A stretch of DNA of 64,000 nt, taken from Sulfuriflexus mobilis (GTDB lineage: Bacteria > Pseudomonadota > Gammaproteobacteria > AKS1). The DNA is taken from the NCBI RefSeq assembly GCF_003967195.1, contig NZ_AP018725.1:124001-188000 (forward strand), written 5' to 3'. The notes beneath the pieces were generated by a model, which did no database searches, was not told where the DNA came from, and saw nothing but the letters and a program-made list of their open reading frames with translations. Below are positions 1 to 64,000 of this stretch, piece after piece. Both the position numbers and the translations under genes were made by a program. Each line of letters begins with the position of its first letter. The first letter of the stretch is position 1.

Positions 1-235
1 ATGAGAAAGGCAAGTGATAGGGTGGCCAACAGATAACGGCCGCGAAGGCTATGTAGGGGGTTGGATATAAAGCGAGTCATATCGTTCTACTACCCTGCAG
101 TCGTTGGCCCAATAAGGCGTATTGACAAGGAGCTAGCCGATAGTTTTCTTTTCGCCCCCCGGCTAAGTATTAAGCATAGCAGCCCGCTCCATGGCTGCCA
201 GTTAACAGCAAAGATTGTAAGTATTTAGTGAAGGG
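1..235. other. Window edge, no gene recognised
   Basis: I see no convincing open reading frame, RNA gene or repeat in this stretch downstream of hemE. There is no clear terminator hairpin with a T tract for the minus-strand hemE transcript. Confidence 0.5.
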
Positions 236-1300
236 TTATTTGTGTAGAGGGCGGCTCAATTCGTGTACTGCATCCACCAATACCTTTACATTATCAGGGT
301 TAACGTGCTGATGAATACCGTGACCGAGGTTAAAGACGTGGCCACTGCCCGGGCCAAAGTCATCCAGGATGGTCTGCACTTCCTGGCGGATGCGCTCGGG
401 CGAAGCATACAGGATAGACGGGTCCATATTGCCCTGCAGGGCGATCTTGTCACCCACAGACTTGCGCGCCGCACCGATCTCGGTGGTCCAGTCGAGGCCG
501 GCGGCATCAGTACCGGTAGCGGCGATATCCTCCAGCCAGCAGCCACCACCCTTGGTGAACAGCACGACAGGTACGCGGCGACCATCGTGTTCACGGATCA
601 GGCCATCGATGATGCGCTGCATATAGCGCAGTGAAAATTCGCGGTAGTCACGTGGCGTCAGAACCCCGCCCCAGGTATCAAAGATCATGGCAGTCTGTGC
701 ACCGGCCTTGATCTGCGCATTCAGGTATTCGGTGACCGTATCGGCGAGCAGGTCCAGCAGTTTGTGCAACAGTGCGGGCTGATCAAACAGCATGCCCTTG
801 CTCTTGGCAAAATCCTTACTGCCCGAACCTTCGATCATGTAGGTAGCGAGTGTCCACGGGCTACCGGAGAAACCGATTAGCGGCACGCTGCCATCGAGCT
901 CACGGCGTATGGTGCGTACGGCATCCATGACATAGCCGAGGTCGTCTTCCATATCCGGCATGCCGAGCTTGTCGATATCGGCAGCGGTGCGGACGGGGCG
1001 GGAAAATTGTGGGCCTTCACCGGTAGTAAACGTCAGGCCGAGGCCCATAGCATCCGGGATGGTCAGGATATCGGAGAACAGGATCGCCGCATCAAGGTCA
1101 AACCGCTCCAGCGGTTGCAGGGTGACCTCGCAGGCCAGATCGGGTGTCTGACACAGGGTCATGAAGTCGCCGGCCTTTTCGCGCGTCGCACGGTACTCAG
1201 GCAGGTAGCGTCCGGCCTGGCGCATGATCCAGACAGGGGTTTGGTCTACAGGTTCGCGCAGCAGGGCACGCAGGAAACGATCGTTTTTTAATTTTGACAT
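236..1300 (-). CDS. hemE: Uroporphyrinogen decarboxylase
   Basis: HemE removes four carboxyl groups from uroporphyrinogen III to give coproporphyrinogen III in cytosolic heme synthesis. The 354-residue product has the family length. The N-terminal signature [12 protein letters not shown] lies near residues 26-37 and the active-site loop FSDIL follows. I chose the ATG at 1300 (protein starting MSKLKNDRF), because it aligns with the usual HemE start; an in-frame extension upstream to 1342 has no family similarity. It is the last gene of a gltB-gltD-hemE row, an order also seen in Pseudomonas. A 112-base gap separates it from gltD, so it may have its own promoter. Confidence 0.97.
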
Positions 1301-1327
1301 ATGGAAATCCAACGCTAAGGTGCAAAA

Positions 1328-1340
1328 GCGCAGAATGCGC
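1328..1340 (-). terminator. Weak hairpin between gltD and hemE
   Basis: GCGCA-TTC-TGCGC is followed by TTTT in the minus direction, 70-odd bases after the gltD stop. The stem is only 5 bp, so it is at best a weak or partial terminator. Confidence 0.3.
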
Positions 1341-1412
1341 AAACTGTCTTAACGATTTTGTTATTAATTATTGTTTCTTCCTTGGCGACCTTAGCATCTC
1401 TGCGGTGGGTGT

Positions 1413-7309
<5,897 letters not shown>

Positions 7310-7354
7310 GTACGCAACCTGCTAATTATGCTGTTAGGCATTTGATTACCGCCC

Positions 7355-7370
7355 GCAACCATGTGGCCCA
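7355..7370 (-). promoter_or_regulatory. Sigma54-like promoter of gltB (candidate)
   Basis: Reading toward gltB, GGGCCACATGGTTGC keeps the invariant GG and GC dinucleotides separated by exactly 10 bases and the TTGC of the -12 element. The CAC after the -24 GG is not conserved, so the match is partial. A start site about 12 bases downstream would put the NtrC-type palindrome near -130, a usual enhancer distance. Confidence 0.4.
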
Positions 7371-7385
7371 GGCAAAAGGGCAGTA

Positions 7386-7414
7386 ATTATACAGTTGAGA
7401 TAGGGTGCATTCAA
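7386..7414 (-). promoter_or_regulatory. Sigma70 promoter of gltBD
   Basis: On the minus strand TTGAAT (7409-7414) is followed after 17 bases by a perfect TATAAT (7386-7391). It lies about 77 bases upstream of the gltB GTG. Confidence 0.75.
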
Positions 7415-7462
7415 TTCGCAGATGATAAACAATGGCTGAAAATACAGGTGAATCGAAAGGGA

Positions 7463-7481
7463 ATGCACCTTTATGGTGCAT
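7463..7481. promoter_or_regulatory. NtrC-type binding palindrome upstream of gltBD
   Basis: ATGCACC-TTTAT-GGTGCAT is a perfect 7+7 inverted repeat with the TGCAC-N7-GTGCA arrangement of the established NtrC consensus (as at glnA). A further half site, GGTGCATTC, overlaps the -35 hexamer at 7404-7412. The palindrome could also fold as a hairpin after the preceding gene's stop, but it has no good T tract. Confidence 0.65.
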
Positions 7482-7491
7482 GTCGGTGAGA

Positions 7492-9084
7492 TTATTTTAC
7501 TTGTTTGATTTCGCCGATTTTGCGTGGCCAAGGTGTAACCAATGAGGTCAGCCGGGGTGGCAGGTCGCGAATGTGCGATTTTGCCACTTGTGGCCCGCTA
7601 TAAGCACCGTAGACGAGGATGTACCAAAGTGTGCCCTTGTGGCGGGTTTTGATGATCGCGGCCTGCTTGCCCAGCTTATAGTCCTGCAGGACCCTGGCGA
7701 CAGCGTCGCGTTCCCGACTGCCCATAATCTGCAGGGTGTAATAATTCGGGTTTTGTTGTGCGAGCCAATCGACTGTGACAGCCTTTTTAACCACGGGTTT
7801 GGGGGCCGTGTCCGCATTCGTCACTGGTGAGGGCGTAGGGGGCTGCGGTTTAACGCGGTCGGCAGCGGCAACTGCTTTATCCGCAGCAGTGGCCTCGTCG
7901 ATTGTTTCTGACCTGGCCGGGGGTTGTGTCGCTTCAATCGCCGGGCTGATCTTGTCTATCGGCTGGGTCTGAATATCGGGCTGGCGCAGGGCATAGGCAT
8001 TGGTGGGCGCGGCACCGGCCTTGCTGCTATCGCCGGGTGCTCCCGCTGCAGCAGGCGATTCCGCTGGGCTAATGGGCTTGGCAGGGAGCAGGGGCAGGTC
8101 CAGGTCTTTTTTCTCTTCAGCAGTAACAATAGTGTCTTCCGGGCCGACAGGGCTTGTCAGGTGTTCATAGAGTTTGTTGAATGCATCGCGGGTGAAGACC
8201 CAGGTGACGCCGCCAGTAATGACGAGTATCAGCAATACCAATACAAATGAGCGTAGCTGGCTAGCGGCGTTAATCTTGGTATCACTACGATTACCGGCCG
8301 GTTTGGTACCGAGCAGGATTTCATGTGCATAGAGGTTTATCTTGCCAGGTATGCCGCCTGATTGACGGTAGATCTTTTTTAACTGGCTTTTACTAAAGGG
8401 GAAACCACTCTGCAGGCCCGCAACAGCAAGCCGGTGGTGAATATAATCGCTGGTTTCCGCTTCATTCAGTGGCGGCATATCCAGTGTATGCGTAACACGG
8501 TAACGCACATCTTTCAGTGACGAGGCATTCAAAATGGCAGTCAACTGAGGCTCACTGAAGAGGACAATACGCAGTAGGCCCTCGTTGGCATCAGAGAGTT
8601 CCGAGAGTTTCATGAGCAGAGTCAGGGAGGCGGCCGGGAGCTCGTGGGCATCATCAATGATGAGCATGCTGATTAATTCGCTACGCTTCATCTCAATAAG
8701 GCGTTTTTTCAGCATATCGAGACCGCTGCCAAAATTGACACTGTCCTGAGGCAGGCCAAAACCTTCTGCGATCTGGATAAGTAACTGCTCTGGATTCAGC
8801 ATGGCATTGGCATCGATCACACAGCTGCGCCAGGATTCATCTCCCATGTCTATGAAATGTTGCAACAGGCTGGTCTTGCCGCTGCCGGTGACACCCGATA
8901 CCACCAGTAACAATTCGCTGTTCTGGGCAAGGTGGTAGAGCATGTTGAGGAGTTGACTACGTGAGCTGCCGAGCAGAAAGAAATCCTCCTCAACAGAGTC
9001 TGAAAACGGCTCGATACTCAGGCCCAGTTTGCTCAGGTAAGGAGCAAGCCCGTTATCGGTATATTGATTGGCAGAACCGTTCAT
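7492..9084 (-). CDS. DamX-like protein: AAA ATPase, membrane segment and SPOR domain
   Basis: An ExeA-type AAA domain occupies roughly residues 20-265, with Walker A GVTGSGKT (64-71) and Walker B LIIDDAHE (141-148). One transmembrane helix follows near 279-297, then a proline/alanine-rich periplasmic linker, then a C-terminal SPOR domain (about 440-525, YYTLQIMGSRERDAV onward). SPOR domains bind denuded peptidoglycan at division sites, so I infer a role at the septum or cell envelope. Its place downstream of aroK-aroB is that of damX in many gammaproteobacteria; E. coli DamX lacks the ATPase part. It overlaps the WGR gene by 4 bases. Confidence 0.85.
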   Translation of the reverse strand: MNGSANQYTDNGLAPYLSKLGLSIEPFSDSVEEDFFLLGSSRSQLLNMLYHLAQNSELLLVVSGVTGSGKTSLLQHFIDMGDESWRSCVIDANAMLNPEQLLIQIAEGFGLPQDSVNFGSGLDMLKKRLIEMKRSELISMLIIDDAHELPAASLTLLMKLSELSDANEGLLRIVLFSEPQLTAILNASSLKDVRYRVTHTLDMPPLNEAETSDYIHHRLAVAGLQSGFPFSKSQLKKIYRQSGGIPGKINLYAHEILLGTKPAGNRSDTKINAASQLRSFVLVLLILVITGGVTWVFTRDAFNKLYEHLTSPVGPEDTIVTAEEKKDLDLPLLPAKPISPAESPAAAGAPGDSSKAGAAPTNAYALRQPDIQTQPIDKISPAIEATQPPARSETIDEATAADKAVAAADRVKPQPPTPSPVTNADTAPKPVVKKAVTVDWLAQQNPNYYTLQIMGSRERDAVARVLQDYKLGKQAAIIKTRHKGTLWYILVYGAYSGPQVAKSHIRDLPPRLTSLVTPWPRKIGEIKQVK

Positions 9085-9338
9085 AAAGCACTCCCCTGAC
9101 CTTCAACAAAGACGACGCGATAACCGCGTTTCAGTTGTTTGTCTCTTTCCATCAGCATGGCGTCAGTAGCTGTTTCGGCATCATTAAAGTGCATGCGCGT
9201 TAGCTTGCCTGATGCACCCTGATAACCGGCCTCCTTTACCAGGTTCCAGCCATCGATCAGGTCTTCCTGTATGTGCAGGTGTAAAAAACGCGGTGCACGA
9301 CCTGCCTCAGTGGGTAATTGCTGCATATAGATGCGCAT
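9081..9338 (-). CDS. Small WGR-domain protein
   Basis: This 85-residue protein is essentially a single WGR domain, with the WNLVKEAGYQG core (W-x-L-V-x-x-x-G form) near residues 31-41 and a C-terminal RGYRVVFVEG strand. WGR domains are thought to bind nucleic acid, for example in PARP enzymes; the function of stand-alone bacterial copies is not established. It is translationally coupled (ATGA overlap) to the DamX-like gene and lies 37 bases after dgt. Confidence 0.75.
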   Translation of the reverse strand: MRIYMQQLPTEAGRAPRFLHLHIQEDLIDGWNLVKEAGYQGASGKLTRMHFNDAETATDAMLMERDKQLKRGYRVVFVEGQGSAL

Positions 9339-9375
9339 TGTTATTTTAACGTCAGAGTATTGTAGCCGGAAACAG

Positions 9376-10533
9376 TCATGTTAACTGTTCGGGCTTAAAA
9401 ACTTTGTCGTATTCCGATATGGCATAGCGGTCCGTCATGCCGGCGATATAGTCTGCAATAATACGTGCCTTGCCAATTTCGCCATTTTCGAGCTCTTGCT
9501 GCCCGGCCTTCTTACGGTGCTCAGTTGGTAGCAGCTGAGAGTCTGTCATGAAGGCCTCAAACAGCGCGATGATGATACGCTTGGATTTGGCACTCATGCG
9601 CAGTACCCGATAATGGCGGTAAAGGTTCTCGCGCAGAAAACGCTTAAGGGCAAGATTGTGTTGTTTCATTTCATCACTGTAGGCCATGATCGGGCCGGGG
9701 TGCAGTCGCACTTGCTGGATATCCTGTGGTGCAACCGTGGTTAAGTTGGCGACACTGGTTTCAATCAGGTCAACAACCTGGCATCCGATCAGGCGGCGAA
9801 CGATTTCATAGATGGCACGGCGGCCATCGAGATCGGGATAATGCTGCTCAACGTCTTCATACAGGCTGTTGAAAAGCGCCACTTCCCTGAGTTGTTCGAT
9901 TGTAATAAGGTTTGAGCGCAGACCATCGTCGACATCATGGCTGTTATAGGCAATCTCATCGGCCAGGTTGGTCAGTTGCGCCTCGAGGGATGGCTGGGTC
10001 TTGTCAATGAAACGCCGACCGACATCACCGAGCACTTGCGCATTCTTCAAAGAACAGTGTTTAAGGATGCCCTCGCGGGATTCAAAGGTCAGGTTGAGTC
10101 CGTCGAAGGTTGCATATTTTTCTTCCAGCTCGTCGACTACGCGTAATGACTGCAGGTTGTGTTCAAAGCCACCGTAATCACCCATGCATTCATTAAGGGC
10201 ATCCTGTCCGGCATGGCCGAAAGGCGTATGACCGAGGTCATGGGCAAGGGCAATGGTTTCTGTTAAATCTTCATTAAGTCTCAGGGAGCGGGCGATGGTG
10301 CGACCGATCTGGGCGACCTCAATTGAATGTGTCAGTCGGGTACGAAACAGGTCGCCTTCATGATTGACGAATACCTGGGTCTTGTATTCAAGGCGGCGAA
10401 AGGCCGTTGAATGAATGATGCGATCCCGGTCACGCTGGAATTCGCCGCGGTAAGAGGGGGAGGGTTCTTTATAACGACGTCCAAGACTCGTTGCATCCTG
10501 GGCGGCATAGTCAGCGAGTAATCTGGAATCCAT
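9376..10533 (-). CDS. dgt: dGTPase-like HD-domain triphosphohydrolase
   Basis: This 385-residue HD hydrolase belongs to the deoxyguanosinetriphosphate triphosphohydrolase-like family, which cleaves dNTPs to deoxynucleosides and tripolyphosphate. Metal ligands are visible as H69 (RLTHSIEV) and the HD pair H98-D99 in [10 protein letters not shown]. It starts 3 bases after the aroB stop, so it is in the aroKB transcript. The family can control dNTP pools or defend against phage; here the conserved core-gene setting favours housekeeping. Substrate preference cannot be read from sequence. Confidence 0.9.
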
Positions 10534-10536
10534 GCC

Positions 10537-11631
10537 TTAGGCCTTTTGAGATTCAGTCAGCAGCTCTTCAATGGTCTGTTGCAAGAGCGTGTAATCATAA
10601 TCATCACTGATAACGCTTTGCCCCAGGCCTTTCATGAGAATGAGACGAATGCGTTTATCTATATTCTTTTTATCAACGGCCATGATCTCGAGGAATTGCC
10701 CGACCGACATACTGGCAGGTGGCAATACCGGCAGTTTGGCCAATTCAATGAGTGCCTTGATACGTTGCAATTGGGATGCATTAATCCAGCCCTGGTGATG
10801 CGAGAGGCTGGCCGCCATGAACATACCACAGGCGACCCCTTCACCATGCAACCAGTTGCCATATCCGGTGCCGGTCTCGATGGCATGGCCAAAGGTATGG
10901 CCGAGATTGAGCAGGGCACGCATGCCGGCCTCACGTTCGTCGGCGGCGACCACTGCCGCCTTGTCGGCACAGGAGCGTTGAATGGCATAGGCCAGGGCCT
11001 GTGGCTCACGTGCCAGCAGTGCCGGCATATTGGTCTCCAGCCAGGCAAAGAATTCCGGGTCGTTAATCAGGCCATACTTGATGACCTCGGCAATGCCGGC
11101 TGCGAGCTGGCGTTCATCCAGCGTGTTCAGGGTCTCGATGTCGGCGAGTACACACTGGGGCTGGTGAAAGGCGCCGATCATGTTCTTGCCCAAGGGGTGG
11201 TTGACGCCGGTCTTGCCGCCGACCGAGGAATCGACCTGTGCCAGCAGGGTGGTCGGGATCTGGATAAAATTGACGCCCCGCTGGTAACTGGCCGCAGCGA
11301 AGCCGGTGATGTCGCCAATGACACCACCACCGAGGGCGACCAGGGTGCAGCGGCGGTTAAAGTGTCTTTCCAGCAGGGCGGTAAAGACCTGATTGAGGGT
11401 GTCGAGGTTTTTGTACTCCTCGCCGTCGGGGAGGATGACCGTTGCCGTCTCATAGTCCGCAAACAGGGCAAGGGTGCGCTGAAGATACAGGGGGGCAATC
11501 GTCTCATTCGTGACGATCATGACCTGGCGGCCGTGAACGTGAGGCCTGATGAGTTCGGGGTCATTCAGCAGGCCCGTACCGATATGGATAGGGTAGCTGC
11601 GATCATCGAGTTCAACCTGTAGTGTCTTCAT
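10537..11631 (-). CDS. aroB: 3-dehydroquinate synthase
   Basis: AroB converts DAHP to 3-dehydroquinate in the shikimate pathway. The 364-residue protein has the NAD-binding [11 protein letters not shown] motif, the [15 protein letters not shown] substrate segment and the metal-binding HTFGHAIE motif. I chose the ATG at 11631 ([15 protein letters not shown]), which matches the family start; an in-frame GTG four codons upstream (11643) is possible because the only SD-like GGA lies next to it. It follows aroK by 52 bases. Confidence 0.96.
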
Positions 11632-11683
11632 GGTACCGGGCACATCCGAAAAAATGTCTCTGGATTATATAATGGTTTATGTA

Positions 11684-12217
11684 TCAGTGTCTTGCGCGAT
11701 ATTCAGTCGGCATTTTTTCGAGTATGCGATCCACGACCCAGCGGACGTTATGACCATCGGTGTCGAGGATAATATCGGCCGTTTCCCGGTAGAGCGGGTC
11801 GCGGAGCTCGAGGAGTTCGGTGATACGTTGGCGGGGGTTCTCGGTTTGCAGCAGGGGGCGGTTACGGTCGCGCCGGGTGCGTTTGAAGAGCTGCTCGACG
11901 CTGGCGGCCAGGTAGACCACGGTGCCACGCTGCTTCAGGTAGTCGCGGTTTTCAGCGGTGAGGATGGCGCCACCCCCTGTGGCCAGGACGATGCCCTCAT
12001 ACTGGCTGAGCTCATCAATTACTTGTTGTTCCCGTTTACGGAAACCGGCCTCGCCCTCGATATCGAAAATGGTTGGGATATTGACCCCGGTGCGTGCCTC
12101 GATCTCGCTGTCGCTGTCAAAAAATTCACAGTGTATGGCCTTGGCTAGTTGTCGGCCAACACTGGTCTTGCCTGCGCCCATCGGGCCGACGAGGAAAATG
12201 TTATTGCTCTTGCTCAT
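11684..12217 (-). CDS. aroK: Shikimate kinase
   Basis: AroK phosphorylates shikimate with ATP. The 177-residue protein has the P-loop GPMGAGKT (11-18), shikimate-binding D34/D36 and R60, and the GGG motif at 81-83. The start ATG is directly preceded by a run of seven T on the coding strand, the tail of a terminator hairpin, and no Shine-Dalgarno sequence is visible there. It lies between pilQ and aroB, the usual pil-aro arrangement. Confidence 0.96.
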
Positions 12218-12250
12218 AAAAAAATCGGGGCCTGTTACCAGACCCCGATT
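12218..12250 (-). terminator. Intrinsic terminator between pilQ and aroK
   Basis: AATCGGGG pairs with CCCCGATT and an inner CTG/CAG extends the stem around a TTAC-type loop. In the minus direction seven T follow and run straight into the aroK ATG. It should end or attenuate the pilMNOPQ transcript. Confidence 0.8.
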
Positions 12251-12272
12251 GTGACGTCAGAGAGAAAAGTTA

Positions 12273-14384
12273 TCAATTCAGCTGTAAGGCATCCTTGATG
12301 ATCTTCGGCGTGACGAAGATCAGCAGTTCACGCTTATCATCCGTTTGCGCCTTGTTACGGAAGAGAAAACCCACGTATGGAATGTCGCCAAAGAAAGGTA
12401 CTCGTTCGCTACGCTCGGACTGGACGCGGCTATAGACACCGCCGAGGACGACGGTTTCACCATTATCAACCAGTACCTGGGTAGTGACTTCCTGGGTATT
12501 AATACTCGGTACCGAACCACCACCGACGGGGACGAGTGCGCCAAGCGTGTCTTCGGTGACGGTCAGGTCCATGATGATGCGGTCATCCGGTGTGATCTGT
12601 GGGGTGACCTTGAGGCTCAGCACGGCCTTTTTGAAGGAAACGGTGGCCGCACCACTCGATGAGGCCTCAAGGTAGGGGATCTCGGTACCCTGCTCGATAT
12701 AGGCCTCTTTCTGGTTACCGGTCACGACACGGGGATTTGAAATGGTCTCACCACGACCCTCTTCCTGCAGGGCAGAGAGCTCCAGCTGCAGCAGGTTGCC
12801 AAAGGGTAGCTTGGCGATGGCCAGGGCAATCGAGGCCGCATTAACATTGTTTGCCGGCAGGTTTACGTTCAGGCCATCGGTATTGGTCAGGGTATCAAAG
12901 TTCAGCAAATCAGTTGTCCCGGTCAGGTTACCGGCAATGACCCTATTAGTACTCCCGGTGTTCGGGTTATTGTCTTCGCGGTTGGCAATACCAAAGCGAA
13001 CCCCGAGGTCCTTACTGAAGTCGTCATCAGCCACGACTACACGTGACTCAATCAGGACCTGGCGAATCGGGATGTCGAGTTTTCCCACCAGGATACGGAT
13101 TTCTGCTAATTTGTCAGCAGTATCCTGAACCAGCAGGGTATTGGTACGTTCGTCGATGCTGACATTGCCGCGCACTGATAACAGGCTGTTACTTTCTGCC
13201 TTGAGCAGTGCAGCTAAATCCGCAGCCTTGGCATAGTTGACCTGGATGTACTCGGAACGCAGCGGTGCGAGTTCCTCAATCTGTTTCTGGGATTCGAGTT
13301 CGAGTTTTTCGCGTGCGGCGATCTCTTCGGTTGGCGCGACCAGGATCACGGAACCGGTTTGGCGCTTGGACAGGCCCTTGGTCTTGAGGATGATGTCCAG
13401 TGCCTGGTCCCAGGGGACATTCTTCAGGCGCAGGGTCAGGTTACCCTGGACTGTGTCACTGGTGATCAGGTTCAGGCCGGTAAAATCGGCAATCAGTTGC
13501 AATACCGAACGGACCTCGATGTTCTGGAAGTTCAGGGAGAGTTTCTCACCGACGTAACCGAATTTTTTCTTCTTCAGCTCGGCCTGTTTATCCTTGCTGA
13601 TTTGGCGCACGTCGATGGTCAGGACATTATCGGCCTGATAGGCGAGGTGTTCATACTCGGCAATACCTGGCTCGATGACCATGCGAACATTCTTGCCGTG
13701 TTTGAAGGTATCGATATTGGCGACAGGGGTGGCAAAGTCACCCACGTCCAGACGTTGTTCGAGTTGCTCGGGCAGTTGGGCATTGAGGAAATCGGCAATG
13801 ATCTTGCCCCCCTCTTCGCGCAGGTCGACAATGGTCTTGGGGTCGGACATGGTCACGACGACGCGGCCCTCACCCTTGCTGCCACGGCGGAAGTCCACAT
13901 TGCTGATATCATGCGAGCCGGTATCTGCGGCGACGGCAGCCGGTGTGGCGGAGGCGGTGCTGGTGCCACTGCTGTTACCACCGGTATCGAGGGTGATAAA
14001 AACATCATTACCGCGTTTTTCAACATTGTATGGAACGAGACGCACCAGGTTGAGTACGACGCGGGTACGACCACCCGCCTCTACGGCCGTGACGCTACGC
14101 GCCACACCGACACCGATGGCCTGGGTCTTTTTCGCCAGTTTGTTGTTCGTATCAGCGAAGGTAAGGGCGATGCGCGCAGGGTCATCGGTGGTGAAGCTGA
14201 TGGGCTCTGCGGTTTCTCCAGAGAGGCTGAGTTTTATCTGCACCTTGTTGCCCGGCAATGTGGAATAACTGATGTTATCCAGTGTCGCCGCCGCATAGGC
14301 CGATGCCGGTAGCAGGAACAACCAGCTTAACGTGACCAGTGAAGTAAATAGCTTGCGCAGTGTTTTATATGTGCTTCCACTCAT
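12273..14384 (-). CDS. pilQ: Type IV pilus secretin PilQ
   Basis: PilQ is the outer-membrane secretin through which type IV pili emerge. The 703-residue precursor has a signal peptide ending near AYAAA, two N-terminal AMIN-type beta domains, an STN/N0 domain (around FVGEKLSLNFQNIEV region), N1 domain and the C-terminal secretin domain with the VPFFGDIPYVGFLF signature. I prefer the ATG at 14384 because AGGGA lies 7 bases upstream; another ATG at 14399 overlaps the pilP stop. It is the last gene of pilMNOPQ and is followed by a terminator. Confidence 0.95.
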   Translation of the reverse strand: MSGSTYKTLRKLFTSLVTLSWLFLLPASAYAAATLDNISYSTLPGNKVQIKLSLSGETAEPISFTTDDPARIALTFADTNNKLAKKTQAIGVGVARSVTAVEAGGRTRVVLNLVRLVPYNVEKRGNDVFITLDTGGNSSGTSTASATPAAVAADTGSHDISNVDFRRGSKGEGRVVVTMSDPKTIVDLREEGGKIIADFLNAQLPEQLEQRLDVGDFATPVANIDTFKHGKNVRMVIEPGIAEYEHLAYQADNVLTIDVRQISKDKQAELKKKKFGYVGEKLSLNFQNIEVRSVLQLIADFTGLNLITSDTVQGNLTLRLKNVPWDQALDIILKTKGLSKRQTGSVILVAPTEEIAAREKLELESQKQIEELAPLRSEYIQVNYAKAADLAALLKAESNSLLSVRGNVSIDERTNTLLVQDTADKLAEIRILVGKLDIPIRQVLIESRVVVADDDFSKDLGVRFGIANREDNNPNTGSTNRVIAGNLTGTTDLLNFDTLTNTDGLNVNLPANNVNAASIALAIAKLPFGNLLQLELSALQEEGRGETISNPRVVTGNQKEAYIEQGTEIPYLEASSSGAATVSFKKAVLSLKVTPQITPDDRIIMDLTVTEDTLGALVPVGGGSVPSINTQEVTTQVLVDNGETVVLGGVYSRVQSERSERVPFFGDIPYVGFLFRNKAQTDDKRELLIFVTPKIIKDALQLN

Positions 14385-14395
14385 TGTGTTTTCCC

Positions 14396-14947
14396 TCATT
14401 CTTCGCTCAGGGCGATGGAGGATTCGCTTTCACGCCAACCCCCAAGTCCATTCGGAATGATTTCTACGAGTTCAATTTGCTCTTCAGAGATACGAACGAT
14501 TTGACCATGATTCTGGCCCATGTAATTACCGGTGATGACACGATGGATGCCACCATCCGGGTCATTGATGACCTTGACGATGGCCCATAGCTGATCCTCG
14601 CGTTGCAGCGTGCCGACCATGCGCAAGGAGTCCAATGGATAGTTTTCCAGGGCCTCTTTGCGCCGATTCGGGTCCGGATGAATACCATCGCCTGTCGCTG
14701 TTTCGGTGGTCTCGTCAATAACCAGGGTAGGCGTAAACGGGTCACGTTTGCTGTCTGCCTTATACAGATAGGTTTCATAAGGCTTGATGTCGGGTAGCGG
14801 TTCGACAGAGCTAGATTGCTGTGCCTGCTTTTTTGTCGTGTCGACAAAATTTTGCAGGTCCTGGTGGTTGCTACCGCCACAGGCGCTGACAAGTCCGGCC
14901 ATCGTAGTGATCAGCAGGGCATGTGTGAAATGTTTTGGCGTACTCAT
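14396..14947 (-). CDS. pilP: Type IV pilus inner-membrane lipoprotein PilP
   Basis: PilP links the inner-membrane PilMNO complex to the PilQ secretin. The 183-residue precursor has a lipoprotein signal with lipobox LVSAC (Cys23), a flexible linker and a C-terminal beta-sandwich domain beginning near YPLDSLRMVGTL. It overlaps pilO by 4 bases. Confidence 0.93.
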   Translation of the reverse strand: MSTPKHFTHALLITTMAGLVSACGGSNHQDLQNFVDTTKKQAQQSSSVEPLPDIKPYETYLYKADSKRDPFTPTLVIDETTETATGDGIHPDPNRRKEALENYPLDSLRMVGTLQREDQLWAIVKVINDPDGGIHRVITGNYMGQNHGQIVRISEEQIELVEIIPNGLGGWRESESSIALSEE

Positions 14948-15543
14948 TTCGCGGCCCCCTTCGCTTCTTCCTCTTCATCAAGGTAACGATAAGTCTTTGC
15001 CGTTGCCTCCATGACCAGTTTGCTGCCAGCGGGCTTAATACTGAAGTCATGCAAGGTCACGATACGTGGCAGTGCAGCGATGCCGCTGACAAAATTACCA
15101 AACTCATGGTATTGGCCGGTCACGCGCAGCTTGATGGGCAACTCGGCATAGAACTCGAGCGGTATCTCGGCGGTTGGCTGGAACAATTCGAACTCGAGGC
15201 CGCTGGCGAGGCCGGTTTGTGAGATATCGACCAGCAATTCAGCCACCTCGGTCTTGCTTGGCAGTTGTTTGAGCATGGCACCGAATGACTGCTGCATATC
15301 AAGCATTTGTTGCTTATAGAGTTCGAGGCTGGCCGCCTTGCGGGCGTTGGTCATGAAGTCCTGTTTAAGCTGCTGTTCTTTTTGCTCAAGACGTTCAATC
15401 TCAGCCTGTTGGTCTTTGGTATCAAACCAGTAACCGGCAAACAGTATCAAAATACACAGGAAGGCAATGGCGATAGCCTTGGCCGGCAGTGGCCAATTGC
15501 CCATATCCTGAAAATCGAGTTCATTGAGGTCATTCAGGTTCAT
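14944..15543 (-). CDS. pilO: Type IV pilus assembly protein PilO
   Basis: PilO is a bitopic inner-membrane protein that pairs with PilN. The 199-residue chain has a short cytoplasmic tail, one transmembrane helix (about 25-42, IAIAFLCILILFAGYWF), a periplasmic coiled coil (about 45-90) and a ferredoxin-like C-terminal domain. It overlaps pilN and pilP by 4 bases each, which indicates translational coupling. Confidence 0.93.
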   Translation of the reverse strand: MNLNDLNELDFQDMGNWPLPAKAIAIAFLCILILFAGYWFDTKDQQAEIERLEQKEQQLKQDFMTNARKAASLELYKQQMLDMQQSFGAMLKQLPSKTEVAELLVDISQTGLASGLEFELFQPTAEIPLEFYAELPIKLRVTGQYHEFGNFVSGIAALPRIVTLHDFSIKPAGSKLVMEATAKTYRYLDEEEEAKGAAK

Positions 15544-16111
15544 TGAACGCCCTCCCCGGTTGCCTGGTTACCCGGCGTGGTCTGCTGAACCTTGAGGATA
15601 AATTTGCTGATGCGTTGCCCTTTTTGATCTTTGGCCTCAATCACATTCAGGCGCGGGTCGGTCAGCCAGGCGGCACTGTCTACCTTGCGCATATAAGACG
15701 AGACGCGGGCATTGGACTGGGCAAAACCATCCAGGCTAATCGCAGAGCCCTTATTACTAATATTGGTCAGGTAAACACCATCCGGTAATGTGGTGACCAG
15801 TTCATCAAAGACGTGCACGACTTGTGGGCGGCTGCCCTGCAATTGCTGGATAATGTCCATGCGCGCCAGCAGCCGTGCCTTTGCCTTTTCGAGGTCCTTG
15901 ATCTCCTTGATGCGCTTGTCCAGTATCTTGATTTCGTTCTCAAGGTAGCTATTACGCGATACTTGATTATCGATCACGGCACCCATACGGATATGCACCA
16001 GCATAATAATGGCCAACATGAGGACGGCGGCCAGACCAGCGACCATTTGAAATTGTTTTTGCCGTTCTTGGCGCAGTTCCTCGCGCCACGGCAGCAGGTT
16101 AATCCTTGCCA

Positions 16112-16112
<1 letters not shown>
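15540..16112 (-). CDS. pilN: Type IV pilus assembly protein PilN
   Basis: The 190-residue protein begins with MARINLLPWREE, the conserved INLLPWR motif that docks into PilM. One transmembrane helix (about 22-42), a coiled coil and a ferredoxin-like periplasmic domain follow. It starts immediately at the pilM stop. Confidence 0.94.
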
Positions 16113-17227
<1,115 letters not shown>

Positions 17228-17235
17228 TTAACTAC

Positions 17236-17264
17236 ATTAAATACCAGAGTCAACTATTTATCAA
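17236..17264 (-). promoter_or_regulatory. Sigma70 promoter of pilMNOPQ
   Basis: On the minus strand TTGATA (17259-17264) and TTTAAT (17236-17241) are 17 bases apart, each one mismatch from consensus. They lie about 54 bases upstream of the pilM GTG. Confidence 0.6.
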
Positions 17265-17383
17265 TATTAAATTAGTCACTTTCTCTGGTATCGCAATGTT
17301 TTGGATTCCCTTTATAATCCATCCATCAGTTCAACACTTTGAAGCAAGTCACACACCGGGAATCAAGCGCTTACACGTATTTC

Positions 17384-19942
17384 ATGAAATTTTTCCTTAA
17401 ATTCCTTCGCCTTAGCCTTATCGGGCTGTTCAGCGCCTTTACACTCGGCGTGGTCGCGACTGCGGCGGCCTATTTATATCTGGCACCACAGCTACCTTCT
17501 ATAGAGTCATTGAAGGATGTGCGCCTGCAGACCCCTCTGCGGGTCCACTCGAGGGACGGCGGCCTTATCGCCGAGTTTGGCGAAAAGAAACGGGCCCCCC
17601 TGAAATTCGAAGAGGCCCCTGACCTGATGCTTAAGGCCATCCTTGCCGCCGAGGATAACCGCTTTTATGAACACCCCGGCGTCGACTACCAGGGTATTTT
17701 GCGTGCCGTGGTGCATTTAATTAAGACCGGCCAGAAAGGTCAGGGGGGCAGTACCATCACCATGCAGGTGGCGCGTAACTTTTTCCTCTCCCGCGAGAAG
17801 ACCTACCTGCGCAAAATCAGTGAGATATTCCTGGCCCTGAAGATAGAACGTGAACTGAGCAAGCAGGATATTCTCGAGTTATACCTGAACAAAATCTACC
17901 TGGGACATCGTTCCTATGGCGTGGCGGCTGCCGCCCAGGTATATTATGGTAAGAATATCAATGATTTATCAGTCCCTCAGGTGGCCATGATAGCCGGTCT
18001 GCCAAAGGCCCCCTCGCGCTACAATCCGATCACGAATATTCGCCGCGCCACCATCCGCCGCGATTATGTCCTTGGCCGCATGTTCGAGCTGGGTTTTATC
18101 GGCAAGCAGGACTATGAGCAGGCCGTGGCCAGTGTCGACAACGCCCGTCTGCACGGGCAGAGCGTGGAACTGGCCGCCCCCTACATGGCCGAGATGGTGC
18201 GGGCCGAAATGTATGAACGTTATGGCCAGGAGGCCTATACATCGGGCTACCGCGTCTACACCACCCTGGACACCCGCCTGCAGCGCTATGCCGACAACGC
18301 CGTGCATCGCAATCTGCTCGAATATGATCAGCGCCACGGCTATCGGGGTGTAGAGGGGCATATGACGTTTAGCCCCGAGTTATTGGCCGCCTTGCCGCCT
18401 ATTGAGTCGCCAACGCTGAACAAACCAAAAGGTCTGGATTCCACGCCGGTAGTCATTAAGACCTTATCGGAAGCACTTATCGAGCCGCTACGGGCAGAGC
18501 TGAACCAGCGCCAGATCAGCGGCGACCTGCTACCTGCCGTGGTACTGCATCTGGAAGACCAGGCGGCCAGTGTTATACGCGAGAACGGCGAGGTGATCCG
18601 CATCGACTGGAACGGCCTGAAGTGGGCGCGCCGCTTTGAGGATGAAAACACCCGTGGCCCGGCACTGCGGTTTGCCGCAGACATCCTCCGCCAGGGGGAC
18701 GTGATACGCATTCGCAAAGACGTACAGGGTAACTGGCAGTTGGCGCAGCTGCCGAATGTCAGCGGTGCACTGGTGACCCTGGACCCGGAGGACGGTGCCA
18801 TCCAGGCCCTGATCGGCGGTTTTGATTATTACCTGAGCAAGTTTAATCTGGCGACCCAGGCGCGCCGCCAGCCGGGCTCCAATATCAAGCCGTTTATTTA
18901 CTCAGCGGCACTGGAAAACGGCTTTACCGCCGCGAGCCTGATTAACGATGCGCCGGTCGTATTTGAAGACCAGGGGCTGGAAAATACCTGGCGACCTGAG
19001 AACTACAGCGGCAAGTTCTTTGGGCCGACACGCCTGCGCGTCGCCCTGACCAATTCACGTAATCTTGTCTCGATTCGTCTGTTACGCGCTATCGGAATTA
19101 AAACTGCCATCAGTTACCTGCAGCAGCTGGGTTTTGATACCGACCGGTTACCGAAGAACCTTTCACTGGCGCTTGGCAGTGCCTCCTTTACACCACTGGA
19201 AGTGGCAAGCGCCTACGCGATTCTTGCCAATGGCGGCTATCGGGTTGAACCGTATTTTATTGAGCGCATTGAAGACAGCGAGGGCAATATTATTTTTCAG
19301 CATGAGCCACTCCGGGTCTGCCGTGAATGTGAAAAGATACGTGCCGAGACAGAACCCAGGGCAGATACAGACAAGCCTGCCGGCACGCAACCGGACGGGC
19401 TTGGTGAAGAGAGCGGGGCAAAGCCAGCAGCTGTTGCGCCACGCGTCATGACAGCGCAGACCAATTACATCATGCGCACCATCCTGCGTGACGTGATCTT
19501 GCTGGGCACCGGGCGGCGTGCCCTGTCTATCGGTCGACGAGACCTGGCCGGCAAGACCGGCACCACCAATGATCAGAAAGATGCCTGGTTTTCGGGCTTC
19601 AGCAGCACCCTGGTCACTACGGCATGGGTGGGTTTTGATAAACACGAGCCATTGGGTAAACGCGAAACCGGTGCCAGTGCCGCACTGCCGATGTGGGTAT
19701 ACTTTATGGAGAACGCCATGAAGGGTGTCCCGGAAAAACAGGTCGAGATGCCAGCCGGTCTGGTCACTATCCGGGTTGACCCGGAGACCGGTCTACTCGC
19801 TGCACAGGGACAGGAAAACGCTATCTTTGAAACCTTCCGTAGCGATAATGTACCCAAGCAGACGGTTGAGGTAAACAAGGGGGCGGGTCCGGTTCATGAA
19901 ACAGCCAGCCCGCCATCGGCAATACCGGAACAGCTGTTTTAA
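17384..19942 (+). CDS. mrcA: Penicillin-binding protein 1A (transglycosylase/transpeptidase)
   Basis: This bifunctional peptidoglycan synthase polymerises glycan strands and cross-links peptides. The 852-residue chain has an N-terminal membrane anchor (about 5-32), a GT51 domain with catalytic EDNRFYEHPGVD and GGSTITMQVARN, an inserted OB-like domain, and a transpeptidase domain with the SxxK serine in PGSNIKPF, the SRN motif in TNSRNL and the KTG triad in AGKTGTTNDQ. I chose the ATG at 17384 (MKFFLKFLRL); an upstream TTG at 17339 is unlikely. A TATAAT at 17313-17318 could be its -10, although no clear -35 is seen. Confidence 0.95.
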   Translation: MKFFLKFLRLSLIGLFSAFTLGVVATAAAYLYLAPQLPSIESLKDVRLQTPLRVHSRDGGLIAEFGEKKRAPLKFEEAPDLMLKAILAAEDNRFYEHPGVDYQGILRAVVHLIKTGQKGQGGSTITMQVARNFFLSREKTYLRKISEIFLALKIERELSKQDILELYLNKIYLGHRSYGVAAAAQVYYGKNINDLSVPQVAMIAGLPKAPSRYNPITNIRRATIRRDYVLGRMFELGFIGKQDYEQAVASVDNARLHGQSVELAAPYMAEMVRAEMYERYGQEAYTSGYRVYTTLDTRLQRYADNAVHRNLLEYDQRHGYRGVEGHMTFSPELLAALPPIESPTLNKPKGLDSTPVVIKTLSEALIEPLRAELNQRQISGDLLPAVVLHLEDQAASVIRENGEVIRIDWNGLKWARRFEDENTRGPALRFAADILRQGDVIRIRKDVQGNWQLAQLPNVSGALVTLDPEDGAIQALIGGFDYYLSKFNLATQARRQPGSNIKPFIYSAALENGFTAASLINDAPVVFEDQGLENTWRPENYSGKFFGPTRLRVALTNSRNLVSIRLLRAIGIKTAISYLQQLGFDTDRLPKNLSLALGSASFTPLEVASAYAILANGGYRVEPYFIERIEDSEGNIIFQHEPLRVCRECEKIRAETEPRADTDKPAGTQPDGLGEESGAKPAAVAPRVMTAQTNYIMRTILRDVILLGTGRRALSIGRRDLAGKTGTTNDQKDAWFSGFSSTLVTTAWVGFDKHEPLGKRETGASAALPMWVYFMENAMKGVPEKQVEMPAGLVTIRVDPETGLLAAQGQENAIFETFRSDNVPKQTVEVNKGAGPVHETASPPSAIPEQLF

Positions 19943-19996
19943 TTTGTCATTGCTGGTATAACCTGAGCAAGAATAATCAAGAAGAGGGCCTTCAAT

Positions 19997-20623
19997 ATGG
20001 GCCGCCACTCACAACGGCGTGATGAAGAGATTCGCCAGCGCATCGCCCAGGATGCCGCACGGCTCATGGTCGAACACGGTATCAAGGATTTTCTTACCGC
20101 CAAGCAAAAGGCCGCCGATAGCTTAGGTATCACTGATCGGCAGGTCATGCCACGGAATACCGAGATCGAAGAGGCCATCCTCGAATACCAGCGCATCTTC
20201 AAATCCCATGCCCAGCCGCAACGCCTGCAGGCATTGAGGGAAACCGCCATAAAGGCTATGGGCCTGTTAAAAGACTTTCAGCCGCGCCTGGTAGGCTCGG
20301 TATGGCGCGGTACCGCCGGTGAGCACTCCGATGTCAACCTGCACGTATTTGCCGACTCCCCCGAAACAGTCAGTCACTTTTTGACCCGTCACAAGATTCC
20401 GCACGAGCAGCGCGAAAAACGTTTTCGCACCTCGAAAGATAATTATGAACTGTTTACCGCCTACAGCTTTATCGCCGGTGATGTGCCGGTAGATATTGTT
20501 GTCTTTCCGATAGACGGGCAACGGCAGGCACCCTTGTCACCGGTGGATGGCAAGCGCATGGAGAGGGCGAGTATTAGTGATGTGGAGGAGTTGCTTCATG
20601 AGGATGAAATTGGCTTTCTTTAA
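19997..20623 (+). CDS. Nucleotidyltransferase-like protein of unknown function
   Basis: I do not recognise a named family. The 208-residue protein has a helical N-terminal half (about 1-90). Its C-terminal half has GSVWRGTAGEHSDVNLHVF (about 95-113), resembling the GS...D-x-D loop of nucleotidyltransferase-fold proteins, followed later by VPVDIVVFP, which could give the third acidic residue. Catalytic activity is uncertain because the second Asp is Asn (DVN). It follows mrcA by 54 bases and has a GAGGG ribosome site. Confidence 0.7.
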   Translation: MGRHSQRRDEEIRQRIAQDAARLMVEHGIKDFLTAKQKAADSLGITDRQVMPRNTEIEEAILEYQRIFKSHAQPQRLQALRETAIKAMGLLKDFQPRLVGSVWRGTAGEHSDVNLHVFADSPETVSHFLTRHKIPHEQREKRFRTSKDNYELFTAYSFIAGDVPVDIVVFPIDGQRQAPLSPVDGKRMERASISDVEELLHEDEIGFL

Positions 20624-20655
20624 AAACTTAAAAGCCTTTAAAAAAACAAACCAAA

Positions 20656-20674
20656 AAAATAGCTACGCTATTTT
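20656..20674 (-). terminator. Intrinsic terminator, probably bidirectional
   Basis: AAAATAGC-TAC-GCTATTTT is a perfect 8-bp AT-rich inverted repeat with T runs on both sides. It sits between two convergent genes and contains the stop codon of the minus-strand DUF4124 gene. Confidence 0.6.
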
Positions 20675-21078
20675 CTTCTCAAATATCGACTACACCAATA
20701 ATCCCGCTTCTCAGAATATTTAATCAACTTGGCCTTGTATTTCCCCCAGTCATCATTACCCCCGCGACCACGATAATTCTGATACCGGTATCTGGCCGTC
20801 TGGCACTTGCTGCGTAACTGGTCAAAACTCAGTTTTGGCGCGGTCTTCTTTTTACGTTTTGCCTTGTGTTTTTTCTTCTTGCGCGCCTTCGGTGGGGTGT
20901 AGTCAAACTGATGCCAGTCATAATCATTGGTTTGTTCAATAATGACCTCATCATGTGGACGGTCAGGCGCGCTATCGCTATAGACACTGCGACCCTGGGT
21001 ATCGGTGGAATGATAGATGGGGCCGGCCTGGGCGCGGCCGGTCAGGCACAGCAATAGAATAATGATTGAGCGGACCAT
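20668..21078 (-). CDS. Secreted DUF4124-type protein
   Basis: The 136-residue precursor has a signal peptide (cleavage near GRAQA-GP). The short N-terminal DUF4124 motif (YHSTDTQGRSVYSDSAP) is common in gammaproteobacterial periplasmic proteins of unknown function. A strongly basic lysine/arginine-rich stretch (about 66-80) and a C-terminal segment with two cysteines follow. The basic linker suggests contact with a polyanion, which is inference. Confidence 0.75.
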   Translation of the reverse strand: MVRSIIILLLCLTGRAQAGPIYHSTDTQGRSVYSDSAPDRPHDEVIIEQTNDYDWHQFDYTPPKARKKKKHKAKRKKKTAPKLSFDQLRSKCQTARYRYQNYRGRGGNDDWGKYKAKLIKYSEKRDYWCSRYLRRK

Positions 21079-21189
21079 CCGTGGTCTCCCTCTGCATATT
21101 GATGGATTAACTATAGCTGTGCGGAAAAAAAACCATGCCAGTTATGGGCGATGATCTTTGTAGGAAATGGCGGACAGAGTGATCGGGGG

Positions 21190-22434
21190 TTACTTAGGGT
21201 AGTCGGCCGGGTAGGGCAGCCCGGCGACGCCGCTGTCGACGGCGGCACGCGCCACCGCGGCGGAGACAAAGTCTTTCAGGCGCGGGTCGAGCGGCTTGGG
21301 GATGATGTAATCAGGGCCAAACTGCATGGCCTTGCCACCATAGGCCTTGATGACCTCTGCCGGCACGGCCTCACGACTGAGTGCGGCCAGTGCGTTGACG
21401 GCCGCCACCTTCATCGGCGCATTGATCTCGCGGGCACGCACGTCGAGCGCGCCGCGGAAGATGAACGGGAAGCCGAGCACATTGTTGACCTGGTTGGGAT
21501 AATCCGAGCGGCCGGTACCCATGATGAGGTCATCGCGCGCGGCCATGGCATCGGCCGGGCTGATTTCCGGGTCGGGGTTAGACAGGGCGAATACAACCGG
21601 TTTGCTGGCCATGCTCGTGATCATGGCCGGGGTAACGAGGTTCGGGCCGGAGACACCGATAAAGACATCGGCCCCGCGCATGGCCTCCTCGAGTGTGCGT
21701 TCCGAGTGGCCGCTGGCGAAGGCCTGCTTTTGTGCATTCAGGTCATCGCGGCCGGCGTGTACCACGCCCTTGCGGTCACACAGCAGGATGTTTTCCCTGG
21801 GCGTGCCCATGGCGACGAGCATGTGCATGGCGGCGATCCCGGCGGCACCGGCACCGAGGCAGACCACACGGGCCTCGGCGAAGGTCTTGCCCTGCAACGC
21901 GAGGGCATTTTTCAGGCCGGCGGTAATGATAATGGCCGTACCGTGCTGGTCATCGTGGAAGACCGGGATATCGAGCTTTTCTATCAGGCGTTTTTCGATA
22001 TCGAAACAGTGCGGGGCGGCGATATCCTCAAGGTTGATGCCGCCAAAGCCGGAGGCGATACGCGCCACGGTGTCGACAAAGTCATCCGGGTTGTCGGCGT
22101 CGACCTCGATATCAAAACAGTCGATGTCGGCAAAGCGCTTGAACAACACCGCCTTGCCCTCCATGACCGGTTTGCCGGCCAGTGCGCCGATATTGCCGAG
22201 GCCGAGCACGGCCGTACCATCGGTGATCACGGCAACGAGGTTGCCCTTGCCGGTATAGAGGTAGGCATTCTCGGCATCGGCCTGGATCTCGCGACAGGGT
22301 GCGGCCACGCCCGGGGTATAGGCCAGTGACAGGTCCTCCTGCGTGGCACAGGCCTTGCTCACGGCGGTTGCGATTTTACCGGGCTTGGGCTCGGCGTGAT
22401 AACGCAGGGCGGCGGTCTTTAAGTCTTCGGGCAT
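21190..22434 (-). CDS. maeB: NADP-type malic enzyme, short form
   Basis: The enzyme decarboxylates malate to pyruvate. The 414-residue protein has the malic N-domain ([11 protein letters not shown], Tyr-containing active site) and metal-binding [11 protein letters not shown]. The NAD(P)-binding domain follows with [10 protein letters not shown]. It lacks the C-terminal phosphotransacetylase-like domain present in long MaeB proteins, so it is the compact version; NAD versus NADP preference is not proven by sequence. Confidence 0.92.
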
Positions 22435-22497
22435 GGGTCAGGGCCTTGAATGATGAGCGGCTATTTTACATGGCTCGGGTAAATGCACCAGGCAGGT

Positions 22498-23982
22498 TTA
22501 TTTCACCACCTTCAATGGCGTGCCAGCGGCCGGTTCACCCGTTGGGTAGTAGTGGTTGAGCAGGCGCAACTGGTTCTCGGCATCATTGGCCAGGCGCGAA
22601 TCCTTGCCAAGTTGGGCAAAACGGGTCGCGTCTTTGGCGGTAATGATATGTAACCGGTGAGCCCTGGCCAGTTCGTATTCTTCGCTGGTGAGGGTACGAA
22701 AACTCTTGGCGGTGTCGATAAACAGGCGGTCGAAGTGGAATGGATTTTGCTCGTCTTTCGCCACGCCACTGAAGACCCAGGCCTTGTCCTTGAGGAACAC
22801 GACCACAACCCGTACCAGTCGCTCTCCGTAGCTTGTACGTGTACGGGCAAGGGCGGTATAACCCTCGAGGTCATGATGACGGAAGGCCTCACCCTGTTGC
22901 AGATTGTCGAGTTTCAGTCGGTCCTGCATGAACTGCTGTGGTGTCAGCCGACGGTTCAGGTCCAATGCGGTGACCTGCAGCAAGCCGGCATTCTTTGGGG
23001 CGATGGCGACTAGCTGCTCGGGCCGGTTGTCGATACGCCAGCCCTCGGGAAAGGTGAGGGTAACGTTTAGTTCGCGGTGATAAAAACGGTTTTTATGCAG
23101 AATGCCCTGTTCCTCGCTGTCACCGAAGACGAGACCTTCGAGATGACGCAGGAAGCTGACGAGGTTGATCTGCTTGGGACCGTTTTGTTTTTGCAATGCC
23201 CGGGCACCCCCGACGACTTGTTGTAGTCGCGTGTCGTTATCGGGGTGCGTGGCAAACACGCCGTGATACACACGTGGCTCACGGTCCTCGCGCTTGGCGA
23301 GTTCACGATCATAAACCTCCTGATTTTTTAATACACGAATGACCTCGAGCATGGCCAGCGGGTCGTAGCCACTACGTGCCAGGTATTCGGCACCGAGTCG
23401 ATCCGATTCGAGTTCATGTTCGCGACCGTAACCGCGTACCAGGGCGGTACCGATGACATTAAACAGGTCACCGGCACCAGTGACCCCGGTCTGCGAGGCC
23501 AGCACCCCGGCGAGGATGCCGGTCGCGGTGGCGGCACTGTGCTGGCGGACGCCGTGGCGTGCGGTGACATGGCCGATCTCATGGCCGAGTACGGCGGCCA
23601 GTTCGGCCTCGTTGTTCAGGTAGGCGAGCAGGCCGCGGGTGATGTAGATATAACCGCCGGGCAGAGCAAAGGCATTGACCTCGGGACTGTCGAGGACGGT
23701 AAAGCGATAGATCAGGTTACTGCGATGGCTGACGGCCGCCAGGCGTTCACCAATCTGCTGCACATAATCCTGGAGTTTTTGTTCTTTATAGCGGCCATAA
23801 CGCTTGATGATCACGGCGTGGTTCTCGCGGCCGATGGCGATCTCCTGGTCTTCGGAGAGCAGCACAAAATCAGACTCCCCGCTCACCGGGTTGACGGCAC
23901 AGCCACTATTGAACAACAGGCTGCCAAGTAACAGCAGTGATGCAAGCACAGGTAAATTAGTTGGGTGTCTCATGGCTCTCAT
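22498..23982 (-). CDS. M48 family metalloprotease lipoprotein, BepA-like
   Basis: This is a periplasmic zinc metalloprotease of the type that maintains outer-membrane protein assembly. The 494-residue precursor has a lipobox ending at Cys28 (LLFNSGC), the zinc motif HEIGH (134-138) and a third ligand in HELESDRLGAEY. The C-terminal half is not a clear TPR array as in E. coli BepA but a domain with beta-rich character, so partner specificity may differ. ATG codons at 23982 and 23973 are both possible starts. Confidence 0.88.
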   Translation of the reverse strand: MRAMRHPTNLPVLASLLLLGSLLFNSGCAVNPVSGESDFVLLSEDQEIAIGRENHAVIIKRYGRYKEQKLQDYVQQIGERLAAVSHRSNLIYRFTVLDSPEVNAFALPGGYIYITRGLLAYLNNEAELAAVLGHEIGHVTARHGVRQHSAATATGILAGVLASQTGVTGAGDLFNVIGTALVRGYGREHELESDRLGAEYLARSGYDPLAMLEVIRVLKNQEVYDRELAKREDREPRVYHGVFATHPDNDTRLQQVVGGARALQKQNGPKQINLVSFLRHLEGLVFGDSEEQGILHKNRFYHRELNVTLTFPEGWRIDNRPEQLVAIAPKNAGLLQVTALDLNRRLTPQQFMQDRLKLDNLQQGEAFRHHDLEGYTALARTRTSYGERLVRVVVVFLKDKAWVFSGVAKDEQNPFHFDRLFIDTAKSFRTLTSEEYELARAHRLHIITAKDATRFAQLGKDSRLANDAENQLRLLNHYYPTGEPAAGTPLKVVK

Positions 23983-23998
23983 TATAGATAGTCATTCG

Positions 23999-24802
23999 TC
24001 ATTCATCACTCATCAATTCTAATGAATAAGGGTGGCGCACCCGCATGCGTTGCTCGCCCTTGCGGGCATAAAGCCAGCCACGGGCAATAACGGTCTTGCC
24101 GGCAAACGCGCGCGGGTTTTGCGGCTCAAACCAGTGCAGGTCATTTTTATCGATACGTAGCGCCATCCCACCGGCGAGGTTCAGCCACAGGTTCTGCCGG
24201 CCCTCACCGATACGCACGACCTTGCCACGCACGATTTTAAACCCACGGGCATGGCGCGACAGAGCAGACGAGTCGGTGATGTTCGGCAGGCCCCATAGTC
24301 CAAGCCTGCTGCTGCGCGCCATTTTCTCTGCCTCGGCATAACAAGACAGGTCATGCACATTGGGTGGTATGGCGATCAGGCTGGCCAGCCCCTTGTTAAG
24401 CAGGTGGGTGCCGAGGCTTTCACCTTGCGGGGTATAGGCATGGGCCAGCAAGCGGCCGTAACGGTCGCGTCGTTGTTGCCCATAACGCAGGTCGATTTGG
24501 TATTCGTGCTGTTGAAGCAGTTTGAGCAATGCCTGGCGGGCTGCACGGGCCAGTGGTTCGGCAGGGCGCTCATCGCGCGCCATCTCGGGTGTGTTGATGC
24601 CGATCAGGCGGACCTTGTCACCGGACTGCAGGCGCACGGTGTCGCCATCGTAGACATGACTGACGTGTGCCCGGGCATCGATACGAGAAGGCGGGCAATG
24701 GATCTCAGCGGCGGCAAGGGTGCTGAGGCTGGTCAGCCACAGGCCGAAATAAAAAAGGCGTCCGTAGCGGGACGCCTTTTCTAAAAATGCTTGTGGCAGC
24801 AT
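23999..24802 (-). CDS. Secreted thermonuclease-family nuclease
   Basis: A staphylococcal-nuclease-fold protein (267 residues) with an N-terminal hydrophobic segment (about 15-32) likely to be a signal peptide. The calcium-binding/catalytic core shows YDGDTVRL (51-58), RLIGINTPE and RRDRYGRLLAHAY, which contain the usual Asp, Arg and Glu residues. An additional C-terminal beta domain (after about 180) follows. The first codons overlap the rpmE terminator hairpin, and the signal peptide has no other in-frame Met, so the ATG at 24802 seems real. Confidence 0.87.
   Translation of the reverse strand: MLPQAFLEKASRYGRLFYFGLWLTSLSTLAAAEIHCPPSRIDARAHVSHVYDGDTVRLQSGDKVRLIGINTPEMARDERPAEPLARAARQALLKLLQQHEYQIDLRYGQQRRDRYGRLLAHAYTPQGESLGTHLLNKGLASLIAIPPNVHDLSCYAEAEKMARSSRLGLWGLPNITDSSALSRHARGFKIVRGKVVRIGEGRQNLWLNLAGGMALRIDKNDLHWFEPQNPRAFAGKTVIARGWLYARKGEQRMRVRHPYSLELMSDE
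24753..24780 (-). terminator. Intrinsic terminator of rpmE inside the next coding region
   Basis: AAAAGGCGTCC-GTAGCG-GGACGCCTTTT forms an 11-bp stem with T runs. It lies 46 bases after rpmE but within codons 8-17 of the nuclease gene. Confidence 0.85.
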
Positions 24803-24825
24803 CGTCAGCGGGAATTGCGCGCTAT

Positions 24826-25041
24826 TTAGCTGCTTTTGCGACGGCCATACTTTTGCTTGAACTTGTCCACGCGACCGGCGGTATCCAGCAATTTCTGCTT
24901 ACCGGTGTAGAACGGGTGGCATTCTGAGCAGACTTCAACCGTCATGGCATCGCCACCGCGGGTGGAACGGGTGTCAAAGCTGTTGCCACAGCTGCAGGTG
25001 ACCTTGACGGCCTCGTATGTAGGATGAATTTCCGGCTTCAT
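24826..25041 (-). CDS. rpmE: 50S ribosomal protein L31, zinc-binding type
   Basis: The 71-residue protein begins [19 protein letters not shown], the normal L31 start. It carries the CxC (C16, C18) and CSEC cysteines of the zinc-binding (C+) form. The ATG at 25041 has AAGG about 10 bases upstream; the longer open frame to 25167 is not expected to be translated. It is followed by a strong terminator. Confidence 0.96.
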
Positions 25042-25142
25042 ATCTGTATACCTTAGGAATTCTACTGGCGCTTCTGGGCGCACGGTTAAGGGCGGGCATG
25101 ATACGAAAAAGCTGGCGGCGGGGCAAGCACTATAAGACGGTT

Positions 25143-25502
25143 TCAGTCCGTTTTCCCCGGTTTGCATTGAAAAGGGAGGATTTTCGCCGCTGTCTGCGGG
25201 CTGGGTCCTGGTCGCCGGCTATCCATAGACTGCATGGTCTCGAGCATACCTTTTTCCCCGGCCAGGCGGTCCCACATCATACTGTAAATATCCAGGCAGG
25301 CTGCCATAGGGTTGCTGCTGCGCTGACGAATCATATCGATGCGCCACTGCAGGCAGCGCAGGCGTTTGCGCGAGTTACCTGGAATCGAGGCAAGAAATTC
25401 CTCGATTACCGCATCGCGGGCGGTCTCGAAGGCTTCCGGGTCCTTACTGGCCAAATCACACCAGTCATCAAACCCCATTTCGGTGAAAAGACTGCTATTC
25501 AT
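25143..25502 (-). CDS. DUF3135 protein
   Basis: The 119-residue cytosolic protein matches the DUF3135 pattern: an acidic helical N terminus ([16 protein letters not shown]), then [24 protein letters not shown]. It has no signal peptide or membrane segment and no known function. It lies 101 bases upstream of rpmE. Confidence 0.75.
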
Positions 25503-25641
25503 CGTGCTGCCCGTTTCCGATTCACAATCATAATTACCGGATTTTCAGGGCATGTCAAAACACCCTGTTGGTACTGATAACAGTCAGTTACTTAGAAGGG
25601 TTTTCTAGAATAGTTTTGAGATTAAGATGCCCGTCAGGACG

Positions 25642-25702
25642 CTCATAGAACCCCAAAAACGGGTTCATCATGAGTACCTCAACCATCTCCGATGGTTCGA
25701 GG
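25642..25702. repeat. Two-hairpin intergenic element, single copy
   Basis: Hairpin 1 is CTCAT-A-GAACCC-(7 nt)-GGGTTC-ATC-ATGAG. Hairpin 2 is CCTC-A-ACCATC-TCC-GATGGT-TC-GAGG. The same architecture with different but compensating bases recurs at 45.6-45.8 kb. It sits directly beyond the rho terminator. No coding potential is evident and I do not recognise the family. Confidence 0.8.
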
Positions 25703-25705
25703 CAA

Positions 25706-25732
25706 AAAAACCCGGCCAAAGGCCGGGTTTTT
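25706..25732 (-). terminator. Intrinsic terminator of rho
   Basis: AAAAACCCGGCC-AAA-GGCCGGGTTTTT, a perfect 12-bp inverted repeat with T runs, lies 24 bases after the rho stop. Confidence 0.92.
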
Positions 25733-25756
25733 GCGATGTTGCTCGTGAGAGAGTTT

Positions 25757-27016
25757 TTAACTGCGCTTCATCGAATCAAAGAATTCGGCATTGGTTTTGG
25801 TCGCCTTTAACTTATCGAGCAGGAATTCACTGGCAGCGGTGTCCTCCATTGGATGCAGTAGTTTGCGCAGGATCCACAGTTTCTGTAGTTCAGCCGCATC
25901 CGTGAGCAGTTCCTCGCGGCGCGTGCCGGAGCGGTTCAGGTTGATGGCCGGGTAAACGCGTTTCTCGGCAATGTTGCGGTCGAGGTGCAGTTCCATGTTA
26001 CCCGTGCCCTTGAACTCTTCGTAGATCACATCGTCCATACGCGAGCCGGTCTCGACCAGCGCGGTGGCGAGGATGGTCAGTGAACCGCCTTCCTCGATGT
26101 TACGCGCGGCGCCGAAGAAACGCTTCGGCCGCTGCAGGGCGTTGGCATCGACACCACCGGTCAGTACCTTGCCGGATGAAGGCACGACGGTGTTGTAGGC
26201 ACGGCCGAGACGGGTGATGGAGTCGAGCAGGATCACCACGTCTTTTTTATGTTCCACCAGGCGTTTGGCCTTCTCAATCACCATCTCGGCGACCTGTACG
26301 TGACGGCTGGCCGGTTCATCAAAGGTCGAGGAGACCACCTCACCGCGTACCGAGCGTGACATTTCAGTTACTTCTTCAGGGCGTTCGTCGATGAGCAGTA
26401 CAATCAGGTGACAGTCCGGGCACTTGGCGGTGATCGACTGGGCAATATTCATGAGCATCATGGTCTTACCGGCCTTCGGCGGCGAGACGATCAGACCGCG
26501 TTGCCCCTTACCTATCGGCGAGACCATGTCGATGACGCGGGCGGTAATGTCTTCGCTGCTGCCGTTACCAATTTCCAGCGCCAGACGTTCGTTTGGGTGC
26601 AGCGGGGTCAGGTTTTCGAACAGGACCTTGTTCTTGGCATTTTCCGGCTTGTCGAAGTTGATGTCCTGCACCTTGAGCAGGGCGAAGTAGCGTTCACCGT
26701 CTTTCGGCGGACGAATCTTGCCGGAGATGGTGTCACCGGTACGCAGGTTAAAGCGTCGAATCTGACTCGGTGAGACGTAGATATCGTCCGGGCCGGCAAG
26801 GTAGGAACTGTCGGCGGAACGCAGGAAGCCAAAGCCATCCTGAAGGATTTCGAGGACACCATCACCATAGATATCTTCGCCGCTTTTTGCGTGAGCCTTG
26901 AGAATGGCAAAGATGATGTCTTGTTTACGCGAGCGGGCCATGCCTTCGACTTTCATTTCTTGTGCCATGGCAACAAGTTCGGCGGCGGATTTTTGCTTGA
27001 GTTCGGTCAGGTTCAT
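25757..27016 (-). CDS. rho: Transcription termination factor Rho
   Basis: Rho is the hexameric RNA helicase that ends transcription. The 419-residue protein has the RNA-binding cold-shock-like domain (DGFGFLRS near 60-67), Walker A in PPKAGKT, Walker [11 protein letters not shown] and the R-loop/Q-loop region. The start at 27016 (MNLTELKQK) is the family start. A Rho-binding antiterminator gene (rof) also lies in this window at 62.5 kb. Confidence 0.97.
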
Positions 27017-27248
27017 GATGTTTTCAGATTGGTTTGAGGGAGGGTGGTTAGCGAGATTTGAACGATCCAGATACAGACCGGACACGCCAAGCCCTCGACG
27101 TGTTGGTTTAAGGGTTTTAAGGTTAGGTTAAATCAGTTCGTTATTAGGGTTGTCGGGGCAGGCCGGTAATGAGAAAAAGGCTCAGGCGAAATTTATAGGG
27201 TATTTCTACGCCATGCGTTTCCGACGCCTGTAACACTAGCACCAAATA

Positions 27249-27281
27249 CCGGGCGCGTCCAGAAACACAGTGCGCGCCCGG
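27249..27281 (-). terminator. Hairpin downstream of trxA
   Basis: CCGGGCGCG and CGCGCCCGG form a strong 9-bp stem with a 15-base loop just after the trxA stop. There is no proper T tract in the minus direction, so it may stabilise the 3' end or act with Rho. Confidence 0.45.
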
Positions 27282-27286
27282 GTTAT

Positions 27287-27613
27287 TCAGATGTTGCTGT
27301 CAATAAAGGCTGTCAGTTGTGACTTGGATACAGCCCCCACCTTCGTCGCTTCGACGTTGCCGCCCTTGAAAATCATCAGGGTCGGAATACCACGGATACC
27401 ATATTTAGGTGGCGTCCCAGGGTTTTCATCGATATTGAGTTTGGTAATGGTGATCTTGCCGGCATATTCCTCACAGATCTCATCGAGGATCGGCGCGATC
27501 ATCTTGCATGGACCACACCAGTCTGCCCAGTAGTCTACGAGTACAGGGCCTTCGGCGTTAATGACGCTGGCCTCAAAGGTGTCGTCTGTAACATGAACGA
27601 TACTGTCGCTCAA
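27287..27613 (-). CDS. trxA: Thioredoxin 1
   Basis: The 108-residue disulfide reductase has the WCGPC active site (32-36) and the cis-Pro loop RGIPTL. The start codon is TTG at 27611-27613, backed by a full GGAGG ribosome site 7 bases upstream, and it gives [11 protein letters not shown], the usual TrxA N terminus. trxA lies between rho and the divergent rhlB, as in other gammaproteobacteria. Confidence 0.97.
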
Positions 27614-27772
27614 AACCTTGCCTCCAATTCTTATTTAAAGATATCTGTTTATGGTGTTCTGCCGGATGGGCAGTTATCGGGGTGTTGTTTATTCTCTGAA
27701 TAAGATTTGAGCCTAATCAGTTCGGTATTGCAAGCCCCATGACGGCTTTAATTCTGCTATGCTCCTTTCCCC

Positions 27773-29068
27773 ATGAGTGATACACACCTGACAGAAACAC
27801 AGTTTTCTTCTTTCGAACTGCCCGCGGAACTCCTGCAAGGTCTTGATGATGCAGGCTTTTCATATTGTACGCCGATCCAGGAAAAGACCCTGCCGCTTGC
27901 TCTGGCCGGGCAGGATGTGGCCGGCCAGGCACAAACCGGTACCGGTAAAACCGCCGCATTTTTATTGGCGACCATGACGGTTTTGTTGCGCAAGCACGCC
28001 TCCGGCAAGCGCAAGCCAAACCAGCCGCGGGCACTGATCCTCGCGCCGACACGTGAACTCGCCATCCAGATCCACAAGGATGCCGAACAGCTTGGCAAGC
28101 ATACCGGTCTGAAGCTGGCGCTGGCCTATGGCGGCACCGGTTACGAAACCCAGAAACAGACCATTGAAGAGGGTTGCGATATCCTTATCGGTACGCCGGG
28201 GCGCATCATCGATTATTTCAAGCAGCATGTCTTTAACCTGCAGGAAACGCAGGTGGTGGTGCTGGACGAGGCCGATCGTATGTTCGACCTCGGTTTTATC
28301 AAGGACATCCGTTACCTGTTGCGGCATACACCGAAGCCGGAAAAACGCCTGGGTCTGTTGTTCTCGGCAACCCTCTCTCATCGCGTCATGGAGCTGGCCT
28401 ACGAGCACATGAACCGCCCGGAAAGCGTGGTGATCGAGGCCGAGACAATGACGGCGGATAAGGTGACACAGCTGGTTTATCACACCGCCAACGAGGAAAA
28501 GATCCCTTTATTGCTGGGGTTGATGAAGAGCATGGACCCGAGCCGTTCTATCGTCTTCACCAATACCAAGCGTGCCGCTGAGCGGGTCTGGGGTTTCCTT
28601 GAGGGTAATGGCATCGGTGCAGGTATCCTCTCCGGCGATGTGCCGCAGACAAAGCGTCAGAGCCTGTTAAATGATTTTACCGAGGGTAGATTGCCCGTGC
28701 TGGTGGCGACCGATGTCGCGGCGCGCGGCCTGCATATCCCGGGTGTCAGCCATGTCTTCAATTTCGATCTGCCGGATCAATGCGAGGACTATGTGCACCG
28801 TATTGGCCGAACTGCGCGTGCCGGCGAGTCCGGTGACGCCATCAGTTTTGCCTGCGAGACCTATGCCTTTAACCTCATGGATATCGAGGAGTATCTCGGG
28901 CATAAACTGCCGGTAGGCTATGTCGATGCCAGTCTCCTGGTTGAGCCGAAACCGATGGTAAGGCTCGAGCGCAAACCCCTGCCGAATCGTCATGGCAAGC
29001 CCGGTGCAGGCGGAAAGCCGCACCGTAGTCGTGGCGGGCCGCGCAGGTCGGGCCAGCGAAGCTCGTGA
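27773..29068 (+). CDS. rhlB: ATP-dependent RNA helicase RhlB
   Basis: RhlB is the DEAD-box helicase of the RNA degradosome. The 431-residue protein shows the Q motif ([16 protein letters not shown]), motif [13 protein letters not shown] ([10 protein letters not shown]), SAT and the motif [13 protein letters not shown] basic, glycine-rich C-terminal tail follows. It is divergent from trxA. Confidence 0.94.
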
Positions 29069-29141
29069 CCGCGGTGCAAAACCGCAACGAATAGCGTTTT
29101 ACCCCCCTCATAAAGCTGCTATTATCAAACACATACAAAGG

Positions 29142-29168
29142 AAATCGGGAATGATTCCCGATTTTTTT
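29142..29168 (+). terminator. Intrinsic terminator of rhlB
   Basis: AAATCGGGAA-TGA-TTCCCGATTT followed by TTTT separates rhlB from the gsp operon. Confidence 0.85.
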
Positions 29169-29199
29169 GACACAAAATCACTATCTTTGCTGACGGATT

Positions 29200-29727
29200 A
29201 TGGCCGAAGGATTACGGAAAATAGCCAGTCGCCTCGGGGGGCGCCAGCTGGCATGGGCAGTGAACCTGCTGCTGCTGCTATTGCTGGCGCAGACCATCAT
29301 GGGGGCGCTCGGGCAACGCAAGGCCTCGACCGTGGTACACAACCCGGTCCAGCCAGCGCGCCCGGCAGCGCCACAACACGGACCCTCGGCGCAACAGTTG
29401 GCACAACAGATCGCCAATTGGCATTTGTTCGGCAATGCCGGACTCGTGGCCGTGAGCAAGGGCCCGACCGTCGCACCCGAGACCAAGTTGAACCTGTTAC
29501 TGCGTGGCGTGATCGCCTCGCCCGAGCAGGTCAACGCCGTCGCGATAGTCGCCGATGGCAATAAGGCCGAGGACAAGGCCTATGGCATTGGCGACAGTTT
29601 GCCAGGTGGTGCAGAAGTAAAAGAAATATACAGTGACAGGGTTATTATCGAGTACCGTGGTCGAGCCGAGACCCTGACCCTGCGCAGAAAATTACTCAGT
29701 AATGAAGAGTTCACAATAAAAAACTGA
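29200..29727 (+). CDS. gspC: Type II secretion system protein GspC
   Basis: GspC connects the inner-membrane platform to the GspD secretin. The 175-residue chain has a short cytoplasmic tail, one transmembrane helix (about 16-34), a linker and the HR domain (NWHLFGNAG... onward, about 75-165). It ends without a PDZ or coiled-coil module, like the short PilP-type GspC proteins. It starts the operon after the rhlB terminator. Confidence 0.88.
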   Translation: MAEGLRKIASRLGGRQLAWAVNLLLLLLLAQTIMGALGQRKASTVVHNPVQPARPAAPQHGPSAQQLAQQIANWHLFGNAGLVAVSKGPTVAPETKLNLLLRGVIASPEQVNAVAIVADGNKAEDKAYGIGDSLPGGAEVKEIYSDRVIIEYRGRAETLTLRRKLLSNEEFTIKN

Positions 29728-29848
29728 ATGGATGGTCGCACAGGCTGTCACGGGAGACTCTACAAGGTTTTGTCTTATCGCCGGGTTCACGGGGGGTAGG
29801 GCTGTCGCCAAAAAAGGTTGCTGGCGGTTAACTAACGGCAGGATGCGA

Positions 29849-31837
29849 ATGATAAAAACAAACAACAAGGTTTTCACGGTACTGGTGAACGGCTGTCTGT
29901 CGCTATGCGTGATGCTGGCGGTGTCGGTGACCGCCATACAGGCGGAACCGCTGGTCGATAAGGAAACCGCGGTCCTGAATATGGAAAACACCGATATCAA
30001 GACGCTGATATCGACGGTGGCTGACAAGACCGGTAAGAACTTTATTATTGACCCGCGCGTGAAGGGCAAGGTTACGGTGATCTCGCATAAACCGGTATCG
30101 CGTGACGAACTGTACCAGATATTTTTATCCATTCTTGAGGTACATGGTTTTGCCGCAGTGCCTGGCGACAAGGCGATCAAGATTGTCCCGGATGCGACGG
30201 CCAAGCAGACTGGGATCCCGACGGCCACGGCAAAATCGCCGGGCCAGGGTGATGAGCTGGTGACACGCGTGGTTAGCATTGATTATGTTAATGCCACGCA
30301 ACTGGTGCCGATCCTGCGCCCCCTGATCCCGCAACAGGGACACATGGCGGCCTTTCCCTCATCGAATGTGCTGATCGTCTCTGATCGTGCAGAAAATATT
30401 TCGCGCATCATGAAACTGATTCGTCGCATTGATCGCCCGGGAAATGAAGACGTCGAGGTGATCTCGCTACAGCATGCCTCAGCCACTGAAATGGTGCGCA
30501 TCCTTACCGCCCTCAACAAACAGAATGCGACCAAGGGCGGCCCAGAAGAGCCGGTGCTGGTGGCCGATGAGCGCACGAACAGTGTCCTGCTCAGTGGCGA
30601 CAAGGCAAACCGTTTGCGCCTGCGTGCCCTGATCACCCACCTGGATACGCCGAATGATGCCGGTGGTGATACGCAGGTGATCTATCTCAAGTATGCCGAC
30701 GCCAAATCACTGGTACCGGTATTGACCAGTGTCAGCGATAGCATCGGTGGCGGCAAGGCGAAGGCGGCAACGGCCTCAGCAACATCATCACCGGTCAATA
30801 TCCAGGCCGATGAGAATACCAATGCCCTGGTCATCACCGCGCCACCGGACCAGATGCGCTCCCTGCAGGCGGTGATCCGCCAACTGGATATCCGTCGTGC
30901 ACAGGTTCTGGTTGAGGCCGTGATCGCCGAGATATCCACGACCAAGAGTTCCGAGCTGGGTGTGCAATGGCTGGCGAATGATTTTATTCTGGGCGGCGAT
31001 AATCCGGGCGCAGTGTCACAGTTCCCGGGCAGCGGAGTCGGTATCGTCGACCTGGCCACCGACCCCACTACTGCAGTGGGTAATGGTCTGACGCTGGGCA
31101 TCGGCGATCTTGTCGGTACCAGCCGTTTCGGGGTACTGGTGCGCGCGATTGCCTCAGATGACGATACGAATGTGCTCTCCACGCCAAGCCTGGTGATGCT
31201 GGATAACGAAGAGGCCGAGATCGTCGTGGGTCAGAATGTACCGTTTGTGACCGGCACTCAACAGACCACGGGTGGCCTGGCCAATCCCTTCCAGACCATT
31301 GAACGTCAAGACGTTGGTCTGACCCTGAAGGTCAAACCGCAGATCAATGAGGGTGATGCGATTAAACTCGAGATCACCCAGGAAACATCGAGTGTTGTCA
31401 CAAACAATACTACGGGTTCCTCTGATATTATCACCAACAAGCGCTCCATCAAGACCACCGTACTGGCCGATGATGGTGATATCGTCGTGCTCGGTGGTCT
31501 GATTACCGATGACCTGGCGGAAGGGGTCTCGAAGGTACCCTTGCTTGGTGATATCCCTATCGTCGGCAATCTGTTTCGTAGCAGGACCGCGACCAAGGTC
31601 AAGCGCAATCTGATGGTCTTCCTGCACCCGGTGATCATGCGCGATGCCAAGGCCAATGCAGCCTTTACCAGTCGTAAATATAATTACATTCGAACTCAGC
31701 AAATACAGGCGAGGCAGGATGGTGTGCATCTGTTACCCGATGACGTCGCCCCGGTGCTACCGTCTTTGGATGAGTTCCTGATATTACCACCGGCATTTGA
31801 GCCAACCACACCGGTACAGCAAGGCGATGTTAACTGA
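29849..31837 (+). CDS. gspD: Type II secretion system secretin GspD
   Basis: GspD forms the outer-membrane channel for folded exoproteins. The 662-residue precursor has a signal peptide (ending near IQAEP), N0 to N3 domains (for example NFIIDPRVKGKVTV and the repeats VVSIDYVNATQLV, VISLQHASATEMV, VIYLKYADAKSLV) and the secretin core with VPLLGDIPIVGNLF. I prefer the ATG at 29849 (AGGA five bases upstream); the ATG at 29843 is also possible. It overlaps gspE by 11 bases. Confidence 0.94.
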   Translation: MIKTNNKVFTVLVNGCLSLCVMLAVSVTAIQAEPLVDKETAVLNMENTDIKTLISTVADKTGKNFIIDPRVKGKVTVISHKPVSRDELYQIFLSILEVHGFAAVPGDKAIKIVPDATAKQTGIPTATAKSPGQGDELVTRVVSIDYVNATQLVPILRPLIPQQGHMAAFPSSNVLIVSDRAENISRIMKLIRRIDRPGNEDVEVISLQHASATEMVRILTALNKQNATKGGPEEPVLVADERTNSVLLSGDKANRLRLRALITHLDTPNDAGGDTQVIYLKYADAKSLVPVLTSVSDSIGGGKAKAATASATSSPVNIQADENTNALVITAPPDQMRSLQAVIRQLDIRRAQVLVEAVIAEISTTKSSELGVQWLANDFILGGDNPGAVSQFPGSGVGIVDLATDPTTAVGNGLTLGIGDLVGTSRFGVLVRAIASDDDTNVLSTPSLVMLDNEEAEIVVGQNVPFVTGTQQTTGGLANPFQTIERQDVGLTLKVKPQINEGDAIKLEITQETSSVVTNNTTGSSDIITNKRSIKTTVLADDGDIVVLGGLITDDLAEGVSKVPLLGDIPIVGNLFRSRTATKVKRNLMVFLHPVIMRDAKANAAFTSRKYNYIRTQQIQARQDGVHLLPDDVAPVLPSLDEFLILPPAFEPTTPVQQGDVN

Positions 31838-33347
31838 AGCACTAAATGACGAGGCTGACACGGTGGATGAAATTCCCGTCACGCTGCCATCATTACCGTT
31901 TGGGTTTGCCAAGCGGCACGGTGTTTTGTTGACTGCACAAAACGTCCAGCAGTTGACCCTGACATGTCGTAACAGTGTTACGGCCACGACGCTGGCAGAG
32001 GTACGTCGTCATTTCGGTATCGCACTGAAACTCGACTTCATTAGCGATGAAGCATTCGAAGCCTTGTTACAACGTGAATATGAGCAGGGTTCGAGTGGTG
32101 CCATGAATATTATGGACGACATCGAGGGCAATGACCTGCTAAGTATTGCCCAGGACCTCCCCGAACCCGATGACCTGATGGAAGATGAAGACGATGCGCC
32201 GATCATTCGTCTCATCAATGCCCTGCTAACCGAGGCAATAAAAGAGAATGCCTCGGATATTCATATTGAACCGTTTGAGAATCGCCTCGTCGTGCGCATG
32301 CGTGTCGACGGTGTGTTGCGCGAGATACTCGAACCGAAACGGGCACTGGCACCGTTACTCGTTTCGCGTATCAAGGTGATGGCAAAACTTGATATTGCCG
32401 AGAAACGTCTGCCACAGGATGGCCGTATCTCGCTGCGGATTGCCGGACGCGCTGTCGATGTGCGTGTCTCGACGCTACCGGCTGGTGGCGGTGAGCGAGT
32501 GGTCATGCGCCTGCTCGACAAACAGGCCGGACGACTCAATCTTGAACACCTGGGGATGCCACCGCAAACGCTGAAACTGATCAATGATGTCATCCATCGC
32601 CCGCATGGCATTGTCCTGGTTACCGGCCCGACCGGTTCCGGTAAGACTACCTCGCTATATGCCATGTTGGCGTGTTTGAATGGCAAGCAAAGTAACATCA
32701 TGACCGTCGAAGACCCAATCGAGTATTACATCGATGGCATTAGCCAGATGCATGTAAACACGAAAGTGGATCTGACTTTTGCCCGCGGTCTGCGTGCCAT
32801 CCTGCGCCAGGACCCGGATATCGTCATGGTCGGTGAGATCCGTGATCTGGAAACAGCCCAGATCGCCGTGCAGGCCAGTCTCACCGGACACATGGTGTTA
32901 TCGACCCTGCATACGAATACAGCTGTCGGTGCCGTGACACGTCTGCGTGATATGGGTGTCGAGCCTTTCCTGATGTCATCAAGTCTGAATGCCGTACTGG
33001 CACAGCGGCTGGTGCGTGTCCTGTGTCCGGACTGTAAACGCCCGTATGTGGCGCAGCCCAGTGATTGTGCGGCACTCGGTATTGAGGCGGATAAGGCGCC
33101 GACACTGTATGAAGCGGTCGGTTGTCCAAATTGTAATAACATTGGTTACCGTGGCCGTATTGGTTTGTACGAGCTTGTCATCATAGATGAAACCCTGCGC
33201 GGCATGATCCATGACGGTGCCAGTGAGCAGGAAATGGAACAACAGGCACGGAAGAGTACCCAGGGTATCCGCGAGGAGGGACGTCGCCTGGTGTTAAGTG
33301 GTACCACGTCATTGGAAGACGTATTGCGGGTCACTCACGATGACTGA
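31827..33347 (+). CDS. gspE: Type II secretion ATPase GspE
   Basis: GspE powers pseudopilus assembly. The 506-residue protein has an N-terminal GspL-binding domain, Walker A GPTGSGKTT, the Asp box and Walker B (DPDIVMVGEIRD), the His box (STLHTN) and the zinc-binding CM domain with CPDC and CPNC pairs. The ATG at 31827 gives MLTEALNDEA; an upstream in-frame TTG lies inside gspD. Confidence 0.95.
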   Translation: MLTEALNDEADTVDEIPVTLPSLPFGFAKRHGVLLTAQNVQQLTLTCRNSVTATTLAEVRRHFGIALKLDFISDEAFEALLQREYEQGSSGAMNIMDDIEGNDLLSIAQDLPEPDDLMEDEDDAPIIRLINALLTEAIKENASDIHIEPFENRLVVRMRVDGVLREILEPKRALAPLLVSRIKVMAKLDIAEKRLPQDGRISLRIAGRAVDVRVSTLPAGGGERVVMRLLDKQAGRLNLEHLGMPPQTLKLINDVIHRPHGIVLVTGPTGSGKTTSLYAMLACLNGKQSNIMTVEDPIEYYIDGISQMHVNTKVDLTFARGLRAILRQDPDIVMVGEIRDLETAQIAVQASLTGHMVLSTLHTNTAVGAVTRLRDMGVEPFLMSSSLNAVLAQRLVRVLCPDCKRPYVAQPSDCAALGIEADKAPTLYEAVGCPNCNNIGYRGRIGLYELVIIDETLRGMIHDGASEQEMEQQARKSTQGIREEGRRLVLSGTTSLEDVLRVTHDD

Positions 33348-33373
33348 GCAAGCGAGCCTGGATTGTCAACGCT

Positions 33374-34585
33374 ATGAGTGCCTTTGAATTTACCGCGCTG
33401 GATGCAGCAGGCAGTACCCGCAAGGGTGTGCTGGAGGGTGATAGCCCTCGGCAAATTCGTCAACAGCTACGTGATCGTGGTCTTAGCCCGTTAAATGTTG
33501 AAGAGGTGCGCCAGCGCGAGTCGCGTCGTGGTACAAAACGCGGTGGGCGCGGTATCAGTGCCACTGACCTGGCCCTGTTTACACGCCAGTTAGCGACCTT
33601 GCTCGAGGCGGGTTTGCCACTGGAAGAATCGCTGCACGCAGTGGGCAGGCAAACAGAAAAGCCCCGTATGCAAAATACGATTCTGGCGGCGCGGTCACGT
33701 ATCAAGGAAGGTCATAGCCTGGCTGATGCGCTGGGAGATTTCCCGAATATCTTTCCTGAACTGTACCGGGCCACGGTAGCGGCCGGTGAACAGACCGGCC
33801 ACCTTGAGGTGGTGTTATCACGCCTGGCCGATTACACCGAAAACCGACAGGCCCTGATTCAGTCCATATCACAGGCATTGATCTACCCGGCGGTACTTAC
33901 CTTTACGGCATTGGCAGTGGTGACCCTGTTGCTCGGTTACGTGGTACCGCAGGTGGTACAGGTCTTTACCGATATTGGTCAGACCCTGCCATGGCTGACC
34001 CGTGCGCTGATCGCCACCAGTGATTTTGTCCGGAACTTTGGACTGTTCGTGGTGGGCTTATTAATTGCGGCGGCTTATGGCTGGAAGCGTTTGTTACGCA
34101 ATGAGGTCATACATACTCGTTATGATGCCTTGCTGTTACGCCTGCCCCTGATCCGTCGATTGGTGCAAGGTGTAAACACCGCACGTTTTGCCCGTACCTT
34201 CAGCATCCTGACTTCAAGCGGCGTCCCCATTCTTGAGGGCATGCGGATCAGCGCCAACGTAATGGCCAACCGCCCTATGCGCAAGGCGGTAGAACAGGCG
34301 ACGGCTCGTGTACGCGAAGGCAGCAGCCTGCAACAGGCCCTGGACAAGAGTGCCTGTTTTCCACCAATGGTCATTCACCTGATCGGCAGTGGCGAAACCA
34401 GTGGCCGTCTCGAGGATATGCTGGATCGCGCGGCACAGAATCAGGAACGCGAACTGGAAAATCGTATCAATTTATTGATGAAGATATTTGAGCCCGCACT
34501 GATCCTGGTCATGGGCGCGGTCGTATTGATGATTGTACTGGCGATTTTGTTACCCATTTTCGATTTGAACCAGTTAGTCAAATAA
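33374..34585 (+). CDS. gspF: Type II secretion platform protein GspF
   Basis: This 403-residue inner-membrane protein has two homologous cytoplasmic helical domains (about 65-165 and 265-370, the second containing GSGETSGRLEDML). Three transmembrane segments lie near 165-190, 220-240 and 375-397. It is the rotor or platform that GspE drives. Confidence 0.94.
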   Translation: MSAFEFTALDAAGSTRKGVLEGDSPRQIRQQLRDRGLSPLNVEEVRQRESRRGTKRGGRGISATDLALFTRQLATLLEAGLPLEESLHAVGRQTEKPRMQNTILAARSRIKEGHSLADALGDFPNIFPELYRATVAAGEQTGHLEVVLSRLADYTENRQALIQSISQALIYPAVLTFTALAVVTLLLGYVVPQVVQVFTDIGQTLPWLTRALIATSDFVRNFGLFVVGLLIAAAYGWKRLLRNEVIHTRYDALLLRLPLIRRLVQGVNTARFARTFSILTSSGVPILEGMRISANVMANRPMRKAVEQATARVREGSSLQQALDKSACFPPMVIHLIGSGETSGRLEDMLDRAAQNQERELENRINLLMKIFEPALILVMGAVVLMIVLAILLPIFDLNQLVK

Positions 34586-34605
34586 GCAGATAAAGGCACA
34601 AGGTA

Positions 34606-35043
34606 ATGACTATGAAGCAAGGCAACAAACAAAGACGTGAGGCGGGTTTCACCCTGATCGAGGTCATGGTGGTCGTGGTTATCCTCGGCATTCTGGCATC
34701 CGTTGTCGTGGTACGTGTGATCGATAAGCCGGATGAGGCGCGTATCACCAAGGCACGACAGGATATCCTCGCCCTTGAGGGAGCCCTAGGTTTCTACAAA
34801 CTCGATAACCATGTCTACCCGTCAACCGACGAGGGCATTGAGGCGCTGGTCAACAAGCCAAGTTCCGCACGTAACTGGAAACAGGGCGGTTATGTCGCGC
34901 GCCTGCCGAAAGACCCCTGGAATACACCGTACCAGTACCTGAACCCGGGTGTGCATGGTGCCATCGATATCTATTCGCTCGGCGCCGATAAACAGCCCGG
35001 TGGTGAAGGTCTGAATGCCGATATCGGTAACTGGGACCTCTGA
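34606..35043 (+). CDS. gspG: Major pseudopilin GspG
   Basis: The 145-residue prepilin has the leader cleaved before FTLIEVMVVVVILGILAS, with G-F at the junction and E5. The C-terminal part shows the calcium-site and YxxDPW-type signature of GspG (LPKDPWNTPYQYLNPG, DIYSLGADKQPGGEG). It lies 20 bases after gspF. Confidence 0.95.
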   Translation: MTMKQGNKQRREAGFTLIEVMVVVVILGILASVVVVRVIDKPDEARITKARQDILALEGALGFYKLDNHVYPSTDEGIEALVNKPSSARNWKQGGYVARLPKDPWNTPYQYLNPGVHGAIDIYSLGADKQPGGEGLNADIGNWDL

Positions 35044-35057
35044 GAAATATTTCGGCG

Positions 35058-35564
35058 ATGAAATCACGCCTGACAGGTTTTACCTTACTCGAGTTACTCG
35101 TCGTACTGGTAATCGTCGGCATCACAATGAGCTTTGCGGTGTTGTCACTCGGCCTGCGTAGCGATAAAGATATTGTATTGGAAGAATCACGGCGGCTTAC
35201 GGCTTTAATGCAGTTGGCCAGTGAAGAGGCGGTTGTGCAAGGCCGTGAACTGGCCATGCAATTTGACGGGCCGGATTATCGTTTCCTGGTACTGGATAAT
35301 AAAAACAAATGGCAGGCCATCGAGGAAGATGAAGTATTACGTGAGCGTAGTTTACCTGATGGCCTACAGGCAGAGCTGGTTGTAGAGGGTCTCGGCAAGA
35401 CCAGTGCGACCTCTACCGGCCAGCTGATTTATTTTTATAGCAGTGGTGAAGTCAGTCCGTTCCAGTTAAGCCTACAGGACAGCCAGCGTAAATATCTTTA
35501 TACCATCAATGGCGATGCACAGGGTCTGATCCAACATGCCGAGGATGATCGTTATGCCGGTTAG
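35058..35564 (+). CDS. gspH: Minor pseudopilin GspH
   Basis: The 168-residue protein begins MKSRLTG-FTLLELLVVLVIVGI, a short prepilin leader followed by the hydrophobic helix, and has a beta-rich C-terminal domain. Its position between gspG and gspI identifies it. The 3' end overlaps the gspI start by 11 bases. Confidence 0.9.
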   Translation: MKSRLTGFTLLELLVVLVIVGITMSFAVLSLGLRSDKDIVLEESRRLTALMQLASEEAVVQGRELAMQFDGPDYRFLVLDNKNKWQAIEEDEVLRERSLPDGLQAELVVEGLGKTSATSTGQLIYFYSSGEVSPFQLSLQDSQRKYLYTINGDAQGLIQHAEDDRYAG

Positions 35565-35928
35565 GCGGGGTAGCGAGCAGGGAATGACCCTGATCGAGGT
35601 ACTGGTCGCGCTGGTGATTGTGGCGATTGCCCTGGCAGCGGTGATCCGAAGTGTTAATGCGGGAGTGGTGAATACCGATTACCTTAAGCAGCGCAACATT
35701 GCCCATTGGGTGGCGATGAATTATGCCAGCGAGCTGCAATTGCAACTCAGCACGGCGAAGGCCAATGGCCAGCATGAAATCGAGATGGCGGGGCAGACCT
35801 GGCAGCTGCAGAGTAAGGCCAGCCAGACGGCGGATAGTGACATACTGCGGGTTGAGATACGCGTTAAAAAAGACGGTGATGCCGAGTCGAGTCTAGCCAG
35901 CCTGATTACTTACGTGGCTAAACCCTGA
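35554..35928 (+). CDS. gspI: Minor pseudopilin GspI
   Basis: The 124-residue product has the prepilin junction SEQG-MTLIEVLVALVIVAIALA. The ATG at 35554 has GAGG 9 bases upstream inside gspH. The ATG at 35545 directly abuts that GAGG and is less likely. GspI, J and K form the pseudopilus tip. Confidence 0.9.
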   Translation: MPVRRGSEQGMTLIEVLVALVIVAIALAAVIRSVNAGVVNTDYLKQRNIAHWVAMNYASELQLQLSTAKANGQHEIEMAGQTWQLQSKASQTADSDILRVEIRVKKDGDAESSLASLITYVAKP

Positions 35929-36560
35929 TGTGTAGTACAAGACAGGCGGGTCTGACCCTGATCGAACTTTTGGTCGCGGTGGCGATTTTTTCCCTGCTCG
36001 CGGCATTGTCGTACGGTGGGCTGGTCAATGTACTCGATTCGCGCCGCGCCGTGGATGTGGAGTCGCAACGGCTGGCGACCTTGCAGCGTGCCTTTTTGCG
36101 TATCGGCCGGGATCTCGAGCAGGCTGCACCGCGTGCGATCCGGGATGCCTTCGGTGATCAACAGCCGGCACTGCATAACCAGGTGGATAGCTACGAGGGC
36201 ATGCAAACCGTCATCGAGCTGAGCGTCGCCGGGCGCAGGACCTTGCCCGGTGAAACCAGAGGCAGCTTACAACGTATCAGTTATGTATTACGCGGGGATG
36301 CCTTGCTGCGCTTAAGCTGGCCGGTACTGGATCGTGCACAGGATACGACGGCGCACGAATCAAGCTTGCTGGATGGGGTTGAAGACCTGCAACTGCGCTA
36401 CCTGACAGAGGACGGTGACTGGCTGACACAGTGGCCACCTGTGGCCAGCGCAACACCAGCAGTGGCGGCCTTGCCGCCAGCCTTACCGAGGGCGATTGAG
36501 TTAAATATAGAACTTAAACACTGGGGCAGCCTGCGCCGACTTTACCGGGTGGCAGGATGA
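35928..36560 (+). CDS. gspJ: Minor pseudopilin GspJ
   Basis: The 210-residue protein begins MCSTRQAG-LTLIELLVAVAIFSLLA and has the family's SLLDGVEDLQLRYL segment. Its ATG overlaps the gspI stop (TGATG). Confidence 0.91.
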   Translation: MCSTRQAGLTLIELLVAVAIFSLLAALSYGGLVNVLDSRRAVDVESQRLATLQRAFLRIGRDLEQAAPRAIRDAFGDQQPALHNQVDSYEGMQTVIELSVAGRRTLPGETRGSLQRISYVLRGDALLRLSWPVLDRAQDTTAHESSLLDGVEDLQLRYLTEDGDWLTQWPPVASATPAVAALPPALPRAIELNIELKHWGSLRRLYRVAG

Positions 36561-37504
36561 GGAGTTTGCCTATTCAAATGAACGGCACGGCGCTCATTAC
36601 AGCGCTGCTGGTTGTGGCGCTGGCCAGTGTGGCGGCGGCGGCAATGCTGAAACAACAGCACCTGGATATTCGGCGTGCCGGTAACGTATTTAACGCCGAT
36701 CAGGCCGGCTTGTATACGCAGTCGGCAGAGGCCTGGGTGATCCAGGTACTGCTGCGCGACAAGCGGGACACTAAAACGGATAGCCTCGCGGATAGTTGGG
36801 CTACGCTTCGTGAGCCTATTGATATAGAAGATGGCAAGATACAGGTGCAGGTAGAAGATTTGCAGGGCCGCTTCAACCTGAATAACCTGCTGGACAAGGC
36901 GGGCAAGCCGAGCAAGGATGAACGTGAACGCTTCCAGCGTCTGTTGGGCCTGCTTGAACTGGATACAGACCTGGTGTTCCCGATACTGGACTGGATCGAT
37001 AGTGATATTAATGCCAGTTTTCCGGGTGGTGCCGAAGATAATGAATACTTGCGACTTGAGCCGGCACACCGTACGGCCAATGCGCCTTTTGTCAGCAGTA
37101 GTGAGCTCTTGCAGGTCAAGGGCATCGGTAGCGCGGATTATGAGCGCCTTAAACCTTACGTCACGGCCTTGCCTGGACAGGTGGAGATAAATATTAATAC
37201 CGCCTCTGCGGTTATACTGGCGGCAAGTATACAAGGCATGGACCTGGCGGAGGCAGAGGCACTCGTCGAGGCGCGACCGGAAGAGGGCTATGCGGATGTG
37301 AGCACCTTTCGCAGCACGCAGGCCCTGAACGGACGTACGGTGAAAGGTATCAGCGTCAGTAGTGACTATTTTTCGATCAAGGTTGATGTGTCACTCGACA
37401 GGCACCAGTCCAGTGTAGGCGCTGTCGTAAACAGGACGGCTGGCACAACAAGTGGTGGTAGTGGACAATTACGCGTGCTTCGACGCAGCCGGGCGGAACT
37501 ATAA
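36557..37504 (+). CDS. gspK: Minor pseudopilin GspK
   Basis: The 315-residue protein is the tip pseudopilin. Its N terminus is hydrophobic (TALITALLVVALASVAAAA), lacking the Glu5 typical of other pseudopilins, as known for GspK. The LQGRFNLNNLL motif and a helix-hairpin-helix-like LLQVKGIGSADYERLKP segment follow. It overlaps gspJ by 4 bases. Confidence 0.93.
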   Translation: MRSLPIQMNGTALITALLVVALASVAAAAMLKQQHLDIRRAGNVFNADQAGLYTQSAEAWVIQVLLRDKRDTKTDSLADSWATLREPIDIEDGKIQVQVEDLQGRFNLNNLLDKAGKPSKDERERFQRLLGLLELDTDLVFPILDWIDSDINASFPGGAEDNEYLRLEPAHRTANAPFVSSSELLQVKGIGSADYERLKPYVTALPGQVEININTASAVILAASIQGMDLAEAEALVEARPEEGYADVSTFRSTQALNGRTVKGISVSSDYFSIKVDVSLDRHQSSVGAVVNRTAGTTSGGSGQLRVLRRSRAEL

Positions 37505-37508
37505 AAAT

Positions 37509-38726
37509 ATGCAGGAATTATTCATACACCTACATGCAGAAGACGCCAGCTGGGCCTTGCGCCAGGGCGCCAGTGGCCTGCCGGCGGAGATCCAGCGTGG
37601 GCCCTTGTCGGCGATACCTGCGGTGAAGGACGATACCGAGGTGATCGTGTTTGTCCCGGCGAGCGATGTATTGCTGGCCAGCGCCCACTTGCCACGCCAG
37701 TCCCGGCAACGCCTGCAGCGTGCCGCCCCGTATGCCCTGGAAGAACAATTCATTGACGATGTGGAATCCCTGCACGTGGCCCTGGGTGAGCAGGATGATG
37801 AGGGCAATCTGCATACCGCAGTCGTTTCTCACCAACGCATGCAGACCTGGCTGGAGGGTTTAACACAGGCGGGTATCCGCCCGGCCGTGATGCTGCCGGA
37901 AAACCTGTCCCTGCCACGTATCAATGGTGACTGGTCGGCGCTGCAACGGGCCGACGGACTGGTGGCCGTGCGCAGTGGCAGGCAGAGTGGTTTTTGCTGT
38001 GACCGGGCCAATCTTGCGGCCCTCGCCAGGCGCCATGCCGCCGAACTGGGGAGCCCGGTGCATGCCGTCAGTGTTACCGATTGCTCGCAAACCGCCGGAC
38101 AAGACGGCGGGCTTGCAGAGGACTTTGCTGCACCGGTCAATGTCCAGGCCTGTAATGGTGATGCCCTGGCCAGTCTTATCGAGGGCTATAAACGTGAGCC
38201 GGCCATAAACCTCTGCCAGGGGCCATATCGAAAGGCGCAACAATGGCTGAAGGGTGGCCGACGCTGGTTACCGGCCGCGGTGTTGCTCGGTTTGTGGTTA
38301 GTGGTGAGTTTTACCGCGGTGATTATTGACTACTGGCAATTACGTGAACTTGATGCCGACTATAAAGACAAGATTGAACAGCTTTATCGGCAGAGCTTCC
38401 CGGAGGCGAAACGTGTTGTTAATGCCCGGGTGCAGATGGAACAAAAACTTAAGGCCTTACGTGGTGGTGCAGTCGATGAAGAGGGTTTTCTTGAACTCAT
38501 GGCCCAGGTGGGTACCGTGCTGACCAAGGTCAAGGGCATGGAGATTAAAAACCTGAGTTACAAGCAGGGCAAGATCGATATGGAACTTCAGCTGACGGAC
38601 CTGCAGCAACTGGACAAACTGAAACAGCACCTTGAGGCCTTGCCGGCGATCGAGGTGGATGTGCAGTCGGCAACGGTGAAGAATAATCGTCTGGAAACAC
38701 GTGTGCGCATCGGGAGGCAGAAATGA
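37509..38726 (+). CDS. gspL: Type II secretion protein GspL
   Basis: GspL recruits the GspE ATPase through an actin-like cytoplasmic domain (about 1-245). A transmembrane helix (about 258-278, WLPAAVLLGLWLVVSFTAVI) and a ferredoxin-like periplasmic domain complete the 405-residue chain. I chose the ATG at 37509 just after the gspK stop; the longer frame from 37452 lies inside gspK. It overlaps gspM by 4 bases. Confidence 0.9.
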   Translation: MQELFIHLHAEDASWALRQGASGLPAEIQRGPLSAIPAVKDDTEVIVFVPASDVLLASAHLPRQSRQRLQRAAPYALEEQFIDDVESLHVALGEQDDEGNLHTAVVSHQRMQTWLEGLTQAGIRPAVMLPENLSLPRINGDWSALQRADGLVAVRSGRQSGFCCDRANLAALARRHAAELGSPVHAVSVTDCSQTAGQDGGLAEDFAAPVNVQACNGDALASLIEGYKREPAINLCQGPYRKAQQWLKGGRRWLPAAVLLGLWLVVSFTAVIIDYWQLRELDADYKDKIEQLYRQSFPEAKRVVNARVQMEQKLKALRGGAVDEEGFLELMAQVGTVLTKVKGMEIKNLSYKQGKIDMELQLTDLQQLDKLKQHLEALPAIEVDVQSATVKNNRLETRVRIGRQK

Positions 38727-39202
38727 AACAGTGGCTGGCCGGTCTGAATGAACGCGAGCGGCAGATAGTTTTTGCCGGGGCGGCGCTCTTGTTGCTGATG
38801 CTTGTATATTTGTTGATGTGGGAGCCGCTGCTCAATAAGCGCGCACAACTGCAAACCTCGGTAGCGGCCCAGGCGGCGACATACCAGTGGATGCAGCAGG
38901 CCGCCGGGGAAATCAAACAGCTGTCACACCGGCCCGGTGCCAGTGTTACCAGCAAGGGTTCCGTGCTCGGCACGATCAACAGCACGGCCAAGTCCTTGTT
39001 GCAGGGGGCTATTGTCAAACGGGTCGAGGAAGACCGTCAACAGGGCGTGCGTGTGTGGATTGAACAGGCGGCCTTCGATGACCTGGTCCGCTGGCTGGGT
39101 GCACTCCGTCAGCAACACGGTATTCATGTCACCAGCCTGGTGACAGAACGCCATACCAAGCCCGGGCGGGTCAATGCACGCCTGATCCTGCAGCGTGGCT
39201 GA
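38723..39202 (+). CDS. gspM: Type II secretion protein GspM
   Basis: The 159-residue bitopic protein begins MKQWLAGLNERERQIV, the common GspM start. One transmembrane helix (about 16-34) and a small periplasmic ferredoxin-like domain follow. It ends the gspC-M operon; no gspN or prepilin peptidase (gspO/pilD) gene is in the window. Confidence 0.9.
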   Translation: MKQWLAGLNERERQIVFAGAALLLLMLVYLLMWEPLLNKRAQLQTSVAAQAATYQWMQQAAGEIKQLSHRPGASVTSKGSVLGTINSTAKSLLQGAIVKRVEEDRQQGVRVWIEQAAFDDLVRWLGALRQQHGIHVTSLVTERHTKPGRVNARLILQRG

Positions 39203-39215
39203 ATAAGCGGCTGGC

Positions 39216-40907
39216 CTAATCGGCAGCCTGGGTCGCAAAATTTTCCAAAACATTAAAGAGTCGTTCCGGACTGACCGGCTTGGAAAGAAACTCGTTCATG
39301 CCCGCCTGCAGGCAGGCCAGGCGATCATCATCGCTGATATTAGCGGTCAGGGCGATGATCGGCACGGATTTATCAGACGGTTCTTCCGCTCGCCATTGAC
39401 GTGTTGCCTCAATCCCGTCCATCACGGGCATATGCATATCCATGAAGACAATATCATAGTCTTGCTGGCGTAAACGCTGCAGGGCCAGTTTACCATTCTT
39501 GACCACCTCGACATGATGGCCGCCATCAGTGAGTGCGGTGGAAATAAACAGTGCATTGACCTCGCTATCCTCAGCCAGCAGGACACGACGTTTCTTCTCA
39601 GCGCCGGTCGGGGATCTGACCGAGACGGCCTCATCTTCATCGCGAAGTGTGGCCTGGTTACTGGCGAGCCTGAGTGGTATCTCAAACCAGAAACTACTGC
39701 CTTTGCCAAATTCACTGTTGACACCAATGTCGCCACCCATCATGCGAACCAACTCACGGGCAATGGTAGTGCCCAGCCCGGTACCACCAAAGCGGCGGGT
39801 GGTAGATGAATCGGCCTGGGTAAAACTATCAAAGATATGTGACAGGTGTTGCTCGTCGATACCGATACCCGTGTCGGTGATCTCGACGCGCAGGCTATTT
39901 GAGGTAGTAATGATACTAACCTTGATAGTGACGCCACCTCGTTCTGTAAACTTGATGGCATTACCGGCAAGGTTTAACAGTATCTGGCTGAGGCGGTATG
40001 AGTCACCAAGCAGGTTTTTTGGTACAGCCGGGTTAATTTCATAATTGAAACCGATGTGTTTTTGTTTGGCCAGCGGGCTGAGTACAACAGAAACCTCCTG
40101 CAAGGTGTCTTCGATGCTGAAGCAGCGTTCCTCAAGGGTGATCTTGCCGGCCTCGATCTTGGAAAAATCAAGAATGTCGTTAATGAGCATATGCAAACGA
40201 TTGGACGAGGTGGTCAGGCCATTAACATAAACTTTTTGATCGTCACTCAAGTCTGTTGTTTTAAGCAAGTTGATCATGCCAATGGCACCACTCATCGGCG
40301 TGCGTATTTCGTGACTCATGGAAGCAAGAAACCGGCTCTTGGATTCACTGGCGGCATCGGCCGCCTGACGTGCACGTTGAATCGTTTTCAACATGGAATC
40401 CAGGTAGAGCGGCAAGACAATGAGTGCAATAAGCTTAAAGGTGCTTTCCAGTGCATGAGATGAGAAGTTCGGATCCAACACACACACAAGGCTGTAAGAC
40501 AGGGCGCTGAGACCGGCAGCGACAAACAGGTAGGAGCGACCAAAACGACCACCCTGACTGATAAAGATAATGATGTAGAGAAGGTAGAACGGGCTATCAG
40601 ACTTACCGACCATGATACTGGATATGGTGACGTAAACGATATCAATAAAAGTCACAAGATAGCGGCGTGGGACATAGCCGGGACGGCGCATAATATAGAT
40701 CAGCACAAAGATCGAATACACCATGAAGCTGAGCAGCAAAATAGAAAAATTATAGGTAGTAATTTCAAAGTAACCGAATGTCGTGCCCATACCCAGATAG
40801 ATGGACATAAACACGCCTATGCTCAGGCGGACGATCGCGGATTTGTACTCCTGATCCTGGCGGATCGAAGCAGGCATCCATTTGTCGATAAAACTTTTCA
40901 ACATCAT
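39216..40907 (-). CDS. Hybrid sensor histidine kinase, RpfC-like layout
   Basis: The 563-residue protein has about five transmembrane helices (about 27-175). It continues with a HisKA domain containing SHEIRTP, an HATPase domain with N (NLAGNAIKF), DTGIGI and GTGLGTTIA boxes, and a receiver domain with phospho-acceptor Asp in FMDMHMPVMDG. The membrane layout resembles RpfC, the receptor for diffusible fatty-acid signals, but there is no C-terminal Hpt domain and no rpfF or rpfG neighbour. The ligand is unknown. It is convergent with gspM, 13 bases apart. Confidence 0.88.
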   Translation of the reverse strand: MMLKSFIDKWMPASIRQDQEYKSAIVRLSIGVFMSIYLGMGTTFGYFEITTYNFSILLLSFMVYSIFVLIYIMRRPGYVPRRYLVTFIDIVYVTISSIMVGKSDSPFYLLYIIIFISQGGRFGRSYLFVAAGLSALSYSLVCVLDPNFSSHALESTFKLIALIVLPLYLDSMLKTIQRARQAADAASESKSRFLASMSHEIRTPMSGAIGMINLLKTTDLSDDQKVYVNGLTTSSNRLHMLINDILDFSKIEAGKITLEERCFSIEDTLQEVSVVLSPLAKQKHIGFNYEINPAVPKNLLGDSYRLSQILLNLAGNAIKFTERGGVTIKVSIITTSNSLRVEITDTGIGIDEQHLSHIFDSFTQADSSTTRRFGGTGLGTTIARELVRMMGGDIGVNSEFGKGSSFWFEIPLRLASNQATLRDEDEAVSVRSPTGAEKKRRVLLAEDSEVNALFISTALTDGGHHVEVVKNGKLALQRLRQQDYDIVFMDMHMPVMDGIEATRQWRAEEPSDKSVPIIALTANISDDDRLACLQAGMNEFLSKPVSPERLFNVLENFATQAAD

Positions 40908-40940
40908 GTTGCGACGACGACCTTCCTCGTGGCGGGAATT

Positions 40941-41594
40941 TTATGTAGGCATAATATCATTAAAACTGTAAATGGCATTGAATTCGCCTACATCCTTGTT
41001 GGGCGCCTGTGTGTCGGGCTTATGGATCGCGAGCAGGTGAGTAATACCGTAAGCCATTGCAGAGCGTAATACCGGCAGGCTGTCATCTATGAGCAGGGTA
41101 TGCGCTGGCTCAAAGGACTCCCTGGATTGCAGCGATTGCCAGAACTCCCGGTGTTCCTTGGGCATACCCAGATCATGTGCACAGATGATGCTATCAAAAT
41201 GCCCGCCAAGCCGGGTACGTTTCATTTTCAGGTCGAGGCTCTTGGCGTGGGCATTGGTAACGAGTACCACGCGCTTGTCGACGGCGCGCACAGCATCGAG
41301 AAAATCGATAACATACGGGTGTATGGCAATAAGATGTTCAACCTCGCGTTTCAGCTCGGCGATATCGAGTCCCAGTTCCTGGCTCCAGTAATCCACGCAA
41401 TACCACTCCATGGTGCCTTCAGCGGCACGAAAACGTGGAAATAACTCTTCTTTGGAGCGATCAATATCCAGGCCATGGTATTCGGCATAGCGCAGCGGCA
41501 CATGCTCCTGCCAGAAATGGTTATCAAAGTTGAGGTCCAGCAAGGTACCGTCCATGTCGAGAAACACGGTATTTATGGCATTCCAGTCAAGCAT
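40941..41594 (-). CDS. yrfG: GMP/IMP nucleotidase, HAD family
   Basis: The 217-residue protein is a haloacid-dehalogenase phosphatase with nucleophile motif DMDGTLLDL (13-21), motif II VTNAH and motif IV LLIDDSLPVL. Overall similarity to YrfG suggests dephosphorylation of purine mononucleotides. It lies upstream of the hybrid kinase on the same strand. Confidence 0.85.
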   Translation of the reverse strand: MLDWNAINTVFLDMDGTLLDLNFDNHFWQEHVPLRYAEYHGLDIDRSKEELFPRFRAAEGTMEWYCVDYWSQELGLDIAELKREVEHLIAIHPYVIDFLDAVRAVDKRVVLVTNAHAKSLDLKMKRTRLGGHFDSIICAHDLGMPKEHREFWQSLQSRESFEPAHTLLIDDSLPVLRSAMAYGITHLLAIHKPDTQAPNKDVGEFNAIYSFNDIMPT

Positions 41595-41744
41595 CTTGGT
41601 CTTCAGGGCTTTTGTTACAGTGTCTTTACTTTAACAGAGATTACAGCAGCGGCGACAGGGTTTCTGGACCTCGGCTTTTCCTTAATAAATATTCGGCTAT
41701 AGTTAATACTAATAGGCCTCATAGGTCGCCAGCGGAGAAGGGCG

Positions 41745-42488
41745 ATGTCAATGAAATCAGCCGTTTTGCTTACTGTGACATTATTTTTTGCAGGGCTTTC
41801 TCTGCCGACAGTTGCCGGGCAACTCAGCCCGCAGGAAATGGAAGAGTGGTTGTTTGATGATAGCGACAGCCTGATCGCAGAGGTCAACGAGGGTGAACTG
41901 GAGTTCCTGGCAAAGTCCCCGCAAGGCCCGGTACATCATCATCATAATCGTGTGAGTATTACCGATGCCAGTGTCGAGGATGGCTGGGTTGGTCTGGAGC
42001 AATGTCATCGGCACCTGGACCAGGTGACACTCGCGCAAATCGTCTTTCGCCCGGACCGGGTACGTGGTCTGAAGGTGACCCGGGCGGAGAACATCAACAA
42101 GGCCTGGGTAGAGGGTCCCTCGATACAGCTGCAGGGGGTGCAGGCCAATGCCCTGTTATGCGTCCAGGCCGAGACCCGCAGTTTTGTCTACAATGGTGAC
42201 GGTACATTCAGTCTGCACAGCGGGCCGTTCATGCGCAGATTCCTCGATGGTTATTACCCGATGCAGGTGACACTCGATGTCAGGGTCGAGAGCCCGCGTT
42301 TGCAGTTCTACCAGATGTTGCCGCGGAGCAGGGATGGCCTGACGGTTCGGCATGCCGATAAAACCGTTCATTACGAGGCCCTGTTTGAGGGGCGGCTGCG
42401 TACCGAGATCATGTTCCATGACCTGGTGGTGGAAAATGTCAGTGCAGACCAGCACGGCCGTGGTAAGATCGCCGCACAGATTAAATAA
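41745..42488 (+). CDS. Secreted protein of unknown function
   Basis: I do not recognise the family. The 247-residue precursor has a signal peptide (cleavage near TVAG-QL). The mature part carries a short VHHHHNRVSI histidine run (about 63-72), two isolated cysteines and a mainly beta pattern. The ATG at 41745 has GGAG 7 bases upstream. It is 39 bases upstream of nudE, so it may be in the nudE-cysQ transcript, but no functional link is evident. Confidence 0.65.
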   Translation: MSMKSAVLLTVTLFFAGLSLPTVAGQLSPQEMEEWLFDDSDSLIAEVNEGELEFLAKSPQGPVHHHHNRVSITDASVEDGWVGLEQCHRHLDQVTLAQIVFRPDRVRGLKVTRAENINKAWVEGPSIQLQGVQANALLCVQAETRSFVYNGDGTFSLHSGPFMRRFLDGYYPMQVTLDVRVESPRLQFYQMLPRSRDGLTVRHADKTVHYEALFEGRLRTEIMFHDLVVENVSADQHGRGKIAAQIK

Positions 42489-42527
42489 TGATGTCCGATA
42501 TGTGGGCAGCCAGGTTAGTTGCAGTCC

Positions 42528-43082
42528 ATGCGCGAAAAGCCAGAAATCCTGAAAATAGAGACTATCGCCGAGACCCGGATTTTTCGTATAGAACAGGTCG
42601 GTCTGCGTTTCAGTAACGGTAACCAGGTAGAATATGAACGTGTGCGGGGCTCAGCACATGGTTCGGTACTCATTGTGCCTATGCTGGATGATGATACGGT
42701 GCTCCTGATCCGTGAATACGCCGTTGGTGTAGATCGTTACGAACTCACCCTGCCGAAAGGGCTCATTGAAAAAGCCGAGTCTCCGCTTGATGCCGCGAAT
42801 CGTGAAATAATGGAAGAAGTGGGTTACGCCTCTCGCTCACTTGAACAGTTGACGACGTTTACATTGGCACCCGGTTATCTGGGTTCAACAACGCATATAG
42901 TCCTGGCACAAGACCTTTATCCCCAACGCTGTGAAGGCGATGAGCCCGAGGAAATCGAAGTCGTGCCCTGGTCGTTGCGGCGGCTGGATGCCTTGTTAGA
43001 AGATAATGCCTGCAGTGAGGCAAGAACCATTGCCGCTTTATATATGGTCCGCGATCGCCTGTCGGCAAAAGAGCGTATTTGA
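42528..43082 (+). CDS. nudE: ADP compounds hydrolase NudE
   Basis: NudE hydrolyses ADP-ribose, NADH and diadenosine polyphosphates. The 184-residue protein has a complete Nudix box GLIEKAESPLDAANREIMEE plus VGY, and the NudE-like stretches LIREYAVGVDRYEL and VLAQDLYPQRCEGDEPE. I chose the ATG at 42528. It overlaps cysQ (TGATG), a pairing also common in other gammaproteobacteria. Confidence 0.93.
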   Translation: MREKPEILKIETIAETRIFRIEQVGLRFSNGNQVEYERVRGSAHGSVLIVPMLDDDTVLLIREYAVGVDRYELTLPKGLIEKAESPLDAANREIMEEVGYASRSLEQLTTFTLAPGYLGSTTHIVLAQDLYPQRCEGDEPEEIEVVPWSLRRLDALLEDNACSEARTIAALYMVRDRLSAKERI

Positions 43083-43885
43083 TGATCCAACCTGATGACA
43101 AATTACTGGAAGATGTCATGCAGCTTGCGGTTGAGGCCGGGCATGAGATATTGCGTATCTATGAAACGGATTACGCCATCGAGCACAAAGACGATAAGAC
43201 CCCGTTGACCGAGGCGGATATGGCGGCGCATCATATTATTGATGCCGGCCTGCAGAAATTAACACCGGGTATCCCGATCCTTTCAGAAGAGTCCGCCGAG
43301 ATCCCATTCGCAGAACGTCGGCAATGGTCTTGTTACTGGCTGGTTGACCCACTGGATGGGACGCGTGAGTTTATCAAACGCAATGGTGAATTTACCGTTA
43401 ACATCGCCCTGATCGAAAATGGTGAATCGGTTCTTGGCGTAGTTTATGCGCCGGTACTGAAGACGAGTTATTACGCGCGTCGCGGTGCCGGTGCCTTTCG
43501 TAAGGAAAATGGTAAACCTGCAATACCCATTCAAACCCGTCGGCCCAGTGCCTCGCCGGTATTGGTCGCCGGTAGTCGCTCGCACCGCGGCGACTCGTTG
43601 AACGCCTATCTGGAATGCCTGGCAGACTATGAGATTATCAGTGTGGGCAGTTCGCTTAAGTCTTGTATGGTCGCCGAGGGTAGTGCAGATATCTATCCGC
43701 GCCTGGGACCGACCTCGGAGTGGGATACGGCGGCGGCCCAATGCGTTGTTGAAGAGGCCGGTGGTCGACTCACCGATACACGTATGCAGACCCTGCGCTA
43801 CAACACCAAGGATTCCTTATTGAACCCGCACTTTTTTGTGTTTGGTGACCCTGATCGTGACTGGTCGGAATATCTTGAAGACTGA
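43082..43885 (+). CDS. cysQ: 3'(2'),5'-bisphosphate nucleotidase CysQ
   Basis: CysQ removes 3'-phosphoadenosine 5'-phosphate formed during sulfate assimilation. The 267-residue protein has the inositol-monophosphatase metal motifs LSEESAE, DPLDGTREF and SEWDTAAAQCV. It is translationally coupled to nudE. Confidence 0.94.
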   Translation: MIQPDDKLLEDVMQLAVEAGHEILRIYETDYAIEHKDDKTPLTEADMAAHHIIDAGLQKLTPGIPILSEESAEIPFAERRQWSCYWLVDPLDGTREFIKRNGEFTVNIALIENGESVLGVVYAPVLKTSYYARRGAGAFRKENGKPAIPIQTRRPSASPVLVAGSRSHRGDSLNAYLECLADYEIISVGSSLKSCMVAEGSADIYPRLGPTSEWDTAAAQCVVEEAGGRLTDTRMQTLRYNTKDSLLNPHFFVFGDPDRDWSEYLED

Positions 43886-43894
43886 AGGCGGCGG

Positions 43895-44086
43895 CTAGTT
43901 GCGTTCGTCGTAGACGGCCATGATGGCCTTGAGTTCATTGAGGACGGTGGAGGCCTCCTGTTCGTCCAGTTCGTGGGTCTGCTCGATTTCCATACCCAAC
44001 TCCATGCTGCTGATCGTTGCGCGCACGGCATCACAGCCGCTCTTGCACAATGCCTCAACGCATTGATTGACCTTGCTTGAATTCAT
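43895..44086 (-). CDS. Small cytosolic protein with two cysteines
   Basis: A 63-residue acidic protein starting MNSSKVNQCVEALCKSGCDAV, with cysteines spaced C-x5-C-x3-C, followed by a helical C terminus. I do not recognise a characterised family. The ATG at 44086 has GGA six bases upstream; a longer frame to 44107 is unlikely. It is convergent with cysQ, 9 bases apart. Confidence 0.65.
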   Translation of the reverse strand: MNSSKVNQCVEALCKSGCDAVRATISSMELGMEIEQTHELDEQEASTVLNELKAIMAVYDERN

Positions 44087-44233
44087 ACCAATCCGGACTA
44101 CCACCAACAGGGCCGGGAATTATGCCAAATTGATGCCCTGGATGCCAACACCAATCAGTAACAAATTGTTATTTATGGAAATATTCTGGTTATATCACAA
44201 GCGTGGGGGTAGCTTGGGGACTATACGCCAAGA

Positions 44234-44309
44234 TGGTGGCCGGGGACGGAATCGAACCGCCGACACGGGGATTTTCAATCCCCTGCTCTACCAACTGAGC
44301 TACCCGGCC
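44234..44309 (-). tRNA. tRNA-Phe (anticodon GAA)
   Basis: The minus strand folds into a complete 76-base tRNA. It has acceptor GGCCGGG/CCCGGCC, D arm GCTCAGTTGGTAGAGC, anticodon loop ATTGAAAAT giving GAA, T loop GGTTCGATTCC and an encoded CCA end. Confidence 0.97.
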
Positions 44310-44346
44310 AGACTTGTTGCAGGCTCCCGAGTCTCGGGAGCGCGCT

Positions 44347-44375
44347 ATTAAAGCGGTTGAGGCGGGTGGAGTCAA
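44347..44375 (-). promoter_or_regulatory. Promoter of tRNA-Phe
   Basis: TTGACT (44370-44375) and TTTAAT (44347-44352) are 17 bases apart on the minus strand. They are followed by a GC-rich AGCGCGC discriminator, typical of stringently controlled stable-RNA promoters. A CTCCCGAG/CTCGGGAG hairpin follows before the tRNA. Confidence 0.7.
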
Positions 44376-44464
44376 GCGACAACACACAGAAACAGGCGGG
44401 ATTTGGGGCTTGCAGGCAGAGACAGCATGCAATACCGTGTCTGCCTCACCGAAAAGCTCACGAA

Positions 44465-45565
44465 ATGGTTCTCCTTATGTCCGCCAAGATGCCGCCGAAT
44501 ATACCCCTGACGATAGCCCCGGACAGCTATCAGCTGGTTGAGACTCGCCTGCAGGAAAAACTGCCGGATGGCACGACGCGCTGTCACCTGTGCCTGTGGC
44601 GCTGCAAGCTCAAGCATGGTCAGCGCGGCTTTTGCCAGGCGCACGTGAACCGAAATGGCACGCTATATAATCTGTCCTACGGCATCCTCTCGGCCATCGA
44701 CACCGGGCCGATTGAGGAAAAACCGGTCAAACATTACCGCCCGGGTACTCGTGTCATGTCGATTGGCAGCTATGGCTGCAATTTCCGCTGTGGTGGCTGC
44801 CACAATCTGGAAATATCCTGGGGCGTGTCGGCGCTGGATGACCTGGCTCGCGGTGAATCGACCGCCGCCTGGGTGACACCTGCGGAGATGGTGGCGGTGG
44901 CACAACGTCATGAGGTACAGGGTATTGCCTTTACCTACTCAGAGCCGGCCGTATGGCTCGAGTACGTGATGGATGTTTCCAGGCTGGCTCACGAGGCCGG
45001 GCTATATACGCTTTATGTCTCGAACAGCTTCGTCACCAATGAGGCGCTGGAGATGATGGCGCCGTACGTCGATGTGTTGTGTTCGGACATCAAGAGCCTC
45101 AGGGATGATTTTTACCATGATATCTGCCCGACCGCGAAGGTCAGTCAGGTACTCGATTCTATTCACAAGGCCCACCAGTTGGGTATCCATGTAGAAACGC
45201 GGACGAATATTATCCCGGGCAAGAATGATGATATTGCAGAGCTGCGACAGATTGCCGAGTGGATTTATACGCATCTCGGTGAAGACAGTCCGTGGCATAT
45301 CACGAAGTTTTTCCCGGCCTATAAACTGTCAGATGTGCCGACTACGCCAGCAGAAATCATGTGGGCGGCACATGATGCCGCGCGTGAAGTCGGCCTGAAG
45401 AATGTTTATGTCTATGATGACAAGGGTTGTGACTGTGCCGAGAGTAATATGCCGATTGCGGAATATTTAACGGCCGATGCCGGCACGATTCACGAGATCA
45501 AGAAATGCGCGGCCAGTTGTTGTGGTGATGAAGGCATCGTTTTAAAGAAATACGAGAAAGAGTGA
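44465..45565 (+). CDS. amrS: AmmeMemoRadiSam-type radical SAM enzyme
   Basis: The 366-residue protein has the radical SAM cluster motif CNFRCGGC. An N-terminal cysteine region (CHLCLWRCKLKHGQRGFC) resembles pyruvate-formate-lyase activating enzymes, and a cysteine-rich C terminus ends in CAASCC. This is the AmrS layout; the reaction is not known, and the usual partners AmrA and AmrB are not in the window. Start is uncertain among ATGs at 44465, 44477 and 44489, none with a clear ribosome site. Confidence 0.82.
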   Translation: MVLLMSAKMPPNIPLTIAPDSYQLVETRLQEKLPDGTTRCHLCLWRCKLKHGQRGFCQAHVNRNGTLYNLSYGILSAIDTGPIEEKPVKHYRPGTRVMSIGSYGCNFRCGGCHNLEISWGVSALDDLARGESTAAWVTPAEMVAVAQRHEVQGIAFTYSEPAVWLEYVMDVSRLAHEAGLYTLYVSNSFVTNEALEMMAPYVDVLCSDIKSLRDDFYHDICPTAKVSQVLDSIHKAHQLGIHVETRTNIIPGKNDDIAELRQIAEWIYTHLGEDSPWHITKFFPAYKLSDVPTTPAEIMWAAHDAAREVGLKNVYVYDDKGCDCAESNMPIAEYLTADAGTIHEIKKCAASCCGDEGIVLKKYEKE

Positions 45566-45598
45566 GGTGTAAGCAGCGGTTGGTTTATTATTATGGCT

Positions 45599-45838
45599 GC
45601 TCATAGAAGCTTTAAAGGCTTAGACCATAGAACCTTGCAGGTTCATCATGGATACCCTACCCATCTCCGATGGGTCAGGGCAATTATGCTGTCTCACAGA
45701 ATCCTAACGGATTCATTATGAGCACCCTACGCTTCCAGCGTCAGGGCGACCCTACTCCACCATAGAACACTACGTGTTCATTATGGATACCTTACCTGCC
45801 TATATGGCTGGTCAAGGCAACTTCCAGTGCCGTCAGGG
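45599..45838. repeat. Tandem array of two-hairpin elements
   Basis: Three good units (45625-45680, 45693-45746, 45760-45817) and degenerate half-units at each end fill the space between the convergent amrS and yggX genes. Every unit has hairpin 1 (outer 4 bp, A against ATC/ATT or slightly larger internal loop, inner 6 bp) and hairpin 2 (outer 4 bp, A against TC, inner 4-6 bp, loop TCC in two of three). Stem bases differ between units but remain paired. The family includes 25642-25702. Confidence 0.85.
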
Positions 45839-45840
45839 CA

Positions 45841-46113
45841 TTACTCTGAAGGTGGCACAAAGGCCTCTGGGGTATCGGCACCGGCGCCAAACAAAAACTT
45901 TTCCATCTGCTCTTCAAGAAAGGCACGGCCCTTCGGGTCGATGACACTAATCCGGTATTCATTAATGAGAATGGTCTGCTGGCCCATCCACTGCTGCCAG
46001 GCCTCTTTGCTGATGGTTTCAAAGATACGCTGGCCAAGTTCACCAGGATAAGGTGGCTTGTCGAGACCTTCAGCCTCTTTACCGAGTTTTACGCATTGGA
46101 CGGTACGACTCAT
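45841..46113 (-). CDS. yggX: Oxidative damage protection protein, Fe(II)-trafficking
   Basis: The 90-residue protein matches YggX ([18 protein letters not shown]..., [21 protein letters not shown]), with the conserved Cys7. It is thought to protect labile iron-sulfur clusters. It follows mutY, whose product is an iron-sulfur enzyme, in the same conserved order as E. coli. Confidence 0.95.
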
Positions 46114-46145
46114 GTCCTGTCTCCTGTAAGGTTACTTGCAAGGCT

Positions 46146-47237
46146 CTACAGCGTCCCGCTGTCACACTTGCCTGCGTCCATGTTGGCATAGCTATCGAGT
46201 AATTTCTTTACCGGTGCGGCAAGACCCCGTGCATCCGGCTGGCGTGTGTTATACCAGACCGCATTGGCAGAATCCATTATCGAGCTATTTAAAAATTCAC
46301 CGCGTATGTGTACGGGAGTGATGTCGAGGTGAAAGTGACTAAAGCTGTGCCGCAGGCCCGGCCATACCTGCACATCGCGCAGGGCAAACTGCAATTGCTC
46401 GCGGCACCACTTTTTCAGACTGTCCCTGCGTAGGGCACAACCGGCCTCTGGCAGGCCCCACAGGCCGCCCCACAGGCCGGTGGGGGGCCGCTGTTGCAGG
46501 TAGATGTGTCCCGCGTTGTTGCTGAGCAATAACATAATGGTCTCGCGTTCGGGCAGGGCCTTGCGAGGTTTTTTGCCGGGATAATCACTGACGGTCGCGG
46601 ATTGATATGCGAGACAGTCGATGGCAACCGGGCAGTCCGTGCAGCGGGGTTTGCTGCGCGTGCAGAGTGTCGCCCCCAGGTCCATGATCGCCTGTGTATA
46701 GTCGGCGCTACGCGTGGCCGGTGTGAGTTGCTCGGCCTGTTGCCATAATTGTCTTTCCACCTCACGTTGGCCCGGCCAGCCGGCAATGGCGAAAAAACGC
46801 GTCAGCACGCGTTTAACATTGCCATCGAGGATGGCATGTTGCTGTCGACAGGCGATACTCAGGATCGCCGCCGCCGTAGAGCGGCCAATACCGGGCAGGT
46901 CCATCACCTGTTCGAGTTCATCGGGGAAGTGACCGGCGTGCTCATCGCGAACCCTCTGTGCTGCACGGTGCAGGTTACGGGCGCGTGCGTAATAACCCAG
47001 CCCGGTCCACAGGTGTAAGACGCTGTCGATGTTGGCGTTGGCCAGAGAGAGCACATCCGGGAACTGTTGCATGAAACGCTGGTAATAGGGGATGACGGTA
47101 TTGACCTGGGTCTGTTGCAGCATGATCTCGGAGACCCATACCCGGTACGGATTGATATCCTCTTGCCAGGGCAGGTCATGGCGACCATGCTGGTCATACC
47201 AGTCAAATAACCGTTGGGAAAAATCCGGGGTCGACAT
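46146..47237 (-). CDS. mutY: A/G-specific adenine glycosylase MutY
   Basis: MutY removes adenine mispaired with 8-oxoguanine. The 363-residue protein has the catalytic Glu in SEIMLQQTQV, the helix-hairpin-helix LPGIGRSTAAAI, the 4Fe-4S motif CTRSKPRCTDCPVAIDC and a C-terminal Nudix-like domain. It starts 2 bases after the SRPBCC gene. Confidence 0.96.
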   Translation of the reverse strand: MSTPDFSQRLFDWYDQHGRHDLPWQEDINPYRVWVSEIMLQQTQVNTVIPYYQRFMQQFPDVLSLANANIDSVLHLWTGLGYYARARNLHRAAQRVRDEHAGHFPDELEQVMDLPGIGRSTAAAILSIACRQQHAILDGNVKRVLTRFFAIAGWPGQREVERQLWQQAEQLTPATRSADYTQAIMDLGATLCTRSKPRCTDCPVAIDCLAYQSATVSDYPGKKPRKALPERETIMLLLSNNAGHIYLQQRPPTGLWGGLWGLPEAGCALRRDSLKKWCREQLQFALRDVQVWPGLRHSFSHFHLDITPVHIRGEFLNSSIMDSANAVWYNTRQPDARGLAAPVKKLLDSYANMDAGKCDSGTL

Positions 47238-47239
47238 CT

Positions 47240-47827
47240 CTAGGACTTTCCGGCGAGGCGTTCCAGACCTTCGATGGTTCGCAGGGCCTCTTTACGCAGT
47301 TTGCCCTCGATCAGGGGCGGGCCGATTAATGGTGGTATCCAGAAAGAGGGTTTCAGGTCGGTATTAAAATAAATGCGTGTACGATCACCTTCGGCACGGA
47401 TTTTCCAGCGTGCGTGGGCATAATCAAAATCACTCTTTTCCGGCACGGTGGTGGCAACAATGACATCCCCGGGTAATTCTTCGATATCCTGCACCTGGAC
47501 AATACTCTTGCAAAAAAAAGTGATACAGGCCTTGGTTTTGACATAGACACGGTGGCTGACATCATCCAGGGAATAAATGATATAGCTTTGCTTGATAATG
47601 TCATTCAGGCGTTGCAGGTGGTTGTAATCGGTCAGCAGGCGCTTGACGATAATGCTGTCGGCATCAATGAGCGCCTCAATTTCCATGAAATAGCGTTTTT
47701 CCTGGTGCTCGACCTTGGCCGTGATGATCTCACCCGCCTGCAGCGGCGACAGTGGGCCGAGCAACCCCGGCAACAGGGCCGCCGCCAGCCAGGTTCGGGG
47801 CAGGTTAAACAAACCGCATCTGCTCAT
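47240..47827 (-). CDS. Secreted SRPBCC-fold protein
   Basis: The 195-residue precursor has a signal peptide (cleavage near PLQAG) and a START/polyketide-cyclase-like domain (MEIEALIDADSIIVKRLLTDYNHL..., IYFNTDLKPSFWIPPLIG). Such domains bind hydrophobic ligands; the ligand is unknown. It lies between asmA and mutY with 1-base and 2-base junctions, so it is in the same operon. Confidence 0.8.
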   Translation of the reverse strand: MSRCGLFNLPRTWLAAALLPGLLGPLSPLQAGEIITAKVEHQEKRYFMEIEALIDADSIIVKRLLTDYNHLQRLNDIIKQSYIIYSLDDVSHRVYVKTKACITFFCKSIVQVQDIEELPGDVIVATTVPEKSDFDYAHARWKIRAEGDRTRIYFNTDLKPSFWIPPLIGPPLIEGKLRKEALRTIEGLERLAGKS

Positions 47828-49929
47828 CAGAGGCCCAGCAGGTTTTTGAGCTTTTGTTTGGTCTCTTCTTTCTCTTTTTGCTTGCGTTCACGGCGTATTT
47901 CTTCTGCGGTCTTGGCGGGTGCCTGAGGTTGCGAAGTCGGGCTATCTGTTTTTGTTGCCGGTGCAGTCTGCTCGGGTGCGGCGTCCTTCTTTTTATTGAA
48001 CAGCGAGTCCAATAGCTTCTGTTTCTGCTGTTTTTCGATGATGCGGCCAATCGCACGTGTCCAGTCGATTTGATAAGAAGGTTTTAACAAGTTGCCCGTG
48101 AGGTTCACCCGCAGCGGCACACCGACGTATTCCGCTTTCAGTCCGAGTTGCTCGGCTAGGCCCTGGTCAATCGAGGTCTTGAGGGTGTAGTCGATGCGAT
48201 TGGTGACGATGTCGATCATGCCTTCACCGCGGATCCGTGGCAGCTGCGATTCAATGAGCAGGTCCTCGCTGCGCAGGATACCGTTTTGTGCCTGCATACT
48301 GATACTCAGCTTGCTGAAATCAGTTTTGTTCTCACCGCTTGCCGCTGGGGCTTGCTGTCCTTTGTACAGGGCATAGGTCTCCTTGATGACCTGGCTGATA
48401 TTAATGCCATTCAGGGCGCCCTTGTCCAGTTGTAATGCGATCTCGCCATTCAGGGTCTTTTTCATGGCAAGGATATCCTGGCCCTGCGCAGTGAGCTTGG
48501 CGCTGACATTGCCCTCACCGACGATCAGATCGGTGTCATACATGGCCTGGGTGACGGGGCCGAGTTGCACATTACTCAGGGTTTCATTTACGGACAGGCG
48601 TGGTTGACTCCCCTGTTTCTGGCTCGCATCAACACTGATATTGCCCTTGTATTTGCCGCCATACAGGTCGGCACTGATTGGTGAGAGTTGCAGGTGACCA
48701 CGACTCAGGTCGATGTCGAGCTTGACGTTTTCCGTCTGCAGGCGATTGACGATGATGGCACCGGCCTGTAGTGAGCCCTTGATATCCACACTGCGTAATA
48801 ACGCCACCGGGATCAGCGCGGCCTCTGCGGCCTGCGCCGTATTCACAAAACGGAAGCCCTGAGCCTGTGCACCACTGGCCGGTGGCAGGTAGCGGTCCAG
48901 GTCAATACGGTCCAGATTGAGTTTATGCGAAAGGCGGGTGCGCTGGCCGCGTTGCAGGCCTAGCTGGCCACTGAGCAGGGTATCGTCAAGAACCAGTTGC
49001 AGGTCCGTCAGTTGCAGCGTGTTCAAACTGCCGCCGATCAGGCTGTCGAGGCTCATGCGTTGCAGCGCCTTGCCATCTGCGGTGGGCGGGAGTTTGATGC
49101 CGAATTGCCCAAAGACCTGGCGTGGGTTGAAGCTGGCCAGTTTGAGCTTGCCGGTAATGCTCGGGTCATCGCCGAGCAGCCTGCCCAGGGTGACCTCGCC
49201 GCTGAGGGCCAGCTCACCGAGTTTGAGTGCCAGCTTACCCAGGGAAAGGGATTGTTTGTCGAGATCGGCGGTGAGTGTGGTCTTGAGGTCGATGGTGGTA
49301 TTAATGGCCGGGTCGCTACTTTGTAATTTTCCATCGAGTGCGACATCGACGGCCTGGCCGGGTTGGAGTGCACCACTATTCAGGTTGAGCGATGAGAGGC
49401 TGAAGGATTTGGCATTGGCCGCGTCCTGGAATTGTATGCGGGCGTTATCCAGTTTGATACCGCCAATGGCGAGTGCAGCGATCGGTGTGCCGGCAGTGGG
49501 TTTTTTCCCTGTCGGGGCAGGCTGTGCACCGGCCAGGTCGGACCAGTTATCCTGGCCCTGTTTATTCCTCTGCAGGTTCAGTTCCAGGCCATTGAGGACC
49601 AGGGTATCCATTTCAATCTTTTTGCTCAGCAGTGGCAGCAGGCGGACACGGATCTGGGTAGAGCCAACTTTGGCAAAGGCCTGCTGGCCAAAACCCTGGG
49701 CGTTACCCAGTTCAACGGCGCCGGTATTGATACCAAGCCAGGGGAAGACACTCAGGCTCAGATCACCTTCAATCTTCATACTGCGACCGGTGGACTTGGT
49801 CACGGCCTCGGTGATTTCCCCACGAAAATCATTGGGATCAACGAGGAGCGGGATAACAATGATGGCGACGATCAGCAGCCCAACGAGACCGGCAATGAGA
49901 CCGAACAGGAGTTTAAGTAGTTTGCTCAT
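47827..49929 (-). CDS. asmA: AsmA-family envelope protein
   Basis: The 700-residue protein has an N-terminal transmembrane helix (about 6-31), the AsmA N-terminal domain (DPNDFRGEITEAVTKSTGR) and long beta-rich repeats as in bridge-like lipid-transfer proteins. A charged Lys/Glu C-terminal tail follows. AsmA-family proteins span the periplasm and are linked to phospholipid transport; the specific role here is inferred. I chose the ATG at 49929 (MSKLLKLLFG), with GGAAG 9 bases upstream. Confidence 0.87.
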   Translation of the reverse strand: MSKLLKLLFGLIAGLVGLLIVAIIVIPLLVDPNDFRGEITEAVTKSTGRSMKIEGDLSLSVFPWLGINTGAVELGNAQGFGQQAFAKVGSTQIRVRLLPLLSKKIEMDTLVLNGLELNLQRNKQGQDNWSDLAGAQPAPTGKKPTAGTPIAALAIGGIKLDNARIQFQDAANAKSFSLSSLNLNSGALQPGQAVDVALDGKLQSSDPAINTTIDLKTTLTADLDKQSLSLGKLALKLGELALSGEVTLGRLLGDDPSITGKLKLASFNPRQVFGQFGIKLPPTADGKALQRMSLDSLIGGSLNTLQLTDLQLVLDDTLLSGQLGLQRGQRTRLSHKLNLDRIDLDRYLPPASGAQAQGFRFVNTAQAAEAALIPVALLRSVDIKGSLQAGAIIVNRLQTENVKLDIDLSRGHLQLSPISADLYGGKYKGNISVDASQKQGSQPRLSVNETLSNVQLGPVTQAMYDTDLIVGEGNVSAKLTAQGQDILAMKKTLNGEIALQLDKGALNGINISQVIKETYALYKGQQAPAASGENKTDFSKLSISMQAQNGILRSEDLLIESQLPRIRGEGMIDIVTNRIDYTLKTSIDQGLAEQLGLKAEYVGVPLRVNLTGNLLKPSYQIDWTRAIGRIIEKQQKQKLLDSLFNKKKDAAPEQTAPATKTDSPTSQPQAPAKTAEEIRRERKQKEKEETKQKLKNLLGL

Positions 49930-50020
49930 AAGTGGTGCTTCCATTTTGAGGCTGTTACCAGCCGGTGTTTTATGCTGACTGGGGCCGATATGATAGTGCT
50001 ATATAGAATAATGTAAATAA

Positions 50021-50094
50021 TGGAGCGGGTGAGGAGAATCGAACTCCCGTATGCAGCTTGGGAAGCTGCCGTTCTACCATTGAACTACACCCGC
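50021..50094 (-). tRNA. tRNA-Gly (anticodon CCC)
   Basis: A 74-base tRNA on the minus strand with acceptor GCGGGTG/CACCCGC, anticodon stem GCAGC/GCTGC with loop TTCCCAA giving CCC, T arm GGGAG-TTCGATT-CTCCT and encoded CCA. It resembles glyU and reads GGG. It lies 16 bases after the diguanylate cyclase stop. Confidence 0.96.
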
Positions 50095-50110
50095 ATAAAC
50101 CTTTTTGCCT

Positions 50111-51073
50111 TCAGAACAACTCGATATCGTTACTGTCCTGTGCTGTCATCGCAATCTTGCCCTGCGCGAGCAGGATTTCGTAGGCATTGACCTGATTGCG
50201 GCCGTTGTCTTTTGAATAATAAAGCGCCTTGTCGGCGTGGGCAATCAAATCCGTGGTATTCGGCAGGCGTGTGATGGCCGTGAAACCGATACTGACCGTT
50301 ACCTGGCCGACCTGTGGAAAGTCATATTTGGCAACCTTGTCGCGAAAACGATCGAGGATAGAGGCGGCCGTGGCAATATTCACATTATTCAGGACCACGG
50401 CAAACTCTTCTCCACCATAACGAAACAGCATATCTTCATGGCGGAAGACTTTTTCCATCATTCCGGCAAACAGGATCAAGACCTCATCCCCATACAGGTG
50501 GCCATAGTCATCATTCACCCGTTTGAAGCGATCAATATCGAGCAGGGCAAAACAATAGCTGTGTTCGTCATCATGGTCACGATGCTGATGTGACATGAGC
50601 AGCTGTGTCAGACGCTCCTCAAAGGCCCTTCGGTTCAATAGCCCAGTGAGGGCATCGTGATCATTCTTGTCCAGTAACAGGAACTGGCTGTTAAAGAGGG
50701 TGATTAATTGAATCAGTGACTGGTGTTCCAGCTCATCAAGGACACGCCCCCGAATATCTACCAGGTGTTTGATATGGCCAATACCGTGAATCGGGAAGAT
50801 GTAACGATGCTCGCCATCAGGCAATGGCGCAGAAATGCCTTTCTGTGCGCGATAACACTGCACAAGCCATTCGTCATCAATGACGTCGACTTCATTTTCA
50901 TGTTGGCGAATCTTTATCGGCCCCTTGCCAATTACATCGTATAGTGCAGACTGGTGCAGGGGTAAATGTTCTTCAAGAAAATCCAGCAGGGTCAATAATA
51001 AGGCCGATTGCTCTCGTTGCCGGGCAATCGCGATCGCGACGTTGAAACAGTTGGTCGACAGGTTGTTATACAT
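50111..51073 (-). CDS. Diguanylate cyclase (GGDEF domain)
   Basis: The 320-residue cytosolic protein has an uncharacterised N-terminal sensor-like region (about 1-145) and a GGDEF domain with active-site GGEEF. An inhibitory RxxD site (RHED) lies five residues before it, so it should make cyclic di-GMP with product inhibition. No transmembrane helix is present. Its start overlaps the acyl-CoA synthetase stop by 1 base. Nearby pilus and secretion genes are plausible but unproven targets. Confidence 0.9.
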   Translation of the reverse strand: MYNNLSTNCFNVAIAIARQREQSALLLTLLDFLEEHLPLHQSALYDVIGKGPIKIRQHENEVDVIDDEWLVQCYRAQKGISAPLPDGEHRYIFPIHGIGHIKHLVDIRGRVLDELEHQSLIQLITLFNSQFLLLDKNDHDALTGLLNRRAFEERLTQLLMSHQHRDHDDEHSYCFALLDIDRFKRVNDDYGHLYGDEVLILFAGMMEKVFRHEDMLFRYGGEEFAVVLNNVNIATAASILDRFRDKVAKYDFPQVGQVTVSIGFTAITRLPNTTDLIAHADKALYYSKDNGRNQVNAYEILLAQGKIAMTAQDSNDIELF

Positions 51074-52887
51074 CAGCGATAGAGGGCATCAACGGCGGTT
51101 TGGAACTGTTCCAGTACCTTGTTGCGCTTGACCTTCATGGTCGGCGTAAGCAAACCGTTATCGATCGTCCAGGGTTCAAGGGTCAGGACCACGCGGCGAA
51201 TTTTTGCACAACCGGGAAACTCGTGTAGCAGTTTGCGCAAATGGGCAGTGATGTGGTGGTGCAATGCCGTGTCGTGCAGGCTTTCTTCCTTATAAGGGTC
51301 AATCAGGAGTTTATTGGCCAGGATTATCCATTCCTCCCGATTCAGGACGATGATAGCGCCCAGAAAGGATTGTCCCTCACCGACGACCATGACCTGTTCA
51401 TACAGGGGTTCCATGCAGAGGGTATTTTCGATATCGGTCGGCGGCAGTTTCTCACCATTGGAGAGCACCAGGATATCCTTGATGCGACCGGTGATATAAA
51501 TGTGGTTATTGATGATCCTGGCCTGGTCGCCGGTATGCAGCCAGCCTTCGGCATCGATCATCTGCGCGGTAGCGGCGTGGTTATTCCAGTAACCGAGCAT
51601 CGTGCCCGGTGACTTGACCAGCAATTCATCATTTTCGCCAATGCGTGGCGTGACCCCGCGTAGGGGGATGCCGACACTGGCCGGGTCATTATCGTCTAGC
51701 GGGTTACCGCAGATCACCGGGCTGGTCTCGGTCAGGCCATAACCCTGGGTAACGGTAATGCCCATGCCAATCATGGTCCTGGCGACGGTCAAAGGCAGGG
51801 CCGCACCGCCACTGACAGCGAGGCGAAGTCGGCCCCCCATACGCTGACGAACCTTTTCTGCGACGAGTTTATCGAGCAGAGGGTTCAGCATGAAGGCGAT
51901 CAGGCTGGGCAGGACCCGGCCGCGCCCCTGTTGTTGCTGGAAACGCCACCAGCCGGTGTGTGTCGCCAGTTTGAACAGGCTACGGGCAATAACGGATTTC
52001 TGTTCCAATTGCTGGCGGATGCGACTGTGGAAACGTTCGAAGATGCGTGGCACAACGATCATGGCGGTGGGCCGAAGTTGTTGCAGGTCTTCGGCAAGCA
52101 GGGCAACGGAGCGCGCATAGTCGACCGAGGCACCGGCCATCATCGGCAGGTAATAGCCCACGGTGCGTTCAAAGGTGTGTGACAGGGGCAGGAAAGATAA
52201 AAACTCGTCATCGGTATAGATGCTATAGGTGATCAGTGCCGAGTGGGCGATGGAAAGGATATTGTAGTGACTGAGCATGACGCCCTTGGGTCGGCCGGTA
52301 GTCCCCGAGGTATAGACGATAGTGGCTAGAGCATTTGGGTCGGCCTGACGTTTTTGCAGTGCCCGTGGGGTCTTTGCCAACCATTCACGGGCCGCGAAGA
52401 CGTGTGGCTCACCGGCTTCGTTGGACGCCTTGTGTTCACCGCTGCCCACGGTCACCACGCATTTTAATGAGGTCACGTCGGCACAGGCATCACTGACGCG
52501 TCGCCACATCGAATTGTTGGCGATGAGGATGCGCGCGGCCGAGTCTTCAAGGATATAGGCGATGTTATCCGGACGGTCATCGCAGTACAGCGGTACGATC
52601 ACCAGGCCCAGGCCGAGGGCCGCCTGTTCGGCCATGACCCACTCGATACTGTTGCGCATGAGCAGGGCAACCCGCTCCCCGGATTGAATGTCCTCGGCCT
52701 GTATGGCCTGTTGCCAGCAGGAGACCTGTTCGGCGACGGTTCGCCAGTTGAACGCCTGCCACTCGCCACTGGCCTTGTCGAACTGGCGGTAGGCGATGGC
52801 ATCGGGGCTACGTTGGCTGCGAGTGTAAAACAGGCCGTCGAGTGTACCGGCGCTGTCCGCGCTGATCAGGTCTTCATCTTGTGGCAT
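51073..52887 (-). CDS. Long-chain acyl-CoA synthetase (AMP-binding)
   Basis: The 604-residue adenylate-forming enzyme has motif A3 YTSGTTGRPKGVMLSH, LSHTFERTVGYY, GYGLTETSPV and the hinge GWLHTGDQARI...GRIKDILVLSNGEKLPP. The residues fit the FadD15/FAA1-like long-chain fatty acid group. It is transcribed with the diguanylate cyclase and diverges from thiS. Chain-length preference cannot be told from sequence. Confidence 0.9.
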   Translation of the reverse strand: MPQDEDLISADSAGTLDGLFYTRSQRSPDAIAYRQFDKASGEWQAFNWRTVAEQVSCWQQAIQAEDIQSGERVALLMRNSIEWVMAEQAALGLGLVIVPLYCDDRPDNIAYILEDSAARILIANNSMWRRVSDACADVTSLKCVVTVGSGEHKASNEAGEPHVFAAREWLAKTPRALQKRQADPNALATIVYTSGTTGRPKGVMLSHYNILSIAHSALITYSIYTDDEFLSFLPLSHTFERTVGYYLPMMAGASVDYARSVALLAEDLQQLRPTAMIVVPRIFERFHSRIRQQLEQKSVIARSLFKLATHTGWWRFQQQQGRGRVLPSLIAFMLNPLLDKLVAEKVRQRMGGRLRLAVSGGAALPLTVARTMIGMGITVTQGYGLTETSPVICGNPLDDNDPASVGIPLRGVTPRIGENDELLVKSPGTMLGYWNNHAATAQMIDAEGWLHTGDQARIINNHIYITGRIKDILVLSNGEKLPPTDIENTLCMEPLYEQVMVVGEGQSFLGAIIVLNREEWIILANKLLIDPYKEESLHDTALHHHITAHLRKLLHEFPGCAKIRRVVLTLEPWTIDNGLLTPTMKVKRNKVLEQFQTAVDALYR

Positions 52888-52987
52888 AGGCTGTGGAATT
52901 TATTGTTATATGAGCTTACGTCATTGTATAGCCTGGGAAAAGATTTTGCATTGACCGGACAAGCCCTCAAACGGTAGGCTTGGCGCC

Positions 52988-53188
52988 ATGAAAATTGTAC
53001 TAAATGGTGAAAATCACGAGATTCCAGAGACTTGCACGGCCGCCGCGCTGGTTGAGCAATTGCAGCTCGGTGGCAAGCGTATCGCTATGGAGGTCAACAT
53101 GGAGATCGTGCCGCGCAGTGAATACGCCTCTTATCCCTTGAATGCAGGGGATCGGGTCGAGATCGTCCACGCCATTGGTGGGGGTTAG
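52988..53188 (+). CDS. thiS: Sulfur carrier protein ThiS
   Basis: The 66-residue ubiquitin-like protein ends in the required Gly-Gly (HAIGGG). It carries sulfur as a C-terminal thiocarboxylate for thiazole synthesis. thiG follows 88 bases later. No TPP riboswitch motif is evident upstream. Confidence 0.95.
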   Translation: MKIVLNGENHEIPETCTAAALVEQLQLGGKRIAMEVNMEIVPRSEYASYPLNAGDRVEIVHAIGGG

Positions 53189-53276
53189 CTAACGCCGGCG
53201 GGTCCGTTCATGGCTGCGCAGGTGGCTATAGCTGTTATAATCCGGGCCTGTTTTCGTTTTATTTCGGGAAGTATCC

Positions 53277-54083
53277 ATGAGTCAGGCCCCACAGACCCCA
53301 ACTATCGACAAACCCCTCGTTATCGCCGGTGTCGAGTACCAGTCCCGGCTATTGGTGGGTTCGGGTAAGTACAAAGACCTCGAAGAGACCCGCCTGGCCA
53401 CCGAGGCCAGTGGTGCCGAGATCGTCACCGTCGCCATCCGCCGCAGCAATATCGGCCAGAACCCGGACGAGCCGAACCTGCTCGACGCGATCCCGCTGGA
53501 CAAATACACCCTGTTGCCGAACACCGCCGGTTGTTACAGCGCCGAGGATGCCATACGCACCTGCCGCCTGGCCCGTGAACTGCTCGACGGCCATTCACTG
53601 GTAAAACTGGAAGTGCTGGGTGATGAAAAAACCCTGTTCCCCGACATCGTGCAAACGCTGCAGGCCGCCGAGGTGCTGGTGAAGGACGGCTTTCAGGTTA
53701 TGGTTTACACCAATGATGACCCGATCATCGCCCGGCGACTGGAAGAGATGGGCTGTGTCGCGGTGATGCCGCTGGCCGCGCCGATTGGCTCCGGCCTGGG
53801 TATCCAGAACCCGAACAACATCCTCACCATTGTCGAGAATGCCAGGGTGCCGATCCTCGTCGATGCCGGTGTCGGCACCGCCTCGGATGCCGCCGTGGCC
53901 ATGGAGCTCGGTTGTGACGGTGTACTCATGAACACCGCCATCGCCGGTGCCAGGAATCCGGTCCTCATGGCCTCGGCCATGAAGAAGGCCATCGAGGCAG
54001 GGCGTGAGGCCTTCCTCGCCGGGCGTATCCCACGGAAGCGTTTCGCCAGTGCCTCCTCGCCGATCGAAGGGACTATTTTTTAA
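53277..54083 (+). CDS. thiG: Thiazole synthase ThiG
   Basis: ThiG assembles the thiazole phosphate from DXP, dehydroglycine and ThiS thiocarboxylate. The 268-residue TIM-barrel protein has LVGSGKYKD, the lysine in [29 protein letters not shown] and [16 protein letters not shown]. It ends in a run of T codons overlapping an AT palindrome. Confidence 0.97.
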
Positions 54084-54091
54084 AAAATCAG

Positions 54092-54164
54092 ACCGCGAAG
54101 TACGCAAAGGCACGCAAAGAAAACCTGTTTTATAACGTCGCGTTACTTTGCGCCCTTTGTGGTT
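54092..54164. repeat. Imperfect palindromic intergenic repeat between thiG and trmB
   Basis: The left arm (54092-54109, ACCGCGAAGTACGCAAAG) and right arm (54147-54164, inverse of ACCACAAAGGGCGCAAAG) match at 14 of 18 positions. The left arm is followed by another CACGCAAAG. This resembles a type of dispersed palindromic repeat met in many bacterial genomes; only one copy is in the window. Confidence 0.55.
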
Positions 54165-54189
54165 AAAATTTTTTATATAAAGATTCTAG

Positions 54190-54891
54190 ATGTCTGAATC
54201 AGAACAAAAACCATTTCTCCGGCGCATCCGCAGCTTTGTGCGTCGCGAGGGCAGATTGACGCCCGGTCAGCAACGCGCGCTGGATGAGCTGTGGCCGCGG
54301 TTTGGCATTGAACATAATGAAACGCCGCTGGACCTGGATGCGATTTTTGGTCGTGTGGCACCGCGTGTGCTCGAGATCGGCTTCGGTAACGGTGCCTCCC
54401 TGTTAAAGATGGCACAGGACAACCCGGGCACAGACTACCTGGGTATTGAGGTACACCGTCCCGGCGTAGGCAACCTGTTACTTAATATAGAACGTGAAGG
54501 CGTAACAAACATCCGCGTTATGAGTGAGGACGCGGTGGATATCCTCAAACAACAAATCCCCGATGCCAGTCTCGATCGGGTGCAGTTATTTTTCCCCGAT
54601 CCCTGGCACAAGAAAAAACATCACAAGCGGCGCATCGTGCAGCCGGACTTTGTGCAGTTATTATATAAAAAGCTGAAACCGGGCGGCCGGTTCCACATGG
54701 CCACCGACTGGCAGCACTATGCCGAGCACATGCTTGAAGTGATGACAGCGGCTGAAGGTTTCAAAAATATATCAGCCACAAATGACTATGTAGAACGCCC
54801 CGGGTCACGACCGTTGACGAAGTTTGAACAGCGCGGCCATCGCCTCGGCCATGGTGTATGGGACCTGATATTCGAAAAAATAGACGCTTAA
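54190..54891 (+). CDS. trmB: tRNA (guanine-N7)-methyltransferase
   Basis: TrmB methylates G46 of tRNA. The 233-residue protein has the SAM motif EIGFGNGAS and the family signatures [20 protein letters not shown] and RFHMATDW. It is the last core gene before the cassette array. A 9-bp inverted repeat (54884-54904) overlaps its stop codon but lacks a T tract. Confidence 0.96.
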
Positions 54892-54945
54892 AATATTTAA
54901 GCGTAAATTGAAAAATATAAAGCACTAATAATAAAAGGGATAACG

Positions 54946-55101
54946 CAGTTATTGCAGATCTGCCATATAACACACCTTAACTAATACGGAATATTGGTGC
55001 ATAAGAATATGAAAGCAAAGGAATTATTTCGAGGTAAACTCCAAAAATCACAAAAATCGGGCGTGCTATGTGGCAGTTATGCCCGATATATATAGTTAGG
55101 C
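54946..55101 (+). other. Degenerate left-end recombination site (attI or attC remnant)
   Basis: The site ends in a canonical R' core GTTAGGC (55095-55101). Upstream, ATCGGGC and GCCCGAT form a hairpin. CTGCCATATAACAC (54960-54973) is an inverted match, 12 of 14, to GTGCTATGTGGCAG (55063-55076). No R'' box pairs with the R' box, so this is either an attI-like junction or a decayed attC. Confidence 0.5.
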
Positions 55102-55108
55102 GCAATAT

Positions 55109-55561
55109 ATGAAGCGGGACGATGACATAGTAAGGGCACTTGGTTTTGTCGCTTTATATGCAGCATACGTTGAGGAAGGCGTAGATGTTGTAATGGAACG
55201 CCTTGCGCTTATAAAAGAAATAACTGATAAAGAACGAAAGTGGCCTATAAGTCGGAAAATCAACTGGTGTATTGATGTTCTCGAATCGCTTGAAAGTGAT
55301 GAGCTAGAACAGCTTGTAAATCTTCTTGGTGAAACCAAAGAATTTTTAGAGCGGAGAAATGAAGTAATTCATGGTCGAATATATGCTGGGAATGAGAGAA
55401 GTGAGAACCTAAAATCAGGTCGCCCTGGTGTACCTGAAAGAGAAGTAACAGCAGACGAATTATATGATCTTGCTGAAGATCTTTTTGAGCGGCAGGCAGC
55501 AGTTCCTAATATTAATATGTTCGCTACTTTGCGGGCAATTACAGAGAACAAGAGCGCCTAA
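55109..55561 (+). CDS. HEPN-like cassette protein
   Basis: I do not recognise a named family. The 150-residue, mostly helical protein contains RRNEVIHG (about 91-98), which fits the R-x4-H motif of HEPN ribonucleases, preceded by helices rich in charged residues. HEPN proteins are often toxins or defence RNases; that role is inference only, and no antitoxin partner is evident. It starts 8 bases after the R' core and its stop codon lies in the R'' box, a typical cassette fit. The gene is AT-rich. Confidence 0.65.
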   Translation: MKRDDDIVRALGFVALYAAYVEEGVDVVMERLALIKEITDKERKWPISRKINWCIDVLESLESDELEQLVNLLGETKEFLERRNEVIHGRIYAGNERSENLKSGRPGVPEREVTADELYDLAEDLFERQAAVPNINMFATLRAITENKSA

Positions 55562-55621
55562 CAAGGCGCTCGTGTGGGACGGCTTGCTTCGCTGCGCCGC
55601 CCCATAGCTTAAACGTTGAAT
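55556..55621 (+). other. attC site 1
   Basis: GCCTAAC (55556-55562) is R'' and GTTGAAT (55615-55621) sits at R'. TGGGACGGC and GCCGCCCCA pair around a bulged A. R'' matches the 5' core of the HEPN cassette (GTTAGGC). R' is atypical because a MITE-like element begins at the cleavage point. Confidence 0.8.
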
Positions 55622-55755
55622 GTCCGCTTCCAAGGGGAAATCGTCTCCGATGAAAGTATACTGACCGGCTGCAATTGGCCGATCGGCGATATAGCCATGC
55701 AAGAATAGGCTAGAATGAAATGAGCGGCAGGAGCCGACCCGTAGCGGTCATTCAA
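55616..55755. mobile_element. MITE-like element, copy 1
   Basis: A non-coding unit of about 140 bases has ends TTGAATGTCCGC and GCGGTCATTCAA, inverted with one mismatch. Its core 55677-55740 is identical at 61 of 64 positions to 57522-57585. The left end coincides with the cleavage position of attC site 1. Confidence 0.65.
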
Positions 55756-55815
55756 TATCCAGTTAAATGACTGGTATCTTTTCCAGCCAGGTCGTAGATT
55801 CAACGGAAATACAAA

Positions 55816-57177
55816 ATGAAAATCGTCATACCTCAATTATTAGTAGAAGAATCTGAGTCATTCCAGAATGACTTGTTTGAGAGGCAGCCATTTGGCGACG
55901 CCTTGCTCAATGTTGTGGATAGAAGCAATGGTGAGTTGGTTATTTCCATTGATGGGCAGTGGGGCGAAGGCAAGACAACTTTTGTAAAGATGTGGCAAGG
56001 CCACTTAAAAAATTCCAATATATCTAGCGTGTACATAGATGCATTCTCTAATGACTATATTGACGATCCATTTATATCAATATCTAGTGCCATAACTTCA
56101 TTCGTAGAGAGTAATGAGCTTGATGACCAAGCATCAGAGGAATTTAAGGATAAAGCCAAAAAAGTAGGCGGCAAACTAATTTCATGGACCGCAAGATTGG
56201 GCGTAAAGGCGGCAACGCTCGGGCTAATCAAAGATACTGAAATTGAAGAGCTTAATGATATAAAAGGTGACATTGCCAAAGATACATCATCGTTAGTTAA
56301 TAAATTTATAGAAGAGCGCCTTGAATCGCACAATGCTGATATTGAACTCATGTCATCGTTTAGAAATGCACTATCAGAGCTACCTAGTGCTATCCCGAAC
56401 AATGAGAACAAGCCATTAGTTGTCATCATCGACGAATTAGATAGGTGTAAACCAACATACGCTGTTGACCTCATTGAAAAAGTCAAACACTTGTTTGCTG
56501 TTCCAAATATAGTATTTGTTTTAGTAATGCATAAACAACAACTGGAAGAGTCAGTAAAATGCATTTACGGTCAAAACATTGATGCAAATGCGTACCTTCA
56601 GAAATTCATCCATATCGAGACAACGATCCCTAAACGTGTTGGCACAAGGCATACAAATGATCTTGGGCGGTACTGCCGGAGGCTATTAGAACTTCACGAG
56701 TTGGAGACTTGGGGTGATGATAGAAATATTGTTGATTGCGTTGAGTCTCTCGCCAATCATTTCAATGTCTCATTACGCCAACTAGAGAAAGTATTTACAA
56801 ACATAGCAATACTGTATGGGTCTAGCTCGGAAAGGCATTTACGCTTAGTTCCGATAATTGTGTTTCTCTCAATATTAAAAGTGATTAACTATTCTATATA
56901 CGTACGACTCCAGAACAGCAGTGTCACTTATGAAGAAATATGCAAAGAAACCGGCCTTACCGATGAGATAGACGCAGACCAGAACGAGCATAGCGAAAAA
57001 CTAAAGTGGCTAATGATGTGGATTAAGTATTCTTTGATGCCTGATGGTGAATTTAACTCACTTGATGAAGAAGATAGATTGCGTGATTTCGGGCAATCAC
57101 TCTGGGAGTATGGGGTTGATAGGCATAATTTAATACCTATTTTCATTCAGCAGCTCAACATGTTCAGAGTCGAATAA
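55816..57177 (+). CDS. KAP-family P-loop NTPase
   Basis: The 453-residue protein has Walker A GQWGEGKTTF (about 48-57) and the KAP-type Walker B VVIIDELDRCKP (about 201-212). Between them is a helical insertion with a hydrophobic stretch (about 112-136). KAP NTPases are often membrane-associated and several, for example PifA, block phage growth, so a defence role is plausible but not shown. The gene is flanked by MITE-like repeats, and its own cassette ends are not intact. Confidence 0.82.
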   Translation: MKIVIPQLLVEESESFQNDLFERQPFGDALLNVVDRSNGELVISIDGQWGEGKTTFVKMWQGHLKNSNISSVYIDAFSNDYIDDPFISISSAITSFVESNELDDQASEEFKDKAKKVGGKLISWTARLGVKAATLGLIKDTEIEELNDIKGDIAKDTSSLVNKFIEERLESHNADIELMSSFRNALSELPSAIPNNENKPLVVIIDELDRCKPTYAVDLIEKVKHLFAVPNIVFVLVMHKQQLEESVKCIYGQNIDANAYLQKFIHIETTIPKRVGTRHTNDLGRYCRRLLELHELETWGDDRNIVDCVESLANHFNVSLRQLEKVFTNIAILYGSSSERHLRLVPIIVFLSILKVINYSIYVRLQNSSVTYEEICKETGLTDEIDADQNEHSEKLKWLMMWIKYSLMPDGEFNSLDEEDRLRDFGQSLWEYGVDRHNLIPIFIQQLNMFRVE

Positions 57178-57181
57178 CATA

Positions 57182-57239
57182 TATAACAACTCACTTCACA
57201 GGACATCGGCGCTATCGCGTCTTTGCCTGTGTGTTCAAT
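57182..57239 (+). other. Degenerate attC-like hairpin after the KAP gene
   Basis: CACAGG (57197-57202) and CCTGTG (57226-57231) pair around an inner GCGC/GCG. TATAAC lies at the left and GTTCAAT (57233-57239) at the right. The end boxes depart from RYYYAAC/GTTRRRY, so this is a decayed site at best. Confidence 0.4.
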
Positions 57240-57244
57240 CGTCA

Positions 57245-57255
57245 AATGACCGCTA
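57245..57255 (+). repeat. Isolated MITE terminal repeat
   Basis: AATGACCGCTA is identical to the terminus of MITE-like copy 2. It is followed by TTGGCCGA, similar to the internal start, then the similarity stops. It is probably a remnant left end. Confidence 0.5.
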
Positions 57256-57287
57256 TTGGCCGAATTCAGACATGAGGTATAAAAATA

Positions 57288-57509
57288 ATGATGGAAGTTG
57301 TTATCGAAGGACCGAGCTTTTGCGGTAAAGAAGGTGAAGAAGTTTTCTTTAATTGTCTGTATTCATTGCCTGATTATGAAAAAGTAACAGGGAAAGGCAT
57401 AAACCTTCATTTGCAATTAAGAGAACCTGTCAGCGATGAAACCATCAAGCAAATAGCAGATATTTGTAACAAGTGGGAAATATCTAACCCTTTAGATGAA
57501 CGAATATAA
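57288..57509 (+). CDS. Small cassette protein of unknown function
   Basis: I do not recognise this 73-residue protein. It has two cysteines near the N terminus and two more in the body, a mixed alpha/beta pattern and no signal peptide. ATG codons at 57288 and 57291 are adjacent. The gene is squeezed between a remnant and a full MITE-like element; its stop codon touches the left repeat of copy 2. Confidence 0.5.
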   Translation: MMEVVIEGPSFCGKEGEEVFFNCLYSLPDYEKVTGKGINLHLQLREPVSDETIKQIADICNKWEISNPLDERI

Positions 57510-57646
57510 ATGACCGCTAATGGCCGATCGGCGACATAGCCAGGCAAGAATCGGCTAGAATGAAATGAGCGGCAGGAGCCGACCCTTTGCTGCCGGTTGA
57601 AGATAACCATTGATCTATACACAATTTCCACATAGCGGTCATTCAA
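57509..57646. mobile_element. MITE-like element, copy 2
   Basis: The ends AATGACCGCTA (57509-57519) and TAGCGGTCATT (57633-57643) are perfect 11-base inverted repeats. The 64-base core (57522-57585) differs from copy 1 at three positions. No coding capacity is seen. The following stretch to 57800 holds no gene I can support. Confidence 0.7.
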
Positions 57647-57806
57647 AACTATTTCTATCCAATGCTAGATACCTTCGTATCCTCCTAAATCTACTAGATT
57701 GGATGTGTCACGACTTTCCGGAATGAATAACGCGCTAAAAACCTGCTATATCATTGATATGGCAATGAATTTAGTGCTATAAACGAGGTCTCGCTGTAAA
57801 TGTATA

Positions 57807-57842
57807 ACGGGACACGGGGTCCCGTTAATATAACTATTAGGC
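57807..57842 (+). other. Degenerate cassette boundary with ATTAGGC core
   Basis: AACGGGAC-ACGGG-GTCCCGTT is a strong hairpin. AATATAACT and then ATTAGGC (57836-57842) follow, one base from the GTTAGGC core. The layout resembles the left-end site at 55.08 kb (CGGG/CCCG hairpin, TATATA, then core). The TTAGGC matches the R'' box of the next attC, so it marks the start of the next cassette. Confidence 0.5.
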
Positions 57843-57855
57843 TTCCGAAATACTT

Positions 57856-58509
57856 ATGAACAGTAATTGGAAATCAATCGAAGAAAAGGAATGGGGTCAT
57901 AAATCAGATACGATTGAAGTTGCAGAACTGATTGAAGAATTTAGGAAGCATGTTTTAGACGGAATACAAGAATATAAAATACTGCCGGATGGGCCTGAGC
58001 CATATACTGGCGATAAATGTAAAGGATTTGAACGAGTATCAGTAACTATTCCTGTCAGCGAGCGTTTTTACGACCAATTTTTTAATGGGAAAGGTGGGTA
58101 CCGCGCACAATATTATTTATGGATAGAGAATGGAGAGTCATTTAATAGAGCATTGGTCGAAGCTGTAGCTCCGTTAATAATAAATGCAGAGCAATTATAC
58201 AACGACAAATTCGCTCGCGAACTGTGCGAAAAGTCTCTGCTTGGTAAATATAGTAAATTCTGGTTTAGTAAAGACATTACTGATCCGTCTGCCGAAGAAT
58301 ATTTAAACAGAATGAAAGAGGGAATTACTGTAAAAAGATGGTTAGAATACTGGAAAAATAAACAACAACCTCGCAAGGGAATATTGCTTATTAATCCAGA
58401 AAGCAAAGTTATTTTGCTAAACGGGACTTTTGTAAATATGAATACAGATGAAGAGTGCGAACAAAAGCCTTTTCGATCAAAAGAACTTTATGAGAAGGGC
58501 TGGACATAA
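57856..58509 (+). CDS. Cassette protein of unknown function
   Basis: I do not recognise this 217-residue soluble protein. It has mixed alpha/beta character with aromatic-rich stretches (RVSVTIPVSERFYDQFF, RAQYYLWIENGESF) and no signal peptide, membrane helix or metal motif. It starts 13 bases after the cassette core and ends just before attC site 2. AT-rich codon use differs from core neighbours. Confidence 0.65.
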   Translation: MNSNWKSIEEKEWGHKSDTIEVAELIEEFRKHVLDGIQEYKILPDGPEPYTGDKCKGFERVSVTIPVSERFYDQFFNGKGGYRAQYYLWIENGESFNRALVEAVAPLIINAEQLYNDKFARELCEKSLLGKYSKFWFSKDITDPSAEEYLNRMKEGITVKRWLEYWKNKQQPRKGILLINPESKVILLNGTFVNMNTDEECEQKPFRSKELYEKGWT

Positions 58510-58524
58510 ATTGATGGTAAAAAA

Positions 58525-58584
58525 GCCTAACAATGGCATCAAAAGCGACTCGCTACCGCTCGCGCTTTATGCCAGACGTTAGGC
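58525..58584 (+). other. attC site 2
   Basis: GCCTAAC (58525-58531) and GTTAGGC (58578-58584) are perfect complements. TGGCAT/ATGCCA and AAAGCG/CGCTTT form the inner helices. It is 60 bases long, in the normal attC range. Confidence 0.92.
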
Positions 58585-58600
58585 AACCATTGAAAATCAC

Positions 58601-59062
58601 ATGAACAGCATAGCTTACGTAAAGTTTAACGAAATAAGTTCTAATCAATTCATGCCATTGTTAAATAAACAAAAGCTTAGAAAACATTTAATGGGCCATG
58701 ATTTATTTAATGAAAGTACAACAAAAGAATGGATGGAAAGTAAAGTAAAAGTAGATTCTTCTCACGGCTGCAAAGTACGAGCTATCTTAATAGATAAACA
58801 GCTTGCTGGCTGGTGTGGAATACAACTTGAAGACGGAAAGTATGAAATTTCTATAGTAATTGATGAAAATTATTGGGGGCTTGGTAAAAAAATATTCAGA
58901 GATGTAATGGCTTGGGCAAAAGATTTTGGCCATAAAACAGTATATATACACTTTCTCTATACGCGACCAGAATATAAATTTTTAAGAAAAATATCTAAAA
59001 ATGTTTATGAAAGTGAACTGTTTGGTAATAAATTTACAACGTATGAGCTGGCGGTAAGTTAG
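58601..59062 (+). CDS. GNAT-type acetyltransferase cassette
   Basis: The 153-residue protein has the GNAT pattern: AILIDKQLAGWCGIQL (beta 2-3), EISIVIDENYWGLGKKIF (beta 4 with the acetyl-CoA-binding loop) and a C-terminal VYIHFLY strand. The Q/R-x-x-G-x-G motif is degenerate (NYWGLG). The substrate is unknown; such genes are frequent in integron cassettes. Confidence 0.7.
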   Translation: MNSIAYVKFNEISSNQFMPLLNKQKLRKHLMGHDLFNESTTKEWMESKVKVDSSHGCKVRAILIDKQLAGWCGIQLEDGKYEISIVIDENYWGLGKKIFRDVMAWAKDFGHKTVYIHFLYTRPEYKFLRKISKNVYESELFGNKFTTYELAVS

Positions 59063-59066
59063 TTTT

Positions 59067-59147
59067 GCCTAACAAGGCAATCAACCCCGTTCGTTTCACT
59101 CACTCGGACGCGCAAAAAGCCGCGCGCCGGTTATCTAGTCGTTAGAA
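59067..59147 (+). other. attC site 3
   Basis: R'' GCCTAAC (59067-59073) pairs with the upstream cassette core GTTAGGC. R' is GTTAGAA (59141-59147). The central part is GC-rich and able to fold (GGACGCGC and GCGCGCC segments). It is 81 bases long. Confidence 0.88.
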
Positions 59148-59155
59148 CCCAAAAT

Positions 59156-59455
59156 ATGAATTTAATTAAGACATGCCCATATTGCACTAAACGACTTCCA
59201 TTTCTAAACATGGTAAGGCAACGACTCTCTTTTTCTGAAGACAAGGCATTGGTTTGCCCTAACTGCACATCAATAATTTCAACTAAAGGGCACGCAAGCA
59301 TATGGGTACCGCTTGGGGCGGCTACAACAAGCGGTTATCTTTTCGGTAAATTTTTAGGTGGTCAAAGTTTAGAATCATTAATTATCGGAGGAAGTGTTGG
59401 TGTTGCGATCTTACTGGTGTTAGTTTACTTCACTGCTCCTATAAGGAATGCGTAA
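59156..59455 (+). CDS. Double-CXXC membrane protein
   Basis: The 99-residue protein has CPYC (7-10) and CPNC (34-37), a zinc-ribbon-like pair separated by 23 residues. Two transmembrane helices follow (about 51-66 and 76-92). This resembles small zinc-ribbon membrane proteins with a cytoplasmic metal site; function unknown. It begins 8 bases after the R' core of attC site 3. Confidence 0.65.
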   Translation: MNLIKTCPYCTKRLPFLNMVRQRLSFSEDKALVCPNCTSIISTKGHASIWVPLGAATTSGYLFGKFLGGQSLESLIIGGSVGVAILLVLVYFTAPIRNA

Positions 59456-59459
59456 TTGG

Positions 59460-59558
59460 GTTCTACAAATGACTTCATCGGACGCACTTGTCTGTCACGC
59501 CTTTTGCGGAGAAAAAGCCTTGCCAGCCTGCGTTCGTCGCTGAGCTCAACCGTTAGGT
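59460..59558 (+). other. attC site 4
   Basis: R'' GTTCTAC (59460-59466) is the one-base-short complement of this cassette's own 5' core GTTAGAAC. It differs from the GCCTAAC of its neighbours. R' is GTTAGGT (59552-59558). It is 99 bases long. Confidence 0.85.
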
Positions 59559-59576
59559 GATATATAGGAAATATCC

Positions 59577-60053
59577 ATGCAAAAGGATTCAGCACATAAA
59601 TCAATATGGCAAACAACAGATGCTATGATTTTAATAACACTGTTTATTAGTGTTATATTGGATAAATTCGTTATTAATATAGAAATAGCATCTATACCAA
59701 CATCATTACGCCTGGTTGTTGGAATATTATTTGTATTTGTTGGTCTATTAATAATAACTCTTGCTAAAAAAGAGTTTTATAAAGAAAAACAGCCTTCAGG
59801 TCCAGGCAAGCCAACTAAGAAAATGGTTAATAGTGGTGTTTTTAAATACTCAAGAAATCCACTTTACCTAGGAGTTATTATAACTATTATTGGCCTAGGC
59901 TTTAGCTTTCATAATTATTGGCTTGTAGTTTTGGTTCTTCCATTAAGCATAGTAATTCATTATGCATTAATAATACCTGAAGAACAGTATTTAGTAGATG
60001 TATTCGGTAATTCTTATAAAGAATATTTAAAAAATGTCAGGCGTTGGCTATAA
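59577..60053 (+). CDS. Isoprenylcysteine-methyltransferase-family membrane protein
   Basis: The 158-residue protein has about four hydrophobic segments. It carries the ICMT/PEMT-type C-terminal signature SGVFKYSRNPLYLG plus EEQYLVDVFGNSYKEYLKNVRRWL-like ending, which binds SAM in related enzymes. The bacterial substrate is unknown. It sits in its own cassette between attC sites 4 and 5. Confidence 0.78.
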   Translation: MQKDSAHKSIWQTTDAMILITLFISVILDKFVINIEIASIPTSLRLVVGILFVFVGLLIITLAKKEFYKEKQPSGPGKPTKKMVNSGVFKYSRNPLYLGVIITIIGLGFSFHNYWLVVLVLPLSIVIHYALIIPEEQYLVDVFGNSYKEYLKNVRRWL

Positions 60054-60058
60054 AAAAC

Positions 60059-60138
60059 ACCTAACACTAAAATTAACATGGATAAAATACAGCGCCGCTT
60101 CGCTATGCTTTATTTTGCCAGTTATTCTAACGTTATAT
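60059..60138 (+). other. attC site 5
   Basis: R'' (A)CCTAAC at 60059-60065, extended to CACCTAAC, is an exact complement of this cassette's 5' GTTAGGTG. R' is GTTATAT (60132-60138). A CAGCGCCGCTTCGCTATGCT hairpin lies inside. It is 80 bases long. Confidence 0.88.
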
Positions 60139-60173
60139 GCAATCAAGGCCCGAGCGAAAGGAAGCATCACTAA

Positions 60174-60704
60174 ATGAGTAAGGTTGTTGTATTTGGGAAG
60201 CCTGGAGGAGGAAAATCAACGCTGAGTAGAAAGCTTTCTGCTGAAACAGGTATTAAACTGTGTGCGTTAGATTTAATCGAGTACAAGAAAAATGGTGAGC
60301 GTGTTTCACCTGAAGAGTATTCAAAAAAGCACGCCGATTTGATAGATGCTGACAACTGGATAATTGAAGGGCTTGGTACATTAGAATCTTTTTGGTTGCG
60401 TATTGATGCCGCAGATACACTCATTTACGTTGATTTACCGTACTATGTGGGCTACTGGTGGGTTACTAAAAGGCTGCTAAAGAGCCTATTTGTAAAACCG
60501 GAAGGGTGGCCAGAAGGGTGTTCAGTTTTGAAAGGTACATTTGCAGGCTGGAAATATCTGAGATTATCGCCCAAGTTTTGGACTCCCGAGTTCTTCGAGG
60601 AGATTCAGCTTCGTGGTAAAGGTAAAGATATTTATAGAATTACATCGGTTAAAGAAATTAACAATTTTGCAAGGCAATTTGGTAGCACCGATGTTCGTAT
60701 ATAA
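60174..60704 (+). CDS. Adenylate-kinase-like P-loop NTPase cassette
   Basis: The 176-residue protein has the P-loop GKPGGGKST (8-16). It shows the layout of small shikimate/adenylate-kinase-like proteins annotated as topology modulation or FlaR-like: DLIEYKK near 34, WIIEGLG near 62 and LIYVDLPYY near 84. The substrate is unknown. Its stop codon overlaps attC site 6. Confidence 0.75.
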   Translation: MSKVVVFGKPGGGKSTLSRKLSAETGIKLCALDLIEYKKNGERVSPEEYSKKHADLIDADNWIIEGLGTLESFWLRIDAADTLIYVDLPYYVGYWWVTKRLLKSLFVKPEGWPEGCSVLKGTFAGWKYLRLSPKFWTPEFFEEIQLRGKGKDIYRITSVKEINNFARQFGSTDVRI

Positions 60705-60785
60705 CAATTGGGTCAAATCGTTCGCTGCGCTCACTGGGACGCTGCGCCGCTACGCGGCTTGCGCCCTTTACCCAAGACGTTATTG
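60699..60785 (+). other. attC site 6 (last of the array)
   Basis: R'' ATATAAC (60699-60705) complements this cassette's own 5' GTTATAT. R' is GTTATTG (60779-60785). TTGGGT/ACCCAA and a GC-rich centre form the stem. Core sequence (sthA) resumes right after. Confidence 0.88.
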
Positions 60786-60817
60786 GCCTAACGAATTCCC
60801 CCGCTGATAAGCAGACA

Positions 60818-62203
60818 TCAGCAACTTAATTTATTCCAGGCATCCAGTGCCGCGATCTTGTAGGCCTCGGCCAGGGTTGGATAGTTAAAGACATTATTCA
60901 GGAAATAATCCAGCGTACCACCGAGCACTAACGCGGCCTGACCGATATGGATCAATTCGGTCGCGCCTTCGCCGATGATGTGCACGCCCAGTACCCGATG
61001 ATCGTCGAGGCTAAAGAGAATTTTCAGGGTTCCCTCCTCAAGCCCGAGAATTTGCCCCCGGGCCGTCTCACGTAAACGGGCAATACCGATTTCGTAACCG
61101 ATATTCTTGTCGCGGAGTTGTTCCTCGGTGCTGCCGACCATGCTGATTTCCGGTACGGCATAAATTCCGAAGGGGAAAGATGTCGCCATTTTCGGGTCAT
61201 GGTTACCAAAGGCATGGGTTGCCGCCAGCCGCCCCTGTTCCATCGAGGTTGAGGCGAGGCTGGGAAAACCGATGACATCACCGGCGGCATAGATATGCGG
61301 CACGCTGGTCTGGAAGTGTTCGTTAACCTTGATAAGCCGTCGTTTGTCCGTTTCCACCCCGGCATTTTCGGGTTTCAGTGCCCAGGTCGAGCCGATGCGC
61401 CCGGCGGCGAACAGCACCAGGTCGGCGCTAATGTGCTTACCGCTTTGGGTCTTTACCGTTACGCCACACTCTCCGGGCTCGATAGTCTCGATATTCTCAC
61501 CGAGACGTATCGACACGCCGCGGTCACGCAGAGAGTGCACCAGCTCATCGACGATTTCGTTATCGAGAAAACCGAGCATGGTGTCACGTCCATCGAGCAG
61601 GGTGACATTGACGTCGAGGGTGCTGAATATCGAGGCGTATTCGACACCGATCACGCCGGCACCGACGACGACCAGACTGGAGGGCATATCCCGGACCTCG
61701 AGTATGCCGTCACTGTCGACGATGTGTTTGTCATCAAAGGGGATACCTTCCGGACGCACCGGCCGGCTGCCTACGGCGATCAGGTAATGGTTGCTGCAGT
61801 ATTCTTCCGTATGGCCATCTTCATGCTCGACGCTAATGGTGTGTGCATCGATAAAACTGGCCGTGCCTTCGATGATCTGCACGTTGTTGCGCGTCAGCTG
61901 GTTATGGATAACTTCGGTCTCGTGTTGCAGGGTGATATGCAGGCGATGCATGAGGTCATCAATGGTCAGGTCTTGTTTGAGGCGGTAGTTCTGGCCGTAC
62001 AGGCCGCGTTGATCCCAGCCACTCAGGTACAGCGCTGCCTCGCGCAGGGTCTTACTGGGGATGGTGCCGGTGTGCACAGAAACCCCGCCGAGCATGCCCT
62101 GGCGGTCGACGATCGCCGCCCGTTTGCCGAGTTTGGCGGCCTGGATGGCGGCACGTTGTCCGGCCGGTCCACTACCAATTACAATGAAATCATAGGCTTG
62201 CAT
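60818..62203 (-). CDS. sthA: Soluble pyridine nucleotide transhydrogenase
   Basis: SthA moves hydride between NADPH and NAD. The 461-residue flavoprotein resembles dihydrolipoamide dehydrogenases with an FAD motif GSGPAGQRAA (9-18) and NAD motif GAGVIGVEYASIF. The redox-disulfide position reads GGVSVHTGTIPSKTL, lacking both cysteines. This absence is typical of SthA. It borders the cassette array, convergent with it. Confidence 0.95.
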   Translation of the reverse strand: MQAYDFIVIGSGPAGQRAAIQAAKLGKRAAIVDRQGMLGGVSVHTGTIPSKTLREAALYLSGWDQRGLYGQNYRLKQDLTIDDLMHRLHITLQHETEVIHNQLTRNNVQIIEGTASFIDAHTISVEHEDGHTEEYCSNHYLIAVGSRPVRPEGIPFDDKHIVDSDGILEVRDMPSSLVVVGAGVIGVEYASIFSTLDVNVTLLDGRDTMLGFLDNEIVDELVHSLRDRGVSIRLGENIETIEPGECGVTVKTQSGKHISADLVLFAAGRIGSTWALKPENAGVETDKRRLIKVNEHFQTSVPHIYAAGDVIGFPSLASTSMEQGRLAATHAFGNHDPKMATSFPFGIYAVPEISMVGSTEEQLRDKNIGYEIGIARLRETARGQILGLEEGTLKILFSLDDHRVLGVHIIGEGATELIHIGQAALVLGGTLDYFLNNVFNYPTLAEAYKIAALDAWNKLSC

Positions 62204-62478
62204 GGCGCTCTTCCTGAGAGGGTTTCATGACGAAACAGGTATATATAAGCATATCGGTAGCGGCGATGAATAGATTACATTGTTAAACATAGAGTATTTA
62301 CTCTCGCGGGGTAAATAAGCCTCTACGTAGCGGTGAAATTCTGCCCTGGGTGAAATTTTTGCCGGCGATACGGCTAACGTTGCAGGGAGGTTTTTGTGAG
62401 CAAAAATCCATTCTGAGCCGGAGTGTGCCGCTTTTTTGTAGCGTGTTTGCCTGGCCTGTAGCGCGAATGAATTAAACA
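62204..62478. other. Intergenic stretch between rof and sthA
   Basis: No supported gene. An 84-codon open frame on the minus strand has no family resemblance. A small TTTTTG/CAAAAA inverted repeat near 62391-62406 is the only structure I see. Confidence 0.4.
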
Positions 62479-62730
62479 TTATTGATTTGTTATTGGCTGC
62501 GCCCGGATAATTTTATCGAGGCGTATTTTTTTGTGTTCACCATGGGGGCCACGCGCTGACAGGTATTCGCTCTTCTGTTCGCTGAACAGGTCACAGGGCT
62601 TAAGGGGCATACTCTGTATCCGGCCATGCCCATCCTGCCAGGTGATGTGTAATACCTGTCCGTGCATAACAGCGAGTTCATATTCGCTATGCTGTTCACA
62701 GGAAACGGGGAGGTAGTCATCATTCATCAT
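62479..62730 (-). CDS. rof: Rho-binding antiterminator (Rof family)
   Basis: The 83-residue protein matches Rof/YaeO: MMNDDYLPVSCEQHSEYELAVM, a central beta barrel with a DGHGRIQ turn, and the C-terminal IRLDKIIRAQ strand. Rof binds Rho and inhibits termination. ATG codons at 62730 and 62727 are both served by a GAGG site. It overlaps the CPXCG gene by 11 bases. Confidence 0.85.
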   Translation of the reverse strand: MMNDDYLPVSCEQHSEYELAVMHGQVLHITWQDGHGRIQSMPLKPCDLFSEQKSEYLSARGPHGEHKKIRLDKIIRAQPITNQ

Positions 62731-62905
62731 CACGCCTCGCCTCGACATTAATTAATGTCGTGTCGGATACCTGCAGCGCGATCAGGATGGGTCGGCAGCA
62801 GATCTGACAGTCCTCTATATACTCTTGATCGCCGGCAGAACAGTCGGCGGTGGTCTCGAATACTTCGCCACAATAGGGACAGCTGATGTTTATAGCCTCG
62901 ATCAT
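62720..62905 (-). CDS. CPXCG-motif cysteine-rich small protein
   Basis: The 61-residue protein has CPYC (9-12), then C22, and CQICC (33-37), a probable zinc ribbon of the CPXCG family, which has no known function. It overlaps hemW and rof, indicating a hemW-CPXCG-rof operon. Confidence 0.88.
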   Translation of the reverse strand: MIEAINISCPYCGEVFETTADCSAGDQEYIEDCQICCRPILIALQVSDTTLINVEARRDDE

Positions 62906-64000
62906 GTTTCATTCTCCGCGTTGTCGACGAGAAACAGTTCGGCAAGGTCATTATAAAACCGGTAGCCGGTCTCCGTAGGTCGTATATGTTCAATGCTGTG
63001 TTCGAGCAGGCCGCGTTGTTCGGCCTTGGCCAGTGCATCACTGATCACGGTAATAGGCAGACCGGTATGTTGATTAAACAGTCGAGTCGGGAAGCCGGCC
63101 TTCAGGCGCAGGGCATTGAGCATGAATTCAAAGCCGGCATCTGCAGGGCTGAGTAGTTTGCGTTCAGCCACGTGTTTGCCACCGCTAATGCCCGCCATAT
63201 AACTGGCCGGGTGTTTTTGTTTCCAGCTGCGGCGGATGTTTTGTGTATCGGCGGCCGAGACCTTGCCATGCGCCCCGGCACCGATGCCGAGGTAATCACC
63301 AAACTGCCAGTAGTTGAGGTTATGCCGGCTTTGTTGGCCGTCGCGCGCATAGGCTGAAATCTCATATTGCCCATAGCCGCGTTTGGCAAGGGCTTGTTGA
63401 GCCGCTGTTTGCATACCCCAGATCGTGTCATCTTCCGGTAACGGCGGTGGTGAATGATGAAACAGGGTATTGGGCTCAAGGGTAAGTTGATAATAAGAAA
63501 TATGCGCGGGTTCGAGTGCCATGGCCGTTTCGATATCAGCAAGGGCCTGTGGCAGGAATTGCCCGGGCAGACCAAACATCAGGTCAAGGTTAAAGTTATC
63601 AAGTCCTGCCTCGTGCGCGGTCTCGGCGGCACGAATGGCCGCCTTGCGGTCATGGATACGTCCGAGCGCCTGCAGTTGCTCGTCATGGAAACTCTGGCAA
63701 CCGATAGACAGGCGATTGATCCCGGCGGCACGGAATTCATGAAACTTGCCGCTCTCCAGCGTCCCCGGATTGGCCTCCAGGGTGATCTCGGCATAGGCAT
63801 CGATCGACAGGCGCATGCGCAACCCGGACAGGAGCCGATCGAGGGCCTCGGCGGAGAGCAGGCTCGGCGTGCCGCCGCCAATAAAGATGCTGCTGACTAC
63901 ACGCCCCCAGATCGAAGGCAGGTCCTGTTCGAGGTCGGCGAGCAGGCAATCGACATAGGCAATATCCGGTATATCGCCATCCAGGGCATGCGAATTAAAA
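62902..64000 (-). CDS. hemW: HemW-like radical SAM heme chaperone, 5' part missing
   Basis: The frame runs off the window at 64000, so only the C-terminal 365 or so residues are present. The first visible residues are FNSHA, which in HemW come directly after the CxxxCxxC cluster motif, so the motif itself is outside. GGGTPSLL, EANPGTLE, INRLSIGCQSFHD, NLDLMFGLPGQ and the C-terminal helical domain are all present. HemW inserts heme into respiratory enzymes; older annotation calls it an oxygen-independent coproporphyrinogen oxidase. Confidence 0.94.
   Translation of the reverse strand, partial: FNSHALDGDIPDIAYVDCLLADLEQDLPSIWGRVVSSIFIGGGTPSLLSAEALDRLLSGLRMRLSIDAYAEITLEANPGTLESGKFHEFRAAGINRLSIGCQSFHDEQLQALGRIHDRKAAIRAAETAHEAGLDNFNLDLMFGLPGQFLPQALADIETAMALEPAHISYYQLTLEPNTLFHHSPPPLPEDDTIWGMQTAAQQALAKRGYGQYEISAYARDGQQSRHNLNYWQFGDYLGIGAGAHGKVSAADTQNIRRSWKQKHPASYMAGISGGKHVAERKLLSPADAGFEFMLNALRLKAGFPTRLFNQHTGLPITVISDALAKAEQRGLLEHSIEHIRPTETGYRFYNDLAELFLVDNAENET

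Follow-up and report, generated by a model that had tools for sequence, protein, structure and literature searches.

Does the palindromic array that takes up most of the short interval between amrS and yggX in Sulfuriflexus mobilis encode a functional RNA, serve as a protein-binding array or represent a mobile palindrome? The window, that is, the whole stretch of 64,000 nucleotides analysed here (G000:C1:124001-188000, NZ_AP018725.1), lies within a single 3.11-Mb contig, and in it the two genes converge on a gap of 275 bp from stop codon to stop codon, of which the array occupies 45600-45840. The first-pass annotation, which raised these three possibilities, described three complete two-hairpin units with degenerate flanks, lying head to tail and drifting in sequence while keeping their structure. 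A check against the sequence bore out its coordinates and hairpin stems. The inner stems of the first hairpin (H1) are GAACCT/AGGTTC, GAATCC/GGATTC and GAACAC/GTGTTC, and the outer stems of the second (H2) are CCCT/AGGG (twice) and CCTT/AAGG; the H2 inner stems also read as listed, except that the third, CCTGCC/GGCTGG, contains a T·T mismatch. Folding of the array region beats 200 of 200 dinucleotide shuffles on both strands, with z about -5 to -7.

The covariance model R1, built on 15 units with the two-hairpin structure set by hand, finds four units in the window, three of which are the complete units proposed for the array (Table 1). The flanks exist as well, but they make most sense as the halves of a fourth unit, the host, which the complete ones have split, and an arrangement that is superficially head to tail reads better as a nest. 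The array is thus best read as one host unit, O, interrupted by U1 in its H1, by U2 in its linker and by U3 in its H2, a parse made by hand and not computed. The positions of U1 and U2 recur elsewhere: the arrangement of the 5' part of O matches that of other loci where H1 harbours a unit and of the loci used in the excision test described below, the junction type CTGT^CTCATAG (a caret marks the junction here and below), seen at the rest of the H1 3' arm, is found again at linker-type loci, and placements in the linker like that of U2 occur at L016 (twice), L029, L057 and L066. Once the flanks of U3 are joined by hand, the H2 5' part of the host folds onto 45820-45838. Insertion into H2 of the U3 type is a single instance and breaks the rule, given below, of entry 3' of the inner stem, and the outer stem of the host H1 has only 3 or 4 pairs. 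Elsewhere in the window, a perfect short 12-bp tandem, GCCCCACAGGCC, lies at 46455-46479 within a mutY-like gene.

Table 1. Features of the window discussed in the text; positions are counted from the first base of the window.
Feature	Positions	Strand	Basis
Single unit adjoining an A-tract and a terminator hairpin (L031)	25641-25704	+	R1, 79.1 bits
AmrS-like radical SAM protein, upstream convergent neighbour, start uncertain	44357-45565	+	PF04055
Host unit O, 5' part: H1 5' arm, loop and part of the 3' inner arm (CTCATAGAAGCTTTAAAGGCTT)	45600-45621	+	sequence
Complete unit U1, two hairpins (..CCATAGAACC..TCAGGGCA), within H1 of host O	45623-45682	+	R1, 84.6 bits, E 8e-20; fold
Host unit O, rest of the H1 3' arm (ATTATGCTG)	45683-45691	+	sequence
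Complete unit U2, within the H1-H2 linker of host O	45692-45748	+	R1, 53.8 bits
Host unit O, H2 5' part (ACCCTACTC)	45749-45757	+	sequence
Complete unit U3, within the H2 5' arm of host O	45758-45819	+	R1, 61.5 bits
Host unit O, H2 3' part and right end (ACTTCCAGTGCCGTCAGGGCA), flush against the yggX stop codon	45820-45840	+	sequence
YggX, Fe(2+) trafficking, downstream convergent neighbour	45841-46113	-	PF04362

Beyond the window, R1 returned 89 unit matches in the 3.1-Mb S. mobilis genome (G000; E up to 0.1), where BLAST found about 40 related stretches. A unit is about 54-63 nt long (~57), has no coding capacity and is made of two different hairpins in direct orientation. H1 consists of an outer stem, an A opposite ATY and a GAA..TTC inner stem; a (G/A)TA linker leads to H2, which runs CCYY, A opposite TC, inner stem and RRGG, and the 3' end of the unit reads ..GGCA. 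The bases preceding and at the foot of H2, TACC, are invariant. The two hairpins do share one design, as had been proposed: an outer stem, an A opposite ATY or TC, an inner stem and a small loop; one of them may thus be a duplicate of the other, as the first-pass annotation suggested. A second subtype (TCCCTAGAAYC..TTCTGGTC) was seen at L026, L072, L024, L061 and L084, and it also enters H1 of other units.

The claim that structure is kept while sequence drifts could be weighed on 119 matches from six genomes, which represent 111 distinct rows. In these, 93.5% of cells are paired versus 75.6% after shuffling, and double changes occur at 20 of the 21 pairs; double-change cells number 386, compared to 109±8 for shuffled alignments. 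The larger alignments were fitted to R1 and are biased towards it, while a MAFFT alignment gives the same covariation. Counts were taken from alignments A2, A3 and A4, because the MAFFT alignment A1 misaligned the short H2 stems. None of 500 shuffles reached any of the observed covariation values, sliding the partner columns by one to three positions collapses the signal, and covariation is confirmed by 20 distinct units of other families, analysed separately. It is thus far above chance, and the claim stands.

Covariation of this strength in both hairpins, together with the frequent position of units beside terminators at gene 3' ends and the view that REPs act in mRNA (PMC3733652), speaks for a structured RNA family, be it a small RNA, a 3'-UTR stabiliser or a terminator-associated element, that was amplified in tandem and whose stems are under selection in the transcript. 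We nevertheless consider this improbable. G-U pairs make up 19 of 2016 standard stem pairs (0.94%), compared to 14 of 265 (5.3%) in 12 tRNAs from the same sequences (Fisher p 6e-6). A functional RNA on the plus strand should show an excess of G·T over A·C; the stems hold 16 G·T and 29 A·C, a reverse tilt that is not significant (p 0.07), and the pairing constraint therefore does not look RNA-like. An Rfam search of the window returned only two tRNAs and no match for the array. Nor is the locus conserved: the amrS-yggX gap holds no unit in any of five element-bearing relatives, of which G001, G002 and G003 belong to the same genus and G046 and G048 to other families, even though the gene pair is conserved and all five carry units elsewhere. 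Exact insertions within another repeat family, described below, also argue against an RNA. The rarity of G-U pairs points to stems that reflect Watson-Crick pairing in DNA, or a process acting on both strands. For a protein-binding array we found nothing specific in its favour. In G001 and G003 the gap (L125, L128) is occupied by a different long palindrome (GGGTTATGTTTTTAGATGC..GCATCTAAAAACATAACCC).

Judged by comparison of sites, exact empty and filled copies show that the units are mobile. The clearest case comes from G083, which belongs to a family other than those of G000-G003, G046 and G048. Its complete genome carries 10 units, and in it GATTGCCGCGCTGCGC^TCGCAATGAC is present both empty and filled, as GATTGCCGCGCTGCGC^CCATAG..GGCA^TCGCAATGAC. 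The insertion is an exact 54-nt unit, the target is neither duplicated nor lost, and the host is a REP-like palindrome, ATTGC..GCAAT, which is bordered by CGTC on its complement. Likewise, one of the 150-bp direct repeats in G003 holds a 61-nt relative at GGGCTTC^ATTGTAAG, the H1 site, and at L020 (G000:C1:1966500-1968200) a unit interrupts a second copy of a tRNA-Ser 3' end that includes a terminator, at CGCTC^TCCGCC, while the intact tRNA nearby represents the empty site. Nested junctions of type B (TTACA^CCATAG) are one or two bases off a simple empty site. Terminal inverted repeats and target-site duplication, the classical marks of MITEs, were not found. Of the three possibilities raised for the array, it is the mobile palindrome that agrees with these exact sites, with the junction empty in relatives, with a sporadic distribution and with nesting of the unit in itself.

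The two recurrent hairpin hosts, the REP-like palindrome and H1 of another unit, have a structure in common. When empty, the REP-like palindrome folds into an outer stem, an internal loop with C opposite TC, an inner stem and a loop, and the unit enters just 3' of the inner stem, on the TC side of the internal loop; H1 is entered in the same way, immediately 3' of the inner stem and ahead of the ATY side of the internal loop. Of the 134 distinct units, 16 abut an A-tract, 15 lie in the loop of a REP-like palindrome, 13 inside H1, 5 in the linker and 4 in tandem, and 81 are in no recognisable target context. A terminator-like hairpin follows the A-tract in 14 of the 14 such units examined. Orientation is fixed at REP-like palindromes (15:0), and an A-tract follows the unit in 16 cases versus a T-tract before it in 2, a nested unit being one of these two. 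Antisense placement in the H1 5' arm, roughly the same position on the other strand, was seen for six more units. From the target rule and the fixed orientation we infer that recognition would act on a single strand in folded form. Many terminator-adjacent units (at L011, L012, L018, L032, L078, L079, L081, L083 and L104) are preceded by a longer conserved sequence (..GTGGGTTGG..TTCACCA), possibly one component of a larger composite element.

Nesting extends well beyond the window. At 20 distinct loci, a host unit spanning the junction reappears, with scores of up to 44 bits, once a unit is taken out and the flanks are joined, and at L009 and L014 the nesting is three levels deep. An excision control with shifted coordinates still gave 5-19 of 107 spanning hits and is not clean, because a shifted cut leaves chimeric units; the case for nesting therefore rests on the complementarity of the interrupted host arms, which pair with each other in 56 of 65 positions versus 43.6 after shuffling (p 1e-5). 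Most of the nested cases could descend from a small number of composite elements that spread in one piece, and nested loci are therefore not a count of independent insertions.

At E up to 1e-6, units were detected in 19 of 369 gammaproteobacterial genomes, and these carriers are scattered across about ten families. Carriers found in a pattern scan include Thiohalophilus thiocyanatoxydans DSM 16326 as well as several Gammaproteobacteria assembled from metagenomes, and there was no unit match in the plasmids, phages and viral contigs searched. The first-pass annotation suggested testing for a genome-encoded partner whose presence tracks the element across species; of the candidates examined, RAYT/Y1 proteins, reverse transcriptase and IS110, none did so. 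A divergent REP/REPIN family that is moved by a RAYT or TIRYT (TnpA-REP) and recognised without a GTAG tag is possible, if somewhat doubtful. REP_Tyr_transpos (RAYT-like) proteins are encoded in all six of the first element-positive genomes, and units adjoin a RAYT in G003; insertion without target duplication fits Y1 chemistry, and some TnpA-Y1 subclasses are flanked by atypical hairpins (PMC6006769). Such proteins are, however, also present in 32 of 50 element-negative genomes and are not flanked by units, and RAYT/Y1 was accordingly rejected as the partner. A 170-aa RAYT shared by G001, G002 and G003 (L104, L100 and L111; in the rpiA-porin gene interval of G001 and G003) is absent from G000, the genome with the most unit copies. 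Y1 transposases were found in 16 of the 19 carriers, PF01797, which is less sensitive than NF047646, giving no match in G083, G093 and G097. Of the 45 Y1_Tnp loci examined, 44 have no unit within 1.5 kb, and the site of the single exception is empty in G001. The Y1 gene of G000 itself, at 2059557 in L035 (G000:C1:2059476-2059901), encodes a 284-aa transposase (REP_Tyr_transpos, 81.8 bits) flanked by its own inverted repeats, GGGGTCAG and GGGGTCAGGTCTTGCCTTTTGCC, which resembles the TIRYT class (PMC3733652); on account of those repeats it was rejected as a REPtron for the unit. Repeats related to them, GGGGTCAGAGC, are present beside several units.

Other routes of spread appear less probable still. 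Group IIC introns target terminators, and the adjacency of units to terminators resembles that habit. A system of reverse-transcriptase or IS110 type that targets hairpins could also be imagined given the known IS elements that target REPs (PMC1525189); RVT_1 was found in none of the first six carriers, and IS110 Transposase_20 in only two of them, G000 and G048, so both were rejected as partners and we regard such a system as highly improbable. Alternatively, there may be no transposition at all, the units having multiplied by replication slippage, hairpin template switching and a gene conversion that also corrects the stems. In its favour, tandem amplifications do exist, with seven copies of 112 bp at G000:2378489 (L056, G000:C1:2378440-2379236) and 57-bp repeats in L024, the scarcity of G-U intermediates fits stem correction, and the enzyme searches found no partner. 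We still judge this explanation unlikely, since exact, same-end insertions without loss, which recur at many loci at one fixed site in an unrelated palindrome, together with dispersal across the genome and about ten families, call for a defined unit of excision and insertion. The 112-bp repeat of L056 combines a unit with the duplicated 3' end of the adjoining tRNA (TCTCACGCCGACCA), and the first tRNA is intact.

We therefore favour, with some confidence, a non-autonomous two-hairpin family of mobile DNA whose folded units would be moved in trans by a putative single-strand enzyme. By analogy, an enzyme of the Y1/HUH type acting in trans seems most likely: a single-strand endonuclease or transposase of this kind would recognise its target as a folded single strand, on the lagging strand or in a cruciform, and would excise the folded unit and paste it there. 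Stem pairing would be kept as the DNA hairpin is the substrate of the enzyme, and in the window one host unit between convergent genes would have taken three insertions, in H1, linker and H2. More tentatively, the units could represent a class of miniature mobile DNA that targets structure, entering hairpins 3' of the inner stem, its own included, and nesting; the enzyme would then be neither a RAYT nor an IS200/IS605 transposase, a proposal made because the carrier G083 gives no PF01797 match.

Among the closest systems described so far are GTAG REPs, BIMEs and REPINs, which are also short, intergenic, non-coding palindromes with many copies per genome, tandem clusters, presumed single-strand DNA mobility and a preference for gene 3' ends (PMC3733652, PMC3116915, PMC2817692). 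The unit is likewise high-copy (the 89 matches), short and palindromic and, in its window copy, which lies between stop codons, extragenic. In contrast to them, it has no consistent RAYT flanking, inserts into other hairpins and into itself, and shows no GTAG or GGAG tag at the 5' foot of H1 or H2 in the invariant columns of the unit consensus; where a REPIN is an inverted REP doublet forming one long hairpin, the unit is two different hairpins in direct orientation. CGTC REPs likewise have no known dedicated transposase, and some REP dimers are reported to be inserted within larger palindromes (PMC3733652). Those REPs carry a CGTC tag, an 8-9 bp stem and a CCA tail, whereas the unit ends in GGCA without a CGTC tag, and the CGTC-flanked ATTGC..GCAAT palindrome is its host, not the element.

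With the ends of IS200/IS605 elements the unit shares two subterminal hairpins of the same asymmetry, insertion without target duplication and orientation-specific targets (PMC6006769). It differs from them in lacking a 5' guide tetranucleotide, the H1 foot being the border of the element and H2 being preceded only by the conserved (G/A)TA, and from IS200/IS605 derivatives in its size of only about 57 nt, no autonomous copy having been found. PATEs, miniature derivatives of IS200/IS605, are a further comparison for the unit. Mitochondrial double-hairpin and repetitive hairpin elements and yeast GC clusters are two-hairpin mobile repeats as well, with stems kept and clusters that merge, but they are organellar, the yeast GC clusters have 2-3 nt target duplications, and the available text of the reports describes no structural target rule (PMC2800124, PMC4478555). 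Insertion within a palindrome is also known from REP-targeting IS elements (PMC1525189), which are full IS with transposase genes, whereas the unit is a hairpin repeat that targets itself too. The unit thus resembles REPs and REPINs or a miniature IS200/IS605 element, but it departs from the former in tag, RAYT flanking and doublet and from the latter in the 5' guide. We found no report of the two-hairpin family in the literature, with which a sequence-level comparison was not possible.

The family bears on how REP-like miniature palindromes spread. With its exact pairs of empty and filled sites, a structural target rule that is simple and holds in unrelated hosts, and a fixed orientation, it opens the way to oligonucleotide tests of hairpin-directed, strand-specific insertion. 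Being sparsely distributed, in 19 of 369 genomes, it also lends itself to a co-occurrence search for the enzyme. Apart from this, the recursive nesting of units within units records the order in which they were inserted.
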